Assembly (NCBI GenBank): GCA_903825285.1
Contig: CAIJZY010000017.1
Coordinates: 1-64,000, forward strand
Source: an uncultured Opitutia bacterium
GTDB taxonomy: Bacteria; Verrucomicrobiota; Verrucomicrobiia; Opitutales; Opitutaceae
DNA: 64,000 nt
Direction of reading: 5' to 3'
Shown here one piece after another: positions 1 through 64,000 of this stretch (position 1 is the stretch's first letter; each line of letters starts with the position of its first letter). Below the pieces are notes generated by a model. That model searched no databases, was not told where the DNA came from, and worked only from the letters and a program-made list of their open reading frames with translations. A program made the translations under genes and the position numbers.

Positions 1-168
1 GAGACCGTGCACGAGGGCAAGATCGCCACGCTCAAGCGCTTCAAGGACGACGCCAACGAAGTCCGCGCCGGCCTCGAGTGCGGCATCAAGCTCGACGACT
101 TCAACGGCTACCAGGCCGGCGACCTCATCGAGTGCTACGAGATCCAGAAGGTCCGCGCGTCGCTCTGA
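1..168 (+). CDS. infB: Translation initiation factor IF-2, C-terminal end (partial)
   Basis: The window opens inside a gene whose last 55 residues read in frame to a TGA at 166-168. The segment has the pattern of IF-2 domain IV: a KRFKDD turn, then EVRAG-ECG-KL-DF-GYQ-GD-IECYEI, the beta-barrel that binds the formyl-methionyl end of initiator tRNA. The G domain lies outside the window. rbfA follows 43 bases later, which is the conserved infB-rbfA order and supports the assignment. The product acts in the cytoplasm on the 30S initiation complex. Confidence 0.9.
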
Positions 169-211
169 CCGCGGCGGCCCGCCGCCGCGTCGGAGTCCGG
201 AGACAAACCCA

Positions 212-583
212 ATGTCCAACCGCACGCTTCGGGTCAACGAGCTCATCCAGCGCGAGCTGAGCGCCATCCTCCGCCAGCGCTACCAGAGCGAGGCGGTCGC
301 CATCACGCTCACCGAGGTCCGGGTCTCGCCCGACCTGCGGGACGCCCGCGTGTTCGTCTCCATTGTCGGCGACGACGACACCGTGGAGCAGAAGCTGCGC
401 TGGCTCCGCACCTGCGCGAAGGACCTCCACCAGGAACTGGGCCGCCGCATCGTCCTGAAGTACCTGCCGCGCTTCACCTACGTCCGCGACCAGTCCGCCG
501 TCCGCGGCTCCCGCATCCTCAGCCTGCTCGACGCCGTGGACCACACGGCGCCGGCGTCGCCGCCACCTCCCGACCAACCGTGA
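212..583 (+). CDS. rbfA: 30S ribosome-binding factor RbfA
   Basis: 123 residues, normal length for RbfA, the KH-fold factor that binds the 30S subunit during 16S rRNA 5'-end maturation and cold adaptation. The N-terminus (residues about 1-45) has the family pattern RVNELIQRELSAIL followed by ITLTEVRVSPDLRDARVFVS. A GGAGAC ribosome-binding site sits upstream of the ATG. The last four bases, GTGA, overlap the GTG start of the next gene, so the two are translationally coupled. The position directly after infB is the usual one. Confidence 0.93.
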   Translation: MSNRTLRVNELIQRELSAILRQRYQSEAVAITLTEVRVSPDLRDARVFVSIVGDDDTVEQKLRWLRTCAKDLHQELGRRIVLKYLPRFTYVRDQSAVRGSRILSLLDAVDHTAPASPPPPDQP

Positions 584-1599
584 CCCCCTTCTTCCCGCAT
601 CTCGCCGCCGACTTCCAGCGGCTCCTCGCCCGCCTGCAGGGCCGCCGGGTCGCCGTCGTGGGCCATGCCCGGCCCGATGGCGACTGCATCGGCTCCCAGG
701 TCGGCCTCGCCCGCCTGCTGGCCGGCACCGGGCTCGACGTGACCTGCGTCAACGCCGACGCCGTGCCGCGGCGCCTGGAGTTCCTCGCCAAGGGCATGAC
801 GTTTGTCCGTGCCGACGACATGCTCCGCGACACCTGCGACTACGCCGCGGTGTTCGTCGATTCCGCCGACCACGCCCGCCCGGGCGAGCGGCTCCGCGCG
901 CGGTTTCCGGCCCCCGTGGGCAACATCGACCACCACCTGTCCAACGTGGGCTACGCCGAGGTGAACATCGTCGACAGCGGCGCCGCCGCCACGTCCGAGA
1001 TCCTCGCCGGTCTTGCCTTTGACCTGGGACTCCCGGTGGACGCCCAGGCCGCGCAGGGTTTCTACACCGGCATCGTCACGGACACGGGTCAGTTCCGCTA
1101 CGCCTCCACCACGCGCCGCACCTTCCTGCTGGCGGCCGAGCTGCTGGCCTGCGGCGCGCATCCGCCCGAGGTCGGCTTTGAGCTCTACGAGCGGGAGTCC
1201 ACCGGCAAGCTCGCCCTGCTGCAGCACTACCTCGCGTCGCTCCGCCTGGAGTGCGACGGCCGCGTCTGCATCGGCACGCTCGCCAACGGCATCTTCGCCC
1301 AGACCGGCACCACTGTGGAGGACACGGAGGGGCTGGTGGACTACGCCCGCTCGATCGACGGCGTGGACGTGGGCGTGCTGATCGAGGAGCGGACCGATGG
1401 CACCGTGAAGGCCAGCCTGCGCGCCCGCGACGCGGCCTACCGCCTCGACCGGATCGCGGCGCAGTTCAACGGCGGCGGCCATGCCTGTGCCGCCGGGCTC
1501 AACCTGAAGAAGGACACCGAGAATTTCTACGCGCGGCTCGTCGCCGCGCTGGCCAAGCAGATCGCCGTCGTGGACGCCCAGGGAAAGGCCGCGCCGTGA
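580..1599 (+). CDS. DHH-family phosphoesterase, NrnA-like oligoribonuclease / pAp phosphatase
   Basis: 339 residues from a GTG start that overlaps the rbfA stop. The DHH domain shows RPDGD near residues 31-35, VDSADHA near 94, and the DHH box IDHHLSN at 116-122, which together bind two manganese ions. The C-terminal DHHA1 domain carries [11 protein letters not shown] near residue 300. This is the layout of NrnA-type enzymes, which degrade 2-5 nt RNAs and, in several bacteria, dephosphorylate 3'-phosphoadenosine 5'-phosphate. The length is too short for RecJ. The place between rbfA and truB is conserved in many bacteria and suits RNA turnover. The exact substrate cannot be read from sequence. 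Confidence 0.88.
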
Positions 1600-2321
1600 T
1601 CGGACAGGCCAAGGAGCTCGAGGGCGTGCTGCTCGTGGACAAGCCCACGGACCACACGTCGCATGACGTCGTCGCCCGCCTGCGCCGCAAGCTCAACATG
1701 CGCCGCATCGGCCACGCCGGCACCCTCGACCCCATGGCGACGGGCCTGCTGATCATGCTCATCGGGAAGGCCACGCGGATTTCCCAGTACCTCATCAGCC
1801 TCGACAAGGAATACGAGGGCACGATCGAGCTGGGCAAGACGACCGACTCGCAGGACGCCGACGGCGAGGTGCTCGAGACGCGTCCCGTGCCGCCGCTGAC
1901 CGAGGCGGAGGTGAAGACCGCGATGCAGGGCTTCCTCGGCGACCAGTACCAGACCCCGCCGATGTTCTCCGCGATCAAGATCGGCGGTGTGCCGCTCTAC
2001 AAGAGCGCGCGGAAGGGCGAGGAGGTCGCGCGCGAGCCGCGGTTCATCCGCGTGATGCAGTTCGAGCTCACGCGCTTCGCGCTGCCGCACCTGGATTTCC
2101 GCCTGCGCAGCAGCAAGGGCACCTACGTGCGCACGATCGCCCACGACCTGGGCCAGAAGCTCGGCTGTGGCGCGCATCTCACGGCGCTGCGCCGGACCGC
2201 GACGGACCGGTTCAACATCTCCCAGGCGCTGACGCTCGATGCGATCGAGGCGCTCTCCATCCCGGAAATCGAGAAGCGCCTGATCCCGGTGCATGCGGCG
2301 GCGCCCAGCGTGGCCCTGTGA
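1596..2321 (+). CDS. truB: tRNA pseudouridine(55) synthase TruB
   Basis: 241 residues. The start chosen is the GTG at 1596, which overlaps the upstream TGA; an open frame continues upstream but only as the shadow of the previous gene. It converts U55 in the T-loop of tRNAs to pseudouridine. The catalytic motif [14 protein letters not shown] is at residues 39-52, with the nucleophilic Asp at 45. The other family motif, [15 protein letters not shown], follows in the C-terminal half. The length is a little short of E. coli TruB, so a full PUA domain is doubtful. The stop overlaps the ribF start by four bases. Confidence 0.93.
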
Positions 2322-3262
2322 ACCCGATCCAACAGTTTGCCGGCCTGGAGCACGCGACGCTGCCGTCCGCGCCGCTCCACCTGGCGATCGGCATGTTCGA
2401 CGGCGTCCACCTCGGCCACCGCGCGGTGATCGAGGCCGCCGTGCAGTCCGCCCGGCGCAGCGGCGGCACCGCCGCGGTCCTGACGTTCGCGCCGCACCCC
2501 AGCGTGCTGTTCCGTCCGGAGCAGCCCACGCGGCTGATCATGGACCTGGCCAACAAGGGCCGCGTGCTCCACCGGCTCGGCGTTGACGCGCTCGTGGCGC
2601 AGCCGTTCACGTCCGAGTTTGCCCAGCTGCCCGCCGAGGAGTTCCTGCCCTGGCTCCGGCAGCGCGCGCCCCAGCTGGCCGCGATCTATGTCGGGGAGAA
2701 CTTTCGTTTCGGCCGCGGCCGGCGGGGCGACATCACGCTGCTCGTGGCCGAGGGCCGGAAGCACGGCGTGACGGTCTTCAGCGCCCCGCGGGTCAATTAC
2801 GACGGGGAGCCCATCAGCAGCACGCGGATCCGCACGCTGCTGGCCGACGGCAATGTCGCGGGCGCCAACGCGCTGCTCGGCTACAGCTATTTCGCCGAGG
2901 GCCCGGTGGTCGCCGGCAAGCGGCTGGGCCGCACGATCGGGTTTCCCACGCTCAACGTGGCCTGGGCGCCCGACCTGCGCCCGCGCTTCGGCGTCTACGT
3001 GGTGCGCGTGGCCGGCGCGAAGGCGGTCACCGCCCTGCCGGGCGTCGCCAACTACGGCCTGCGGCCGACGCTCGAGAACGCCGCCCAGCCGCTGCTGGAG
3101 GCGCACCTGCTCGGGGAATGTCCCTTCACGACCGGGGACGTGGTCACCGTGAAGTGGCTGCGCTTCCTGCGGCCCGAGCAGAAGTTCGCCGGCGTGGAGG
3201 AACTGCGCGCGCAGATCGCCCGCGACCGCGCGGCGGCCGCCGCGGACTTCCAGCTGAGCTGA
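2318..3262 (+). CDS. ribF: Bifunctional riboflavin kinase / FAD synthetase RibF
   Basis: 314 residues from a GTG start overlapping truB. The N-terminal nucleotidyltransferase domain has [11 protein letters not shown] at about 26-36 (HxGH-type site for FMN adenylation), plus [12 protein letters not shown] and the STRIR element. The C-terminal riboflavin kinase domain begins near [15 protein letters not shown] and contains a YGLRPT element. It makes FMN and then FAD in the cytoplasm. It is the last gene of the infB-rbfA-DHH-truB-ribF run; the next gene is convergent. The stop lies within a short AGCTG tandem repeat. Confidence 0.93.
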
Positions 3263-3271
3263 GCTGAGCTG
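3252..3271. repeat. AGCTG tandem repeat (four units) at the ribF stop
   Basis: Four consecutive AGCTG units span the end of ribF and its TGA. Slippage here would affect only the last residues of RibF. No function is claimed. Confidence 0.8.
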
Positions 3272-3286
3272 AGCCCGGCCGGCCTC

Positions 3287-5311
3287 CTAAAAGACGACAC
3301 TCGTCCGTCCGTTCGCGGCGCGGGCCAGCTTCAGGAGGAACTCGCGTCCACGGTGCGATCCCTGGGCGGTGAACTCCGCCGCGCCGGCCACCAGCTCGAT
3401 CCGGCCGTGCTCCGCGCCCGCTGGGGCCGCGGTGCCAACCGTGAGGATCCGGTGCTCCAGCGCCGCGGCGGCGGTCACCTCGGCATAGGGATAGATGCCC
3501 CCGGCCGCAGGCAGGTCGAGCCGCCCCGCGCTGATCGTGGCGAGCGCAAGGGAGGCGACACGCGCCTCAAAGGCCGCCCCGGGCCGGTCAATCCGGAAGC
3601 CGCGATCATTGGTGGCCAGGCGACCCAGGCCGTCCTCGTTCATCACCTGGAAGCGCGTCTGCACGGCCAGGGGTTTCTCGAGTGAGATCTCGTCGAAGAA
3701 CACGATGATCTCCGGCTTCAGGAACACGACGGTGCGCCACACCCGGCGGACGGGCAGGCCGGCGCGCCGGTAGGCATCCGTGGCGTCGCTGGTCGCGCGC
3801 ATCCAGTCGAGGCCGACGTCGTAGTCGAGGAGGGTGGCCTTGGCCGGCGAATCGTGGGTGCCGGCGGTGCCGTCGATGTAGACGTGGCCCCGGCCGTCGA
3901 TCAGGACCGCCGTGTGCGCGGCGGTCTGGCGCAGTAGCCACCGCGGGTCGCGGTTGGAATAACTGGCGTGAAATGGGTCGTGGAGGAGCCGTTCGCCATG
4001 GGCGATGAAGATCACGCTGTTGCGGTCGGCATGCTCGTGGTTGGCGGGACCTCCGCTGCGCAGGCTGACCACGCTGTCCGCCGGTTCCCAGCCGGAGCGC
4101 GAGAGGACGAGACCGGGCGCGACCTGGCGGTCGAGGCGAATGTCCCCGGCCAGGCGGGCTGGCACGCTCGCGTCGAACCAGATGGCAGCCCAGCAGCTGT
4201 TCGCTGCGTCCGCCACGGCCCCGGGCCGGGCCACCAGGGCCTGCGCGGTGCCGTCGCGAAATTCCCGGCCGATCCACGCCAAGGGGGTGGCGGAGCCGGA
4301 CGTGAAGGCGTCGCCGACATTGATGCAGTCGTGGACCTGTCCCCGCGTGGGGGCGGCCATGGCCAGGGCGTAGCGTGCCATGGCGGGGAAATCGAGGACG
4401 CCGCGCTCGTCGAAGCCGTGGGTCCGGCGCAGCAACTCGAGCGCCGCGAAGTAGTAGGTCCAGGTGAAATCCCAATAGCTGATGCCCTCGGCAAACGACA
4501 TATCGGCCGGCATGCGTGAGGCGAACAGGCGCAGGCTCGCCCGGCTCTCCTCCGCCCACTGCCCGGAGGCCGGGTGCTGGTCCTTGAGGAAGGCGGCCAC
4601 CGCCGCCAGGCCAGAGGTGGCGATGACGCGGAGGTTGGTCTGGTCGAGGGTGGCCGGCCAGCGGCTCACGTCGAGGATGTCCATGCCCGGCGCGGGCGGG
4701 CCCATGGTCCAGCCGACCACCTGGTCGTGATGGGTCATGCCAAGCACGGCGCGGTGGCAGGCGGGACCGTGCTCCTCGCCGAGTCGGCGCACCAACCGTT
4801 CGCGTTCCCCGGGGTTGAGCGCATCGCCGAGCCAGTCACAGGCGAGGATCGTCGCCAGGCAGAGCATTGGGCACCGCATGATGCCGACCGTCAGCGTGCC
4901 CGCCTCGAAGAACCAGTCCCATCGTGGGACGTTCATGATCCGTTCCCACGCCAGCAGGGCGAGGCGGAGATGGCGAGGATCGGGCGCCATAAGATGGACG
5001 AACGCCGAGCGCTGCAGGATCGTGCTGGCCCGATGGAGATCGACCAGGAGATTGGCGGGATTGAGCTCCTCGCGCAGGAAATGTTCGTCGGCGGCGAGGT
5101 CGGCGTCTTTGCTGGACTGCCAGAACGCTGCGAACTCCGGCCGGTCCAGTGTGGCGCGGATCCGCGGCAGGTCGGAGGCGTCAAACATCAGGCGGGGCCC
5201 GGACGCCGCGGCGGATCTCGCCGCCGGATCGGACCACGTGCGCGGGAGGACGGCGAGGGCGCCGAGGCCGGCGCTGGTGGATTTGAGAAACTGGCGTCGG
5301 GATTGGTTCAC
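3287..5311 (-). CDS. Heparinase II/III-family polysaccharide lyase-like protein, Tat-exported
   Basis: 674 residues. The N-terminus has a twin-arginine signal (SRRQFLK at about 4-10, then an Ala/Gly/Leu-rich stretch), so the folded protein is probably exported. Residues about 40-350 form a helical (alpha/alpha) toroid with WDWFFEAGTL and TYYFAALELL. The C-terminal half matches the heparinase II/III C-terminal beta-sandwich, with NHEHADRNSVIFIAHGERLL followed by an HDPFH element. The family cleaves uronic-acid-containing polysaccharides by beta-elimination, but the substrate (heparin-like, alginate-like or other) cannot be told. The start lies 39 bases after the upstream glycosidase-like gene, so the two form an operon. 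Confidence 0.8.
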   Translation of the reverse strand: MNQSRRQFLKSTSAGLGALAVLPRTWSDPAARSAAASGPRLMFDASDLPRIRATLDRPEFAAFWQSSKDADLAADEHFLREELNPANLLVDLHRASTILQRSAFVHLMAPDPRHLRLALLAWERIMNVPRWDWFFEAGTLTVGIMRCPMLCLATILACDWLGDALNPGERERLVRRLGEEHGPACHRAVLGMTHHDQVVGWTMGPPAPGMDILDVSRWPATLDQTNLRVIATSGLAAVAAFLKDQHPASGQWAEESRASLRLFASRMPADMSFAEGISYWDFTWTYYFAALELLRRTHGFDERGVLDFPAMARYALAMAAPTRGQVHDCINVGDAFTSGSATPLAWIGREFRDGTAQALVARPGAVADAANSCWAAIWFDASVPARLAGDIRLDRQVAPGLVLSRSGWEPADSVVSLRSGGPANHEHADRNSVIFIAHGERLLHDPFHASYSNRDPRWLLRQTAAHTAVLIDGRGHVYIDGTAGTHDSPAKATLLDYDVGLDWMRATSDATDAYRRAGLPVRRVWRTVVFLKPEIIVFFDEISLEKPLAVQTRFQVMNEDGLGRLATNDRGFRIDRPGAAFEARVASLALATISAGRLDLPAAGGIYPYAEVTAAAALEHRILTVGTAAPAGAEHGRIELVAGAAEFTAQGSHRGREFLLKLARAANGRTSVVF

Positions 5312-5350
5312 AGGGAAGTGGATTCGAACGCACTTAGTTTGATGGGTGCG

Positions 5351-7414
5351 TCACTCGGCCAGGGCCTCTGCCCAGAGGGCGGCCATCCGGCGCTGCGTGG
5401 GTTGGTCGGAGTGGGCGTAGCCGGCAAGAAGGGTTTCGAGTCCCTCGCAGAGGCGCTCGGTGGTCTGGACATACGACTGATCGGCCGCGACCTGCGACGC
5501 GTCCGGCAGCCGCGCCAGCGTGCCCGCGGCGACGGCCGCCAGGCGGGCGCGGCAGGCCTCGAAGCAATCGATGGCCAGCTGGGCATGGGCCGCCTCGTAG
5601 CCCTGGCCGAGGCCGGCGGCTGCGAGTTTGGCGTGCCAGCGGGCAATCGGCGCCACGCGCCGGGCCAGGGATTCGAGCTCGGGCGGCGGCCCGGCCGGAC
5701 TCGGGTGGTTCGCGGCGAGTTGCCCGACGTCGGACAACGCGACATCGACCTTGGACGGCTCGGCGCCGCCAAGGAGGATCTCAAGGTTCACCTTCGCCGG
5801 AATCCCGGCGTACGGCAGGAACACCTGTTGCGCATCAAACTGCGTCCAGCGCTGGCCGTTGAGCCGCACGCCGGTGATGGCGCCGCCCCCGGTGGTGGAA
5901 AGGAAGAGGGATTTTGAGCCGAAGCGGATGGGGAAGCGCTGCTCGAGACGGGTGATGCCGGTCGGGAGATGGGGCAGAATGACGAGCCGATCGGCCTGGT
6001 AGAGATATTCGAACAACCCGCGGATGAAGGCGGCGGGGATGCCCCAGTTGTCGTAGACACAGTTGATCGGCAGCTTCGGCTGGTAGAGATCGCGGCCGAA
6101 GTGCGTCAGGTTGTTGTCCATCTTGAACTGCCGGGCGAAGGTCAGGATGCGCTTCATGGAGCGGCGGGCGTCGTCGGTGTGGCCCAGGCGGTAGTACGCC
6201 ATGATCATGCGCGCCTCACAGGTGGACCAGTGTCCGCCGTTCACCCAGTGTCCGTACTCCCAGAGGCCCTTGGGCTCGGTGTAGAGGTCGTCGAGCGAAG
6301 GGTAGTTGGTGATGATCAGGTCGTAGGGCCGCAGCTCCGGGATGGCGGCGATCTGCGCGTAGATTTTCCGGGACTGCGTGTCGTCGGCCACGCGGAAGCA
6401 CACCGCGTCGTGGTTGACGATGCTCTCGAAATAGCCGTGCCGCGCGGCGCCGTAGAGACCGTGCGGCGTGCCGTTCGGGTCGAGCGACTTCAGGAAATAG
6501 CCCCCGCGGGTCGTGAGGAGGGGCAGGCCCTGGCGCGTGAGCTCGCGGCGCGTGGCGAGGGCCTTGGCGCGCTCGGGCCGGCCGGCCAGCTTCTCCAGCT
6601 CAATGAGTCGGTCGAGCGCGGCGAGGGTGGTGACGGAGAGCCCGGCGAGGTAGGCCTGGCCGTAGGTGCCGTCGGGCTTGTGCCAGCCGGCGAAACTTGG
6701 CGCGAGGAGGTTGCCCGCGGCGCCGGCGAGGTAGAGGTTGTTGCTGGGATCGCGCCGCGTCTCGAGGAAGTCGGCGCAGCGCTCGAGCTTGGGCAGGTAG
6801 TGGGCGATTGCGGCGGCGTCGCGGCTGATGAGGAGCGTCTCGCTCTGCAGCACCAGGCCGGCCGCGGTGAATTCCATGCCCCAGTCGTGAAGTTCGGAGC
6901 GGCCGTCGCCCTGCTTGTAGATGATGAATCCTGGACGGGCGCAGTCGCAGAGGGCGCCGTCCGGCGCCACGAAGTTCCAGGGCGGGGCGCCGACATGGTG
7001 GCCGTCGCCCATCTGGTCGAACCAGAGGTCCTGCGAGTTCTGGACGAAGGTCAGGAATGGCTCCTGCCAGAACGGCAGGGCGCAGTAGGTCGGGCCGTAG
7101 CTGTTCTGGATCCACCAGGCATCCCACGTCGGCCCTTCGACCAGGCCGTTCCAGGACGGATGGTAGAACATCGCCATGTTCTGCAGGTCCGGAATCGGCT
7201 CGAACATCCGCCGCGCGGTGTTGAGGAGTTCCAGGTATTCTCGGTCGCCTTGGCCGGCAAAATATTTTCCCTCGAAATCATAGCGGGGTGCCGCGGACCA
7301 GGCCGTGGCCCCGGCCAAGACGAGCAGCGCGATGATTGTTGCGGCGCGGGTCCGGGCGCGGAACGCGCGTTGCCGGGGAGAGGAAGCCAGGTTGGGGGGA
7401 GGAGTCGGCAGCAT
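5351..7414 (-). CDS. Secreted six-hairpin glycosidase-like protein
   Basis: 687 residues from the ATG at 7414. Starts upstream at 7483 and 7432 exist, but 7414 puts a basic stretch directly before the hydrophobic segment TIIALLVLAGATAWSA (about residues 25-40), giving a signal peptide or membrane anchor. The body has features of an (alpha/alpha)6 glycosidase: WDAWWIQNSYGPTYCALPFWQEPF, a central HDWGMEFTAAGL, and YGHWVNGGHWSTCEARM near the middle. The last 110 residues are Ala-rich helices. No glycoside hydrolase family can be named with confidence, and the catalytic acids are not assigned. It is the first gene of an operon with the heparinase-like lyase, so a shared glycan substrate is likely. 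Confidence 0.6.
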   Translation of the reverse strand: MLPTPPPNLASSPRQRAFRARTRAATIIALLVLAGATAWSAAPRYDFEGKYFAGQGDREYLELLNTARRMFEPIPDLQNMAMFYHPSWNGLVEGPTWDAWWIQNSYGPTYCALPFWQEPFLTFVQNSQDLWFDQMGDGHHVGAPPWNFVAPDGALCDCARPGFIIYKQGDGRSELHDWGMEFTAAGLVLQSETLLISRDAAAIAHYLPKLERCADFLETRRDPSNNLYLAGAAGNLLAPSFAGWHKPDGTYGQAYLAGLSVTTLAALDRLIELEKLAGRPERAKALATRRELTRQGLPLLTTRGGYFLKSLDPNGTPHGLYGAARHGYFESIVNHDAVCFRVADDTQSRKIYAQIAAIPELRPYDLIITNYPSLDDLYTEPKGLWEYGHWVNGGHWSTCEARMIMAYYRLGHTDDARRSMKRILTFARQFKMDNNLTHFGRDLYQPKLPINCVYDNWGIPAAFIRGLFEYLYQADRLVILPHLPTGITRLEQRFPIRFGSKSLFLSTTGGGAITGVRLNGQRWTQFDAQQVFLPYAGIPAKVNLEILLGGAEPSKVDVALSDVGQLAANHPSPAGPPPELESLARRVAPIARWHAKLAAAGLGQGYEAAHAQLAIDCFEACRARLAAVAAGTLARLPDASQVAADQSYVQTTERLCEGLETLLAGYAHSDQPTQRRMAALWAEALAE

Positions 7415-7564
7415 CGGCGAATCGCCCGACGACATGCACGCCGCCCAGGCGGAGTACCACCGTGCCGGAGCCTTCGGCTGCATGGCAAGATATTCGGTCG
7501 CAGTTAACCAGGGCGAGAACCTTGGGGCTCGATGGGCTTGCCGAGTCTGAGTCGCGCCCTGTCG

Positions 7565-8350
7565 TCAGGACTTCGGCGAGTAGATAATGGCGTACTTTGT
7601 CGTTGGTGAGCGCCACTTCTGCCAGCTGTCGTCCCATTTAATGGCGCCGCCTTTGCAGTCGACGTCCCCGGCCGCGCCGCCGCGGAAGGCCACGCGGACC
7701 CGGATAATGGCCTTTCCGCCCTTCGCGTTGATCGCGAAGCTGACTTGGCGAGACAGATCAGGGCCGGAATTTACGGCGTAGCAGGCTGGGTTCCAAGTCT
7801 TGCCCTCATCGATGGAATAGTCGGCATGCAGGAAACCGATCCGCTCGAGCACCTGGCGGCGCTTCTCGTTGCTGATGTCCACCGCGATCACGAGCACGAA
7901 GTGGCCGGCCGGCCAGCGGAATGGGCTGGCCCAGATGCGCAAATCGTAATCCTCGGCCGCGCGACTGGAGATGCGGCATTCGTGCGTCACGCTGTGCCCG
8001 GCAAGCGCGCCGAGGATGGCGTTGACGGCGCCGCAAGTGCGACAGGCCTGCCCGGTGCCGCAACCGGCCGGGGCGACGGCCGCCTGCCGGCAGTCGAATA
8101 GTTCGCCGGGGCGCAGGCCGAGCAGGGGGCGGCGGGTGCCCTGCTCTGCGAAGTCCCGCAGGGCGCGGTTGCCGAAGACGATCTGCCGCTGTTCGTTCAG
8201 GAGCATCACGAAGTCGGGCATGCTATCCAGCAGGGTCGCGAGACCGGTCAGGTCGCCGAGGGCGGACGACTGCTCCAAGATCCGATCGACGGGAAGCCTT
8301 TCGGGCGGGGCGTGAAACGTGGCCGGCGAGGGATCGGTGGGAATGTCCAT
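7565..8350 (-). CDS. Chimeric protein: PAS-type sensor segment fused to an unrelated beta-rich tail
   Basis: 261 residues. Residues about 30-172 are a PAS-type sensory segment with MPDFVMLLNEQRQIVFGNRA, a cysteine-rich middle (GCGTGQACRTCGA) and VLVIAVDISNEKRR. In histidine kinases with this module, the next element is the phospho-acceptor helix (ERI-FFHD). Here the frame instead changes near residue 175 (about base 7825) to a tail (DYSIDEGKTW ... WDDSWQKWRSP) that looks like the end of a secreted beta-sandwich or carbohydrate-binding protein. No kinase domain or signal peptide is present. It is probably the product of a deletion that fused two genes in frame. It lies 184 bases after the histidine kinase on the same strand. 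Confidence 0.55.
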   Translation of the reverse strand: MDIPTDPSPATFHAPPERLPVDRILEQSSALGDLTGLATLLDSMPDFVMLLNEQRQIVFGNRALRDFAEQGTRRPLLGLRPGELFDCRQAAVAPAGCGTGQACRTCGAVNAILGALAGHSVTHECRISSRAAEDYDLRIWASPFRWPAGHFVLVIAVDISNEKRRQVLERIGFLHADYSIDEGKTWNPACYAVNSGPDLSRQVSFAINAKGGKAIIRVRVAFRGGAAGDVDCKGGAIKWDDSWQKWRSPTTKYAIIYSPKS

Positions 8351-8534
8351 AGTGACCGTGGCGGGGTCGCCTAGCGTTGATGCAGTTTACTTTTCCCGCC
8401 AGGAACGCGCCCCGCCTGTCTTGCCCAATGCCCGGCATCGCGAGTCTCTTGAGGGTCACGGTGGGCGACCGCCGCTATGAAAATGGAGAGGTCGCCGGTG
8501 GGCACGGGGATGGTGGTAAGATTCCTCGAGGACG

Positions 8535-10643
8535 TTAGGCGGACGGCGGGTTGGCGGAGGTGACGGGCAGAGTGAGCGTGAAGCAGCTGCCGCCGCCGGG
8601 CGGGACCTCGTAGGCAATCGTCCCGCCCAGCAATTCGGTCATGCGCTTGACGATACTGAGCCCGAGGCCCGAACCCTTGACGGGGCCGACATTGGAGCCG
8701 CGCTCGAACGGTTCAAAGATCCGCACGCGGTCCGCCTCCGGCACTCCGATCCCCTGATCCTCCACCGCGACCAGCGCCCGCTTTGCGTCCAGCTCCACTC
8801 GCAGGGTGACGACCGTGCCGACGGGCGAATAACGCACGGCGTTGCTGATGAGATTGGATAGGATCTGGCGCAATAGCGTGGGGTCAGTGATGAAGGGTGC
8901 CGGGGCTTCGCGGGTGAGGAGGACAAGCGAGTGTGCCTCGCGATCACCCAGCCGGGTCTCCTCTATTAGGTCCTGCAAAAACCGAGTGAGATCGACTGGG
9001 ACGGGCTTCACTTCAACCCTATCCGCATCCATTCGGTTGAGCATCAGGATTTCATCGAGCATCGTGGTCATGTGCTGCAGCGAAGACGTGATGCGGGTCA
9101 ACAGTTCGATGCGCTTGGCCGGCGCCAATTGGTCCAAGTGATGGGTCAGGATCTCCACTGAGCCCATGGCGGCCGACATGGGCGTGCGGAATTCATGGGA
9201 GGTGACGGAAATAAAGCGGGACTTCATCTCTAGGAGCAGGCGCTGGTGCTCCAGCTTGGCGGCGGCTTCGTCGGCCAGGCGTTTTGGGACGGTGAGGTCG
9301 TCCTTCAGTGCGACGTAATGGGTTCGGTGGCCGTTATTGTCGACCACCGGGGCGATAGTGGCGATTTCGTGATAAATTTCGCCGTTCTTCTTTCGATTTA
9401 TCAATGTGCCGGTCCACACCGTTCCGCCGCTGATGGTCTGCCACAGGTCGCGGTAGGTTTCTGGTGGCGTCTCGCCCGACTTCAACACCCGGGGGTTTAG
9501 TCCGATGGCCTCCGCGAACATATAGCCCGTCACCGCACAAAACCGGGGATTAACATATTCGATCTTGCCCGTCAGGTCAGTGATGACGACGGACAATGGC
9601 GCCTGTTCGATAATCTGGCCCAATTCGCGCAGTTTCTCCTCCGCCTGTTTGATTCCGGTGATGTCAATGTTGGTGCCCACCATGCGGAGGGGCTTGCCGT
9701 TCGCGTCAAAGAATGTCTGCGAGTTCGCCTTGACGTGACGGATGGAGCCATCCGGCCTAATGACGCGGAATTCGGGCGCATATTCGCGCTCGCCGCGCAG
9801 GGCCGCCTGCAGGTCATGGTCAACCCGGACCCGGTCGTCGGGATGGAGATGATCGCTCCACTGCGTGACGCCGCCGGTGAAACCTCCGTGAGGGACGCCA
9901 TAGATATCACAGATCGTGTCATCCCAGAGCTGAGTGTTATCAACAACGTTCCAGTCCCAGATGCCGATGCGCCCGGCGCGAGTGGCAATCTGGAGCCGCG
10001 CCAAGAATTCGTGCGATAAGTGCTGCACCTTAATTCTTTCCTGGTTTTCCTCCAGCAAGTTGCGATTAGCCAGCTTCAGCTCGGAAATATCGGCCAGGGC
10101 GAAATGAATCACCGGGGCGCCGTGGTCGTCCAGGATGGTGGTCGCCGTGACCTGCACCCAGCGCGGGTCGTGGTCGGGCCGGAGCAGCCGCAATTCGGCC
10201 GACTTCGACGAGCCCGTTTTGATCAGTTCGTGATGGAATGCGTAAAAACGACCGGCATCTTCCTTGAGGAGGTAGCGCGAAAACGCCTGCTTCAGGAGTG
10301 AGACGCGGGGCACACCCAGCATGGTGGCAAGCGTAAGATTGGCTTCCTGGATCAGCCCCTCGCCACTAATGGTGCAATACCCGTTCGGGGCCAGATCATA
10401 GAGGTCGAAATAGCGGCCGCGCGAGGCCTCCAGTTCCAACTGCGCCCGGCGCAGTTCCTCGGCCTGCATCTCGAGCTCGATCTGATGCACCCGCAGCTCG
10501 TGGATGACCAGCTGGGCGGCCTCGGGGGACGAGGGTTTCCCGAGCGCCCCTTTGGCGGTCGCGCCTTTCGCCTGATAGGCTGCCTCGGCCCGCTGGCGCA
10601 GCGACGGCTCGGCGTCCGGACTGGGTCGATCCAGCTTTTTCAT
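8535..10643 (-). CDS. PAS-domain sensor histidine kinase
   Basis: 702 residues, no clear membrane segment, so probably cytoplasmic. A helical leader (residues 40-75) is followed by three PAS domains: about 75-190 (NGYCTISGEGLIQEAN), 215-335 (WDWNVVDNTQLWDD, ending MVGTNIDITG) and 340-455 (SVVITDLTGKIEYVNPRF). The phospho-acceptor box FISVTSHEFRTPMSA has His483. The ATPase domain shows LISNAVRYSPVG, VEDQGIGVPEADR, a PFERGS element and GSGLGLSIVKRM. No receiver domain is attached and no response regulator gene is adjacent. The ATG overlaps the stop of the CheB/CheR gene by four bases, so the two are co-translated and probably act together. Confidence 0.9.
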   Translation of the reverse strand: MKKLDRPSPDAEPSLRQRAEAAYQAKGATAKGALGKPSSPEAAQLVIHELRVHQIELEMQAEELRRAQLELEASRGRYFDLYDLAPNGYCTISGEGLIQEANLTLATMLGVPRVSLLKQAFSRYLLKEDAGRFYAFHHELIKTGSSKSAELRLLRPDHDPRWVQVTATTILDDHGAPVIHFALADISELKLANRNLLEENQERIKVQHLSHEFLARLQIATRAGRIGIWDWNVVDNTQLWDDTICDIYGVPHGGFTGGVTQWSDHLHPDDRVRVDHDLQAALRGEREYAPEFRVIRPDGSIRHVKANSQTFFDANGKPLRMVGTNIDITGIKQAEEKLRELGQIIEQAPLSVVITDLTGKIEYVNPRFCAVTGYMFAEAIGLNPRVLKSGETPPETYRDLWQTISGGTVWTGTLINRKKNGEIYHEIATIAPVVDNNGHRTHYVALKDDLTVPKRLADEAAAKLEHQRLLLEMKSRFISVTSHEFRTPMSAAMGSVEILTHHLDQLAPAKRIELLTRITSSLQHMTTMLDEILMLNRMDADRVEVKPVPVDLTRFLQDLIEETRLGDREAHSLVLLTREAPAPFITDPTLLRQILSNLISNAVRYSPVGTVVTLRVELDAKRALVAVEDQGIGVPEADRVRIFEPFERGSNVGPVKGSGLGLSIVKRMTELLGGTIAYEVPPGGGSCFTLTLPVTSANPPSA

Positions 10644-13600
10644 GATGCGGTCCTCTCCGGCTTATCCGACGGGGCACGACTCGCCCGTTCCGTGGTGGCC
10701 ACCGCATACATTTGGCCGGACTCGTTCATCAGGGCCGTGGCGGTGATCCACACCTCCACCGTCTTCGCGGCCTTGGTCAGGCGCTGGGTGCGGTAGGGTT
10801 CGATGATTTCTGCCTCACCGAGCTGCTTGGTTTTGCTCAGCTCGCTCGCCCGCAACGCCACCGGAATGCGCTCGCGGACATTGAGCTGCAGGGCCTCGGC
10901 TTCGCTCCAGCCATACATCCGGACGGCGCTCGGATTCCAGGCGAGAATGCGACCCTCGAGGTCATGGACCGTGATGGCATCGTGGGAGTCCCGCACGACC
11001 ACCGCCATCCGCATGACCTGGTTGGCCTGCTGGAGCGCGGCGCGCGCCCGCACAATTTCCGTGATGGAAATAAAGGAGATCACCGCCCCCTTGATCACGT
11101 TGTCGAGCGTGCGGTAGGGCTGCAACCGCATCGCATACCACTCCCCCGCCTTGTTCTGCACCTCGACCTCCCGGGGCACCAGCGTATCCAGGACCGCCTG
11201 CGTGTCCTCGACCAGACGGTTGTAGCCCACCAAGTTCGACACAAAGTGAGCGATCGGCAGCCCCACATCGCCGGGGATCAGATTGACGATGCCGCTGGCG
11301 GTCGGCGTGAAGCGCAAGATGCGCAACTGGAAATCCAGGAAGATCGTCGCAATGCCCGTGCCGGCGATCAGGTTGTTCATGTCGTTGTTGGCCAACGACA
11401 GGTCGGTCACCTTGATGTTCAGCTCCGTGTTCACCGTGGCCAGCTCCTCGTTGAGCGACTGCAGCTCCTCCTTGGAGGTTTCGAGTTCCTCGTTGGTGGA
11501 CTGCAGTTCCTCGTTCACCGACTGCATCTCCTCGTTGGAGGATTTTAGTTCCTCGGTGGAACTCTGCAGTTCCTCGTTGGCGCTCTGCAGGTATTCCTCC
11601 TTCGCGAGCAGGGTTTCCTTGAGGGCGGCGAACTCGGCCCGGTCTTCCCTGGCGGGACCCTGGTCCGAAGGCGGGGCCGACCCTGCCGTCGGCGCCGGGA
11701 CGGGATCGGCGGACGGCATTTCGTCGAGGACGACCAGGTAGGGGCGCGATTCCGGCGTAACGTCCCGATCCAGCGTCACCGGATGGATCGTCAGGTTGAC
11801 GGTGAGGACGCGGTCCTCGGCTTCCACCCGGACGCCGGGATAGCGGACGATTTCGTTGGTGCGCACCGCTTCGTGCAGGGCACCCACCAGGCTGCGCCGC
11901 AGGCCCGCGCGTGCCATCTTGAGGATGTTGTGGGGACCGGGCTCACCCGCCGCCACTTCCAGGAACTTCCCGGCCCGGCCATGCACGTAGAGGATGTCGC
12001 CCTGCCCATTGACCATGACACTGCCGGGGCTGGCTTGCTGCAGAAGCGCCCGCTCCGTCAGCTCGCGCACGGTGCGTTTGACGGGGACGACCGCCTTGGC
12101 CGCAACCGGCAGCATTGGCGGGTTGGTCGGAAGCCTCGCCAAGGTTAGGTGCGCGGCCCTTGCTCCCGGCTGCAACTCCCGCCGTTGATACAGCCTGGCC
12201 TTGCGGTCCACGGGGTGGAACAGATCGAGAAACTCGCCCACCGTCTCGGAACTGCCCAGGAAAAGCGCTCCCCCGGGGAGCAGCGCGTAGTGGAAGAGCG
12301 CGATGAGCTTCCGCTGCAACTCCGACCCCAGATAGATCAGGAGATTCCGGCAGCTGATGAGGTCGAGCTTGGAAAATGGCGGATCCTTGCCCACGTCCTG
12401 CTCGGAAAACACCAGCAGATCGCGGATGTTCTTGTTGATGCGGTAGCCGCTGCCGGCGGGTTTGGCGGTATAGAAACGCGCCAGTCGCTCTGGTGAGAGG
12501 TGGGCGGCAATCCCGGCCGGATAGCGACCCGCCCGGGCGGTGGTGATCGCCTGACTATCGATGTCGGTCGCGAAGACCTGCACCGGCAGGCTGACCTTGA
12601 GCGCTTCCATGCGCTCCGCCACCAATATCGCGATCGAATAGGCTTCCTCGCCGGTGGAGCACCCCGGGACCCAAATCCGGATCGTGCCGCCTTCGGGTTT
12701 GCCGGCCACGAGCGCCGCGATGACCTGCGTCTCCAGCACCGAAAAAAGCTCCGGGTCGCGGAAGAACTGGGTCACGCCGATCAGCAGGTCGCGAAAGAGC
12801 TTTTCCACCTCCGCCGGGGTCTGTTGCAGGTATCGGGCATAGGCCTCCAGATTATCGATCTGGTGGACGGCCATTCGCCGCTCGATGCGCCGGTCAATCG
12901 TGCTGGGTTTGTAGAGTGAAAAATCATGCCCGGTCTGCGCCCGCAGCAAAATGAAGATCCGCTTGCGCGCATGATCAACCTTCGGGGCCGGCACGGTGGA
13001 TGGCGCATGGGGCTTGCCGAAAGCGTGCGCGGCGTAGGCGATCAGCTGCGCGGGCATTGCCGCCGGGGGCAGTTCATAGTCCACCAGGCCTGTCGCGATG
13101 GCACTCTGTGGCATCCCGGCAAACTCGGTCGTGCCGGGAGTCTGCACCATGACCATGCCGCCCTCGTCCTTGATTGCCCTCACCCCAAGGGTGCCATCGC
13201 TGCCGGTGCCGGAGAGCACGATGCCGATGGCCCGCTCGTGCTGATCCTGCGCGAGGGAGCTGAAGAAATAGTCGATCGGGAGGCGCTGCCCACGCGGCGA
13301 GTCGGGCTCCAGCAGGTGCAACGCGCCGTTCAGAAAGGCCAGGTTGCAGCCCGGCGGGATGATGTAGACACAGCCGGGCTGAACCACCAGGCCGTCGGTG
13401 ATCAGGAAGACCTTCATACGCGTGTAGCGCCGGACCAGTTCGGTCAGCAGACTCTCATGGTCCGGGGCCAGGTGCTGGACGAGCACGAAGGCCATGGCCG
13501 GGTCGGCCGCGGCGGGCAGGCCGGAAAAAAACGCCTCGAACGCCGCCAAGCCGCCGGCAGAGGCGCCGATACCGACGATGGGGAATGACTGGGGCGGGAC

Positions 13601-13681
13601 GGGAGATGCGACCGGGGCAGGCGAGATAGCCACCGATATGTTTTTGCTCCGAGTGGGAAGGGCTTTGGGCTTTTTTTTCAT
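10640..13681 (-). CDS. CheB-CheR-coiled-coil-PAS chemotaxis-like signalling protein
   Basis: 1013 residues from the ATG at 13681; a further in-frame ATG at 13729 adds 16 residues without an obvious ribosome site. Residues 33-220 are a CheB methylesterase with its triad visible (Ser41 in GIGASAGG, His70 in LVQHLAP, Asp162 in SGTGSDGTLG) but no receiver domain. Residues 250-500 are a CheR methyltransferase with IDRRIERRM, TQFFRDPELF and the SAM site WVPGCSTGEEAYS. A Glu/Leu heptad coiled coil (about 680-760, repeated NEELQS units) leads into two PAS domains. CheB-CheR fusions commonly end in a histidine kinase; here the kinase is the separate overlapping downstream gene. Role outside classical chemotaxis is inferred, since no receptor or CheA is seen. 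Confidence 0.9.
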   Translation of the reverse strand: MKKKPKALPTRSKNISVAISPAPVASPVPPQSFPIVGIGASAGGLAAFEAFFSGLPAAADPAMAFVLVQHLAPDHESLLTELVRRYTRMKVFLITDGLVVQPGCVYIIPPGCNLAFLNGALHLLEPDSPRGQRLPIDYFFSSLAQDQHERAIGIVLSGTGSDGTLGVRAIKDEGGMVMVQTPGTTEFAGMPQSAIATGLVDYELPPAAMPAQLIAYAAHAFGKPHAPSTVPAPKVDHARKRIFILLRAQTGHDFSLYKPSTIDRRIERRMAVHQIDNLEAYARYLQQTPAEVEKLFRDLLIGVTQFFRDPELFSVLETQVIAALVAGKPEGGTIRIWVPGCSTGEEAYSIAILVAERMEALKVSLPVQVFATDIDSQAITTARAGRYPAGIAAHLSPERLARFYTAKPAGSGYRINKNIRDLLVFSEQDVGKDPPFSKLDLISCRNLLIYLGSELQRKLIALFHYALLPGGALFLGSSETVGEFLDLFHPVDRKARLYQRRELQPGARAAHLTLARLPTNPPMLPVAAKAVVPVKRTVRELTERALLQQASPGSVMVNGQGDILYVHGRAGKFLEVAAGEPGPHNILKMARAGLRRSLVGALHEAVRTNEIVRYPGVRVEAEDRVLTVNLTIHPVTLDRDVTPESRPYLVVLDEMPSADPVPAPTAGSAPPSDQGPAREDRAEFAALKETLLAKEEYLQSANEELQSSTEELKSSNEEMQSVNEELQSTNEELETSKEELQSLNEELATVNTELNIKVTDLSLANNDMNNLIAGTGIATIFLDFQLRILRFTPTASGIVNLIPGDVGLPIAHFVSNLVGYNRLVEDTQAVLDTLVPREVEVQNKAGEWYAMRLQPYRTLDNVIKGAVISFISITEIVRARAALQQANQVMRMAVVVRDSHDAITVHDLEGRILAWNPSAVRMYGWSEAEALQLNVRERIPVALRASELSKTKQLGEAEIIEPYRTQRLTKAAKTVEVWITATALMNESGQMYAVATTERASRAPSDKPERTAS

Positions 13682-13790
13682 GGCGGCCTGCTGGTCGTGG
13701 TCGACGAACGCCGCAAGGCATCCGCACATCCGCTAACATGCGCTTGGTCAGAAGGCAGCGCTCGCCGAGAGGGCAGCGAAGGGAGGAAGC

Positions 13791-13800
13791 GTAACGTTAC
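13791..13800. promoter_or_regulatory. Palindrome GTAACGTTAC upstream of the CheB/CheR operon
   Basis: A perfect 10-bp palindrome lies 110 bases upstream of the CheB/CheR start in an AT-richer patch. It could be a regulator site, but no cognate regulator is adjacent. The interval 13730-14166 holds no gene I can support; apart from this palindrome and the short repeats at 14012-14090 I see nothing in it. Confidence 0.25.
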
Positions 13801-14011
13801 ATCTAGTAAGTTGGTTACCACCCCCGCATTAGCAAGGTCTTAGCGTCTGCCGGCACTGTGCATATATTGCCCTAAGTGCCGGGCCTCGCCGGGCTCGCGC
13901 CGCGCACGACGACGGGCAGCGGAATTCGTCAAGTTCCAGCTTGGACCACGCGTTGCAGTCGATGGCAATCCTCATGGGGATAAGCTAACGGTCCCCTGCG
14001 GGGCCATCGCG

Positions 14012-14090
14012 AATCCATCGGCATGAGTCCGAGCCCCTCTCGGTAAATCCATTGGCATGGGTTCCCACTCCAAACGGCATGAGTCCCTGT
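14012..14090 (+). repeat. Three imperfect copies of a GGCATGAGTCC-type word
   Basis: Copies at about 14020-14030 and 14076-14086 read GGCATGAGTCC, and the middle copy at about 14054-14064 reads GGCATGGGTTC. The first two are preceded by AATCCAT. Spacing is about 34 and 22 bases. They lie just beyond the 3' end of the relaxase-like gene, at the presumed edge of the integrated element. They could be protein-binding iterons or a decayed element end. Confidence 0.4.
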
Positions 14091-14166
14091 CGTTTTACAA
14101 CCGAAGGGCCCATTTCATCGGCTTGAGAAGCATTTTCTAACATAGGGGTCATTGCTTCCGTCCGGA

Positions 14167-15240
14167 TCAAGTCTCTAAGTGAGGAGGCGACAGCGGGCGG
14201 ATACCGAAACTGTTTTCGCGAACCTGAGGTCCAGAAATCTTGGGTGCTGCCAGGTTGGGCATGTGCTTGAAGACCTCCGTCACCGGGCCCGGCAGCGTCT
14301 TCTCCAACGGGGCGAAGGACAGGCGGTGAGCCCATTCCAGGACCTGTTCAAAACGGTCGAAGTCAGTGTCGTGCTTCAGGCCCCACTTGGCGGTCGCAAT
14401 GGCGATCTGGGTCAAGAATTCGGTGCGCATCACCTCGAAAACCTGGGGCGAACGCACGTAACGGTCTCCAAGAAGACGCCGGAGCGAACTGCCACGCATG
14501 AGCTTCTCGACTTGGCCGGGACGGACTACCAACCGGGCCCGCGTGATGTCGCCGTCATCGGCCACGAATGAAAACGAGGCCGCGAACCGTCCGGGGCGAC
14601 TGCCATCAATCTCCGCGTCCAGAGCCCCGCAGGCGTGCAGCGTGGCACGCAACGAATCGGCGGAAAGCAAGTCGTCCCCGACCAGGCGAATGGCCGAGCG
14701 AATGTTGCGCAGGGTCTCAGACTGGCCGCCAGCCCGGGGCCGCGTGGTCACGCTGATGGAGCGGGCATGCTCAGGGTCCTTGGGCGAGTTGTAGGGGGAG
14801 CTCTGGTTGATAAGCTCCTGCGCTAATTCGAGGCGGTATTGACCCTCGGCCCTGAAGACCGGTTGAAAGAACCGGCCCCGCAGCAGGTCAAGGCACGAGA
14901 CGCACGCATGGCCCGCGGTGCGGTCACGCATGCCGAACGGGCCGGGTTCAGTATGCTGAAGACCCAAGGTCATGACCGAGCCCTCGACACGGGCGGGCAT
15001 CATCGCGTTGAGCACCTGCTCATGGACGGCAATTAGCTCCTTCGTGGGGACGAGATGGTCGAAACACAAGGCGTAGGCAATGTGGCTCTGCGCGTAGGGA
15101 CTGTGCTGCGCGTGATGATGGAACAGCTCGGGGTCCCCATCGTAAGGCGTAGGACGGCGGGGGTCATTGGTGACACCGAAGCCGGCCGCATAGGGGACAC
15201 CATGCGCACGCGTGCCAGGAGCAAACCAGGAGATTAACAT
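14167..15240 (-). CDS. Relaxase-like mobilisation protein (possibly degenerate)
   Basis: 357 residues. The order of elements recalls mobilisation relaxases: an N-terminal strand (MLISWFAPGTRAHGV), a DGDPEL turn, a His-rich segment (HHHAQHS, QSHIAYALCF), the central VEGSVMTLGLQHTE, a AGHACVSCLDLLRGRFFQP strand where family members carry histidines of the metal site, and NSPKDPEHARS. Only part of the expected His triad is visible, so the enzyme may be inactive or divergent. The C-terminal 170 residues are unrecognised. The start overlaps the MobC-like gene by seven bases, the usual mobC-mobA arrangement. The tyrosine recombinase 2 kb away supports a mobile-element origin. An alternative is an unrelated hypothetical protein. 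Confidence 0.45.
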   Translation of the reverse strand: MLISWFAPGTRAHGVPYAAGFGVTNDPRRPTPYDGDPELFHHHAQHSPYAQSHIAYALCFDHLVPTKELIAVHEQVLNAMMPARVEGSVMTLGLQHTEPGPFGMRDRTAGHACVSCLDLLRGRFFQPVFRAEGQYRLELAQELINQSSPYNSPKDPEHARSISVTTRPRAGGQSETLRNIRSAIRLVGDDLLSADSLRATLHACGALDAEIDGSRPGRFAASFSFVADDGDITRARLVVRPGQVEKLMRGSSLRRLLGDRYVRSPQVFEVMRTEFLTQIAIATAKWGLKHDTDFDRFEQVLEWAHRLSFAPLEKTLPGPVTEVFKHMPNLAAPKISGPQVRENSFGIRPLSPPHLET

Positions 15241-15575
15241 GACGGCTCCTTTTTGAGGATTTCGTGGCGGACTAATCCGAGCAGCTGGTGAATGTCGCGG
15301 AGGTTCGACGCGGAGGGTGGAGAGCCAGCCAACCGACCCAGGGTAGCCGCGATGGACAGGAGCGCGTCCAGGCGAAGGCGTTCAGCGTAGGGGGTGGTAT
15401 CGCGATAGGTTTTCCGGCGCACGATCCGCCCACGCTGCACGGGCTCGGCGAGGAGCGTGGCCCGAACCCAGTCCGCCGTTCCCAGTCCCACAGGGACACG
15501 TTGCAGGAGTTTCGTCATCTGGTCCTCGCTCATCCGGATGTCCAGGTGCTGATCCAAGTTGGTGCGCTTGCTCAC
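15234..15575 (-). CDS. MobC-like small accessory protein
   Basis: 113 residues from a GTG start. The N-terminus MSKRTNLDQHLDIRMSEDQMTKLLQ looks like a ribbon-helix-helix strand and helix, followed by a basic stretch (RIVRRKTYRD) and C-terminal helices, as in MobC-type nicking accessory proteins. It overlaps the relaxase-like gene downstream by seven bases and starts inside the stop (GTGA) of the Sel1 fragment upstream, so the three were built as one operon. It would bind near oriT and help the relaxase. The assignment rests mainly on context and the DNA-binding look of the N-terminus. Confidence 0.4.
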   Translation of the reverse strand: MSKRTNLDQHLDIRMSEDQMTKLLQRVPVGLGTADWVRATLLAEPVQRGRIVRRKTYRDTTPYAERLRLDALLSIAATLGRLAGSPPSASNLRDIHQLLGLVRHEILKKEPSC

Positions 15576-15895
15576 GGGTTTTGTCCTCCGCTGATTTTGT
15601 CCGACGAGTGTGCTGGGTGGAGTCCCGACTCGCCCAACTTCAGCTGGGACCAGTCATAGCCCTGCTCTGCTGAGAGACGGAAAAGCCGCACAGCTTCATC
15701 GGCGTCCCGAGTTAGTAACTCGCCACTTGCATACATTGCTCCCAGAATATTCTGCCCTCTTGCGTAGCCTAAATTCGCTGCCAATCGCGCCAAATCCACC
15801 GCCTTCTTCCCGTCTTTGGGGTCACCCCATTTGCCCTCATAGATGACGCATAAATTGCAGAGTGCATCTGCATTATCCTGGTCTGCAGCTACCTA
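15572..15895 (-). pseudogene. Sel1-repeat protein, 5'-truncated
   Basis: Reading the minus strand from a TAG at 15893-15895 gives about 107 residues with Sel1/TPR-like repeats: NADALCNLCVIYEGKWG, KKAVDLARLAANLGYARGQN, LGAMYASGELL and DEAVRLFRLSAEQGYDW. No ATG precedes the repeats, and the expected upstream repeats and signal sequence are absent, so the 5' part was lost. A GTG near 15799 could still start a 75-residue remnant. The 3' end is intact, and its stop overlaps the MobC-like start, so this gene once led the mobilisation operon. Beyond 15890 the sequence switches to an excisionase-like gene on the other strand. Confidence 0.6.
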
Positions 15896-16060
15896 GTGCG
15901 CAAGACGCCCAAGGTGGTGACGCGCATGATCCGGCGAGGGGAGATCACCGCCTCTGGCCGGCCCTACTTGATTCACGTGCGCGAGGCCGAGAAGTTCGGG
16001 CTGGGACAGGAAGACGTTCGCCAGCTGCTGCTCGCGCTGCGTTGCCCGGACGCAACATGA
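15887..16060 (+). pseudogene. Excisionase-like helix-turn-helix fragment, 5'-truncated
   Basis: The plus strand reads YLVRKTPKVVTRMIRRGEI, then ASGRPYLIHVREAEKFG, ending with TGA at 16058-16060. This is the recognition helix and wing of a MerR/excisionase-type DNA-binding domain, the small protein that usually accompanies a tyrosine recombinase. No start codon or first helix is found upstream, where the frame runs into the antisense of the Sel1 fragment. It overlaps, in opposite orientation, the last codons of the recombinase frame. Inferred to be a displaced piece of the element's own excisionase. Confidence 0.5.
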
Positions 16061-17300
16061 AGTGCTGCCATCCTTCCTCCGGGGTCGATACGCCGAGATA
16101 CGTGTCCCAGAGTTTCTGTTGGTCCCGGTGACATAGAATGCGGGCAATAAGACCTGGATCGTTGTAGGCCGCTACGTGCCGGCTAGGCATTGTGTGCCTC
16201 AATCCATTGCCTGGGTTGACCACCTCCGCAGACTCGAACAGGGAGGATTTCGCGTGCATATAGTCGGACGGGGTCATCTCCCAGCACCGGTCATCGTCAT
16301 GTCCTATCGCCGCCCAGTCCCAGAAGTTCTCGGGCACGCATTGGAGCCGGTGTTCGCTCTTGGTCTTCATGATCCATTTCGGCAGCACGAGGGTCTTGGT
16401 ATCGAGCTTGATCAGGTCGCGCGTGAGCTTTGAGGCGCTGGTGAACCGCAGCCCGCAGAACACCTCGCATGCCAGCCGCGGCAGCAGGTAAGGCATCTTA
16501 TCCTTCGCGAAGACAAGCAGCTTGGCGATGTCCTTCACCGGGATCACGCGCACCTTGTCCGTCATGTCGTCCCGCATCTTGATGTCGCTGGTTGGGGAAT
16601 TCGCCACCACCTTAGGGTAGTGGTAGTAGAGTGACCTGATTTGTTTCACGTGGTCGTTAAAGGTGTCGCTGGCTTTGACCATCTCGAGGCTATCAAGCCA
16701 GTCCTCGATGCCCGGACCCGTTGGTTCGTCCATCATCGCCAGCCCGAACTCGGCCTTGAACCGGAGCAGCTTGCATCGCTTCTGCCGGTAAGAGTTGGCG
16801 TCGAGGGTTTGACCTTTCCTTTTCTTCGTAACCGCATCGGGCTCACCGGAGCCTAGACGCTTCTTCTCCTCAGCGAGGTAGTCATCAACAGCCTTGTCGA
16901 CACGCAGCGCGCAAGGTGCGTGCCCGGTCTTCTCCGTCCAGGCGCGCCATCCAGCGTAGACCTCGAGGGGTGTGACTTTCCCGATCTTTGCCTTGAACAC
17001 TCGCCATTCTGCGATCTCGTCAGAGGTCGGAACCAGGGCCACGTTGCCTTGTTTCTTAGCCGCGTTCAGTTCGATGACCTTCCGCTCCAATAACTCGGTG
17101 CTCTCGAAGAATGCCGACGGCCGGCGGGGTATGCCGCCCGGGTTGTCCCACTCGACGCCATACGGTTTCTTCGGAAGTGGCCTTCCTGGCGCACGGGGCT
17201 GCTTGATCGGGAGTAAGCGGACGCCGGTGACCGTGTCTACGTTGATCCGGGGGAGGACTCGGTCCCCTGGTTGCACGCCTGGTTGCGAATTTGGTCGCAT
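15945..17300 (-). CDS. Tyrosine recombinase / integrase, C-terminus probably altered
   Basis: 451 residues from the ATG at 17300; the frame is open to an ATG at 17363, so up to 21 more residues are possible. The middle holds a core-binding helical domain (ANSYRQKRCKLLRFKAEFG, about 200-225). The catalytic domain shows an RFTSASKLTRDLI segment around the first Arg, NGLRHTMPSRHVAAYN (Asn where the HxxR box usually has His), and the final HRDQQKLWDTYLG box with the nucleophile Tyr. The last 37 or so residues after EEGWQHF are read from the antisense of the excisionase fragment and look non-native, so the true 3' end was lost. The N-terminus lies beside the 3' end of tRNA-Val, the usual site of such integrases. 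Activity is uncertain. Confidence 0.75.
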   Translation of the reverse strand: MRPNSQPGVQPGDRVLPRINVDTVTGVRLLPIKQPRAPGRPLPKKPYGVEWDNPGGIPRRPSAFFESTELLERKVIELNAAKKQGNVALVPTSDEIAEWRVFKAKIGKVTPLEVYAGWRAWTEKTGHAPCALRVDKAVDDYLAEEKKRLGSGEPDAVTKKRKGQTLDANSYRQKRCKLLRFKAEFGLAMMDEPTGPGIEDWLDSLEMVKASDTFNDHVKQIRSLYYHYPKVVANSPTSDIKMRDDMTDKVRVIPVKDIAKLLVFAKDKMPYLLPRLACEVFCGLRFTSASKLTRDLIKLDTKTLVLPKWIMKTKSEHRLQCVPENFWDWAAIGHDDDRCWEMTPSDYMHAKSSLFESAEVVNPGNGLRHTMPSRHVAAYNDPGLIARILCHRDQQKLWDTYLGVSTPEEGWQHFMLRPGNAARAAAGERLPVPARTSRPRARESSRAGQRR

Positions 17301-17414
17301 CACGGTTGCAAACCTACCGGAACATCCCGGAACATCAAGGCACATCTGCAACCATGCAACCACAGGGTAAAACCTTAATTTCCCCTCTGTGGAGAGCTAA
17401 AAACCTTTCCGGGA

Positions 17415-17491
17415 TGGTGGACCTTACTGGACTCGAACCAGTGACCTTTTCGATGTCAACGAAACGCTCTAACCAACTGAGCTAAAGGTCC
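17415..17491 (-). tRNA. tRNA-Val (anticodon GAC)
   Basis: The reverse complement folds into a complete cloverleaf: acceptor GGACCTT pairs with AAGGTCC, D arm GCTC/GAGC with loop AGTTGGTTA, anticodon stem TTTCG/CGAAA with loop TTGACAT (anticodon GAC, reading GUC/GUU), and T arm ACTGG-TTCGAGT-CCAGT. The discriminator is A and the CCA end is encoded. The 3' end faces the recombinase gene, making this the likely insertion target of the neighbouring element. Confidence 0.95.
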
Positions 17492-17595
17492 CAAATCTAA
17501 GGTCGGCGAGTAACGCGACCCCACCGCTTCAGCGCAAGTAAAAATCCAAGACCTTCGTCTGGCTCGTTTCGGGCGTAATCCATGGGTCTCATCCC

Positions 17596-18303
17596 TCAGC
17601 GCTTCACGAGGTACATCGCGCCGTTTTCCAGATCGATGGTGTAGACGAAATCCTCGAAGAAATTCGCGCCGAGCAGGTTCACCCGCAGCGTCGGGGCGAC
17701 CGCGACGCCGATCTCCTTCGTGATGTCGCCGACGGTCACCGCGGCCTTCGTGAAGGGCATCGAGATCTGGCCGTTGGCGGTCGTGAAATCGTTCCGGCCG
17801 GTGGGCTCGAGCGGCACCTGGGCCTTCGCGACGGTGGTCATGGTCGCGCCGGTATCAACCAGGCATTCGCAGAGGTAGTTGCCGCCGTTGGCCTCGATGT
17901 TCACGCGGAGGAACAGCTGGCTGCCCTGCCGGCGGCCGTGCAGGACGGTCCGCGAGCCCGGCTTGAGATCCTGCACGAGCGTCCCCCGGTGCGGCTGCTC
18001 CACCGGAGGCACGGCCACGACGGGTGCCGGTGCCGGCGGCGGCTGAGGCTTGGGCTTCGGGATAGGGCGGAGATTTCCGTGGTCGATCGCGGTGTTCAGC
18101 CAGACCGGCAGGTCCGCGTACGCCAGCGTGCCCTGGTCGCCCGCCCAGCGGGCCATCACGGCGTGCTCCGAATACCCCACGATCGCGACCTCCCGCAGCA
18201 CACGGCCATCCTTCAGCGTCACCTCGGGCAACGCGCGGTTGAGATCCACCTCCGCAGGCAGCTGCGCGGCGAGGGCGAACAGGACCAGGAGGAGGCGTTT
18301 CAT
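17596..18303 (-). CDS. Retropepsin-like aspartic protease, secreted
   Basis: 235 residues. It starts with a signal peptide (MKRLLLVLFALAAQLPAEV). Residues 20-75 form a small module (LKDGRVLREVAIVGY ... YADLPVWLN) seen ahead of other envelope proteins. A Pro-rich linker (about 80-103) precedes the single-domain aspartic protease with the catalytic motif LVDTGATMTTV (Asp150-Thr-Gly-Ala) and a C-terminal NLLGANFFEDFVYTIDLENG. Clan AA proteases of this size act as homodimers. The substrate is unknown. It may share a transcript with the upstream minus-strand gene that ends 33 bases before it. Confidence 0.78.
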   Translation of the reverse strand: MKRLLLVLFALAAQLPAEVDLNRALPEVTLKDGRVLREVAIVGYSEHAVMARWAGDQGTLAYADLPVWLNTAIDHGNLRPIPKPKPQPPPAPAPVVAVPPVEQPHRGTLVQDLKPGSRTVLHGRRQGSQLFLRVNIEANGGNYLCECLVDTGATMTTVAKAQVPLEPTGRNDFTTANGQISMPFTKAAVTVGDITKEIGVAVAPTLRVNLLGANFFEDFVYTIDLENGAMYLVKR

Positions 18304-18336
18304 TGGCTAGCGCCGGGGCCCGGCCGGCCCGGCGGG

Positions 18337-18669
18337 TTACTCGACCGGATCCTTCAGGTACGGCTTCAGCCGCTCGAGGACGAAGTCCACGTGCTTGTCG
18401 TGGTTCAAGGCGTACATCTGCGTCATGGCGTCCTTCAGCGCGGTGCGTACGTCCACCAGCTCCTCCGGGGATTTCGCCGTGCCGACGACCGAGTGGATCG
18501 GGAACACGCCGGCCACGCCGTCATGGCAGAGAAAATCGAGGGAGCCCTTGGGGTACCCCGGCGGGTCCACGCCGAGAAACTGTGCGACGCCGCTGTAGGC
18601 ATCGAGGGCCTTTCCCCCCACATGCTCGATGCGGTACCAGTTGCCGACTTTGAGCTCGTCCGCGGTCAT
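18337..18669 (-). CDS. Hypothetical protein
   Basis: 110 residues from the ATG at 18669 (MTADELKVGNWYRIEHVGGK). The frame is open to an ATG at 18774, but that would leave only 11 bases to the divergent recN start, and the extra residues look non-native. The protein is acidic, has no signal peptide or membrane segment, and contains a strand-rich first half and a helical second half (VDVRTALKDAMTQMYALNHD). I do not recognise it. With this start, 18670-18785 is a divergent promoter region shared with recN; no LexA-like box is visible there. Confidence 0.6.
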   Translation of the reverse strand: MTADELKVGNWYRIEHVGGKALDAYSGVAQFLGVDPPGYPKGSLDFLCHDGVAGVFPIHSVVGTAKSPEELVDVRTALKDAMTQMYALNHDKHVDFVLERLKPYLKDPVE

Positions 18670-18785
18670 CGCCTTGAAACTAGGCTCATTTTCGCCCGCG
18701 TCCAATACGGAAAGTGCGCATGCCGGCCGGACCCGGCCCACCTTGGCTTTGACGAACGCGCGCCGCCCGTTCATCGCTAACCGCC

Positions 18786-20444
18786 ATGCTCCAGTCGCTG
18801 CGCATCCGGAATCTCGCCCTGCTCGAGGAGGTCGCCCTCGATTTCGAGGCCGGATTCACCGCCGTCACCGGCGAGACCGGGGCCGGCAAGAGCATCCTGC
18901 TCGGGGCGCTCAGCCTGCTGGCCGGCGAGCGCGCCGACAAGACGATCATCCGCCAGGGCGCGGCGGCGTGCGAGGCCGAGGCCTCGCTGTTTTTCCCCGA
19001 CGCGCAGCGGATCGACGCGGTGCTCGCCGCGCTCGAACTGCCGCCCTGCGAGGAAGGGCTCCTCCTGCTCAAGCGCAGCCTGGCCCGCGACAAGCCGCCG
19101 AAGATCACGGTGAACGGCGCCCTGGCCACGCTCGCCGCCCTGCAGCAGCTCGGCGAGCATTGGGTGGATTTCCACGGCCCCAGCGAACCGCGCCGGCTGC
19201 TCAAGGAAGCCTGCCAGCGCGAGCTGCTCGACCTCTTTGGCCGGGCCAATCCCGCCCTGGCGGCCTATCAGGTTAAGTATCGCGACTGGGTCGGGCTCGG
19301 GGCGGAGCGCGAGCGGCTCGCGGGCGAGGCCCGGCTGGCCCCCGATCAGATTGAATTTCTGGAGAACCAACTGGCCAAGCTCGACGCCCTCGACCTCAGC
19401 GCGGGTGCCATCGAGGCGCTCGAGCGGGACTTCGCGCGGCTGAGCCGTGCCCAGGAGCTCATCCAGCTCACGGACACCCTGGCCGGCGGCCTGACGGGCG
19501 AGGAGGGCGTGCAGTCGCGCCTCGCGCTGCTGCTGCGGGAGGCCCGCCAGCTCGAGCAGATCGACGCCGCGAGCCGGCCGCTGGCCGAGCGGCTTTCGTC
19601 CGCCGCGGTGGAATTGGCCGACCTCGGGGCGGAGTTCTCCGCGCTGGGCGGGCAGCTGCAGTTCGACCCGGAGCAGGCCGAGCAGATCACCGCGCGGATG
19701 AACACCTGGCTCGAGGTGAAGCGGAAGCACGGCGGCCAGCTGGATGCCGTGGTGGTCGCGCGCGAGGAACTGCGCCGGCGCCTCGCGGTGCAGGGCGACC
19801 TGGCGGGCACGCTCGCGCGGCTCGACCAGCAGATCGCCGCGGCCCTGCGCGGCGCGCAGACGGCGGCGACGGCGCTGCGTGGCGCGCGGGAGAAGGCGGC
19901 GAAGGAGCTGGCCAAGGTGGCGGCCAAGGGCATTGCCCAGCTCGGCTTCAAGAAGGCGGATTTTCAGGTGAGGATCGTCCCGCAGGCCGCGCTCGGGCCC
20001 TTTGGCGACTGCGGCGTGGAGTTCCTGTTCTCCCCGAATGTCGGCGAGGCGCCGCTGCCCCTCAATCGCGTGGCGTCGAGCGGCGAGCTCGCCCGCGTGA
20101 TGCTCGCGCTGAAGACCGTGCTGGCGGACCTCGACGAGGTGCCGCTGCTGGTGTTCGACGAGGTGGACGCCAACGTCGGCGGCGAGATCGGCCGGGTCGT
20201 GGGCGAGAAGATGGCCGCGATCGCGCGCAATCACCAGGTGCTCTGCGTCACGCACCTCCCGCAGGTGGCCGCGCAGGCGACATGTCATCTGGTGGTCACG
20301 AAGGACCAGTCGAAGGACCGCGCGGTGGTCACGATCGAGCCGATCCAGGCGAGCCGGAAGGCCCGCGTGACCGAGATCGCCCGCATGCTCGGCGACAGCA
20401 AGGCCAAGAGCGCGCTGGCCCACGCCGAGGAACTGCTGAAGTGA
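18786..20444 (+). CDS. recN: DNA repair protein RecN
   Basis: 552 residues, normal for RecN, an SMC-like ATPase acting early in double-strand break repair. The N-terminus MLQSLRIRNLALLEEVALDF is typical; Walker A is GETGAGKS at 29-36. Coiled-coil arms span about 150-370. The C-terminal ATPase half has SSGELARVMLALKTVL (signature) and PLLVFDEVDANVGG (Walker B), then VLCVTHLPQVAAQA. It is transcribed divergently from the hypothetical gene and converges on the cytochrome c assembly gene, with a large inverted repeat between them. Confidence 0.96.
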   Translation: MLQSLRIRNLALLEEVALDFEAGFTAVTGETGAGKSILLGALSLLAGERADKTIIRQGAAACEAEASLFFPDAQRIDAVLAALELPPCEEGLLLLKRSLARDKPPKITVNGALATLAALQQLGEHWVDFHGPSEPRRLLKEACQRELLDLFGRANPALAAYQVKYRDWVGLGAERERLAGEARLAPDQIEFLENQLAKLDALDLSAGAIEALERDFARLSRAQELIQLTDTLAGGLTGEEGVQSRLALLLREARQLEQIDAASRPLAERLSSAAVELADLGAEFSALGGQLQFDPEQAEQITARMNTWLEVKRKHGGQLDAVVVAREELRRRLAVQGDLAGTLARLDQQIAAALRGAQTAATALRGAREKAAKELAKVAAKGIAQLGFKKADFQVRIVPQAALGPFGDCGVEFLFSPNVGEAPLPLNRVASSGELARVMLALKTVLADLDEVPLLVFDEVDANVGGEIGRVVGEKMAAIARNHQVLCVTHLPQVAAQATCHLVVTKDQSKDRAVVTIEPIQASRKARVTEIARMLGDSKAKSALAHAEELLK

Positions 20445-20461
20445 AGGCCGCTGCCTTCACT

Positions 20462-20541
20462 AGTTGAAGGTTGGGAGTTGAACGTTGAAAGCCGCTCACC
20501 TCTGACGGGGCCGGCTGATTCGGACTTTCAACTTTCAACCC

Positions 20542-20552
<11 letters not shown>
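20462..20552. repeat. Long imperfect inverted repeat between convergent recN and ccs genes
   Basis: The left arm (about 20462-20491) is built of GTTGAA words; the right arm (about 20523-20552) is its approximate reverse complement built of CTTTCAAC words. The loop is about 30 bases. The right arm overlaps the last codons and stop of the ResB-CcsA gene. A transcript from either side would form a long stem, so it may serve as a bidirectional terminator. Confidence 0.75.
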
Positions 20553-23669
<3,117 letters not shown>

Positions 23670-23673
<4 letters not shown>

Positions 23674-24266
23674 GGCTTGGCGGGTCCCGGGGCCGAGACG
23701 GTCTCGAGGAAGGCGAGGAAGGCGGGCTTCTGCGCCGCGACGAGGGCGTCGGGGCCGGAGAGCTTGAAGAACCAGGTCGCGCTGCCATGCGGCACGATGG
23801 CGCCGAGGATGCGCTGCGGCTTGGGTCCGGCCGGGTTGGCGAAGTCGGCGATCACGAAGTCCAGGCCGTGGTGGGTCGTGCGCGTCACGGCGCCGGGGAC
23901 CTCGCCGGCCGCGAGCGGCGGCAGCTGGATCTGGCCGCGCCAGCGGTTGAGGTTGGCCAGCTCGCCGCCGACGTCGCCCGGGAACGCGGTGACGGAGAGG
24001 TCCGCCTCCGTGCCACCGGGGCCCGGGACGGTGTAGCTGGCCTTGCGCATGGCGCCGGCGGTCTTCGCTTGCCAGGCCGCCGGCGCGGTCCAGGTGAGGT
24101 CGGTGCCGTCCGCGGTGGGCACGGTGGACGCGGCCATGTCGGCGGGGGTGGTGGCCGGCTCCTCGACGGGTTCCTTGGGCACGCGGTAGGCGCTGATTTT
24201 GGGCTCACGGCAGCCGCCGGCCGCGAGGAGCAGCACGAGTGGGACGAGGGTGAGGCGGCGGCGCAT
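23670..24266 (-). CDS. Putative lipoprotein linked to cytochrome c assembly
   Basis: 198 residues from the ATG at 24266; longer in-frame starts would run into the divergent promoter region and were rejected. The N-terminus is a lipoprotein signal, MRRRLTLVPLVLLLAAGGC, with Cys19. A Pro/Glu-rich linker follows, then a domain with DLTWTAPAAWQAK, LSVTAFPGDVGGELANLNRW and HHGLDFVIADF, ending FLAFLETVSAP. This pattern is seen in lipoproteins next to System II genes, but the function is unknown to me. The stop overlaps the start of the fusion gene (ATGA), so the pair is co-translated. Confidence 0.75.
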
Positions 24267-24334
24267 GAAGGGGCAAACAGCAGGCCGATTCGCCCAAAAC
24301 CGCAACTTAAAGCGGTGCGCGGCCGTTTGGATTC

Positions 24335-24363
24335 TTGCCAAAATTTCGGCGGGTCGGGATAAC
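24335..24363 (+). promoter_or_regulatory. Candidate sigma70-type promoter of the pxp-pcp operon
   Basis: TTGCCA at 24335-24340 and GATAAC at 24358-24363 are separated by 17 bases. The predicted transcription start falls at about 24370, the A of the pxpB ATG, so the mRNA may be leaderless. Confidence 0.45.
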
Positions 24364-24369
24364 GGAAAC

Positions 24370-25068
24370 ATGACTCTCTCCGCGCTGGGCGACTCCGCTG
24401 TCGTGGCCGTGCTCGGCACCGACATCGACGAGGCGGTGCTGGCGCGGGTGCGGGCGTTGACGGCGGCGCTCGAGACGGACCGGCCCGCGGGCATTCTGGA
24501 CGTCGTGCCGGCCTACGCGAGCGTCACGGTCTTTTACGACCCCCTGCGGCTCGAGGGCGAGGGCGGCCGGCCCTATGAGCGCGTCTGCCGGCTGCTCACG
24601 GAGCGCGCGCGCAACCTCGACGCCGTGGCCAAGAAGAAATTCACCTCGCCGGCGCGGACGGTCGAGATCCCGGTGAGCTACGGCGGGGAATTCGGGCCCG
24701 ACCTCGAGCTGCTCGCGCGGCACTGCGGGATCGATCCGGCCGAGGTGATCAAGCGCCACCAGGGCGCGGACTACCGCGTGCACGCCATCGGGTTTGCGCC
24801 GGGCTTCTGCTACCTCGGCGGCCTGCCGAAGCCCCTGCACATGCCGCGGCGGGCGACGCCGCGGCCGACCGTGCCCGCGGGCTCCGTGGGCATCGGCGGC
24901 GCGCAGACCGGCGTCTATCCACTCTCCACGCCCGGCGGTTGGCAGCTGATCGGGCGAACCCCGCTGGCGCTGTTCCAGCCCGGCGAGGCCGAGCCCGCGC
25001 GATTGCGCGTGGGCGACCGCGTGAAGTTCAAGTCCATCAGCTCGGAGGAGTTTGGCCTATGGAAGTGA
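24370..25068 (+). CDS. pxpB: 5-oxoprolinase subunit PxpB (KipI-like)
   Basis: 232 residues. The ATG at 24370 gives the family N-terminus MTLSALGDSAVVAVLG; an open frame upstream is not protein-like. The C-terminal domain has VEIPVSYGGEFGPDLE, the HAIGFAPGFCYLGGLP signature and VGIGGAQTGVYPLSTPGGWQ. PxpB and PxpC form the ATP-dependent kinase-like part of the prokaryotic 5-oxoprolinase, which opens 5-oxoproline to glutamate with PxpA. No ribosome site precedes the start, and a -10 element lies only seven bases upstream. It overlaps pxpC by 10 bases. Confidence 0.9.
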   Translation: MTLSALGDSAVVAVLGTDIDEAVLARVRALTAALETDRPAGILDVVPAYASVTVFYDPLRLEGEGGRPYERVCRLLTERARNLDAVAKKKFTSPARTVEIPVSYGGEFGPDLELLARHCGIDPAEVIKRHQGADYRVHAIGFAPGFCYLGGLPKPLHMPRRATPRPTVPAGSVGIGGAQTGVYPLSTPGGWQLIGRTPLALFQPGEAEPARLRVGDRVKFKSISSEEFGLWK

Positions 25069-25985
25069 CCGTCATCCGCGCCGGCATGCTCACGACGGTC
25101 CAGGACCTGGGCCGCCGCGGCTGGCGCGCCGCGGGCGTGCCGCTGAGCGGGGCGATGGACCCGTTTGCGCTGCGCATTGCCAACCTGCTGGTGGGAAATC
25201 CGGAGGACGCCGCGGTGCTGGAATGCACGCTCGTCGGGCCGGAGCTGGTATTCTCGACGGACACGGTGGTGGCCATCGGCGGCGCGGCCTTTGCCGCGGC
25301 GCCGTCGTGGCAGCCCTTTCCGGTGGCGGCGGGTGTGCCGCTGAAGCTGGGGCCGACCCTGACGGGCAGCCGCGGTTACATCGCGATCGCGGGCGGTTTG
25401 AGGATTCCACCGGTGCTGGGCAGCCGGAGCACCTACCTGCGCGCGGGCCTGGGCGGGTTTGCCGGCCGGGCGCTCCGCGACGGTGACGTCGTGCCGGCCT
25501 ACGGGCAGCCGCGCCGGTTTGCGGAGCACTGGCGGATCGACCCGCGGATCCTGCCGGCCTATTCCCGCTCGCCGACGGTGCGCATCGTGAGCGGCGCGCA
25601 GGCGGATGAATTTGGCGGCCGGCTGGCCAAGGTCGAATACCGCATCCTTGCGCAGTCCGACCGGATGGGCGTCCGCCTCGGCGGACCGCGGCTGGTGCGC
25701 ATCGGCGGCGCCGACGAGCTGGTGTCCTCCGCCGTCGCGCCGGGCACGATCCAGGTGCCGCCCGACGGCCAGCCGATCGTGCTCATGGCGGACGCGCAGA
25801 CCATCGGGGGCTACCCGCAGGCGGCCAATGTCGTGAGCGTGGATTTGCCGCTGGTTGCCCAGACGCGTCCCGGCGACCGCATGCGCTTCGAGGAGATCCC
25901 GCTGACCGAGGCGCAGCAGCTGCTGCTGGACCGCGAACGGGTGATCGGGATGCTGCGCGAGGGGCTGAAGCAGAAGCTGACGTAA
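25059..25985 (+). CDS. pxpC: 5-oxoprolinase subunit PxpC (KipA-like)
   Basis: 308 residues starting at the ATG that overlaps the end of pxpB. The family signature MLTTVQDLGRRGWRAAGVPLSG at the N-terminus, AMDPFALRIANLLVGN, and the later GSRGYIAIAGG and DRMGVRL elements mark the biotin-dependent-carboxylase-like fold shared with allophanate hydrolase subunit 2. The partner subunits flank it. Fusion to PxpB or to urea carboxylase is absent, which fits the oxoprolinase rather than the urea pathway. Confidence 0.92.
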   Translation: MEVTVIRAGMLTTVQDLGRRGWRAAGVPLSGAMDPFALRIANLLVGNPEDAAVLECTLVGPELVFSTDTVVAIGGAAFAAAPSWQPFPVAAGVPLKLGPTLTGSRGYIAIAGGLRIPPVLGSRSTYLRAGLGGFAGRALRDGDVVPAYGQPRRFAEHWRIDPRILPAYSRSPTVRIVSGAQADEFGGRLAKVEYRILAQSDRMGVRLGGPRLVRIGGADELVSSAVAPGTIQVPPDGQPIVLMADAQTIGGYPQAANVVSVDLPLVAQTRPGDRMRFEEIPLTEAQQLLLDRERVIGMLREGLKQKLT

Positions 25986-26000
25986 GCCCCGCCGTCTGCC

Positions 26001-26732
26001 ATGCGCACGCTCGACCTCAACTGCGACCTCGGCGAGGGCGCGGGCCATGATGCGGAGCTCATGCCGCTGGTTACGTCGGCGAGCATTGCCTGCGGCGCGC
26101 ACGCCGGCGACGAGGCGACGATGCGCGCGACGGTCGCGCTGGCGCAGCGGCATGGGGTCGCGATCGGCGCGCATCCGGGCTTTGCCGACCGCGCGAATTT
26201 CGGCCGGAAGGAAATGCTGCTGTCCGCGGATGCGCTGCGTCATTTGGTTGCCGAGCAGGTGGCGGCCCTCGCGCGGCTCGCGCCGCTGCGCCACGTGAAG
26301 CCGCACGGCGCACTGTACACGCTTGCGGCGCGGGACCGCGGAGTGGCGGACGCGGTGGCCGAGGCGGTGGCATCCTTTGGGAAGGATCTCGTGCTCTTCG
26401 CGCTGGCGGGCAGCGAACTCGTGCAGGCGGGGCGTCGCTGTGGCCTGCGCGTGGCCGAGGAGGCCTTTGCCGACCGCACATACCGGCGCGACGGCACGCT
26501 GACTCCCCGGGGTGACCCCGGCGCGCTGATTGCGGACGAAGTGGCCGCGGTCGCGCAGGTTCTGCGCCTGGCGCGCGACGGCGTGGTCCGGGCGACGGAT
26601 GGCACGGCGGTGCCGCTCACGGCCGACACCATCTGCCTGCACGGCGACGGTCCGCACGCCGTGGCGTTCGCGCGGCGATTGCGGTCTGAGCTGGCGGACG
26701 CCGGCATTCGCCTTCAGGCGGTGAGCACATGA
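26001..26732 (+). CDS. pxpA: 5-oxoprolinase subunit PxpA (LamB/YcsF family)
   Basis: 243 residues, normal family length. The N-terminal [11 protein letters not shown] and [12 protein letters not shown] strands carry the Asp/Glu/His metal-site residues; [15 protein letters not shown] and the C-terminal [11 protein letters not shown] are the other conserved blocks of this TIM-barrel-like amidohydrolase. It supplies the hydrolytic half of 5-oxoprolinase. It starts 15 bases after pxpC, and its stop overlaps the start of pcp (ATGA). Confidence 0.94.
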
Positions 26733-27364
26733 AGACCATCCTGATCACCGGTTTCGAGCCCTTCGGGGGAATGGATCTGAATCCTTCCCAGGAAATTGCG
26801 CGGCAGCTGAACGGCCACGTGATCGCGGGCCGGCGCGTGGTGGGACGAATTCTGCCCTGCGTGTTTGGCGCGGCGAATGTCGAGCTGCGCGCGCTGCTGC
26901 GGGAGTTCGAGCCCGAGATTGTCCTCGCCGTGGGGCAGGGCGACGGCCGAGCGGACATCACGCCGGAACGAGTGGCGATCAACGTGGACGACGCGCGCAT
27001 CCCCGACAACGCCGGGGTCCAACCCGTGGACCGCCGCATCGTGGCGGGCGGGCCGGCGGCGTACTGGAGCACGCTGCCCATCAAGGCGATCGTCACCGCG
27101 CTGCGCGCGCACGAGATTCCCGCATCCGTGTCCCAGACGGCCGGCACGTTTGTCTGCAATCACGTCTTCTACGGCCTGATGCACGCCCTGCGACGGCGCG
27201 TTGGACGCGGCGGCTTCATCCACGTGCCGTGGCTCCCGGAGCAGGCGAAGCGCGGCCAGCCGAGCCTGCCGCTGCCCACAATGGTCGAGGCCGTCGCAAT
27301 CGCCGCCGGCGTCGCCGCCACCGTGCGGCGCGACACCCGCCTGGCGGAAGGAAAGACAGCGTAG
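26729..27364 (+). CDS. pcp: Pyroglutamyl-peptidase I (pyrrolidone-carboxylate peptidase)
   Basis: 211 residues, family length. It removes N-terminal pyroglutamate from peptides. The N-terminus [11 protein letters not shown] is diagnostic, and the catalytic triad is visible: Glu80 (in [11 protein letters not shown]), Cys143 (in [15 protein letters not shown]) and His165 (in [11 protein letters not shown]). It is the last gene of the pxpB-C-A-pcp operon. Its product, free 5-oxoproline, is the substrate of the enzyme encoded by the three genes before it, which gives the operon a clear metabolic logic. Confidence 0.95.
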
Positions 27365-27424
27365 CGCGTGCGTCGGGTCCGACTGCGACGCAGGTTCCCG
27401 GCCGGGGATGGCTTACAATCCTTC

Positions 27425-27480
27425 CCGCGGATGACGCGAATGGATGCTCCGAAATCCGCGAGCATCCGCGCCATCCGCGG
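27425..27480. repeat. Inverted repeat of ATCCGCG words between convergent pcp and ychF
   Basis: The left arm at 27425-27449 starts CCGCGGATGACGCG and the right arm at 27460-27480 is its near reverse complement (GAGCATCCGCGCCATCC). A short spacer separates them. It is the only notable content of the 134-base gap and may terminate both transcripts. Confidence 0.65.
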
Positions 27481-27498
27481 CGAAAAATTCTCGGCCGC

Positions 27499-28602
27499 TC
27501 AGTTGTTGAAGCGGAAGAGCGCGACGTCGCCGTCCTGGAAGAGGTATTCCTTGCCCTCGAGCCGGTATTTGCCGGCCTCGCGGGCGGCGGCGATGCTGCC
27601 GAGCGTGGTGAGGTCGGCGTAGGAGACAACCTCGGCCTTGATGAAGCCCTTCTCGAAATCGGTGTGGATCACGCCGGCGGCCTGCGGGGCCTTCCAGCCC
27701 TTCTTGATGGTCCAGGCCCGGACTTCCTTCTCGCCCGCGGTGAAGTAGGTCTGGAGCCCGAGCAGCGCGTAGGTGCCCTTGATCAGGGCGGAGACGCCGG
27801 AGTCGTCGACGCCGAGGTCCTTGAGGAACGCCTTGGCCTCCTCGGGCGGCAGGTCGATGAGCTCGGACTCGATCTTCGCGCTGATCGGCACGTAGGCGGC
27901 GTCGTGGTGGGTGCGGACGTAGCCGGCGACCTTCTGGACGAACGGATTCTGCTCGGCGGTGGCGAGGTCGCCCTCGGCGACGTTGCAGGCGAAGAGGACC
28001 GGCTTGGCGGTGAGGAGCTGAAAGAGCTTCATCAGCGCGGCCTCCTCGGGCGTGACGGTGAGGAGGTTGGCGGTCTTGCCGGAGTTGAGGTGCGGCGTGA
28101 GCTTCTCGAGGAGGGCCATCTCGATGATGGCCTCCTTGTCGCCCGACTTGGCCTTCTTCTGGGTCTTGTCGATGCGCTTGGCCACGGCCTCGAGGTCGGC
28201 GAGGACGAGCTCGGTGGTGATGACCTCGATGTCGCGCACCGGGTCCACGCTGCCCATGGTGTGAATGATGTCGGTGTCCTCAAAGCAGCGGACGACCTGC
28301 ACGATGGCGTCGACCTCGCGGATGTTGGCGAGGAACTGGTTGCCGAGACCCTCGCCCTTGCTGGCGCCGGCGACCAGGCCCGCGATGTCCACGAACTCGA
28401 TGGCGGCGGGGATGACGACGTTGGTCTTGGCGATCTTCTGGAGGACGTAGGCGCGCTCATCGGGCACGACCACCACACCGACGTTGGGGTCGATGGTGCA
28501 GAACGGGTAATTCGCAGCCTCGGCCTTGCGGGAGCGGGTGAGGGCGTTGAAGAGGGTGGACTTGCCCACGTTGGGCAGACCGACGATGCCGGCTTTGAGC
28601 AT
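27499..28602 (-). CDS. ychF: Ribosome-binding ATPase/GTPase YchF (OLA1 family)
   Basis: 367 residues from the ATG at 28602 ([20 protein letters not shown]); a longer frame from 28641 adds 13 low-complexity residues. The G domain has P-loop GLPNVGKS, switch-region [30 protein letters not shown] and a FACNVAE segment in place of NKxD, the feature by which YchF prefers ATP. The C-terminal TGS domain has [19 protein letters not shown] and [12 protein letters not shown]. It binds ribosomes and is widely conserved. Confidence 0.96.
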
Positions 28603-28662
28603 AAGGTCGGGAACCGTCGCCGGGGCGGCGGGGGCGGTCAACGGAAAAGCCGGGCGCGAACG

Positions 28663-28692
28663 GGAACCGCTAATGCGCGCTCATATTCGCTA
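28663..28692. repeat. Dispersed 30-base repeat, copy 1 (GGAACCGCTAAT type)
   Basis: This 30-base block matches 59485-59514 at 26 of 30 positions, both beginning GGAACCGCTAAT and containing GCGCTCAT and TCGCTA. Both lie in intergenic sequence. Confidence 0.75.
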
Positions 28693-28707
28693 CTGCGGCC
28701 GCGGCGG

Positions 28708-29148
28708 TCAGGCAGGCGGGACCGGCATGGGCTGGGGGCGGAGGCAGTTGCCGAAGCGGGCGCCGAGCCAGGCCATGGGGAGATAGGCGGCGATGAGGTC
28801 GAGCGCGATGAACCAGGTCGGGGCGGGGATCATCCGGGCGGCGGTGATGCCGCCGACGAGGAAGAACACGCCGATCACGCCCGCGACGCCCGCGCGGCGC
28901 GTGGAGGCGATCAGGTGGCCGACCATGGCGCCGACCAGCGTGCCGACGGCGTGGGCGAGAAAGGGGAAAACGAAGTGACGGGGCGTCAGTAGGTGGATGT
29001 TGGCGGCCAGGTTCTTCGCGTCGCTCATGTCCACCCCAGCCGGAGGCGGAAACACATGGGGACCGGTCAGGACGAGCGCCATATTCACAATGCCGCCGAC
29101 GAGCAGGCCGACAATCACGGCCAGGATGAAGCGTAGGATGGATTTCAT
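28708..29148 (-). CDS. Small integral membrane protein, unknown function
   Basis: 146 residues with four predicted membrane helices: FILAVIVGLLVGGIVNMALVL near the N-terminus, FPFLAHAVGTLVGAMVGHLIA in the middle, GVAGVIGVFFLVGGITAA, and FIALDLIAAYLPMAWLGA. A 30-residue extramembrane loop lies between helices 1 and 2. No enzymatic motif is seen. Small four-helix proteins of this kind are common and uncharacterised. The gene stands alone between ychF and a glyoxalase-like gene on the same strand. Confidence 0.75.
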   Translation of the reverse strand: MKSILRFILAVIVGLLVGGIVNMALVLTGPHVFPPPAGVDMSDAKNLAANIHLLTPRHFVFPFLAHAVGTLVGAMVGHLIASTRRAGVAGVIGVFFLVGGITAARMIPAPTWFIALDLIAAYLPMAWLGARFGNCLRPQPMPVPPA

Positions 29149-29202
29149 GGGGTGGGGTCGTTCAGAAAATGGTCAGCGAAGGCCCGTGGCCGAAGCGCTG
29201 AT

Positions 29203-29592
29203 TCAACTCTCCCATCTAGGGATTCTCTGGCCGACAAACACCAGGCAGTCGTTGGGATCGCTGATGTGAAACTCGCGCATGCCGTAGTCGCGGTCGAAGA
29301 GGTCGCGAATCCGGTATTCATTTTTCAAGCGGCTCACGTGGGCCCAGAGCGGAGCAATGTCCGCGACCTCGATGTAGATCTCGGTGTGACCCCGGACGGC
29401 CTTCATGACCGCATCGCTGGCGGCTTTCATGAAGTGAATCGTGGCTCCATCCCGGGAAACGATGGAATAGCCCGGCGACTTCAGGGAAACCTCGAACCCG
29501 AGCACCTTCGTGTAGAATCCAAGCGTGGCCTCCATGTCGGCCACGGCGAGCATCGGGCTGATGCGCTTAACCTGGGGCGGGGCCATGCTCAT
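29203..29592 (-). CDS. Glyoxalase/bleomycin-resistance (VOC) superfamily protein
   Basis: 129 residues with the paired beta-alpha-beta-beta-beta layout of VOC proteins: ISPMLAVADMEATLGFYTKVLGFEV at the start, an IHFMKA strand, GHTEIYIEVADI beginning the second module, and YGMREFHISDPNDCLVFVGQ at the end. Likely metal ligands are His54, Glu71 and a Glu in the last strand. VOC members include glyoxalases, dioxygenases and antibiotic-binding proteins; the particular role cannot be assigned. It is monocistronic, 54 bases upstream of the membrane protein gene. Confidence 0.82.
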   Translation of the reverse strand: MSMAPPQVKRISPMLAVADMEATLGFYTKVLGFEVSLKSPGYSIVSRDGATIHFMKAASDAVMKAVRGHTEIYIEVADIAPLWAHVSRLKNEYRIRDLFDRDYGMREFHISDPNDCLVFVGQRIPRWES

Positions 29593-29707
29593 CTGGGAGG
29601 AGATGCTGCAGGTCCTAGCTGAGGTGTCAAAAAATCATCTAAGCGCCCCGCGCAGGCCAGCTAACCGATCCTAACCCCAGTCCCCTGGTCCCCAGTCTGG
29701 AGTCACC

Positions 29708-29744
29708 TTCGATGTTCGGCGTTGGGCGTTCGATGTTCGGCGTC
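29708..29744. repeat. Dispersed repeat of TTCGATGTTCGGCGT words, copy 1
   Basis: Two near-identical words, TTCGATGTTCGGCGT, lie in tandem separated by TGGGCG. The same block recurs in both orientations at 47144-47262. It lies upstream of rpsP. Confidence 0.75.
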
Positions 29745-29778
29745 CGCCTGGCTCCCGCCACCCCGGGGGAGTCGGGGC

Positions 29779-29807
29779 TTGACAAGCCATTTCCCCACCG
29801 GTGTTGT
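29779..29807 (+). promoter_or_regulatory. Candidate promoter of rpsP
   Basis: A consensus -35 box TTGACA lies at 29779-29784; with 17-base spacing the -10 position holds TGTTGT, a weak match. The rpsP ATG is 43 bases further on. Confidence 0.4.
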
Positions 29808-29849
29808 CATCGCTTTTCCAAGCAAGAATCGCTCCGCAAACTACCTGTC

Positions 29850-30104
29850 ATGGCTCTCAAAATCCGCCTCACCCGCATTGGCACCACGCACCAGCCGCAC
29901 TACCGCTTCGTCATCGCCGAAGCCCGTTCGCGCCGTGACGGGGATCCCGTTGAAGTGGTTGGCATTTACGATCCCCGCCTCAAGGGCGAGACCGTCAAGC
30001 TGAAGCTCGACCGCGTCGAGTATTGGCTCGGCAAGGGCGCGAAGCCGACCGACACGGTGCACGCCATGATCAAGAAGGCGCGCCGCGCGGCCGCCCCGGC
30101 CTGA
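29850..30104 (+). CDS. rpsP: 30S ribosomal protein S16
   Basis: 84 residues. The ATG at 29850 gives the exact family start MALKIRLTRIGTTHQPHYRFVIAEARSRRDG; the frame is open upstream but only through repeat sequence. The blocks EVVGIYDP and DRVEYWLGKGAKPTDTV complete the protein. In most bacteria rpsP-rimM-trmD-rplS form one operon; here rpsP is followed by its own terminator and a repeat, and rimM is absent. Confidence 0.96.
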   Translation: MALKIRLTRIGTTHQPHYRFVIAEARSRRDGDPVEVVGIYDPRLKGETVKLKLDRVEYWLGKGAKPTDTVHAMIKKARRAAAPA

Positions 30105-30114
30105 TTTCGGCCCA

Positions 30115-30224
30115 CCACGAAGCGCACGAAGCCCACCAAGGTGGTTGCTTCGGCTCCAAGCCTCGGATCTTCCGGGGCTTTTTCATTTCCGGAAAATGCT
30201 TCGTGCCCTTCGTGGGCTTCGTGG
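30115..30224. repeat. Inverted repeat of CACGAAG words flanking a terminator
   Basis: The left arm (30115-30135, CCACGAAGCGCACGAAGCCC) and right arm (30199-30224, CTTCGTGCCCTTCGTGGGC and onward) are near reverse complements. The rpsP terminator lies between them. This fills the space where rimM is found in other genomes. Confidence 0.75.
30159..30184 (+). terminator. Rho-independent terminator of rpsP
   Basis: An 8-bp stem (AGCCTCGG pairing with CCGGGGCT, one G-U pair, loop ATCTT) is followed by five T residues. It would separate rpsP from trmD-rplS. Confidence 0.7.
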
Positions 30225-30237
30225 TTAACTCCCTGCC

Positions 30238-30909
30238 ATGCTCCGCATTGATGTCCTGACGCTCTTCCCGCGGATGCTCGACGGCGTGCTCGCCGAAAGC
30301 ATCCTGGGCAAGGGCATTGCCTCGGGCAAGCTGGGCGTGGCGGTCCATGACCTGCGGGCGTGGACGACCGACAAGCACCGCACGGCGGACGATCGCCCGT
30401 TCGGGGGCGGCGCGGGCATGGTCATGAAGCCGGAGCCCGCCATCGCCGCCATCGAGCAGCTGCAGAGCCCCGGGTGCCGCCGCATCTACCTCACGCCCGA
30501 CGGCGTGCCGCTGTCGCCCGCCCTGGCCGAAGAACTGTCACGCCAGCAGCACCTTATCCTGCTGAGCGGGCATTACGAGGGGATCGACCAGCGGATCCGC
30601 GACACAGTGATCGACCAGGAGGTCAGCATCGGCGACTACGTGCTCACCAACGGCACCCTCGCGGCGGCGGTCCTGATCGACGCGCTGGCCCGTTTTATCC
30701 CGGGTGTCCTCGGGGAGGAAAAGTCATTGACGCACGAATCCTTCACCAGCAAGTTGCTCGACTTTCCTCAATACACGCGTCCCGCCGAATATCGCGGCAT
30801 GTCCGTTCCGGAGGTCCTGCTTTCCGGAAACCATGCCGAAATCGAGAAATGGCGGCACGCGAGGCAGGTGGAAAAGACCCGCTCAGTCCGACCCGATTTA
30901 CTCAAATAA
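30238..30909 (+). CDS. trmD: tRNA (guanine-N1-)-methyltransferase TrmD
   Basis: 223 residues, family length for the SPOUT enzyme that makes m1G37 in tRNAs and prevents frameshifting. Motifs: N-terminal IDVLTLFP, DDRPFGGGAGMVMKPEP, then the trefoil-knot SAM site LLSGHYEGIDQRI, and IGDYVLTNGTLAAAVLIDA, followed by the helical C-terminal domain (YRGMSVPEVLLSGNH). It is followed six bases later by rplS. Transcription probably starts in the repeat-bearing gap after rpsP. Confidence 0.96.
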   Translation: MLRIDVLTLFPRMLDGVLAESILGKGIASGKLGVAVHDLRAWTTDKHRTADDRPFGGGAGMVMKPEPAIAAIEQLQSPGCRRIYLTPDGVPLSPALAEELSRQQHLILLSGHYEGIDQRIRDTVIDQEVSIGDYVLTNGTLAAAVLIDALARFIPGVLGEEKSLTHESFTSKLLDFPQYTRPAEYRGMSVPEVLLSGNHAEIEKWRHARQVEKTRSVRPDLLK

Positions 30910-30915
30910 CCAGCC

Positions 30916-31296
30916 ATGAACCCGATCATCTCCGAAATCACCGCAGCCCAGGTGAAGAAAGACATCACGCCCTTCAAGGTGGGCGACGGCGTGCGCGTGC
31001 ACACCAAGGTCCGCGAGGGCGACAAGGAACGCGTGCAGATCTATTCCGGCATCGTCATCGCCCGGAAGGGTCATGGCATCCATGAGACGTTCACCGTCCG
31101 CCGCATCAGCTACGGCGAGGGCGTCGAGCGCGTTTTCCCGGTCAACTCCCCGAACATCGAGAAGATCGAGGTCGAGCGCGAGTCGGAGAACATGAAGGCC
31201 CGCCTTTACTACCTCCGCGACCGCACCGGCAAGGCCGCCGTCGCCGTCAAGACGCGCGAGAATCGCACCGAGGCTGCCGCCCCGGCCGCCAGCTGA
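30916..31296 (+). CDS. rplS: 50S ribosomal protein L19
   Basis: 126 residues. Family blocks: [53 protein letters not shown] and [15 protein letters not shown]. It sits at the 30S-50S interface. It is paired with trmD as in most bacteria and is closed by a strong terminator at 31321. The last 20 residues are an Ala-rich extension. Confidence 0.96.
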
Positions 31297-31320
31297 GCCA
31301 CGCGCCAGCATCACTTCCAA

Positions 31321-31348
31321 AGCGAGTCCCACCCGGGACTCGCTTTTT
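31321..31348 (+). terminator. Rho-independent terminator of trmD-rplS
   Basis: GCGAGTCCC and GGGACTCGC form a 9-bp perfect stem with an ACCC loop, followed directly by a run of T residues. Confidence 0.88.
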
Positions 31349-31371
31349 TGTTGGCCCACAGGCTGTCCCGG

Positions 31372-31430
31372 GTGGGAGCGAGCTTGCTCGCGACTTTCCG
31401 CCGCACGGTCGCGAGCAAGCTCGCTCCCAC
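31372..31430. repeat. REP-like perfect inverted repeat (GTGGGAGCGAGC type)
   Basis: Arms at 31372-31394 and 31408-31430 are perfect 23-base reverse complements with a 13-base loop. Each arm starts GTGGGAGCGAGC and contains the inner palindrome GAGCAAGCTC. The word closely resembles the extragenic palindromes well known in Pseudomonas. The rest of the gap 31431-31622 holds no recognised feature. Confidence 0.85.
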
Positions 31431-31622
31431 CGTGCTCCCACAGAGCAATCCCGCCTCGGGTGGCGCGCGGTCGAGCCATTGAATCCGCAGCTTGATGGGT
31501 GCTGGGCGGTTTGGCGTTGAACTACGGGCAAAGCCAGTCCCCGGCTTTCTGACGCACCACCTGTTTTCGGCTTCCCCGGGTGCGGGAGGAAGCCTAGTCC
31601 TTAGCGCCTTCCTCCTTTCTCC

Positions 31623-33614
31623 ATGACCCTGCAGACGCCTCTCCTCGCCCAAGCTGCCAACCAGGCCCGCGGCCTTGCCATTGACGCCGTCCATGCCTGT
31701 TCCTCCGGACACCTGGGCCTGCCGCTCGGGTGCGCCGAGATCGGCGCCGTGCTCTTCGGCCACGCCCTGTCGGTGAACCCCGCGCAGCCGCGCTGGATCA
31801 ACCGCGACCGCTTTGTCCTCTCCGCCGGCCACGGCAGCATGTTCCTCTACAGTTGGCTCCACCTGAGCGGCTTCGACCTGCCGCTGGAGCAGGTGAAAAA
31901 ATTCCGCGTCCTGCACAGCCACACGCCCGGCCATCCCGAGTTTCGCGAGACCCCCGGGGTCGAGGCCACGACGGGCCCGCTCGGCCAGGGCATCGGCAAC
32001 GCCGTCGGCATGGCGGTCGCCGGCCAGATGGCCGCGGCGCGCTTCAACACCGCGGAGCACCCGATCTTCGACTACCATGTCGTCTGCCTCGCGGGCGACG
32101 GCTGCATGCAGGAGGGCGTGGCGATGGAGGCGGTGGAGTTTGCCGGGCACCAGCGCCTGGATAACCTGATCCTGATCTATGACTCGAACGACGTGACGCT
32201 CGACGCCATGGCGAGCAAGACGCAGAGCGAGAACACCGCCGGGCGGTTCAAGGCGATCGGCTGGGATGTGCAGACGGTGGACGGCCACGATCTCGCGCTG
32301 TTCCTCAAGGCGTTCAACAAGGCGAAAAAGGCCAAGAGCGGAAAGCCGCAGCTCATCATCGCGCGCACGATCATCGGCAAGGGCATCGCCGAGGTGCAGG
32401 GCACGGCCAAGGGTCACGGCGAGGGTGGGGCGAAGTTCTCGGACTCGGCCCGCGCCGGCCTCGGCCTGCCGGCGGACCAGCATTTCTACGTGAGCCCGGA
32501 GGTCCGGGCCTACTTCGACGCCCACCGCCAGCGGCTCGCGCGCGTGTGGAAGCGCTGGTCGAAATCCTACCAGGCATGGCGCGGGGCCAACCCCGAGAAG
32601 GCCACGCTGCTCGACTCCGCTGCCCGCGCGCCCAGTGCCGCGCACCTGCTGGAGAAGATCCCCGTCTTCCCCGCCGATGCGAAGCATCCCGGCACGCGCG
32701 GCTCCGGCCGCGAGGTGCTCCAGCCGCTCGCGGCCGAGCTGCCGCTGCTCATCAGCGGCTCGGCCGACCTCCACGGCTCGACGTACAACTACATCAATGC
32801 CGACAAGGATTTCGACCCCACCAACCGGTCGGGCCGCAACATCCGCTTCGGCATCCGCGAGCACGCCATGGCCGCGATCTGCAACGGCGTCGCCTACGAC
32901 GGCCTGTTCCGGCCCTCGTGCGCGACGTTCCTCGTGTTCGCCGACTATTCCCGCCCCTCCATGCGCCTCGCCGCGCTCGCGAAGCTCCCGGTCATCTACA
33001 TCTACACGCATGACTCCGTCGGCGTGGGCGAGGACGGCCCGACGCACCAGCCCGTGGAGACGATCTCCGCGCTGCGGCTGATCCCGAATTTCGACGTCAT
33101 CCGCCCGGCGGACCTCGAGGAGACCGCCGGGGCTTACGCCGCGGCGCTCGAGCGCGCCGACGGCCCGACGCTGCTGGCGCTGACGCGGCAGGCGGTCCCA
33201 AACCTCAACGAGATCCCGCCGCACATCCGCCGCGCGGGCGTGCTCAAGGGCGGATATGTCGCGCTGCAGGAAACCGCGCCGCTCACCCATATCCTGATCG
33301 CCACCGGCAGCGAGCTGGCCCTCGCGCTGGCCGCGGCGAAGACCCTCGGCGCCGGCGTCCGCGTCGTCTCGATGCCCTGCACCTCGCGCTTTGACCGCCA
33401 GTCCGCCGAGTACCGCGAGGCCATCCTTCCGTCCGCCTGCCGGAAACGCGTCGCCGTCGAGGCGGGTGTCACCAGCTTCTGGTCGAAGTACGTCGGTCTC
33501 GACGGCAAGGTGGTTGGCATTGACCGCTTCGGCATCAGCGCCCCCGCGCCGATCGTGTTCAAGGAGCTCGGCATCACCGCTGAGGCCATCGTCGCCGCCG
33601 CCCAGAGCCTCTGA
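31623..33614 (+). CDS. tkt: Transketolase
   Basis: 663 residues, full length for the thiamine-diphosphate enzyme of the pentose phosphate pathway. The N-terminal domain has [16 protein letters not shown] (a variant of the usual SGHPGAPMG block), the [16 protein letters not shown] block and the ThDP motif [13 protein letters not shown] ... NNL-type helix. The middle domain has [20 protein letters not shown] with the catalytic Glu, and [18 protein letters not shown]. The C-terminal domain closes with the [16 protein letters not shown] block. It stands alone between two repeat-bearing gaps, so it is probably monocistronic. Confidence 0.95.
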
Positions 33615-33623
33615 GCCGTGAGT

Positions 33624-33706
33624 GTGTAGGGCGGAGTCGCCGACCCCGCCTCATTAGAGTGCCACGAAAAAGTCCATCAGGCGGGGTCAGCGACCCCGCC
33701 CTACAC
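33624..33706. repeat. Inverted repeat of GTAGGGCGGGGTC type
   Basis: Arms at 33624-33651 and 33679-33706 are reverse complements at 26 of 28 positions. Each arm is itself partly palindromic (GGGGTC-GCGACCCC). The loop is 27 bases. It lies just after the transketolase stop. Confidence 0.8.
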
Positions 33707-33809
33707 GCTCGCAGCATTAGCCGGTCTTCGCGTTGGATCGGTTGAGCATTAGAAACGCATGATTCCGATAGGCCGGATGGCTTTTCCTTGTCTCCATGGT
33801 TAGCTGCCT

Positions 33810-33831
33810 AACTATCAGCCTCCTGATAGTT
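33810..33831. promoter_or_regulatory. Palindromic operator upstream of marR and the RND pump
   Basis: AACTATCAG and CTGATAGTT form perfect 9-base arms around the 4-base spacer CCTC, 18 bases before the MarR start. The size, symmetry and position are what MarR dimers bind, so autoregulation of the marR-pump operon is likely. A second, shorter palindrome (GTTAG/CTAAC) overlaps its left side. Confidence 0.65.
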
Positions 33832-33848
33832 TTAATCTCCTCCCAGTC

Positions 33849-34406
33849 ATGCCGATGCTAATGCTCAAGAACCTCCCTCGTTACGAGTGCCTGCTCGAGG
33901 CCTCGAAGGAGTTTCCTGACTTGGATCCTTCTGCCTGCGAGGCTTTTCTGCATCTGCTGCACGCCGGCGATGAGTGCTTCCGGGCGATCGAGCTGAACCT
34001 GGGCCGGCACAACATTTCGCAGGGGCGTTTCGGGGTTCTGATGTGCCTGATGAGCCAGTGCCGCTCCGACGGGGTGGACGCGGCGCTGAGTCCGGCCGAG
34101 CTGGCGGATCGCGCCGGTGTGACGCGCGCGACCATGACCGGGTTGGTGGACACCTTGGAGCGCGACGGCCTCGTGACGCGGGCGCCGGACCAGGAGGATC
34201 GCCGCATGATGGTGGTCTCGCTGACCGCGAAGGGCCGGCAGCTGCTCCATGAAATCCTGCCCGAGCATTTTCAGCGCATGGCCATCCTGATGCACACGCT
34301 CAGCGAGCCCGAGCGCAAGACGCTCGTCCGCCTGCTCCACAAGATCAAGGAGCAGGCCGCCAAGCTGGCCCCGCCAGCCGCCGCGCATCTCGCCTCCACC
34401 GGCTGA
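33849..34406 (+). CDS. MarR-family transcriptional regulator
   Basis: 185 residues. A winged helix is clear: LSPAELADRAGVTRATMTGLVDTLERDGLV (recognition helix) and TRAPDQEDRRMMVVSLTAKGRQLL (wing). The longer N- and C-terminal helices form the dimer interface. The start is within MPMLML, so any of three close ATGs may be used. It is the first gene of the cluster marR - adaptor - RND permease - outer-membrane factor and has a 22-bp palindrome just upstream. It is probably a ligand-released repressor of the pump; the ligand is unknown. Confidence 0.9.
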   Translation: MPMLMLKNLPRYECLLEASKEFPDLDPSACEAFLHLLHAGDECFRAIELNLGRHNISQGRFGVLMCLMSQCRSDGVDAALSPAELADRAGVTRATMTGLVDTLERDGLVTRAPDQEDRRMMVVSLTAKGRQLLHEILPEHFQRMAILMHTLSEPERKTLVRLLHKIKEQAAKLAPPAAAHLASTG

Positions 34407-34472
34407 GCCCGGCGGCGGCAGCCTCGGTTTCGGTCCCCCCCGCTTTTCCTTTAATTCAACTACCTGCTATCC

Positions 34473-35591
34473 ATGCTTAAAAAGTTCCTCATCGCCATCG
34501 CCGGTTTCGTGGTCGTCGTGATCATCCTGGTCGCGGTCAAGGCCTCCCAGATCAAGCAGCTCTCGTCCATGTCGCACGTGCCGCCGCCGACCGCGGTCAC
34601 GACCTATGTCGCGAAGTCCGTGGCGTGGCAGCCCATGATCAACGCCATCGGCTCGCTCGCGCCGGTCGAGGGCGTGACGCTCGCGCCCGACGCCGACGGC
34701 ACGATCGTGAAGATCGCCGCGGACAGCGGCGCCGCGGTGAAGGCGGGCGACCTCATCGTCGAGCTCGACACCACGGTGGAGCAGGCCCAGCTCGCCGCGG
34801 CCCAGGCCCGGCTGGAGCTCGCGAAGCTCCAGCGTGCGCGCGCCGCCGAGCTGGCAGCCAAGAACACCATCAGCGCCTCCGAGCAGGACACCGCCATCGC
34901 CGAGCTGAACCAGGCCACGGCGGACGTGGCGGCGATCCAGGCCACCATCGACAAGAAGCACGTGCGCGCGCCCTTTGACGGCCGCGTCGGCATCCGCCTC
35001 GTCAACCTCGGCCAGTTCGTCGCCCGCGGCCGCGCCCTCGTGCCGCTGCAGAAGCTCGACCCGGTCTACGTCAACTTCACCGTCCCGCAGCGCCAGCTCG
35101 GTTCGCTGGTCCTCGGCCAGCCGGTCATCGTCCACACGGACTCCGTGCCGGTGCCGTACCGCGGCACCATCACCGCCATCAACTCCGAGGTCGACGCCGA
35201 GACGCGCAACGTGTCGGTGCAGGCGCTGCTCGCCAATCCCGAGGAGCACCTCCGCGCGGGCATGTTCGTGCAGGTCGAGGTCGAGCTGCCGCAGGGCCCG
35301 CCGCTCGTCGTCGTGCCCGCGACCGCCATCTCCTACGCCCCGTACGGCAACTCCGTCTTCATCGTCGAGAACCTGAAGGGCCCCGACGGCGTCGAGTACC
35401 TCGGCGTCCGCCAGCAGATTGTCCGCGTGGGCACCGCCCGCGGCGACCTCGTCGCGATCGAGTTGGGCGTGCAGCCCGGCGAGCAGGTCGTGACCGGCGG
35501 CGTGTTCAAGCTCCGCAACGGGGCGCACGTGGAGGTCAACAACACCGTCCAGCCGACCGCCAACCCGACGCCCAAGCCGGCCAACACCTGA
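34473..35591 (+). CDS. RND efflux periplasmic adaptor subunit (MFP family)
   Basis: 372 residues. One N-terminal membrane segment (LIAIAGFVVVVIILVAV) anchors it in the inner membrane. The lipoyl-like motif GTIVKIAADSGAAVKAGDLIVELD, a short alpha hairpin of Ala/Gln-rich helices (about 100-160), the VRAPFDGRVGIRLVNLGQFV half-motif, and the beta-barrel strand YVNFTVPQRQ follow in the usual order. The short hairpin matches MexE-type adaptors. It bridges the permease and outer-membrane factor encoded by the next two genes, 22 bases and 3.2 kb on. Confidence 0.92.
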   Translation: MLKKFLIAIAGFVVVVIILVAVKASQIKQLSSMSHVPPPTAVTTYVAKSVAWQPMINAIGSLAPVEGVTLAPDADGTIVKIAADSGAAVKAGDLIVELDTTVEQAQLAAAQARLELAKLQRARAAELAAKNTISASEQDTAIAELNQATADVAAIQATIDKKHVRAPFDGRVGIRLVNLGQFVARGRALVPLQKLDPVYVNFTVPQRQLGSLVLGQPVIVHTDSVPVPYRGTITAINSEVDAETRNVSVQALLANPEEHLRAGMFVQVEVELPQGPPLVVVPATAISYAPYGNSVFIVENLKGPDGVEYLGVRQQIVRVGTARGDLVAIELGVQPGEQVVTGGVFKLRNGAHVEVNNTVQPTANPTPKPANT

Positions 35592-35613
35592 GCGCCGTTC
35601 CGGCCGACCCGCC

Positions 35614-38600
35614 ATGCTATCCAAGAGCTTCACCGATCTGTTCATCCGCAAGCCGGTCATCGCGCTGGTGGTGAACGTCATCATCCTCGTGGTGGGCCTC
35701 GTGTCGTACACGAAGCTCAACACGCGCCAGTACCCGCGCAGCGACAGCGCGGTGGTCAAGGTCACCACCCTCTACTACGGCGCCAGCGCCGACACGGTGC
35801 GCGGCTACATCACCACGCAGCTGGAGCGCGCCATCGCCAGCGCCGACGGCATCGACTACATCGAGTCCTCCAGCAGCGCCGGCATCAGCACCATCAGCGT
35901 CTATCTCCGGCTCAACTACGACACCAACGCCGCCCTCGCGCAGATCAGCTCGAAGATCGACCAGGTGCGCAACGAGCTCCCGCCCGAGGCCGAGACGCCG
36001 ACCACCAGCGTGGAGACGGCCGACAACCAGTTCGCCTCCGCCTACCTCAGCTTCTACTCCGAGACGCTCGACCAGAACCAGATCACCGACTACCTCAACC
36101 GCATGGTGCAGCCGCGCCTGTCGTCCGTGAAGGGCGTGCAGCGCGCCGACGTGCTGGGCGGCCGGGTGTTCGCGATGCGCGTCTGGCTCAAGCCCGGGGA
36201 GCTCGCCGCCCGCGGCCTCAGCCCGGCGGACGTGCGCGCCTCCCTCCAGGCCAACAACGCGCTGGCCGCCGTCGGCGCCACCAAGGGCTCGATGATGAGC
36301 GTCAGCCTCGTCGCCAACACCGACCTGAAGAACGTGGACGAGTTCAAGAAGCTCGTCGTCGCCGAGCGCAACGGCGCCATCATCCGCCTCTCCGACGTCG
36401 CCGACGTCGAGCTCGGCGCCGAGGACTACAACACCGAGGTCCGCTTCGGCGGCCAGACCGCCACCTTCATGGGCCTCTGGGTGCTGCCCACCGAGAGCAC
36501 CGTCGAGGTCATCAAGCGCGTCCGCGAGGTCCTGCCCGACATCGAGCGCGGCCTGCCCTCCGGCCTCCACCTGAAGCTCGCCTACGACGGCACCAAGTAC
36601 ATCGAGGACGCCCTGCGCGAGATCCTCGGCACCCTGATGGAGACGCTGCTCATCGTCACGGTCGTCATCTTCCTCTTCATGGGCTCGCTGCGCTCGGTGC
36701 TGATCCCGATCGTCGCCATGCCGCTGTCCCTCATCGGCGCCATGGCGCTGATGCTCGCCTTCGGGTTCACCATCAACCTGCTCACGCTGCTCGCGATCGT
36801 GCTGGCGGTCGGCATCGTGGTCGACGACGCCATCGTCGTCGTCGAGAACATCGAGCGCCACATCCGCCAGGGCGAGACGCCGGTGGACGCCGCCATCCTC
36901 GGCGCCCGCGAGCTGGTCGGGCCGGTCATCTCCATGACCATCACGCTCTCCGCGGTCTATGCGCCGATCGCCTTCCAGGGCGGCCTGACCGGGGCGCTGT
37001 TCCGGGAGTTCGCCATGACCCTCGCCGGCGCGGTCGCCGTGTCGGGTTTCGTCGCCCTCACGCTCTCCCCGATGATGAGCGCCTACCTGCTCAAGGACCA
37101 CGAGCACGAGGAGGAGGGCCTCAGCGGCCGGATCAACCGCGACTTCGACCGGCTGCGCGGCCTCTACGAGCGCACCATCGGCGCCAGCCTGAACTGGGTG
37201 CCGGTCACCCTCACCGTGGCGGTGCTGTTCACGCTGCTGGCCGTGCCGTTCTTCATGTTCGCGCAGCACGAGCTCGCGCCCAAGGAGGACCAGGGCGTGG
37301 TCTTCAGCATCCTCCAGCCGTCGCCCACCGCGACGATCGACCAGAACGTGATCTACGCGAAGGAGGTCCAGAAGCTCTTCGCCGGCCTCCCCGAGTATGA
37401 GAACTCCTTCCAGGTCACGAGCGACCAGTTCGGCTTCTCCGGCGTGATCCTGAAGCCGTGGTCGGAGCGCAAGCGCAACGCGATCCAGATCCAGGACTCC
37501 CTGCAGGGCCCGGCGGCCACCATCGCCGGCCTGAACGTGATCGTCACCACGCCCGAGCCCCTGCCGTCCGGCGGCAACTTCCCGATCGAGTTCGTGGTCC
37601 GCTCCACCGCCGACCACCGCGAGATGATGGAGTTTGCCCAGAAGCTCGCGCTCTACGCCAACACCGAGGCCAACGCCGGCGGCGGCGCGCCGACGTTCTA
37701 CTTCGCCGACACCGACCTGAAGTACGACCTCCCGCAGGTCGAGGTGGAGATCGACAAGGACAAGGTCGCCTCCATGGGCCTCAACCTCAGCGCCGTGGCC
37801 CGCGACCTCGGCTCCATGCTCGGCGGCGGCTACGTCAATCGCTTCGTCAACGACGGCCGCAGCTACCGGGTCATCCCGCAGGTCCAGCGCTCCTCGCGCC
37901 TCAACGCCGAGCAGCTGCTCGACTACCACGTCCGCGGCCCCAACGGGCAGCTGATCCCGCTCTCCACCATCGCCACGCTGCGCCACACCGTGCAGCCGCG
38001 CGAGCTGAACCGCTTCCAGCAGCTCAACTCGGTCAAGATCACCGGCGTCGGCCCCAGCATCGACGTCGCCCTCCGCAAGCTCGAGGCCAAGGCGGCCGAG
38101 ATCCTGCCGCCGGGCTACTCGGTCGACTACGGCGGGCAGTCGCGCCAGCTCCGCGTCGAGGGCGGCGCCCTGTGGAAGGCCGCCGTGCTCGCGCTCGTGC
38201 TGATCTTCCTGGTCCTCGCCGCGCAGTTCAACAGCTTCCGCGACCCGTTCATCATCCTGCTCGGCTCCGTGCCGCTCGCCATCGTCGGCGCGCTGCTCCC
38301 GATCTTCCTCTGGAAGACCTCGCTCAACATCTACTCGCAGATCGGCCTGATCACGCTGGTCGGCCTCGTGGCCAAGAACGGCATCCTGATCGTCGAGTTC
38401 GCGAACAAGCTCCAGGAGCAGGGCGTGGCCAAGGCCGACGCCATCCGGCGCGCCGCGGCCACCCGGCTGCGGCCGGTGCTGATGACCTCCGCGGCGACGG
38501 TGTTCGGCCACCTGATGCTGATCTTCGTGACCGGCCCCGGCGCGGCCGCGCGCAACAGCATCGGCTGGGTGCTCGTCGTCGGCATGGCCGTCGGCACCGT

Positions 38601-38715
38601 CTTCACGCTCTTCGTGGTGCCGGCGTTCTACATGCTGATCGCCAGCGACCACGCCCTGGCCCCGGTCACCGCCCCCTCCGCCGTCGGCCTTGCCTCCGGC
38701 GCCCCCGCCAAGTAG
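35614..38715 (+). CDS. RND multidrug efflux permease (HAE1 family)
   Basis: 1033 residues, full length for a proton-driven HAE1 transporter with 12 membrane helices. The first helix is VIALVVNVIILVVGLVSY; helix 4 carries the essential acidic pair in GIVVDDAIVVVENIERH. Porter-domain signatures TTLYYGASADTV and the C-terminal IGLITLVGLVAKNGILIVEFAN repeat of the family are present. It would capture drugs or metabolites from the periplasm and inner leaflet. The substrate is not predictable. It is flanked by the adaptor and outer-membrane factor genes. Confidence 0.95.
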   Translation: MLSKSFTDLFIRKPVIALVVNVIILVVGLVSYTKLNTRQYPRSDSAVVKVTTLYYGASADTVRGYITTQLERAIASADGIDYIESSSSAGISTISVYLRLNYDTNAALAQISSKIDQVRNELPPEAETPTTSVETADNQFASAYLSFYSETLDQNQITDYLNRMVQPRLSSVKGVQRADVLGGRVFAMRVWLKPGELAARGLSPADVRASLQANNALAAVGATKGSMMSVSLVANTDLKNVDEFKKLVVAERNGAIIRLSDVADVELGAEDYNTEVRFGGQTATFMGLWVLPTESTVEVIKRVREVLPDIERGLPSGLHLKLAYDGTKYIEDALREILGTLMETLLIVTVVIFLFMGSLRSVLIPIVAMPLSLIGAMALMLAFGFTINLLTLLAIVLAVGIVVDDAIVVVENIERHIRQGETPVDAAILGARELVGPVISMTITLSAVYAPIAFQGGLTGALFREFAMTLAGAVAVSGFVALTLSPMMSAYLLKDHEHEEEGLSGRINRDFDRLRGLYERTIGASLNWVPVTLTVAVLFTLLAVPFFMFAQHELAPKEDQGVVFSILQPSPTATIDQNVIYAKEVQKLFAGLPEYENSFQVTSDQFGFSGVILKPWSERKRNAIQIQDSLQGPAATIAGLNVIVTTPEPLPSGGNFPIEFVVRSTADHREMMEFAQKLALYANTEANAGGGAPTFYFADTDLKYDLPQVEVEIDKDKVASMGLNLSAVARDLGSMLGGGYVNRFVNDGRSYRVIPQVQRSSRLNAEQLLDYHVRGPNGQLIPLSTIATLRHTVQPRELNRFQQLNSVKITGVGPSIDVALRKLEAKAAEILPPGYSVDYGGQSRQLRVEGGALWKAAVLALVLIFLVLAAQFNSFRDPFIILLGSVPLAIVGALLPIFLWKTSLNIYSQIGLITLVGLVAKNGILIVEFANKLQEQGVAKADAIRRAAATRLRPVLMTSAATVFGHLMLIFVTGPGAAARNSIGWVLVVGMAVGTVFTLFVVPAFYMLIASDHALAPVTAPSAVGLASGAPAK

Positions 38716-38726
38716 GATTTTCTTTT

Positions 38727-40064
38727 ATGCACTCCGTCCGATTCTCCCCCCTCGCGGCCGCCGCGCTGGCGCTCGCGACGCTTGCCTCCCCGGTCCTGCG
38801 GGCCGACCCCGCGCCGTTCGAGCCGGGCACCCTCGATCTCAAGGCCGCCATCGGCTACGCCCTCCAGGGCAACTACGCCATCCGGCAGGCCCGCGAGCGG
38901 ATCAAGCAGCAGGAGGGCATCGTGGTCGAGGTCACCGCCCGCGCCATCCCCAACATCGCCGCCACCGGCGCGTACCAGCGCAACGACCTCGAGATCACCT
39001 CGATGTCCCCGGCCAGCGACCGCTACTGGAGCATCAGCCTCACGGCCACGCAGACCCTCTTCGCCGGCGGCGGCGTGCGCTCGTCCGTCAAGAGCGCCGA
39101 CCTCAGCCGCGAGTCCGCGCTGCTCGACCTCAAGGCGGTCATCAACGACGCCCTGCTCGGCGTCCGCACCGCCTACTACGGCGTCCTGCTCGCCCGCGAG
39201 AAGATCGTCGTGCAGGAAAAGAACCTCGAGCTGCTCCAGCAGCAGCTGAAGAACGTCACCAACCGCTACGAGGCCGGCACCGTCTCCTCCTTCGACAAGC
39301 TCCGCGCCGAGGTCGCCGTCGCCAACGCCCAGGTCCCGCTCATCACCGCCCGCAACGACTACCGCCTCGCGATCGAGTCGCTGCGCCAGTCGCTCGGCTT
39401 CACCACCGACAAGTCGGGGGACGTCCGCCACCAGCCCATCTTTGCCGGCACGCTCGCCTACACGCCGGCCACGTTCGACCTCCAGACCGCCTTTGACGCC
39501 GCCCAGGCCAACCGCCCGGACCTGCAGCGCCTCGCCAAGCTGTCCGCCGCCCGCGCCGAGTCCGTCACCACGGCCAAGGCCAACTATTACCCCACGCTTC
39601 AGGCCTTCGGCGGCTGGCAGCTGCGCAAGGGCTTCACCAATTCCTACTCGGACTCGAACGACGGCTGGCTCGTCGGCGTGCAGTCGAACTGGGCGCTGTT
39701 CGACGGCCGCGCCACCGCCGGCCGCGTCGCCCAGGCCCGCTCCGTCCTGGAGCAGGCCAAGCTCTCGCTGACCGAGGCCGAGCTCGACGTCGAGGTCGAG
39801 GTGCGCCGCGCCTTCTCGACGTGGCAGGAGGCCACCGAGCTGGCCGACGCCTCCAAGAAGGTCGTGGAGCAGGCCGAGGAGGCCGTGCGCCTGGCCACGG
39901 CCCGCTACGATGCGGGCACCGCCACCCAGCTCGACGTGCTGCAGGCCCAGGTGGACCTCACCACCGCCCGCACCAACCAGCTGCAGGCCTATTATTCCTA
40001 CAACATCGCGGTCGCCACGCTCCGCAAGGCCATGGGCCTGGCGGATGAATTCGTGACGAACTGA
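38727..40064 (+). CDS. TolC-like outer-membrane efflux protein
   Basis: 445 residues from the ATG at 38727, 11 bases after the permease stop. Signal peptide MHSVRFSPLAAAALALATLASPVLRA. Two internal repeats of the OEP family are visible: one begins LDLKAAIGYALQGNYAIRQARERI and the other FDLQTAFDAAQANRPDLQRLA, each followed by long helices (LLQQQLKNVTNRYEAGTVSSFDKLRAEV and AVRLATARYDAGTATQLDVLQAQ). Trimers form the outer-membrane exit duct. It completes the tripartite pump. Confidence 0.93.
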   Translation: MHSVRFSPLAAAALALATLASPVLRADPAPFEPGTLDLKAAIGYALQGNYAIRQARERIKQQEGIVVEVTARAIPNIAATGAYQRNDLEITSMSPASDRYWSISLTATQTLFAGGGVRSSVKSADLSRESALLDLKAVINDALLGVRTAYYGVLLAREKIVVQEKNLELLQQQLKNVTNRYEAGTVSSFDKLRAEVAVANAQVPLITARNDYRLAIESLRQSLGFTTDKSGDVRHQPIFAGTLAYTPATFDLQTAFDAAQANRPDLQRLAKLSAARAESVTTAKANYYPTLQAFGGWQLRKGFTNSYSDSNDGWLVGVQSNWALFDGRATAGRVAQARSVLEQAKLSLTEAELDVEVEVRRAFSTWQEATELADASKKVVEQAEEAVRLATARYDAGTATQLDVLQAQVDLTTARTNQLQAYYSYNIAVATLRKAMGLADEFVTN

Positions 40065-40168
40065 GCGCCCGCGGCCCGGCCGCCCCCGGCGGCCGCGGCC
40101 GCGACGTTTGCCCGGATCCAGTTTCCCGCGCCGTCCTCCACGGCATCCCGGAAAATCCTCCCTCGCGC

Positions 40169-43100
40169 ATGAAATCCGGTCGCCTGCTCCTGTTCGGCCT
40201 GCTGGCGGCAATCCTCGCCGTGCTGCTGGCCGCCGGCGCTTCGCTGGATGCCCGCGTCCAGACCTGGGCGGCGCAGCGCTGGCTCGCCGGCCGGCCCGCG
40301 CTGGGCCTCACGCTCGGGCGGCTCGACGCCGGCCTGCACCGCGTGCGGGTCGAGGATGCCCGCGTCATCCATGCCGGCGCCGTGCTCACGCTGCCCGCCG
40401 CGGAGGCCGAGCTGCCGGTCCTCGGCGCCGTCTGGCACCGGCAGTTCCTCATCCGCCGGCTCGTGGCCCGCGGCTGGACCCTCGACCTCACCGCCGCCCA
40501 TGCGGCCCCGGCCGCCGCCGTCCCGGCCCCGGCCGTATCCCGCGGATTCTCCCTGCTAACCACCGCCTATGCCGACGAGGGCGCCGCCCCGGTGGTGGCC
40601 GCCGCGGCCCCGGCGGTCTTCACCGGCATCTTCCATGCGCTGCGCCTGCCGGTGGACTGCTCCCTCGACGGGCTCGACCTCGCCGGCGAGGTGATCCTGC
40701 CGAAGGGGCCCGATCGCCCGGCCGCGCGCATCGCGATCACCTTCACCGGCGGCGGACTCGCCGCAGGCCGGCCGGGCCGGTTCGACTACACGGCGGTGGT
40801 GACCTTCGCCGGCGACGACGTGGCGGTCCGCGAGCTCACGGTGCACGGCACCCTCGGTGTCATCATGGACAGCCCGCGGTCCGTCTCCCGCTTCGTGGTC
40901 TCCACCCAGGCCAACGCCCTCGGGCCGAAGTTTCCCGGCGGCGTGCAGCTGGCCCTCGACGTTTCCGCCCAGCGTGCCGCGAACGGCGAGACGTACGCCG
41001 TGAGCGTCTCGTCCGGTGAGAAGCAGCTGGCCGCGCTCGAGACAGTCTATCCGGCGGGGGCGAGTCATCTCGCCGGCAACTGGCGCCTCGACATGCGCGA
41101 CACCGACCTGGCGCCGTTCGCCTTCGGCGAGGCGCTCCCGTCCTTCACCGCGGCGGGCGAGGGCCGGTTCGACCTCGACACCGGTTTTGCCGAGCTGCGG
41201 GCGAGCGGCCGGCTGAACGCGACGGTCGACCGGCTCAGCGTCATCCACGAGCAGCTCGCCGGCCTGAGCGCGGTGCACCTCACCGCCGACTTCGACTTTG
41301 CGCAGCGGGCCGGGGCCACGCGGGTGGACCGGCTCGATGTGACGGTGGAGGGCGCCCGGCCCGTGGCCACCGTGCAGGCGCTGCAGGCGTTTGAGTTCAA
41401 CCTCCGGACCGGCGAGCTCAATGTCGCCGACCCGGCGAAGGATCTCCTCGGCGTCCGGCTCCAGGGCCTGCCGCTCGCGTGGGTGGGCCTGCCCCTCGCG
41501 CAGCTGGGCTACCGCGCGCGCGGCGACGACCTGCAGGGCGAGTTCGCGGCCAGCGCGCGCAACGGCGGCTTCGCCCTCCGGCCCAAGTCGCCGCTGACCC
41601 TCACGCACTTTGACCTGGCGCGGGCCGATGGCCGGCGGCTGCTGTCCGGGGTGGACGTTTCCCTCGCGCTGGCGGCCGACTACACGCCGCAGGGCTGGCA
41701 GCTCGAGCTCCGGCCCTTCACGCTCCGCCGGCAGGGCGTCACCCTGCTCACGGTCGAGGGCCGGGTGGGGCAGCTCGCGGGCGCGCACCAGCCGGTCAAG
41801 GCCGCCGGCAAGTGGAGCGGCCAGCTGCCGGCGCTCTGCGCGCAGCCCGGCGTGCTTGGCGCCGACATGTTCACGAGCGGCGCGGCCCAGGGCGATTTCG
41901 CGGCCAATCTGGACGACAAGCGCGAGTTCCAGTTCCGCGCGGCTCTATCCAATCTCGCCGCGCCCTCCGCTCCGGCGCTCCCCGCGGTCAGCGTCGACCT
42001 CCGCCTGGACCTCGCGCGCGACGGCGCAGTGACCTTCAGCGTGCCCGTCCGGCTCGAGCGCGATGGCCGGCAGTCCGACCTTACCGTCGCCGGCACCGCC
42101 CGCCCGCAGGCGGCGGGCTGGGCGCTCGACGCCCGGGTCACGGGCGATTTCCTCGCGATCGAGGACGCGCAGCTGCTCGCCGCGCCGTTCTCCGGTTTGG
42201 TCGCGCCGGCCGAGCCGGCCTTGATCCTGCGCGGGCCGGCACCGGCGGCGCCCGCCTGGGGCGGCGTGTCGGGCCAGGTGGCGCTCGCGCTGCAGCGCGT
42301 GGCCTATCGCGGGCAGCTGCAGGTCACGGGCTTCACCGGGCGGCTGCTGCTCGATTCCGCCTCGCTCCAGCTGGTGGATGTCCACGCCGGCTTCGACGCC
42401 GACAGCGATGTCCGCCTCGCGGGCCGTGTGACCTATCAGGCCGGCCAGCCTCAGCCGTACGCGCTGGCGGCGGACTTCGCACTCCGCAATTTTGCCACGG
42501 CACCGGCCTTCCACGCCATTGATGCCACCAAGCCGCCCACCGTGGAGGCCCGCATCGATCTCACGAGCCGCCTCGTTGGCAACGGCGCCACGCTTGGGGA
42601 CTTGGCGGCCGGCACGCACGGGGACCTCGTCATCACGAGCAAGGGTGGAATCTTCCGCGGCCTGTCCGCCGACCTCACCGACCGGATCCAGAAGACCCAG
42701 TCGCGGGTGACCGCCATTGCCAGCTTCCTCGGCGTGGTGCCCGACGACTACGTGAACAAGACCCGCATCCTCGGCGACATCGCCCGGGCGCTCGCGGAGA
42801 TTCCCTTTGACCAGCTGAGCGTGACGGCGACGCGCGACGCGGCCCTGAACCTGCAGCTGAAGGATTTCTCGCTGATCTCCCCCGAGATCCGCCTCGGCGG
42901 GGTGGGGGCCGTGCGGCAGATCGACGGCGTGCCGCTGCTCGCGCAGCCGCTCGACATGCAGCTGAGCCTGGCCGCGCGCGGGAAGCTGGGCGACCTGATC
43001 CGGCGCGCCGGCCTGCTGGAGAAGACCCAGGACAGTCTCGGCTATGCGCCGTTCGCCGTGCCGCTCCACATCGGCGGCACCCTCGGCAATCCCGACACGA

Positions 43101-43174
43101 ACGATATCCGCACCGCGCTGCTCAACTCCGCCCTCGAGCGGAGCGGCCTGCTCGACAGCCTGATGGGGAAATAG
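40169..43174 (+). CDS. AsmA-like envelope protein
   Basis: 1001 residues. One N-terminal membrane anchor (LLLFGLLAAILAVLLAAGASL) is followed by a long, strand-rich periplasmic body with short repeats of the type LTLGRLDAGLHRVRVEDARV, and a C-terminal segment (LQLKDFSLISPEIRLGGVGAV, DMQLSLAARGKLGDL) of the AsmA/TamB-like superfamily. Such proteins form hydrophobic grooves that move phospholipids to the outer membrane, or assist secretion. It lies 104 bases after the efflux operon in the same direction; the gap contains a GC-rich inverted repeat that may end the efflux transcript. Confidence 0.7.
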   Translation: MKSGRLLLFGLLAAILAVLLAAGASLDARVQTWAAQRWLAGRPALGLTLGRLDAGLHRVRVEDARVIHAGAVLTLPAAEAELPVLGAVWHRQFLIRRLVARGWTLDLTAAHAAPAAAVPAPAVSRGFSLLTTAYADEGAAPVVAAAAPAVFTGIFHALRLPVDCSLDGLDLAGEVILPKGPDRPAARIAITFTGGGLAAGRPGRFDYTAVVTFAGDDVAVRELTVHGTLGVIMDSPRSVSRFVVSTQANALGPKFPGGVQLALDVSAQRAANGETYAVSVSSGEKQLAALETVYPAGASHLAGNWRLDMRDTDLAPFAFGEALPSFTAAGEGRFDLDTGFAELRASGRLNATVDRLSVIHEQLAGLSAVHLTADFDFAQRAGATRVDRLDVTVEGARPVATVQALQAFEFNLRTGELNVADPAKDLLGVRLQGLPLAWVGLPLAQLGYRARGDDLQGEFAASARNGGFALRPKSPLTLTHFDLARADGRRLLSGVDVSLALAADYTPQGWQLELRPFTLRRQGVTLLTVEGRVGQLAGAHQPVKAAGKWSGQLPALCAQPGVLGADMFTSGAAQGDFAANLDDKREFQFRAALSNLAAPSAPALPAVSVDLRLDLARDGAVTFSVPVRLERDGRQSDLTVAGTARPQAAGWALDARVTGDFLAIEDAQLLAAPFSGLVAPAEPALILRGPAPAAPAWGGVSGQVALALQRVAYRGQLQVTGFTGRLLLDSASLQLVDVHAGFDADSDVRLAGRVTYQAGQPQPYALAADFALRNFATAPAFHAIDATKPPTVEARIDLTSRLVGNGATLGDLAAGTHGDLVITSKGGIFRGLSADLTDRIQKTQSRVTAIASFLGVVPDDYVNKTRILGDIARALAEIPFDQLSVTATRDAALNLQLKDFSLISPEIRLGGVGAVRQIDGVPLLAQPLDMQLSLAARGKLGDLIRRAGLLEKTQDSLGYAPFAVPLHIGGTLGNPDTNDIRTALLNSALERSGLLDSLMGK

Positions 43175-43267
43175 CGGCCGGCGGCGGCAGGGGCGGGCGG
43201 AGCGCGCGTGAGGCTTTCCTTGCGCTGGAGCCGCGGCTCGCACAAATCCTGCAGTGTTTCCCCCGCG

Positions 43268-44089
43268 ATGTCCGCCACCCTGACCCCTGCCTCCCGCCGC
43301 CGCTGGCCCTCGGGTATCCAGCTGCTGGACTCCACATTGTCGGGCTGGACGGCGCTGGTGATGCTGTTCCTGTACCTGCCGATCCTCGTGTTGGTGGCCT
43401 ACTCGTTCAACCGCTCGCGGCTGAACATCGTCTGGTCGGGCTTCACGGCGGACTGGTACCGCCGCGTCTGGGAGAACGGCCCCCTGCTGCGCGCCGCGCA
43501 GAACAGCCTCGTCGTCGCCGGTGTCTCGACGCTGCTCTCGGTGCTGCTCGGCACGGTCGGTGCCTGGCTGCTGCACCGCTACCGCTTCCGCGGCGCGCGC
43601 GGCCTCCAGACGCTGGTGGCGGTGCCGATGGTCATGCCCGAGATCCTCATGGGCATCAGCCTGCTGATCCTGTTCGCCACGGTCGGCATGGGCCTGGGCT
43701 TCTCCGCGGTGATCATCGGCCACGTCACCTTCAGCTTCCCGTTTGTCCTCGTCGCGGTGCAGGCCCGGCTCAAGGGCCTCGACCCCGCGATGGAGGAGGC
43801 GGCGCAGGACCTGGGGGCGACGCCGCTGCAGGCGTTCTGGCTGGTGATCGTGCCGTGCCTGCGGCCCGCCATCGTCGCGGGCGCGCTGATGGCCTTCACG
43901 CTGTCGTGGGACGAGCTCATCGTGACCTTCTTCACCACCAACGCGGCCTCGGCGACGCTGCCCATCCGCGTGTTTGGCATGGCCAAGGTCGGCCTGAATC
44001 CAATGCTGAACGCCCTCTCCGCCATCTTCATCCTCGCGACCATCGCCTTCGTGTTCTTCTCCGACTACGTGAAGAAACTCGGCCGCTGA
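43268..44089 (+). CDS. potC: Spermidine/putrescine ABC transporter permease, PotC-like
   Basis: 273 residues from the ATG at 43268; a start at 43208 would add 20 residues that do not resemble a permease N-terminus. Six membrane helices, with LVMLFLYLPILVLVAYSFN first and the EAA loop EEAAQDLGATPLQAFWLVIVP facing the ATPase. The family feature YSFNRSRLNIVWSGFTADWY after helix 1 is typical of PotC. Gene order here is C-D-B-A. It supplies half of the membrane channel. Confidence 0.9.
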   Translation: MSATLTPASRRRWPSGIQLLDSTLSGWTALVMLFLYLPILVLVAYSFNRSRLNIVWSGFTADWYRRVWENGPLLRAAQNSLVVAGVSTLLSVLLGTVGAWLLHRYRFRGARGLQTLVAVPMVMPEILMGISLLILFATVGMGLGFSAVIIGHVTFSFPFVLVAVQARLKGLDPAMEEAAQDLGATPLQAFWLVIVPCLRPAIVAGALMAFTLSWDELIVTFFTTNAASATLPIRVFGMAKVGLNPMLNALSAIFILATIAFVFFSDYVKKLGR

Positions 44090-44110
44090 GCCCCAGTTTA
44101 TCCCCCACCC

Positions 44111-45139
44111 ATGAAATCACACCGTCTCATCCTCCCGGCGCTGCTGGCGCTGGCGATCGGTGCCGGGTCCGCGCGCGCGGCCGGCGAGCTCAACCTGTTC
44201 GGCTGGTCCGAATACATTCCCCAGTCGGTCCTGGATGGCTTCACCAAGGAAACCGGCATCAAGGTCAACTTCGAGACCTACGCCTCCAACGAGGAGTTGC
44301 TCTCGAAGCTCGTCGCCGGCGGCGGCTCCTACGACCTCGTGCAGCCGTCCGACTACGCCGCCGAGGTGATGATCCGGCAGAACCTCCTCTCGCCGCTCGA
44401 CCCGCGGCTGCTGCCGAATCTCAAGAACATCGCCCCCGAGTTCCGCCACCGCCCGCATGATCCCGCCGGCCGGTACACGGTCCCCTACATGAGCGGCACC
44501 GTCGGCATCGTGGTGAACACCGAGAAGGTGAAGACCCCCGTGCACAGCTACAGCGACGTCTTCACCCCCGCCTTCAAGGATCGCATCGTCGTCCTCAATG
44601 ACACCCGCGAGATCGTCACGTGGGCCCTCTACACCCTCAAGCTCCCGATCAACACGATCAACGCCGAGAGCCTCGCCCAGGCCCGGCCCGTCGTGGCCAA
44701 CTGGGTCAAGCTCGTGAAGGTGTTCGACTCCGACAGCCCGAAGACCGCGCTGCTGAACGGCGACGTGGACGTCGGTGTGGTGTGGAGCGGCGAGGCCGCG
44801 ATCCTCTGGAAGGAGAACAAGAAGTTCCAGTACTTCATCCCGACCGAGGGCGCCCACCAGTTCATCGACGTGCTGGCCATCCCGGCCAATGCCAAGAACA
44901 AGGAGGCCGCGCACAAGCTCATCGACTACATCCTGCGGCCCGAGGTCTCGGTGCTGATCTCCGAGGCGTTCCCGTACACCAACCCGAACCAGGCCGCCCG
45001 CAAGCTCCTCACGCCCGAGCAGCTGGCCAATCCCGCGAGCTACCCGCCGGGTTCGCCGAAGCTCGAGACGTTCCGCGACATCGGCAAAGCCGCCGCGGAC
45101 GTCGACCGGCTCGTGACCGACCTCAAGAGCGCGCGGTGA
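44111..45139 (+). CDS. potD: Spermidine/putrescine-binding periplasmic protein, PotD-like
   Basis: 342 residues. Signal peptide MKSHRLILPALLALAIGAGSARA. The mature protein begins GELNLFGWSEYIPQSVLDGF, typical of PotD, followed by YDLVQPSDYAAEVM, the hinge YMSGTVGIVVNTEKV and DVGVVWSGEAAILWKEN, where a Trp/Glu/Asp set cradles the amines in characterised members. It delivers polyamines to the PotB-PotC channel. It lies between potC and potB, and its stop overlaps the GTG of potB. Confidence 0.9.
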   Translation: MKSHRLILPALLALAIGAGSARAAGELNLFGWSEYIPQSVLDGFTKETGIKVNFETYASNEELLSKLVAGGGSYDLVQPSDYAAEVMIRQNLLSPLDPRLLPNLKNIAPEFRHRPHDPAGRYTVPYMSGTVGIVVNTEKVKTPVHSYSDVFTPAFKDRIVVLNDTREIVTWALYTLKLPINTINAESLAQARPVVANWVKLVKVFDSDSPKTALLNGDVDVGVVWSGEAAILWKENKKFQYFIPTEGAHQFIDVLAIPANAKNKEAAHKLIDYILRPEVSVLISEAFPYTNPNQAARKLLTPEQLANPASYPPGSPKLETFRDIGKAAADVDRLVTDLKSAR

Positions 45140-46035
45140 GTCCCGCCGCCAAAGCCGGGGCCGCCCTGCCGGGGCTCATCGACCGTCGCACGCCGCGCTG
45201 GCGCGCGTGGCTGCTGCTCCTCCCCATGGTGACATGGCTGGTGCTTTTTGTCGTCGCCCCGACCGCGATCCTCCTCGTCTACAGCTTCTGCGAGCGCGAC
45301 GAGGTCGGGCGCGTGCTGTTCACCTTCACGCTGGATAACTACCGGCGGGTGTTCGACCCGGTCTACCTGTGGATCTTCGCGCGGTCCATCTACTACGCCG
45401 GCCTGACCACCGTCATCTGCATCGTCGCCGGCTACCCGGTGGCCTACTGCATCGGCCGGGCCCGCGAGGAGTGGCGGCAGCGGCTGCTCCTGCTGGTCAT
45501 GGTGCCGTTCTGGACGAGCTTCCTCATCCGCACCTACGCGTGGATCACGATCCTGAAGCAGGAGGGCCTGCTCAACGGGTTCCTGCGGCTGTTCTCGCCG
45601 GGGACGGCGGGCCTGGACCTGCTCTACACGCCGACCGCGGTGGTCATCGGCCTGGTCTACGCCTACCTGCCGTTCATGATCCTCCCAATCTACGGCAGCG
45701 TGGAGAAGCTCGACGGTGCGCTCATCGAGGCCGCCTACGACCTCGGCGCGGGCCCGCTCCGGGTGTTCTCGTCCGTCATCATCCCGCTCACGCTCCCGGG
45801 CGTTGCCGCCGGCACGCTGCTGGTGTTCGTGCCCGCCGTCGGCATGTTCGCCATCACCGACCTCATGGGCGGCGCCCGCGTGCCGCTCATCGGCAACGTG
45901 ATCCAGAACCAGTTCATGCAGGCGCGCGACTGGCCGTTTGGAGCGGCGCTCGGCGCCGTCTTCATGGGGCTCTTCGCCGCGACCTACTGGGTCATGCTGC
46001 GGCTCGGCGCCCAGGAGGAGGACTCCGTCGCATGA
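45136..46035 (+). CDS. potB: Spermidine/putrescine ABC transporter permease, PotB-like
   Basis: 299 residues from the GTG at 45136 that overlaps the potD stop; the frame is open further upstream only as a shadow of potD. Six membrane helices starting [26 protein letters not shown]. The EAA loop is [26 protein letters not shown]. PotB-type signatures include [24 protein letters not shown] and [20 protein letters not shown]. Its stop overlaps the ATG of potA. Confidence 0.92.
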
Positions 46036-47132
46036 ACCCCATGGTCGACCTGCGCGGCGTCACCAAGCGCTTCGGCGCCTTCACCGCGGTCAACGACGTC
46101 ACCCTGCCGATCGCCAGCGGCGAATTCCTCACGCTGCTCGGGCCCTCCGGCTGCGGCAAGACGACGCTGCTCCGGCTGATGGCGGGCTTCGACACGCCGA
46201 CCGAGGGCTCGGTGTGGATCGGCGGCGAGGACGTCACCCACCGGCCGCCGTACCGCCGGCCGGTGAACCAGGTCTTCCAGAGCTACGCGCTCTTCCCGCA
46301 TCTCACCGTGATGGAGAACGTCGGCTTCGGCCTGCGCATGCAGCGGGTCGGGGCCGCCGAGGCCGCGGAGCGGGTGCACGAGGCGTTGGCGCTGGTCTCG
46401 CTCACGGGACTCGATGCCCGCCGGCCGCACCAGCTCTCGGGCGGCCAGCGGCAGCGCGTCGCGCTGGCGCGGGCCCTGGTGTGCCGCCCCAAGGTGCTGC
46501 TGCTCGACGAGCCGCTCTCGGCCCTCGACGCCAAGCTGCGCCGTTCCATGCAGCTGGAGCTGAAGCGGCTCCAGCGGCAGCTGGGCATCACCTTTGTCTT
46601 TGTCACCCACGACCAGGAGGAGGCGCTGACGATGAGCGACCGCATCGCCATCGTGAACGCCGGCCGGATCGAGCAGCTCGGCACCGCGCACGAGATCTAC
46701 CACCGTCCGGCCACGCGCTTCGCGGCCGACTTCGTCGGCCAGGCCAACCTGCTCGAGGCGCGGCTGCTGCTGCAGGACGCGGACACCGTGCAGGTCTCCG
46801 TGACCGGCGGCCTGGAGCTGAGCCTGCCGCTCGCCGCCTGGCCCGCGGGCGCCACCACCGCGCTGCTGGCCATGCGGCCGGAGAAGGTTCACGTCTCCCG
46901 CGCCCGCGCGCCGGCGGACTTTCCGGCGGCGGCGACCAACATCTTCGAGGCCCGCATCGAGGAGGAGATCTTCCAGGGCGCCACGGACCACCTGGTGCTT
47001 GTGACCGCCGCCGGCACGCGCCTGGCCGTGGTGGTGGCGAACGAGAGCGCCTACGGCGAGATCTTCCACGCCGGCGACCGGGTGTTCTGCGCGCTGCACG
47101 CGGACGATTTGGTGGTCGTGCGGGCGGAGTAG
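46032..47132 (+). CDS. potA: Spermidine/putrescine ABC transporter ATPase, PotA-like
   Basis: 366 residues. Walker [11 protein letters not shown]-loop region [15 protein letters not shown], signature [15 protein letters not shown], Walker [16 protein letters not shown] and H-loop [11 protein letters not shown] are all intact. The C-terminal TOBE domain ([11 protein letters not shown] ... [13 protein letters not shown]) is the regulatory part of PotA/MalK-type ATPases. It powers the PotB-PotC channel. It is last in the four-gene operon; the downstream gap carries an inverted repeat that may end the transcript. Confidence 0.93.
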
Positions 47133-47143
47133 GGCCTTTGCCG

Positions 47144-47262
47144 GACGAACGCCGAACATCGAACGCCCAACGTCGAACGCCGGAGGTTATTTGCTGCGGC
47201 GCGAAGCGCGCTAGATTCCGGTGCGACGTTGGGCGTTCGATGTTCGGCGTCGGGCGTTCGAT
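47144..47262. repeat. Dispersed repeat of TTCGATGTTCGGCGT words, copies 2 and 3, inverted
   Basis: The block at 47144-47183 is the reverse complement of the family seen at 29708, and 47224-47262 is a direct copy, so the two form a large hairpin around a 40-base loop. It lies between potA and the ATPase gene and separates the two transcription units. Confidence 0.78.
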
Positions 47263-47318
47263 TTGATCAGCCCCCACTGCGGGCTGGCGATTCCCGCGCT
47301 CGTGGCTAGGTTTGGACC

Positions 47319-48314
47319 GTGATCGCGTCGGTCGATTTCAAGAACTTCAAGGCGCTGCGCGCGACCGCGCTCCAGCTGGCCCCGTTCAACCTGATCATCG
47401 GCGCCAACGGCAGCGGCAAGACGAGCCTGATCCAGGCGGTGGAGCGGCTGCACGCGCTCGCGCGGCTGCCGCTGGCCACGCCCGGCCCGGCCCGCCGCGC
47501 CGGCGGCCCGCGGATCTCGTTCCGGTTCAATTCGCCGTTCGCGGCGGTCGAGGCCCGCCTCGAGTGCGTCTCCGAGGCCAGCTGCGACCTGCTCCAGATC
47601 CGGCCCGCCCACGCGCCGGAATGGCCGGCGCTCCAGGCCCAGCTCGGCCGGATCCGCTCCTACCAGCTGGACTACGGCGCCATGACCGCACCGGCCGCGC
47701 CTGGCGCCAGTCCCGATGCCCCGCTTTCGCCCAGCGGCGCGAACCTCGCGGCGGTGCTGGCCGCGTGGCGGGACCGTCATCCGGCCGAGTTCGCGGCGCT
47801 CGTCGCGGAAGTGCTGCGTGTGCTGCCGGAGTATTCGGGACTCGAACTGGTGCGCGGCCCCGCCGGGATTGTGACTCTCGGCCTGCGGCTCGGCCCGGGC
47901 GGCGACCTGGTCACGGCCGACAACCTGTCGCAGGGCACGCTGGCGCTGCTGGCCATCCTCGCGCTCGCCCACGATCCGGCGCCCCCCGCGGTCCTGTGCA
48001 TCGAGGAGATCGACCGCGGTGTTCATCCGCGCCGGCTGCGCGAGGTGCGCGACGCGTTCTACCGTCTGAGCCACCCGTCCGCGTCCGGGCTGAAACGGCC
48101 GGCGGTGCAGGTGATCGCGACAACGCATTCCCCGTACTTGCTCGACCTTTTCCGCGACCATCCGGAGGAGATCGTGATCGCCCAGAAGCAGGGCCGGGCC
48201 GCGCGGTTCGAGCGGCTGGCGGACCGGGCCGACCTCGCCGAGCTGCTCTCGGAGGGCTCCCTCGGCGACATGTGGTACAGCGGCATCCTCGGCGGCGTGC
48301 CGGACGAATCATGA
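47319..48314 (+). CDS. ABC-type AAA ATPase of the OLD/AAA_21 kind
   Basis: 331 residues from a GTG start (ASVDFKNFKALRATALQL). Walker A GANGSGKT at 28-35; an ABC-like signature DNLSQGTLALLAILALA at about 225; Walker B VLCIEEIDRG with the catalytic Glu; and H-loop ATTHSPYLLDLF. The insert between Walker A and the signature is short, with no coiled coil, so it is not an SMC or RecF. This is the arrangement of ATPases that pair with TOPRIM nucleases in OLD-like, Gabija-like and PARIS-like systems. Its stop overlaps the start of a TOPRIM-like gene, so the two are co-translated. Confidence 0.82.
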   Translation: MIASVDFKNFKALRATALQLAPFNLIIGANGSGKTSLIQAVERLHALARLPLATPGPARRAGGPRISFRFNSPFAAVEARLECVSEASCDLLQIRPAHAPEWPALQAQLGRIRSYQLDYGAMTAPAAPGASPDAPLSPSGANLAAVLAAWRDRHPAEFAALVAEVLRVLPEYSGLELVRGPAGIVTLGLRLGPGGDLVTADNLSQGTLALLAILALAHDPAPPAVLCIEEIDRGVHPRRLREVRDAFYRLSHPSASGLKRPAVQVIATTHSPYLLDLFRDHPEEIVIAQKQGRAARFERLADRADLAELLSEGSLGDMWYSGILGGVPDES

Positions 48315-48964
48315 AGGTCGCCCTGCTGAGCGAGTCGCCCGCCGACGAGGCCGTCCTGCGGGAGCTGGTCGCGGCGGTGCTGGGCGGCTCCCCGGCGTGG
48401 TCGGCGGCGGGCCTGCGTGCCCGCGGCTGGCCGAGCGTGGTCCAGGTGCTGCCGGCCGTGATCCGGCACCTGCATTTCAACACCGACACGGACACGCTGG
48501 TGGTCACGGCCGACGCGGATGACTCGGTGGTGCACACGGCCGCGCACGAGGCGCCCGGATATTTCCATCCGCAGTGCCGGCTGTGCCAGCTGCGGGCGGT
48601 GTTCCGGCGGACCACGCGCAAGCTTCCGCCGGCGCGCGGCCGCAACCGCGTGCTGCGCGGCGTGGGCGTGGCCGTGCCCGCGCTGGAGGCCTGGCTGCTC
48701 TGCGGCCGCGACGCCACGGTGGGCGAGTCCGCGTGGATCGAGGGCCAGTCCGCCGGCCGCGCGCCGTACACGCGGGCCGAGCTGAAGTGGCGCGTCTACG
48801 GCACGGACCGCCCGAGCCTGCCGTATGAAATCCGCCGGGCGGTGGAGGAGATCCGCCGGCACGGCCGCGACACCCGCCGGCTCGAGCATGATTTTCCCGG
48901 CTTTGGCGTCCTGGCGCGCGACCTGCGCGAGGACCAGGCGATGCTGCACGGCCATCCCCCCTGA
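48311..48964 (+). CDS. TOPRIM-like protein coupled to the ATPase (DUF4276-like)
   Basis: 217 residues from the ATG overlapping the ATPase stop. The N-terminal half has a TOPRIM-like pattern: a first strand ending in Glu8 (VALLSESPADEAVL), and LVVTADADDSVV with Asp68-x-Asp70. Later VGVAVPALEAWLL resembles the EAWLL block of DUF4276 proteins, often found beside AAA ATPases. A CRLC pair and basic residues (RRTTRKLPPARGRNR) lie between. This makes a metal-dependent nuclease or nucleotide-processing role plausible, but neither the fold nor activity is proved. No phage gene or other defence gene is adjacent. Confidence 0.55.
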   Translation: MKVALLSESPADEAVLRELVAAVLGGSPAWSAAGLRARGWPSVVQVLPAVIRHLHFNTDTDTLVVTADADDSVVHTAAHEAPGYFHPQCRLCQLRAVFRRTTRKLPPARGRNRVLRGVGVAVPALEAWLLCGRDATVGESAWIEGQSAGRAPYTRAELKWRVYGTDRPSLPYEIRRAVEEIRRHGRDTRRLEHDFPGFGVLARDLREDQAMLHGHPP

Positions 48965-49034
48965 CCCCGGCGGGCCGGGGCCGCGTGGAAAAGCGTTGAA
49001 AATCCCGCGGCCTCGTTCCGCATAGAAATCCCGC

Positions 49035-51269
49035 ATGTTACCCCCCGGCTTCCGCCGCCGTTCCTACGTCCCGCGCTTCATCGAGATGATCGCTACCGCG
49101 GTCGCGGGCTTGCTGTACCGGGTGCGCTCCGCCGGCACCGCGCACCTCCCGGCGACGGGCGGAGTGCTGCTGATTGCCAACCACCTCTCGTACATTGACC
49201 CGGTCATGCTCCAGCTTGCGTGCCCGCGGCCGATCCGGTTCCTCGGCTACCAGGGCCTGCGGGACAATCCCTTCTTCGACCTGGTCTTCCGGCTGAGCGG
49301 CTGCATCCCGATCTCGCGGACGAATGCGACCGACGGCATGCGGAAAGTCATCCGCGCCCTGCAGGCCGGCGAGGTCGTGGCGATGTTCCCGGAGGGCCAC
49401 ATCTCCCGCACCGGCCAGCTCATGACGATCATGCGGGGCTTCGAGGTCGCCGCGCGCCGGGCGGGCGTGCCGGTGGTGCCGGCCTACATCGACGGCGTCT
49501 GGGGCTCCGTGTTCTCCTTCGCCGACAACAAGTACCTCTGGAAGTCGCCCCGGCTCATGCCGACCCCGGTGTTCGTCCAGTTTGGCGCGCCGATGCCTGC
49601 CGGCCAGGCCGAGCCGGGATTCGCGCGCAAGGTGCTCCTCGACCTGGGGGCGCTGGCGTTCGACGAGCGGCCGGTGCTGAAGCGGCACCTGGGACGCGAA
49701 TGCGTGCGCTGCCTGGCACGCCGGCCGTGGCACGTTGAGATCGTGGACCGCACCGCCGAGCGCCGGCCGGTGACCGCGGCCCAGCTGCTCGCGACCTCCG
49801 CGGCCTTTTCGCGCCACGTCCGCCGCACCATCCCCGAGAAGCGGGTGGGCATCGTCCTGCCACCTGGCGCGGGCGCCTTCATCGCCAACCTCGGCGTCCT
49901 TTGCGCGGGCAAGATCCCCGTGAACCTCAACTTCACCGCCGGCAAATCCGCGCTCGAGGCCAGCATGAAACTGGGCGGCGTGACCACGGTCATTTCCGCC
50001 GAGGCTGTCCGGCAGAAGGTCCCGGCCTTCCCCTGGCCGGAGCGAACGCTCGACCTGCGGGCCGAGATCGCCGCGATGGGCGGCAAGCGCGCCATCCTGC
50101 CCTGGCTGGCCGCGGCCTGGCTGCTGCCCAACCAGTGGGTCGCCAACCTGCTCGGCCTCCCGCATGTCGGCGACCGCGAGGAGGCGGGTCTGCTGTTCAC
50201 CAGCGGCAGCTCCGGTGAACCGAAGGGCGTTGCGCTCTCGCACCGCAACATCCTCGCGAACTGTTCACAGATCTCGTCGCTCTCGATTTTGCCGCAGAGC
50301 TCCTCGCTCCTCGGCTGCCTGCCGCTGTTCCACAGCATGGGCTTCACCGTCACGCTGTGGTACCCGATCATCCGCGGCTGCACCGTCGTGACCGTCCCGA
50401 GCCCGCTCGACACGCGCAAGATCGTGGACGCCATCCGCGACGAGCAGGTGACCGTCCTCCTCGGCGCCCCGACCTTCATCCGTCCCATCCTGCGCAAGGC
50501 CCAGCCGAGCGAGCTGCGCTCACTGCACCTGGTCGTCACCGGCGCCGAGAAGCTGCCGGACGACCTCTACAAGGCGTTCCTCGAGACCTTTCACATCGAG
50601 ATCCTGCAAGGCTACGGGCTCACCGAGACCACCCCGGCCAGCAACATCAACCAGCCGCATCCACCCATCACCACCGAGACGGCCGAGCCGCAGGTGGGCA
50701 AGAAGGCCGGCTCCACGGGACGGCTCCTGCCGGGCATGACGGTGCGCATCGTCAGCCCGGAGACCGGCGAGGAGGTGCCGCTGGGCGACCAGGGCATCGT
50801 GTGGTTCAAGGGCGCGAATGTGTTCAGCGGCTACCTCGACGACCCGCAGAAGACGTCGGCCGCGTTCCGCGACGGCTGGTTTGTCACCGGTGACCTCGGC
50901 CGGCTGGACGAGGAGGGTTTCCTGTTCATCGAGGGACGCCTCTCACGGTTCTCCAAGATCGGCGCCGAGATGATCCCGCACGGCACCATCGAGCAGAAGA
51001 TCGCGGAGAGCTTCGGCCTGGACCAGGGCGAGGGCCCGGCCATTGCCGTCATGGGCGTCCCCGACAAGGTCAAGGGCGAGGCGCTGGTGCTGCTGACGAC
51101 GCTGCCCATCACCTCTGACGAACTTCGGGACAAGCTCCTCGGCGCGGGCTTCACCAATCTCTGGGTGCCAAAGATCATCTACCGCGTGGACCAGATCCCT
51201 GTGTTGGGCACCGGGAAGCTCGACCTCAAGCGCTGCCGTGACCTCGCGCTCGAGGCGGTGGCGGAGTAG
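49035..51269 (+). CDS. Fused 1-acyl-glycerol-phosphate acyltransferase / acyl-ACP synthetase (Aas-like)
   Basis: 744 residues. Residues about 15-210 form a PlsC acyltransferase with the catalytic NHLSYID (His50, Asp55) and the FPEGHISRTG block at 117-126. Residues about 250-744 form an AMP-binding synthetase with LLFTSGSSGEPKGVALSHRN near 385-405, GYGLTETTPA, FVTGDLGRLDEEGF and the C-terminal GKLDLKRCRDLA (Lys needed for adenylation). E. coli Aas has the same order plus a transporter-like part missing here. It would recycle lysophospholipids and exogenous fatty acids at the inner membrane. Probably starts a transcript with the GH2 gene 18 bases on. Confidence 0.9.
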   Translation: MLPPGFRRRSYVPRFIEMIATAVAGLLYRVRSAGTAHLPATGGVLLIANHLSYIDPVMLQLACPRPIRFLGYQGLRDNPFFDLVFRLSGCIPISRTNATDGMRKVIRALQAGEVVAMFPEGHISRTGQLMTIMRGFEVAARRAGVPVVPAYIDGVWGSVFSFADNKYLWKSPRLMPTPVFVQFGAPMPAGQAEPGFARKVLLDLGALAFDERPVLKRHLGRECVRCLARRPWHVEIVDRTAERRPVTAAQLLATSAAFSRHVRRTIPEKRVGIVLPPGAGAFIANLGVLCAGKIPVNLNFTAGKSALEASMKLGGVTTVISAEAVRQKVPAFPWPERTLDLRAEIAAMGGKRAILPWLAAAWLLPNQWVANLLGLPHVGDREEAGLLFTSGSSGEPKGVALSHRNILANCSQISSLSILPQSSSLLGCLPLFHSMGFTVTLWYPIIRGCTVVTVPSPLDTRKIVDAIRDEQVTVLLGAPTFIRPILRKAQPSELRSLHLVVTGAEKLPDDLYKAFLETFHIEILQGYGLTETTPASNINQPHPPITTETAEPQVGKKAGSTGRLLPGMTVRIVSPETGEEVPLGDQGIVWFKGANVFSGYLDDPQKTSAAFRDGWFVTGDLGRLDEEGFLFIEGRLSRFSKIGAEMIPHGTIEQKIAESFGLDQGEGPAIAVMGVPDKVKGEALVLLTTLPITSDELRDKLLGAGFTNLWVPKIIYRVDQIPVLGTGKLDLKRCRDLALEAVAE

Positions 51270-51286
51270 GGCAAACCGAATTTCCC

Positions 51287-53101
51287 ATGCCGGCCCGTTT
51301 CCGACGCCTCGTGCTACTGCTCGGACTCGCTGTCGCCGGCTCCGCTCTCGCGGCTCCGGCGCGACTCGAGACGCCGTGGACGCGCAAGGTCGATCCCGAC
51401 GCGCCGTGGCCCGAGTACCCGCGTCCGCAACTGGTACGGGAGAGCTGGACCAATCTCAACGGCCGCTGGGATTACGCGATCCGCCCGGCCTCCGTCGCCA
51501 CGCCGCCCACCCAGTACGACGGCCGCATCGTTGTGCCCTTCGCCGTGGAGTCGGCCCTGTCGGGCGTGCAACGCCGCGTGCAGCCGACGGAGCGGTTGTG
51601 GTACCGGCGGACCTTGGTCCGCCCGGACCTGGCGGACGGGCGCCGGCTGCTGCTCAACTTCGGGGCGGTCAACTGGGACGCGGAGATTTTCCTCAACGGC
51701 GCACACGTCGAGCATCACGCGGGCGGCTACGACGCCTTCACGATCGACCTCACGGACCACCTGCGGCCCGGCGCCGAGCAGGAACTTGTGCTCGCGGTCC
51801 GCAACCCGCTCGAGACCGGCGCGCAGCCCCGCGGCAAGCAGGTCAGCCAGCCCAAGGACATTTGGTACACCCCGGTGACGGGCATCTGGCAGACGGTGTG
51901 GCTTGAGTCGGTTCCGGCGGATTATGTGGCCGATCTCGGGCTCGCGCCGGACCTCGACCATGCCCGCGTCCGCGTGGCGCCTGTGGTCGTGCGGCACGGC
52001 ACCACGCCGATCACGGCGGAGATCACGGTGCGGAGTGCCGGGCGCATTGTGGCGACGCGGACCGTGACGTCACCCGACCTGGCGGCCGAACTTGACCTGC
52101 CGCAGCCCCGGGCCTGGTCGCCGGCGGACCCGTTCCTGTATGATGTCGAGGTGGTGCTCCACGCCGGCGCGGTGACGGACCGCGTGCAAGGCTATTTCGG
52201 TTTGCGCACGGTGGAGATCGCCAAGGCGCCGGACGGCTACGATCGCATTTTCCTGAACCACCGGCCCGTGTTCCTGCTCGGCCCGCTCGACCAGGGCTGG
52301 TGGCCCGACGGGCTCTACACCGCGCCGACGGACGAGGCGCTGCGGTGGGATGTGACCACCATGCGGGCGCTCGGCTTCAACGTCGTCCGCAAGCACGTGA
52401 AGGTGGAGCCGGCGCGCTGGTACTATCACTGCGACCGCGCCGGGCTGCTCGTGTGGCAGGACATGCCAAGCGCCGCGCGGCTGACGCCGACGATGGAGTG
52501 GATTCCGGCCGGAGAGCTGAAGTTCTCGCCGGAGGAGGACGCGCAGTTCCGCCGCGAGCTGGAGGCGATGGTTCGCCAGCACCGGATGTTTCCCTCGATC
52601 ATCACCTGGGTGACGTTCAACGAGGGCTGGGGTCAGCATGACGCGCTGGCGATTTTGCGGCAGGTCAAGCAGCTCGACCCGACGCGGCTTGTGGATGGGA
52701 CCAGCGGCTGGGGCGATTTGCGCGCGGGCGACCTCCTCGACTGCCACGCGTATCCTGAGCCCGGCATGCTGCCCGCGTTGCCGGGCCGCGCGAGCGTGCT
52801 TGGGGAATTTGGCGGCCTCGGCCTGCCGGTGTCAGGACATTTATGGCAGGACCAGAAATGGTGGGGCGACCGCGGGCAGTCCACGGTGGAGCAACTGGCG
52901 GCCCGCTACGCAAAGTTCATCGGACTGATCCCGGCGTTGAAGGCGCGCGGACTCGCCGCGGCGATCTACACGCAGATCACCGATGTCGAGGGCGAGATCA
53001 ACGGTCTCGTGACCTACGATCGCCAGGTGACCAAGGTGCCCGTTGAGCGCATCCGGGCGATCAACGCCACGGTCACCGAGGGCACCGGCGCGTCGCACTG
53101 A
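51287..53101 (+). CDS. Glycoside hydrolase family 2 protein, secreted
   Basis: 604 residues with a signal peptide (LVLLLGLAVAGSALAAPA). A sugar-binding jelly-roll (about 50-190, LNGRWDYAIRP, WDAEIFLNGAHVEHHAGGYD) and an Ig-like domain precede a TIM barrel. The acid/base Asn-Glu pair is in TWVTFNEGWGQHD near 440, and the nucleophile Glu is in VLGEFGGLGLP near 505. GH2 includes beta-galactosidases, mannosidases and glucuronidases; the specificity here is not clear. It follows the Aas-like gene closely but shares no obvious pathway with it. Confidence 0.85.
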   Translation: MPARFRRLVLLLGLAVAGSALAAPARLETPWTRKVDPDAPWPEYPRPQLVRESWTNLNGRWDYAIRPASVATPPTQYDGRIVVPFAVESALSGVQRRVQPTERLWYRRTLVRPDLADGRRLLLNFGAVNWDAEIFLNGAHVEHHAGGYDAFTIDLTDHLRPGAEQELVLAVRNPLETGAQPRGKQVSQPKDIWYTPVTGIWQTVWLESVPADYVADLGLAPDLDHARVRVAPVVVRHGTTPITAEITVRSAGRIVATRTVTSPDLAAELDLPQPRAWSPADPFLYDVEVVLHAGAVTDRVQGYFGLRTVEIAKAPDGYDRIFLNHRPVFLLGPLDQGWWPDGLYTAPTDEALRWDVTTMRALGFNVVRKHVKVEPARWYYHCDRAGLLVWQDMPSAARLTPTMEWIPAGELKFSPEEDAQFRRELEAMVRQHRMFPSIITWVTFNEGWGQHDALAILRQVKQLDPTRLVDGTSGWGDLRAGDLLDCHAYPEPGMLPALPGRASVLGEFGGLGLPVSGHLWQDQKWWGDRGQSTVEQLAARYAKFIGLIPALKARGLAAAIYTQITDVEGEINGLVTYDRQVTKVPVERIRAINATVTEGTGASH

Positions 53102-53123
53102 GCGGGGCGCGCCGGCGGCAGCC

Positions 53124-54773
53124 TCAGGAGGCGGAGGGCTGGCACAAACAGGAGGATGAGATTGTGAGATCCGCCTGCCTCCAGACCTCATGGAACTGCT
53201 TCTGCACCGCGGCGGCGTCCGCGGCCTTGTGCTGCAGCGTCAGGGCCTCGCTAAGTCCGAAAAGCGACCAGCCGTTGCCTGGCAAGCGCCTGAGGTCCTC
53301 ACGATAGACCGCCTCGGCCTCCGCATAGCGGCCATGAGCCATCAGCGCCGCGCCAAGCGAGTGGCGCACCGGGATGATCCACGAGGGCGGCTCGTCGTAG
53401 CGCAGCGCATCCTCCGCCTCCACCGCGGCCCGCAGCTGCGCGAGCCCGGCGTCGAGCTTGCCCTCCCGCACGAGGATCTCGCCCTCGAGCATCGGGGTGA
53501 CCACCGCCAGCACTGACTGGCACAGGTTGTTGCCGGCGGCGATCTCGTCCGCCGGCACGGCCCGGGCCGCGGCCACGAAGAGCGCTTGCTCGCGGCGGGC
53601 ACCCGCGGTGTCGCCCTTGGCGGCGGAGGCGATGCCCCGCGCGGCGAACTGGAAGGCATGGGCAAACGGCGCCGTCGCGGGCAGCGCGGGCTCGGCGAGG
53701 ACTTCGTCCCAGTGGCCGAAGCGCACCATGGCCTCAAGCGGCATCGCGAGCAGCGTCTCGGCCACGGCGCCGTACTCCTGCATGAATTCCGGCGGCAGCC
53801 CGGCGACGAGCTCGCGCATGTGCTGGAGCGCCAGCCGGCTCTGGCCGGTCATCATGGCGGCATAGGCCAGCATGTGCTGGTTGTGCGCGATGTAGACGGG
53901 CAGGAAGCCCTTGGGCGGGCCGAGGCGCGACCGGACGGCGCGGTCGGCGGCGACCGCCGCCTCGTTCGCGGCGACAGCCTCGTGCCAGCGGCCCACGCGG
54001 ATGTAGATGTGCGAGGGCATGTGGACGTTGTGGCCGAGCCCCGGCTGCAGGTGGAGAAGCCGGTCGGCGGCCGCCAATGCGCGCTCGGGATGCGGCGACG
54101 CCTCCACGGCGTGGATGTAGAGGTGGTTGGCGAAGGGCTGCTGGAGGTCGAGCCGCAGCACGGCGTCGAGGGTGGCGAGGATCTCCGCGGTGCCGGGCTG
54201 CGCCTGGCCCTCGGACGTCCACTGATCCCACGGTCGCAGGTCCATCATGGCCTCGGCAAACAGCACGCCGACGTCGGTGTCCTCGGGATGCCGCTGCCAC
54301 ACGCCGCGCATCGCATCGGCATAGGCGCGATCGAGCGGGGTGCGGTCCGCGGGCTGCGGGTTGGCGTAGCGCGCCCCGAGCGCCGCGATCAGGTCGTGCT
54401 CGACCGGCGACGCGTGCGCGGCGGTGCGCGCCCGCGTGAGTTCCGCCCAGGCCAGCTCCGCGGCCGGCGGCGGCACCATCGGCAGGTTGATGTGCGGCCC
54501 ACAGGCGAGGGCGATGCCCCAGTGGGCCATCGCACATTCGGGGTCCAGGCGCGCGGCCTCCTGGAAGGATCGGATCGCCGCACCGTGGTTGAAGCCGTAC
54601 AGCAGGTTCAGGCCCTGGTCGAAGTAGCGCTGGGCCTCGGGCGACTCGGTCGAGATCTTGCGCGTGTGGGAGCCGAGGCCGGGGAGCAGGGGGATTGTGA
54701 CGGGGGCGCGGTCAGCGCCGGGGGCGGCCAGGGCCAGCCCGCAGACGAACAGGATGAAGGCGGAAGCTTTCAT
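53124..54773 (-). CDS. Secreted TPR-repeat protein
   Basis: 549 residues from the ATG at 54773, which gives the signal peptide MKASAFILFVCGLALAAPGA; a start at 54872 would read through a terminator and was rejected. TPR units include YFDQGLNLLYGFNHGAAIRSFQEAARLDPE, HPERALAAADRLLHLQPG, GRWHEAVAANEAAVAADRA and a final GRYAEAEAVYREDLRRLPGNG. Conserved HINLPMVPPP, FANHLYIHAVEASPHPE and HMPSHIYIRVGRW blocks mark a family of extracytoplasmic TPR proteins of unknown role. Its convergent neighbour is the GH2 gene. Confidence 0.8.
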   Translation of the reverse strand: MKASAFILFVCGLALAAPGADRAPVTIPLLPGLGSHTRKISTESPEAQRYFDQGLNLLYGFNHGAAIRSFQEAARLDPECAMAHWGIALACGPHINLPMVPPPAAELAWAELTRARTAAHASPVEHDLIAALGARYANPQPADRTPLDRAYADAMRGVWQRHPEDTDVGVLFAEAMMDLRPWDQWTSEGQAQPGTAEILATLDAVLRLDLQQPFANHLYIHAVEASPHPERALAAADRLLHLQPGLGHNVHMPSHIYIRVGRWHEAVAANEAAVAADRAVRSRLGPPKGFLPVYIAHNQHMLAYAAMMTGQSRLALQHMRELVAGLPPEFMQEYGAVAETLLAMPLEAMVRFGHWDEVLAEPALPATAPFAHAFQFAARGIASAAKGDTAGARREQALFVAAARAVPADEIAAGNNLCQSVLAVVTPMLEGEILVREGKLDAGLAQLRAAVEAEDALRYDEPPSWIIPVRHSLGAALMAHGRYAEAEAVYREDLRRLPGNGWSLFGLSEALTLQHKAADAAAVQKQFHEVWRQADLTISSSCLCQPSAS

Positions 54774-54870
54774 GGGAGTAAGGTTCAGCCGTCCTCGGGG
54801 GCAGGCGGCGGGGGTGTGGGCAGAGTACGTCCGTCCGTCCGCTTGTCCATTCCCTGCTGCTGGCTCGCAC

Positions 54871-54900
54871 AAAAAAGCCCGGGCCGCGAACGGCCCGGGC
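54871..54900 (-). terminator. Rho-independent terminator (minus strand)
   Basis: On the minus strand a 10-bp perfect stem (CGGCCCGGGC pairing with GCCCGGGCCG, loop of four) is followed by six T residues. It ends transcription coming from the KDG-kinase side, 177 bases after that gene's stop. Confidence 0.88.
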
Positions 54901-54902
54901 CA

Positions 54903-55060
54903 GGATAACCGGCCGGCGTGATTTCCGGCCGCCCATGTCAGGAAGGGATCACGCGGGAGCAGGGACCGGTAAGATGGGCTGCGGGAAGTTCACGCGGGCA
55001 GTCTACGCCCTTCAGAGTAGCCCGGGAATGCGGGCCGACCCGGAAAACCGCCTACGGATG
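54903..55060 (-). other. Structured non-coding stretch between kdgK and its terminator (candidate 3' UTR RNA)
   Basis: The stretch holds no protein-like frame but has a GGCCGG/CCGGCC hairpin (54911-54930), a GCCCAT/ATGGGC pair (54931-54936 with 54974-54979) and two related segments with a shared CACGCGGG word (54941-54958 and 54983-55000). It ends at a strong terminator. It may be a kinase 3' UTR or a small RNA. No known RNA family could be recognised. Confidence 0.3.
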
Positions 55061-55076
55061 AACCCGGAGGCGAGAC

Positions 55077-56174
55077 TCAGCGGACGACCCGCGCGCCGCC
55101 GCCGGCGATCTGCTTCTCGACTTCCTTGCGCGTGGCCATGGACGTGTCGCCCGGGGTGGTGGAGGCGAGGGCGCCGTGGGCGGCGCCATAGTCCACGGCC
55201 TTCTGGCCGTCGTTGAACTGGAGGAAGCCGAACTGGAGGCCGGAGGCGAAGCTGTCGCCGCCGCCGACGCGGTCGAGGATCTCGAGCTCGGGATACTGCC
55301 GGCTCTCGTGGAACTTGCCGTCGTGCCAGAGGATCGCGCTCCAGTCGTTCTTGGTCGCGGTGATCACGCGGCGCAGGGTGGTCGCGGCGACCTTGAAGTT
55401 CGGGAAGGCCTTCACCGCGGTCTCGATCATGCCCTTGAAGGCGTCGGTCTCGATCTTGGACAGCGCGTGGTCGGCGCCCTTGACCTCGAAGCCCAGCGAG
55501 GCGGTGAAGTCCTCCTCGTTGCCGATCATGACGTCCACGTACTTGGCGATCTCGCGGTTGACCTCCTGGGCCTTCTTCAGGCCGCCGATGGTCTTCCAGA
55601 GCGACGGGCGGTAGTTGAGGTCGTAGCTGACGATCGTGCCGTGCTGCTTGGCGGCCTTGACGGCCTCGACGGTGAGGGCGGCGGTGGACTCGGAGAGCGC
55701 GGCGAAGATGCCGCCGGTGTGGAACCAGCGCGCGCCCAGCCGGCCGAAGATCTGCTGCCAGTCGAAGTCGCCCGGCTTCAGCTGTGAGGCGGCCGTGTTG
55801 CCGCGATCGGGGTTGCCCACCGCGCCGCGCACGCCGAAGCCGCGCTCGGTGAAGTTGAGGCCGTTGCGCACCGTGCGCCCGATGCCGTCGTCCTCGCGCC
55901 ACTTGATGAAGTCTGTCGCGACCCCGCCCTGCATGATGAAGTCCTCGACCAGGTGCCCGACCTCGTTGTCCACGAAAGCGGTGCAGACCGCGGTCTTCAG
56001 GCCGAAGCACTTCCGCAGGCCGCGCGAGGTGTTGTACTCGCCGCCGCCCTCCCAGACCTTGAACTCGCGCGCGGTCCGGATGCGGCCCTCGCCGGGATCG
56101 AGGCGGAGCATGACCTCGCCGAGCGAGATCTGGTCATAGGCACAGGCGGAAGCGGGCTTGATCGGTAGGCTCAT
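55077..56174 (-). CDS. PfkB-family sugar kinase, 2-keto-3-deoxygluconate kinase-like
   Basis: 365 residues. PfkB signatures: N-terminal ISLGEVMLRLDPGEGRIRTA, substrate-binding WEGGGEYNTSRGLRKCFG, and the C-terminal DRVGGGDSFASGLQFG with the catalytic Asp. Blocks VSYDLNYRPSLW and DVMIGNEEDF are typical of KDG kinases. KDG is the common product of uronate and alginate breakdown, which fits the polysaccharide lyase elsewhere in the window. A 21-bp palindrome lies upstream, in the divergent region with the GlcD-like gene. Fructokinase or another PfkB role remains possible. Confidence 0.8.
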   Translation of the reverse strand: MSLPIKPASACAYDQISLGEVMLRLDPGEGRIRTAREFKVWEGGGEYNTSRGLRKCFGLKTAVCTAFVDNEVGHLVEDFIMQGGVATDFIKWREDDGIGRTVRNGLNFTERGFGVRGAVGNPDRGNTAASQLKPGDFDWQQIFGRLGARWFHTGGIFAALSESTAALTVEAVKAAKQHGTIVSYDLNYRPSLWKTIGGLKKAQEVNREIAKYVDVMIGNEEDFTASLGFEVKGADHALSKIETDAFKGMIETAVKAFPNFKVAATTLRRVITATKNDWSAILWHDGKFHESRQYPELEILDRVGGGDSFASGLQFGFLQFNDGQKAVDYGAAHGALASTTPGDTSMATRKEVEKQIAGGGARVVR

Positions 56175-56265
56175 GGCGGAAATTCGGACCCCAGCACTTC
56201 AAAACCACCCGCGCCCAAATGGAAGCTCATTTATGCCCGCGGCCCGGCCCGCGTCGCGTCCGGCG

Positions 56266-56286
56266 GTGTCACGGTGGGCGTGACAC
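56266..56286. promoter_or_regulatory. Palindromic operator candidate between kdgK and the GlcD-like gene
   Basis: GTGTCACG and CGTGACAC form perfect 8-base arms around the spacer GTGGG, within the 179-base divergent promoter region. The size fits a dimeric regulator controlling one or both genes. No regulator gene is adjacent. Confidence 0.45.
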
Positions 56287-56353
56287 TGGGGTCGGCGGCG
56301 TGGGACGATGTTTATCGGGTTGAAGCAGCGGCCGAGCTGGGAAATCGTAGCGC

Positions 56354-57814
56354 GTGCGTCGCAAGTCGAAATCCTCCCTCTCGTCCTTCCGCTCCGCCAC
56401 TCGCCAGCTGCGGCGCCGACTCGGGTCCCGGGTCGTGCTGACCACGCCGGCCGCGCTGTTCGAGGCGTCGTTCGACAGCAGCAAGATCTCGTTCCCGCCC
56501 GCCGCCGTCATCCGGCCGCGCCGCGAGGAGGACATCGGCGTCGCGCTGACGCTGGCCAACCGGCACGGCGTGCCGGTCACGGTCCGCGGCCGGGGCACCA
56601 CGCTCATGGGCTCGGCCGCGCCGGTCCGCGGCGGCTGGGTCATCGACATGCTCCGGCTGAAGCGCCTCCACGTGGAGGTCGAGGCCGGCCTCATCATCGC
56701 GCAGGCCGGCGCCACGGTGGGCGACATCCAGCGGGCGGCCGCGGCGGAGGGCTGGTTCTATCCGCCCGATCCCTCCTCGAAGGAATACTGCACCATCGGC
56801 GGCAACATCGCCTGCAACGCCGGCGGCATGCACGGCGGCAAGTACGGCGTGACCCGCGACTTCGTCGTCGCCCTGCGCGGCTTCCTGCCCACGGGCGAGT
56901 ACGTGGAGTGGGGGACCGCGACGAAGAAATTCTCCGCCGGCTTCAACCTCCGCGACCTCTGGATCGGCAGCGAGGGCATGCTGGGCGTGGTCACGGGCGC
57001 GGTGCTGAAGCTCATCCCGCAGCCCGCGGCGCGCTGGACGCTGCTGACCTCCTTCCGTGACGAGACCGCGGCCCTGCAGGCGGCGCTGGCGCTGTTCCGC
57101 CAGCGGGTGCAGCCGGCGATCTGTGAGTTCCTCGACCGCGAGAGCGTGCTCTGCGCCGAGCGGGCGACGCAGACGACCGTGTTTCCCGGCCAGGCCGGCC
57201 GGCCGGTGATCCTGCTGGAGCTGGCGGGCAGCCCGGCGGAGCTGCGCGAGCAGAAGGCCGTGGTGCTGGCGTGGGCCAAGGCGCACGCGCACGGGTTCCG
57301 CGCCGCGCGCAGCCGCGCGGAGGCGGAGACGCTCTGGGCCGTGCGGCGCAAGTGCTCGGGCGCGATGTTCGAGCTCGGCGACGCCAAGCTGAACGAGGAC
57401 ATCGTGGTGCCGATGCGGAATTACGTGCGGTTCATCCGCTACCTCGCCGGCCTGAAGCGCCGCACCGGCCTGCCCATCCCGACCTTCGGGCACCTGGCCG
57501 ACGGCAACCTCCATGTGAACATCATGTACCACCGCGGGGTCCGCGCCGAGGCGCGCACGGCCGAGGCGGCGGTCGGCGACCTCATGCGCACCGTTGTCGC
57601 GCTCGGCGGCGCGATTTCCGGCGAGCACGGCATCGGGCTCGCCAAGACCCCGTTCCTGCGCCTGCAGCACCGGCCCGCGCAGGTGAAGGCCATGCGCGCC
57701 GTGAAGGACGCGCTCGACCCCAAGGGCATCCTCAATCCCGGTAAGATGTTCGACCCGGTCCGGATCTGGAAATATCCGAAGATCACCGTGCACCTGCCCT
57801 GGGACCACAAGTGA
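56354..57814 (+). CDS. FAD-linked oxidase, GlcD/D-lactate dehydrogenase-like
   Basis: 486 residues from a GTG start. The FAD-binding PCMH domain has PAAVIRPRREEDIGVALTLA, VTVRGRGTTLMGSA, PPDPSSKEYCTIGGNIACNAGGM and DLWIGSEGMLGVVTGAVLKL. The C-terminal FAD-oxidase domain ends FGHLADGNLHVNIMY ... GGAISGEHGIGLAKTPFL and LDPKGILNPGKMF. This is the layout of glycolate oxidase GlcD and D-lactate or D-2-hydroxyacid dehydrogenases. No GlcE or GlcF partner is adjacent, so a single-subunit D-2-hydroxyacid dehydrogenase is as likely. Confidence 0.9.
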   Translation: MRRKSKSSLSSFRSATRQLRRRLGSRVVLTTPAALFEASFDSSKISFPPAAVIRPRREEDIGVALTLANRHGVPVTVRGRGTTLMGSAAPVRGGWVIDMLRLKRLHVEVEAGLIIAQAGATVGDIQRAAAAEGWFYPPDPSSKEYCTIGGNIACNAGGMHGGKYGVTRDFVVALRGFLPTGEYVEWGTATKKFSAGFNLRDLWIGSEGMLGVVTGAVLKLIPQPAARWTLLTSFRDETAALQAALALFRQRVQPAICEFLDRESVLCAERATQTTVFPGQAGRPVILLELAGSPAELREQKAVVLAWAKAHAHGFRAARSRAEAETLWAVRRKCSGAMFELGDAKLNEDIVVPMRNYVRFIRYLAGLKRRTGLPIPTFGHLADGNLHVNIMYHRGVRAEARTAEAAVGDLMRTVVALGGAISGEHGIGLAKTPFLRLQHRPAQVKAMRAVKDALDPKGILNPGKMFDPVRIWKYPKITVHLPWDHK

Positions 57815-57839
57815 TCCCGCGACCGCGCCGGCCTCCCTC

Positions 57840-59042
57840 ATGAAGCGCCTTCCCTTCGCCTCGCTCGGCGGCCTCCTGTTGTCCCTGTTGGCCGCGGCCT
57901 CGTCGGGTGCCGCCGCGCCGAGGCGGCTGCCCTATGCGCGGGCGGAGTTCATCGTGCCGCCGGCCGTGGTGATTCCCCATGCCCGCGACCGCGTGTTCAT
58001 CGGCCCGGGCACGGTCCAGCTCGCCAACGGCAGCCTGCTGCTGCTCGCGCCCTGGGGCAGCGCGCCGGCGCTGTTTGAGGAGCTCCATGGGACCTATCCG
58101 CTGCCGCATTTCTACCGCAGCACCGACCGCGGCCGAACCTGGCAGGAGTGCGAGCGCATCGCGATGGACTGGAACCTCACCGGCACCCTCAACAACGGCG
58201 GCATCTCCTTCCTGCGGCTGCGCGACGGCCGCCTTGCCCTCGCGGCCCACCGCTACGTGCCGGACAACAAGGGCGGCGGGCTGCCCGTGATCTCGTTCTC
58301 GTCCAACGAGGGCCTGTCCTGGACCCCGGCCCGGATCGTCGGACGCGAAGTCGCGCCCGACGACGGCTGGTACGTGATGAACGACCGCCTCATCCAGCTC
58401 CGCAGCGGCCGGCTCCTCCTCGCCGCGGCGCATGCCGTATCCGGCAGCGGTCCGGAGGGCGACCTCGCGGAGGCCGGCTGCTTCTATAGCGACGACGCCG
58501 GGGCGACCTGGCGGCACTCCAATCTCGTCCGTCCGCTCGGCGCGCTGCGCGGCTTCGCGGAGCCCTGCGTGGCGGAACTCCCTGATGGCGGCGTCCTGCT
58601 GCTCGGCCGCTCGGGCACGGGCTTCCTCGTGGAATCGCGTTCCACCGACGACGGCGCCACCTGGTCGCCGCCCGAGAACACCGCGCTTCCTTCGCCCTGC
58701 ACCTCGCTCACGCTCAAGACCCTTCCCGACGGCCGGCTGATCGTTTTCTACAACCACGCGAAGCCCGACGCGCCCGGGAGCCTTTTCCCGCGCTGCCCGC
58801 TGGTCTACGCCGTGTCGGCCGACGGCCGCCGGTGGGGCGCTCCGGTGATCGTGGACGACGAGGGCTGGAGTCCCGCGGTCCCGACGCGCGAGAACATCTA
58901 CCCGTCGGTCTGCTTCCTCGACGAGGGCATGCTGGTGGTGTGGTCCACGCACTTCTCCACCTCCGGCCAGAAGCGCCGCAGCCTGGAGCAGAACCTCATC
59001 GGCGGCGGCAAGCGCGCGATCCTGCGCTATCCGGCGAAGTGA
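57840..59042 (+). CDS. Secreted sialidase-like (BNR repeat) protein
   Basis: 400 residues with a signal peptide (LGGLLLSLLAAASSGAAA). Asp-box repeats of the S-x-D-x-G-x-T-W type are clear: YRSTDRGRTWQ, FSSNEGLSWTP, YSDDAGATWRH and RSTDDGATWSP. They form a six-bladed propeller as in exo-sialidases. The Arg triad of true sialidases cannot be assigned with certainty, so it may act on another sugar. It follows the GlcD-like gene by 25 bases. Confidence 0.75.
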   Translation: MKRLPFASLGGLLLSLLAAASSGAAAPRRLPYARAEFIVPPAVVIPHARDRVFIGPGTVQLANGSLLLLAPWGSAPALFEELHGTYPLPHFYRSTDRGRTWQECERIAMDWNLTGTLNNGGISFLRLRDGRLALAAHRYVPDNKGGGLPVISFSSNEGLSWTPARIVGREVAPDDGWYVMNDRLIQLRSGRLLLAAAHAVSGSGPEGDLAEAGCFYSDDAGATWRHSNLVRPLGALRGFAEPCVAELPDGGVLLLGRSGTGFLVESRSTDDGATWSPPENTALPSPCTSLTLKTLPDGRLIVFYNHAKPDAPGSLFPRCPLVYAVSADGRRWGAPVIVDDEGWSPAVPTRENIYPSVCFLDEGMLVVWSTHFSTSGQKRRSLEQNLIGGGKRAILRYPAK

Positions 59043-59055
59043 CCCTTTTCCCGCC

Positions 59056-59481
59056 ATGCCCGCGTCCATGCTCATCCGTCCCTACCGTCCCGCCGACGAA
59101 TCCGCCGTCCTCGCGCTCTGGCGCGAGTGCGCGCTGCTGCGCTGGAGCGACCCGCGCAAGGACATCGCCCGGAAGCTCAAGGTGAACCCCGAGTGGTTCC
59201 TCGTCGGCGAGATCGACGGCCGGCTGATGGCGACCTGCATGCTCGGCTACGAGGGTCACCGGGCCTGGATCAACTTCCTCGCCGTCGCGCCGGCGCACCA
59301 GCGGGGCGGCTACGGCCGCCAGCTGATGGCCGAGGCCGAGCGCCTGATGCGGGCGGTGGGCTGCGCCAAGATCAACCTCCAGGTGCGCGCCTCGAACGCC
59401 AAGGTGATCGCGTTCTACGAGCGGCTCGGCTTCGCCATCGACGAGCTGCACTGCATGGGCAAGCGGCTCGAGCAGGACTGA
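59056..59481 (+). CDS. GNAT-family acetyltransferase (YpeA-like)
   Basis: 141 residues with the GNAT fold: IRPYRPADESAVLALWREC at the start, the central strand AWINFLAVAPAHQRGGYGRQLM carrying the acetyl-CoA motif Q-R-G-G-Y-G, and NAKVIAFYERLGF near the end. The size and YERLGF block resemble the YpeA/RimI-like subgroup. Substrate unknown. It is the last gene of a likely transcript with the sialidase-like gene (13-base gap). Confidence 0.85.
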   Translation: MPASMLIRPYRPADESAVLALWRECALLRWSDPRKDIARKLKVNPEWFLVGEIDGRLMATCMLGYEGHRAWINFLAVAPAHQRGGYGRQLMAEAERLMRAVGCAKINLQVRASNAKVIAFYERLGFAIDELHCMGKRLEQD

Positions 59482-59484
59482 GGA

Positions 59485-59514
59485 GGAACCGCTAATTTGC
59501 GCTCATCCTCGCTA
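59485..59514. repeat. Dispersed 30-base repeat, copy 2 (GGAACCGCTAAT type)
   Basis: It matches 28663-28692 at 26 of 30 positions and lies three bases after the GNAT stop, upstream of smc. Confidence 0.75.
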
Positions 59515-59627
59515 ATCTCGAGGCGGGTGGGGCGGTGGAGGGGGTTGGGGCGGTTGGCGAGCGAAAAACAGGGCTCTCACTTTCCGTTTGCCCGCGCTCG
59601 CGCGGCCCGCTCACACTGCGTGCTTTC

Positions 59628-62600
59628 ATGTATCTCAAGGCGCTAAAACTGCACGGTTTCAAGTCCTTCGCCGATGCCACCACCCTCCGATTTGAACCCG
59701 GCGTGACCGCCGTCGTCGGCCCCAACGGCTGCGGCAAGTCGAACATCGCGGACGCCATCCGCTGGGTGCTCGGCGAGCAGAGCGCGAAGGCGCTGCGCGG
59801 CGGCAAGATGCAGGACGTGATCTTCGAGGGCGCCGACACGCGCAAGGCCTCGCAGCTGTGCGAGGTGTCGCTGCTCCTGACCGAGTGCGAGAAGCAGCTG
59901 GGCAGCGAGTTTCACGAGATCGAGATCACCCGCCGCGTGCACCGTGACGGCCAGAGCGAGTACGCCTTCAACGGCCAGACCTGCCGGCTGAAGGACATCC
60001 AGAAGCTTTTCATGGACACCGGCGTCGGCCGGACCAGCTACTCGATCATGGCGCAGGGCCAGATCGACCAGATCCTGTCGTCCAAGCCCGAGGAGCGCCG
60101 CGCCGTGTTCGAGGAGGCCGCGGGCATCACCAAGTACAAGTCCGCCCGCCGCGAGGCCCTGAACAAGCTTGCGCTGACCGAGCAGAACCTGGCACGCGTC
60201 GCGGACGTCGTGGCCGAGGTCACCCGCCAGATCGGCAGCCTTCGCCGCCAGGCCGCGAAGGCCATGCGCTTCAAGCGGCTCAGCTTCCGCCTCCGCCACC
60301 TCAGCCTCGCCTGGAGCAGTCGCCAGCACGCGCAGCTGACCGCGGCGCTGATCGATTTGGAAACCAAGGTCGCGGCGCTGCGCGCCGAGGCCGACACCCG
60401 CCGCACGGGGCTGGAGGCGCGGCAGATCGAGCTGGAAACCAAGAAGTCGGGCCGCAGCCGGCTCAACCAGCGCGTCCAGGACGCCCAGCAGGCGGTGTTC
60501 GACCTCCGCTCCCAGAAGGAGGCGGCGGAGAACCAGGCCAATCTCGCGCAGATCCGGCGCACCGGGCTCGAGGACCGGCTCGGCTCCTCCCGCGACAATC
60601 TCGGGGAAATCGAGATGCAGCTCCGCGAGGTGTCCGCGCAGGTGGACACCGGGGCGCAGGACAAGCAGATGCAGCTGGGCCTCCTCGGCAGCAGCGACGC
60701 GGTCTTCCAGCAGCGCAACCGCGAGCTCGGCATCGCCGAGGGCGAGCTGAGCCGGCTCGAGCAGGAGCTGCAGCAGGCGAAGTTCGAGCTGCTCCAGCTC
60801 GAGAGCACCGTCGCCCGCCTCCGCACCGACTGTTCCGGCTACGAGGTGGACCAGAAGACCAGCGCGCACCGGCACGATGCCGTGGCGCAGGAGATCGCCC
60901 AGGTGCGCGAGCAGCACGCCGCCGCCGCCGCGACCGCCACCGAGCTCGGCGCGCGCGTGGAAGCGGCCCTGGCCGAGAAGTCGCGCACGCACAACGAGGC
61001 GACCGCGGCCCAGCAGGCCATCACCGACCTCACCCGCGAGTTCCGCGACGCGCAGCGCAAGCTGCAGGACATCGACCGCCAGCTGGCGCAGCGCACGGCG
61101 CGGCTCCGGCTGCTCCAGCAGCTGCAGGAGAAGTGGGAAGGCTTCGGCGAGGGCGCCAAGGCCGTCCTGCAGGGCCGGCTCGACGCCGCGCTCGCCGGCG
61201 CGAAGGTCACCCCCATCACCCACGGGCTCGAGCTCCGGCCGGAGTTCGGCAAGGCCGTCGAGGCGATCCTTGGCGCCGCGGCCGAGGCCATCAGCGTCAG
61301 CGACCTCGCCACCGCCCAGCGCATCCTCGCCCAGCTCGAGCAGGAGCAGATCGGCTCCGCCGTGCTGCGGATTGCGGACTGCGGCTTCCGGGGCGGCGAC
61401 CGCACCGACCTGCCCGCTGGGCTCGTGCCGGCGCTGTCGGCGCTGCGCGACGTGGACGCGGGCCATCCCGCGGCCGGCGTGCTCGGCGAGTGCTTCATTG
61501 CCGACGACCTCGGGACGTTCCTGCAGTTCTGGCAGGCGAACCCCGGCTTCAGCTTCCTCGCCGTCGCGACCCGCAAGGGCGACCTGGTGGACCGGCGCGG
61601 CCTGGTCTACGGCGGCCACCACAGCGCGCGGAAATCCTCGAACAGCATTGTCCAGCGCGAGATTGACCTGCGCGAGACGGCGCGGGGCCAGGCCGACGAC
61701 CAGCGCCTCCATGACGAGCAGAAGGCCGTAATTGACGGCCTGGGCACCAAGCTGGCCACGGCCGAGCAGGCCCTGGAGCAGCGTCGCGCCGAGGTGCTGG
61801 CGGTGACGCAGACCGTCGCCGCGGCGCAGGCCGAGCACCGCAACGCGCAGCGCGCGCAGGAGGACGTCGGCAACCGGCTCCGCCGGATGGAGGCCGAGCT
61901 GGTTTCACTCGAGCAGACCCGCAATGAATCGCACGCCCGCTGGGAAAAGGCGCAGGCCGGCCTCACGCAGGCCACCACCGCCGCCGAGGCGCAGCGCGGC
62001 CGGATCCAGCAGCTGGAGACCCGCCTGACGGAAATCCGCACCGACCGGGACGTGAAGCGCGAGTCGCTCGCGCAGGCGCGCCTGGAGCTGGCGGAGCGCC
62101 GCCAGAAGGTCGAGGTCCTCGACCGCGGCCTGACGGAGATGGAGAAGCGCCGGCTGCAGCTCGACGACCTGCTCGTCCAGCGCCAGCAGGAGATCGAGAC
62201 CTGGACCACGCAGATCGCCGACCTCGAGCGCGAGGCCGCGGCGCAGCGTGCCCGGGGCGCCCAGATCGGCGACACGCTCGGCGTGGCGCAGGAGCAGGTG
62301 GAGCAGGCGCGGGTCGAGCTGCTCGGCGTCGAGCAGGAGATCTCCGCCCTCGAGTCCGCGCAGAGCTCGCTGCACCAGCAGTCCGAGGCCGCGCACGACG
62401 AATTGAGCGTCCACGAGGTGAAGCTCGCCGAGACCCGCCAGCGCGCGCTGTTCCTGGCCGAGGAGGTCACGCGCGAGTTCCAGTCCGACATCGCCGCCCT
62501 CGACTGGAAGCAGCTGCTGTGGCACGCCGACGACGAGCCCGAGGGCGTGAAGCCGCTCGACCTCGACGAGGAGGAGGACGAGTCGGCGCCGAAATCGGCG

Positions 62601-63437
62601 GAGGCCGGGGCGCCGCCCGAGGCGACCGCCGAGGCCAAGCCGAAGCGCCGCAGGAAATCCAAGGAGAAGGGCGAGGCGACGGAGGCCGACCTGGCCGCGC
62701 TGGACGCCACGAACTGGGACGAGGTCAAGGCGGAGGCCGACGCGCTCCGCGCGCGCCTGAACAACATGGGCGCGGTGAACCTCGTGGCCATCGAGGAGTA
62801 TGCCGAGCTCAAGCAGCGGCACGACTTCCTCACGGCCCAGTGCAACGACCTGACGACCGCGAAGGCGGAGCTGCTCAAGGCGATCGAGGAGATCAACCTC
62901 ACGTCGCAGCAGCAGTTCGAGGTGACCTTCCAGCAGATCCAGAAGAACTTCGCGTACACCTTCGAGACCCTCTTCGGCGGCGGCCGGGCGGCGCTCGAGC
63001 TCATCGTCGCCGAGGACATCCTGGAGAGCGGCATCGAGATCGTCGCGCAGCCCCCCGGCACGAAGCTCAAGAGCATCACGCTGCTCTCCGGCGGCCAGAA
63101 GACCCTCACGGCCGTGGCGCTGCTGTTCGCGCTCTACATGGTCAAGCCCTCGCCGTTCTGCTTGCTCGACGAGCTGGACGCGCCGCTGGACGAGTCGAAC
63201 ATCGGCCGCTTCACGGACCTCCTCCGGAAGTTCGTCAGCGAGTCCCAGTTCATCATCATCACGCACAACAAGCGCACCGTCTCGGCGGCCAGCGCGATCT
63301 ATGGCGTGACGATGGAGGAGCGCGGCGTCTCGAAGACCGTCTCGATGCGCTTCAACCACGAGCGCGGCGAGGCCGAGGCGGCCCACGCCCCGAACCTCGC
63401 GGAGTCGGTCGCCGCGGCTAAGCCCGCGGCGGTCTAG
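59628..63437 (+). CDS. smc: Chromosome segregation ATPase SMC
   Basis: 1269 residues from the ATG at 59628 (MYLKALKLHGFKSFADAT), the canonical start; the frame is open upstream without protein-like sequence. Walker A GPNGCGKSN lies in AVVGPNGCGKSNIADAIRW, followed by MAQGQIDQILSSKPEERRA. Long coiled coils flank a hinge near residues 500-660. The C-terminal head has the LLSGGQKTLTAVALLFALY signature and Walker B FCLLDELDAPLDESN. A highly charged segment of about 65 residues (Asp/Glu-rich then Lys/Arg-rich, about 968-1035) sits in the second coiled-coil arm. It condenses the chromosome with ScpA and ScpB, which are not here. Confidence 0.96.
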   Translation: MYLKALKLHGFKSFADATTLRFEPGVTAVVGPNGCGKSNIADAIRWVLGEQSAKALRGGKMQDVIFEGADTRKASQLCEVSLLLTECEKQLGSEFHEIEITRRVHRDGQSEYAFNGQTCRLKDIQKLFMDTGVGRTSYSIMAQGQIDQILSSKPEERRAVFEEAAGITKYKSARREALNKLALTEQNLARVADVVAEVTRQIGSLRRQAAKAMRFKRLSFRLRHLSLAWSSRQHAQLTAALIDLETKVAALRAEADTRRTGLEARQIELETKKSGRSRLNQRVQDAQQAVFDLRSQKEAAENQANLAQIRRTGLEDRLGSSRDNLGEIEMQLREVSAQVDTGAQDKQMQLGLLGSSDAVFQQRNRELGIAEGELSRLEQELQQAKFELLQLESTVARLRTDCSGYEVDQKTSAHRHDAVAQEIAQVREQHAAAAATATELGARVEAALAEKSRTHNEATAAQQAITDLTREFRDAQRKLQDIDRQLAQRTARLRLLQQLQEKWEGFGEGAKAVLQGRLDAALAGAKVTPITHGLELRPEFGKAVEAILGAAAEAISVSDLATAQRILAQLEQEQIGSAVLRIADCGFRGGDRTDLPAGLVPALSALRDVDAGHPAAGVLGECFIADDLGTFLQFWQANPGFSFLAVATRKGDLVDRRGLVYGGHHSARKSSNSIVQREIDLRETARGQADDQRLHDEQKAVIDGLGTKLATAEQALEQRRAEVLAVTQTVAAAQAEHRNAQRAQEDVGNRLRRMEAELVSLEQTRNESHARWEKAQAGLTQATTAAEAQRGRIQQLETRLTEIRTDRDVKRESLAQARLELAERRQKVEVLDRGLTEMEKRRLQLDDLLVQRQQEIETWTTQIADLEREAAAQRARGAQIGDTLGVAQEQVEQARVELLGVEQEISALESAQSSLHQQSEAAHDELSVHEVKLAETRQRALFLAEEVTREFQSDIAALDWKQLLWHADDEPEGVKPLDLDEEEDESAPKSAEAGAPPEATAEAKPKRRRKSKEKGEATEADLAALDATNWDEVKAEADALRARLNNMGAVNLVAIEEYAELKQRHDFLTAQCNDLTTAKAELLKAIEEINLTSQQQFEVTFQQIQKNFAYTFETLFGGGRAALELIVAEDILESGIEIVAQPPGTKLKSITLLSGGQKTLTAVALLFALYMVKPSPFCLLDELDAPLDESNIGRFTDLLRKFVSESQFIIITHNKRTVSAASAIYGVTMEERGVSKTVSMRFNHERGEAEAAHAPNLAESVAAAKPAAV

Positions 63438-63459
63438 CCGACCGGCCCGGCCGGTCGGC
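63437..63459. terminator. GC-rich hairpin after smc
   Basis: GCCGACCGGCC and GGCCGGTCGGC are perfect 11-base arms around one base, starting at the last base of the smc stop. No T run follows, so it may be a weak or factor-assisted terminator between the convergent genes. Confidence 0.45.
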
Positions 63460-63512
63460 GCAGTTCGGGTTTCGCCGTTCGCAGCTCGACTGGTCGCCTG
63501 ACCTGGCGGCGG

Positions 63513-63947
63513 CTACTGCGCCTTCGCCTCGGTGTGCGCGAAGAGCAGCCATTGGCCGCCGGTGCAGCGCCACACGCTCAGGGCCCAGTAGTCGCCCGAG
63601 AATTCGGCGCCGCCGAAGTCACCCTTCACCGTGACTTTATAGGTGAGCAACTGGGTGTGCTCATCGAGCTGCCGGCTCACGATGCTGCCCAGGGCAAAGC
63701 TGCGCAGGTGTTCCTGGCGGACGGCATCGATTTCAGCGGCGCGCGAATGAACGCCGTCGCCGTAGACGCCGGAGTAGGTGGCATCGAGAAACGCGGCGAA
63801 CACGTCAGGCTTCGTGTCCTTGGCCGCCTGCCACACGGCCAATTCCCGCAGGACCATGGCGTCGGGCGCAGCGGCGGGTGGCGCGGCGAAGCAGGTGACG
63901 GTCAACCGCAAGGCACTTCCGAGCACGATGGATTTTAGTTTTAGCAT
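63513..63947 (-). CDS. Secreted NTF2-like (DUF4440/SnoaL-type) protein
   Basis: 144 residues. The N-terminus MLKLKSIVLGSALRLTVTCFAAP resembles a signal peptide with cleavage near 22. The body fits the NTF2-like cone fold: a first helix with ELAVWQAAKDTKPDVFAAFLD, then strands SRQLDEHTQLLTYKVTVKGDFGG and YWALSVWRCTGGQWLLFAHTEAKAQ. Such small proteins bind ligands or act as enzymes; no catalytic set can be named. It converges on smc. The last 50 bases of the window hold no recognised gene. Confidence 0.7.
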   Translation of the reverse strand: MLKLKSIVLGSALRLTVTCFAAPPAAAPDAMVLRELAVWQAAKDTKPDVFAAFLDATYSGVYGDGVHSRAAEIDAVRQEHLRSFALGSIVSRQLDEHTQLLTYKVTVKGDFGGAEFSGDYWALSVWRCTGGQWLLFAHTEAKAQ

Positions 63948-64000
63948 GGGGGATTAGGTTCACTTGGACAAAGGTGCCTGCCGTCTCCAACCGCCGAGCG

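What the first reader, a model, noticed from the sequence alone, without database searches (positions are those of the whole stretch)
47319..48964. Translationally coupled ABC-type ATPase and TOPRIM-like protein: candidate undescribed two-gene system
The ATPase has all OLD/AAA_21 elements (Walker A at 28-35, LSQG-type signature, EE Walker B, H-loop), and its stop overlaps the start of a 217-residue protein with a TOPRIM-like Glu8 ... Asp68-x-Asp70 pattern and a DUF4276-like EAWLL block. ATPase-TOPRIM pairs include the OLD family, Gabija and PARIS defence systems. The pair is isolated by a large inverted repeat upstream and has no metabolic neighbours that explain it. Differences from known systems (short ATPase insert, CRLC pair, DUF4276-like rather than DUF4435-like partner) leave room for a separate type. 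Defence is inference, not shown.
Basis: partly seen in the sequence, partly recalled or inferred. Interest (0 to 1): 0.65.

Follow-up and report, generated by a model that had tools for sequence, protein, structure and literature searches.

The report
Inherited ATPase–nuclease pair of Opitutaceae
Two overlapping genes encode an ATP-driven switch protein and a probable metal-dependent nuclease that resemble anti-virus systems, but here they appear to have been passed down in largely one chromosomal place within a single family of bacteria, which suggests that an immune-type enzyme was recruited for a stable cellular job.

Summary
In detail: a 331-aa OLD/AAA_21-type ATPase (47319-48314) whose stop overlaps (ATGA) the start of a 217-aa protein (48311-48964) with an ordered Toprim-type active site, invariant in 48 aligned homologues. 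The hint of a defence cassette is not what the distribution shows. The second protein is in 26 of 34 other same-family genomes and 0 of 238 other genomes of the order, and was not found in viral contigs, plasmids or phage records. The genes overlap in 39 of 53 loci and the same lipid gene follows in 48 of 54. Trees of both largely follow that neighbour's. Presence/absence is most simply read as one early gain and several losses. Nearest known kinds: HEC-01 and OLD nucleases; an invariant His/Cys cluster is absent from eight HEC-01B relatives. I read it as an ATP-gated Toprim nuclease that became a resident, dispensable chromosomal gene pair, comparable to archaeal Cran1; a resident anti-phage role is not excluded. 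Structure search did not confirm the Toprim fold.

The parts
47319..48314 (+). ATPase gene (331 aa, GTG start), OLD/HEC-01A/SMC-like ABC ATPase
   Evidence: Pfam AAA_21 2.8e-30; PADLOC best HEC-01A 1.1e-38 (unspecific); AF2 pLDDT 91.7; Foldseek retron PtuA complex 1.1e-11, Rad50 4.2e-10
47400..47423 (+). Walker A GANGSGKT (residues 28-35)
   Evidence: sequence; G28 and G31-K34 invariant in 39 sequences
47922..47939 (+). ABC signature NLSQGT (202-207)
   Evidence: sequence; Q205 and G206 invariant
47991..48014 (+). Walker B VLCIEEID (225-232)
   Evidence: E229, E230, D232 invariant
48120..48128 (+). H-loop TTH (268-270)
   Evidence: T268 invariant, H270 in at least 90% of 39; L046 and L076 have other letters there
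48311..48314 (+). ATGA start/stop overlap of the two genes
   Evidence: overlap in 39 of 53 homologous loci
48311..48964 (+). 217-aa Toprim-like protein
   Evidence: AF2 pLDDT 87.2; HEC-01B model PDLC04202 matched by 27 of 48 members at E<=1, best 8.2e-6
48332..48349 (+). E8-x3-D12-E13, putative metal ligands after strand 1
   Evidence: invariant in 48 of 48; compare E400/E404 of Bp OLD (PMC6755086, passages)
48512..48520 (+). D68-x-D70, Toprim-type DxD at the end of the second long strand
   Evidence: invariant in 48 of 48; model
48533..48586 (+). H75-x3-H79-x6-H86-x2-C89-x2-C92, putative zinc site
   Evidence: invariant in 48 of 48; not seen in 8 HEC-01B proteins; metal binding is inference
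48686..48688 (+). E126 of the EAW block
   Evidence: invariant; position fits E508 of Bp OLD by order only
48785..48787 (+). K159, candidate catalytic lysine
   Evidence: invariant; position fits K562 of Bp OLD by order only
49035..51269 (+). Downstream neighbour: acyltransferase / AMP-binding protein (744 aa), the most stable syntenic marker
   Evidence: Pfam; downstream in 48 of 54 loci
40169..43174 (+). Upstream neighbour: 1001-aa protein (called asmA in my scripts by recall; no Pfam hit at E<=0.001)
   Evidence: it or potA is upstream in 25 of 53 loci
47149..47250 (.). Dispersed inverted-repeat element, not part of the system

Best explanation
The two genes encode a two-protein, ATP-gated nuclease of the OLD/HEC-01 kind. 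The ATPase dimerises on ATP through its Walker A, signature, Walker B and H-loop parts and binds DNA ends, junctions or another nucleic-acid structure. This licenses or positions the Toprim-like subunit, which nicks or trims by two-metal catalysis using E8/D12, D68/D70, E126 and K159; an extra His/Cys metal site after the DxD motif shapes substrate or partner binding. It was gained once, early in the Opitutaceae, and became a resident chromosomal gene pair. The most likely job is maintenance of the cell's own DNA (repair, or replication/segregation stress), comparable to archaeal Cran1, rather than mobile anti-phage defence. Shown: anatomy, conservation, linkage, restriction to the family in the collections searched, constraint. 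Inferred: fold of the second protein, nuclease activity, complex formation, zinc, single gain, cellular role.
For: Toprim-type residues and the His/Cys cluster invariant in 48 of 48; ATPase motifs; ATPase model resembles retron PtuA and Rad50 heads. The nearest outside pair also has a short ATPase (hhalign E 1e-33) next to a Toprim-like partner that aligns over residues 3-176 (E 4.4e-5, probability 69). Same-family genomes: second protein in 26 of 34 others, ATPase in 68 of 100; other genomes of the order 0 of 238. The scan of one genome per species for 84,980 species gave 54 loci: 51 titled Opitutaceae-like or Verrucomicrobia(ta), one titled only 'bacterium' (L058), two titled Akkermansia muciniphila whose lipid gene groups with the others. 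No match in viral contigs, plasmids, phages. Tree agreement: 19 of 26 supported ATPase splits recur in the partner's tree and 20 of 26 in the neighbour's. dN/dS of the second protein 0.023-0.192, below the neighbour's in 10 of 12 pairs, one of them by 0.001. Presence clusters on the tree: 8 changes against a shuffled mean of 12.7, 0 of 500 as low. Contrast: HEC-01B PDLC04202 is in 11 of 240 genomes of the phylum, none of the 11 from this family. No defence-specific neighbour among ten window genes. Precedent: Cran1, a vertically inherited OLD enzyme with a cell-cycle role (PMC12796447: outline/abstract, section 7, passages).
Against: The pair is dispensable: 3 of 3 other genomes of its own genus lack the ATPase with the neighbours still in place, and 32 of 100 family genomes lack it at E<=1e-30 (some are incomplete). 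No neighbour links it to DNA repair. The ATPase evolves faster than the lipid gene in 12 of 12 pairs (the pairs share loci and are not independent). Supported splits conflict in 4-8 cases by direction, and the comparison gene lies in the same block, so joint transfer of the block is not excluded. RecF and RecR are present elsewhere, so no known repair gap is filled. Foldseek gave no significant match for the second protein. The nearest named relatives are defence candidates.
Confidence: 0.48

Rival explanations
1. Resident anti-phage system: a split OLD/HEC-01-like abortive or DNA-degrading nuclease that stays in one chromosomal place and is inherited vertically, lost when the cost exceeds the benefit.
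For: PADLOC best model for the ATPase HEC-01A, 1.1e-38; HEC-01B PDLC04202 for 27 of 48 partners at E<=1, best 8.2e-6; repeated absence at an otherwise intact place; faster-evolving ATPase; ATPase model closest to retron PtuA effectors.
Against: No mobile copy found, one family, mostly one place, no defence-specific neighbour among ten window genes, strong constraint on the partner. ATPase matches to PADLOC models are unspecific: the neighbouring transport ATPase PotA reaches 1.4e-32 for mad3.
Confidence: 0.35
2. Stress-activated RNA (for example tRNA) nuclease: the ATPase senses a cellular cue and releases the Toprim-like subunit, which cleaves RNA, as AriB of PARIS is reported to do to tRNA.
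For: AriB is a Toprim nuclease that cleaves tRNA (title and start of the abstract of PMC12409363 in the listing); the viral model with the highest TM-score (query) among the 50 rows is an RloB-like protein (TM 0.41, E 0.054).
Against: No AriB model among the hits; the viral match is not significant; nothing in the context points to translation.
Confidence: 0.1
3. A diverged RecF-RecR-like loader: an SMC-like ATPase with a metal-site Toprim partner that loads a recombinase and is not a nuclease.
For: TIGR RecF partial match to the N terminus (33.4 bits); RecR also joins a metal site and a Toprim domain (recalled).
Against: RecF (309.7 bits) and RecR (206.2 bits) are present elsewhere in the genome; the pair's RecF score is far below the cut-off of 172; the full set of catalytic residues is kept.
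Confidence: 0.04

Closest known systems
HEC-01 (Hma-embedded candidate, PADLOC; the term is explained in a passage of PMC12988326)
   Same: Adjacent ATPase + Toprim-like protein; ATPase match 1.1e-38; partner matched by PDLC04202 in 27 of 48 members at E<=1 and by profile comparison over residues 1-133 (E 6e-5, probability 65)
   Different: Invariant His/Cys cluster absent from 8 HEC-01B proteins; ATPase 331 aa against HEC-01A models of 264-464 positions; mostly fixed place and one family, while PDLC04202 is in 11 of 240 genomes of the phylum
OLD nucleases, classes 1-3 (P2 Old, Gabija GajA, retron-Eco8)
   Same: ABC ATPase plus Toprim-type catalysis; residue order matches Bp OLD E400/E404, D455/D457, E508, K562 (PMC6755086, passages)
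   Different: Two separate proteins; no helicase or reverse transcriptase among the window neighbours examined
PARIS (AriA/AriB; proposed class 4 OLD)
   Same: ATPase and Toprim on separate genes (PMC10568477, passages)
   Different: Partner shows no AriB match
Cran1 (archaeal OLD clade U11)
   Same: Vertically inherited within one lineage, unlike mobile defence OLDs (PMC12796447, section 7)
   Different: Cran1 is one protein and could not be deleted; this pair is split and missing from some relatives
Pair in another family of the class (L202: 3406-4380 and 2733-3401, minus strand)
   Same: Short ATPase (325 aa, E 1e-33) next to a Toprim-like 223-aa protein (E 4.4e-5)
   Different: Partner seen in 2 of 335 genomes of the class, one genus; lacks the Cys pair

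Membership tests
OLD family classes 1-3 | ATPase and Toprim domains in one polypeptide | tested here: not met
   Two ORFs in the window and in 53 of 54 loci (L054 has the second only)
OLD family classes 1-3 | Toprim Glu, DxD, further metal ligands and lysine | tested here: met
   E8, D12, D68, D70, E126, K159 invariant; correspondence to Bp OLD by order only, with A124 where T506 would be
Toprim fold | Parallel sheet with Glu after strand 1 and DxD after a later strand; structural match | tested here: inconclusive
   Predicted order E2-7 H10-24 H43-57 E62-68 H90-102 E116-122 fits; Foldseek none at E<=0.001; VIA Z 8.2-8.4 to AGO MID domains and to PH0156 (165 residues, rmsd 4.9)
HEC-01 | HEC-01A ATPase | tested here: inconclusive
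   Best model, E 1.1e-38, but no curated cut-off and 127 families at E<=1; the transport ATPase PotA next door reaches 1.4e-32 for mad3
HEC-01 | HEC-01B partner | tested here: inconclusive
   Window protein E 0.018; 27 of 48 members at E<=1, best 8.2e-6; hhalign 6e-5, probability 65
HEC-01 | Embedded in Hma or another defence locus | tested here: not met
   Ten window neighbours in PADLOC: eight without a hit at E<=0.001, PotA by its ABC domain and a GH2 protein by its GH2 part; other loci only by clustering
DUF4276 (PF14103) | Match over the gathering score | tested here: not met
   Not among hits of 48 members nor in this genome; hhalign to 8 DUF4276 proteins 0.021 over 16 columns
PARIS | AriB partner | tested here: not met
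   No AriB model among hits
Gabija | GajB-type helicase next to the ATPase gene | tested here: not met
   Beyond the pair the next gene downstream is an acyltransferase/AMP-binding protein, upstream a transport ATPase
MADS (mad3/mad4) | NCBIfam MAD3 cut-off 420 bits | tested here: not met
   89.9 bits; mad4 matched by 6 of 48 partners, best 0.0063
RecF/RecR | Curated TIGRFAM cut-offs | tested here: not met
   33.4 bits against 172 for RecF; RecF and RecR over cut-off elsewhere
Cran1-type housekeeping OLD | Vertical inheritance in one lineage | tested here: met
   the comparison gene is a neighbour, not a species tree
Cran1-type housekeeping OLD | Essential gene | tested here: not met
   ATPase absent from 3 of 3 other same-genus genomes with neighbours in place

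The most novel reading that the evidence does not exclude
A bacterial two-protein ATPase/Toprim nuclease with an added metal site, derived from the immune OLD/HEC-01 stock, was taken over once by the ancestor of most Opitutaceae for upkeep of the host chromosome: a bacterial counterpart to archaeal Cran1, reached independently.
Probability: 0.38. Interest if true: 0.72.

Novelty: new variant of a known kind. Interest (0 to 1): 0.5.

Why it matters
ATPase-Toprim pairs are usually read as defence on sight. A family that is resident and inherited with its chromosome shows that the label needs a distribution test, and gives a bacterial case in which the passage of such an enzyme from immunity to cell service (or to a fixed, inborn immunity) can be tested in cultured relatives. 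The invariant His/Cys cluster gives a clear handle for mutants.

Tried and rejected
DUF4276 membership: rejected. Dedicated or mobile repeat upstream: rejected, dispersed repeat. RecF/RecR replacement: rejected. Mobility: no viral, plasmid or phage match (one search scanned with two short peptide patterns, 20 stretches matched and none was confirmed; searches used the window's second protein only). PADLOC hits of the ATPase as proof of defence: rejected as unspecific, since PotA next door reaches 1.4e-32 for mad3; because of this I lowered the HEC-01A row of the membership test to inconclusive and left the odds as they were. Fold search of the second protein: nothing at E<=0.001 in the PDB or the viral library; VIA-align gave AGO MID domains at Z 8.4 and PH0156 (2p62) at Z 8.2, which the tool warns may be a common arrangement; no row of those 50 is named as an OLD, RNase M5 or other Toprim protein. 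Sequence search of solved structures with the profile: none at E<=10. Link to the SMC gene downstream: within 20 kb in 4 of 16 stretches and in the window, so not general. Literature: no paper holds two or more of HEC-01, DUF4276 and anti-phage, nor DUF4276 with TOPRIM and ATPase, PADLOC with HEC-01, or Opitutaceae with TOPRIM; the library is open-access PMC only. Papers seen: PMC12796447 outline/abstract, section 7 and passages; PMC6755086, PMC10568477 and PMC12988326 passages; PMC12409363 listing only.

Rows dropped and overlaps: the alignment holds the window and 47 of 54 loci, that the window and 38 of 54. The trees hold 41 of 54 loci plus the window. One search examined 23 of the 32 family genomes without the ATPase and found the neighbour gene in 22; the tree used 14 of these 22 (the other eight are 33-48% identical, uncertain orthologues) and 44 of 54 loci with the pair plus the window; L054, which has the second gene but no ATPase, was counted as present. 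The empty places were read in 12 of the 23. Genomes overlap in part, and 6 of the 16 stretches share DNA with loci. In one search the potA query was translated in a wrong frame (11 stops), so its potA rows are not valid; the query was mended from the window and onward used that.

Full report
WHAT IS THERE. Two same-strand ORFs overlap by ATGA at 48311-48314. Its AlphaFold2 model (mean pLDDT 91.7) is closest to chains of retron PtuA complexes and to Rad50 heads (Foldseek 1.1e-11 and 4.2e-10). The second, 217 aa, matches no Pfam family. Across 48 aligned sequences E8, D12, E13, D68, D70, E126 and K159 do not vary. Neither do H75, H79, H86, C89 and C92, which I read as a probable zinc site (inference). 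Bp OLD uses E400/E404, D455/D457, T506/E508 and K562 (PMC6755086, passages); the order agrees, with invariant A124 where the threonine would be. Residues were matched by order, not by superposition.

FOLD OF THE SECOND PROTEIN. The model (mean pLDDT 87.2) runs strand 2-7, helix 10-24, helix 43-57, strand 62-68, helix 90-102, strand 116-122, with Glu8 after the first strand and the DxD at the end of the second long one, as expected of Toprim. Foldseek found nothing at E<=0.001 in the PDB or the viral library, and VIA-align gave only middling Z (8.4 and lower). The Toprim assignment therefore rests on residues, element order and distant similarity: the HEC-01B model PDLC04202 matches 27 of 48 members at E<=1, best 8.2e-6; hhalign against eight HEC-01B proteins gives E 6e-5, probability 65; and those eight align with eight DUF4276 proteins at 3.7e-7. 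These pairwise E-values are not corrected for a library search, and the profile of the second protein is shallow (Neff 1.8). Direct comparison with DUF4276 fails.

DISTRIBUTION. The second protein is in 26 of 34 other same-family genomes, one match each, at 62-74% identity, and in 0 of 238 other genomes of the order. Its profile finds 22 same-family genomes (own included) and one weak match (E 0.008, 35 columns) among 288 of the phylum. A scan of one genome per species for 84,980 species gave 54 loci: 51 titled Opitutaceae-like or Verrucomicrobia(ta), one only 'bacterium' (L058), two 'Akkermansia muciniphila' (L080, L084) whose lipid gene groups with the rest. That scan reaches close relatives only. 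The family name comes from such titles and from NCBI's placing of Ereboglobus and Lacunisphaera in Opitutaceae; a stretch of a coded same-family genome (G091) shares DNA with the Ereboglobus locus. The ATPase is in 68 of 100 family genomes (59 of 82 of good quality, 35 of 49 genera). ATPase scores break sharply: 19 family genomes at E<=2.8e-76, the other 29 of 48 hit genomes at 5.8e-35 or weaker, among 240. There is no match in viral contigs, plasmids or phages. The HEC-01B model PDLC04202, by contrast, is in 11 of 240 genomes of the phylum, none of this family.

PLACE AND LINKAGE. In 53 of 54 loci the ATPase lies just upstream on the same strand; 39 overlap (38 by four bases, one by one) and 14 have gaps of 1-148 bases. 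The acyltransferase/AMP-binding gene follows within 57-5,502 bases in 48 of 54; four of the six others have under 2 kb of downstream sequence, but L045 and L085 have 4.8 and 7.0 kb without it. In 16 stretches of 17-20 kb from coded genomes it follows in 15; 10 of the 16 share no sampled DNA with the loci, and of these 9 have it. Upstream, the 1001-aa protein or potA is found in 25 of 53 loci; elsewhere the upstream side varies. Window neighbours are transport, lipid and sugar genes. Of ten of them eight have no PADLOC hit at E<=0.001; PotA hits mad3 and others through its ABC domain, a GH2 protein hits a CARF-galactosidase model through its GH2 part. So the place is largely fixed and does not tell the function.

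EMPTY PLACES. All three other genomes of the window's genus lack the ATPase. In two of them the upstream 1001-aa gene runs straight into the lipid gene, and in the third potA does. On a tree of the lipid gene (45 with, 14 without) presence needs 8 changes (starred branches force at least 6) against 12.7 in shuffles, 0 of 500 as low; the rows nearest the midpoint root lack the pair. One early gain and several losses is the simplest reading, but change counts cannot tell gain from loss, the root is a midpoint, some of those rows are long branches that the program flags, and the sample is not even. So the pair is resident but dispensable.

INHERITANCE AND CONSTRAINT. Tree distances of ATPase, partner and lipid gene (42 rows) correlate: ATPase-partner r 0.69, ATPase-lipid 0.75, partner-lipid 0.71, each p 0.001, the floor of the test. 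Of 26 supported ATPase splits 19 recur in the partner's tree and 20 in the neighbour's; of 27 supported partner splits 16 and 18 recur in the ATPase's and the neighbour's; 4-8 supported splits conflict, by direction. The neighbour lies in the same block, so transfer of the whole block would look alike. dN/dS in 12 close pairs, which share loci: partner 0.023-0.192, ATPase 0.092-0.239, neighbour 0.057-0.235; the partner is below the neighbour in 10 of 12 (once by 0.001), the ATPase above it in 12 of 12.

READING. Nothing here looks like a mobile cassette. The anatomy says ATP-gated metal nuclease; the distribution says a gene pair kept with the chromosome. Cran1 shows that an OLD enzyme inherited with its lineage can serve the cell cycle (PMC12796447). 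I put a DNA-maintenance role at about one half and a resident anti-phage role at about one third. RecF and RecR exist elsewhere, so the pair does not replace them.

NOVELTY. Among families in the libraries searched it is closest to HEC-01, with a diverged partner, an added His/Cys site and a different mode of inheritance. The nearest outside pair found (L202) lies in another family of the same class and is rare, 2 of 335. I call it a new variant of a known kind. Searches for a description in print are listed under Tried and rejected.

Noticed in passing
window 47149-47250; 29706-29746: Dispersed heptad-like inverted repeat (CGAACGC CGAACAT ...): 81 motif hits in this 3.7-Mb genome against 0 for the reversed control pattern.
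   Followed up: partly
window 59535-63437: SMC-like gene about 11 kb downstream of the pair; also within 20 kb downstream in 4 of 16 stretches of other genomes, and in loci L037, L053, L067, L071.
   Followed up: partly
L054:4208-4831: Second gene present without a recognisable ATPase upstream.
   Followed up: partly
L204:5040-6893 (same place as L121): A relative in another lineage of the phylum whose Toprim-like gene appears spread over two frames next to an intact-looking ATPase, perhaps a decaying copy.
   Followed up: no
L080, L084: MAG records titled Akkermansia muciniphila whose lipid gene groups inside the Opitutaceae rows; probably mislabelled.
   Followed up: partly
L202:2733-4380: Sister-like ATPase/Toprim pair (325 + 223 aa) between dnaE-like and pyruvate-kinase-like genes (names by recall from the sequence); its partner protein is in two genomes of one genus.
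   Followed up: partly
window 46032-47129: PotA-like transport ATPase scores 1.4e-32 against the PADLOC mad3 model, a warning that ABC ATPase hits in that library are unspecific.
   Followed up: yes
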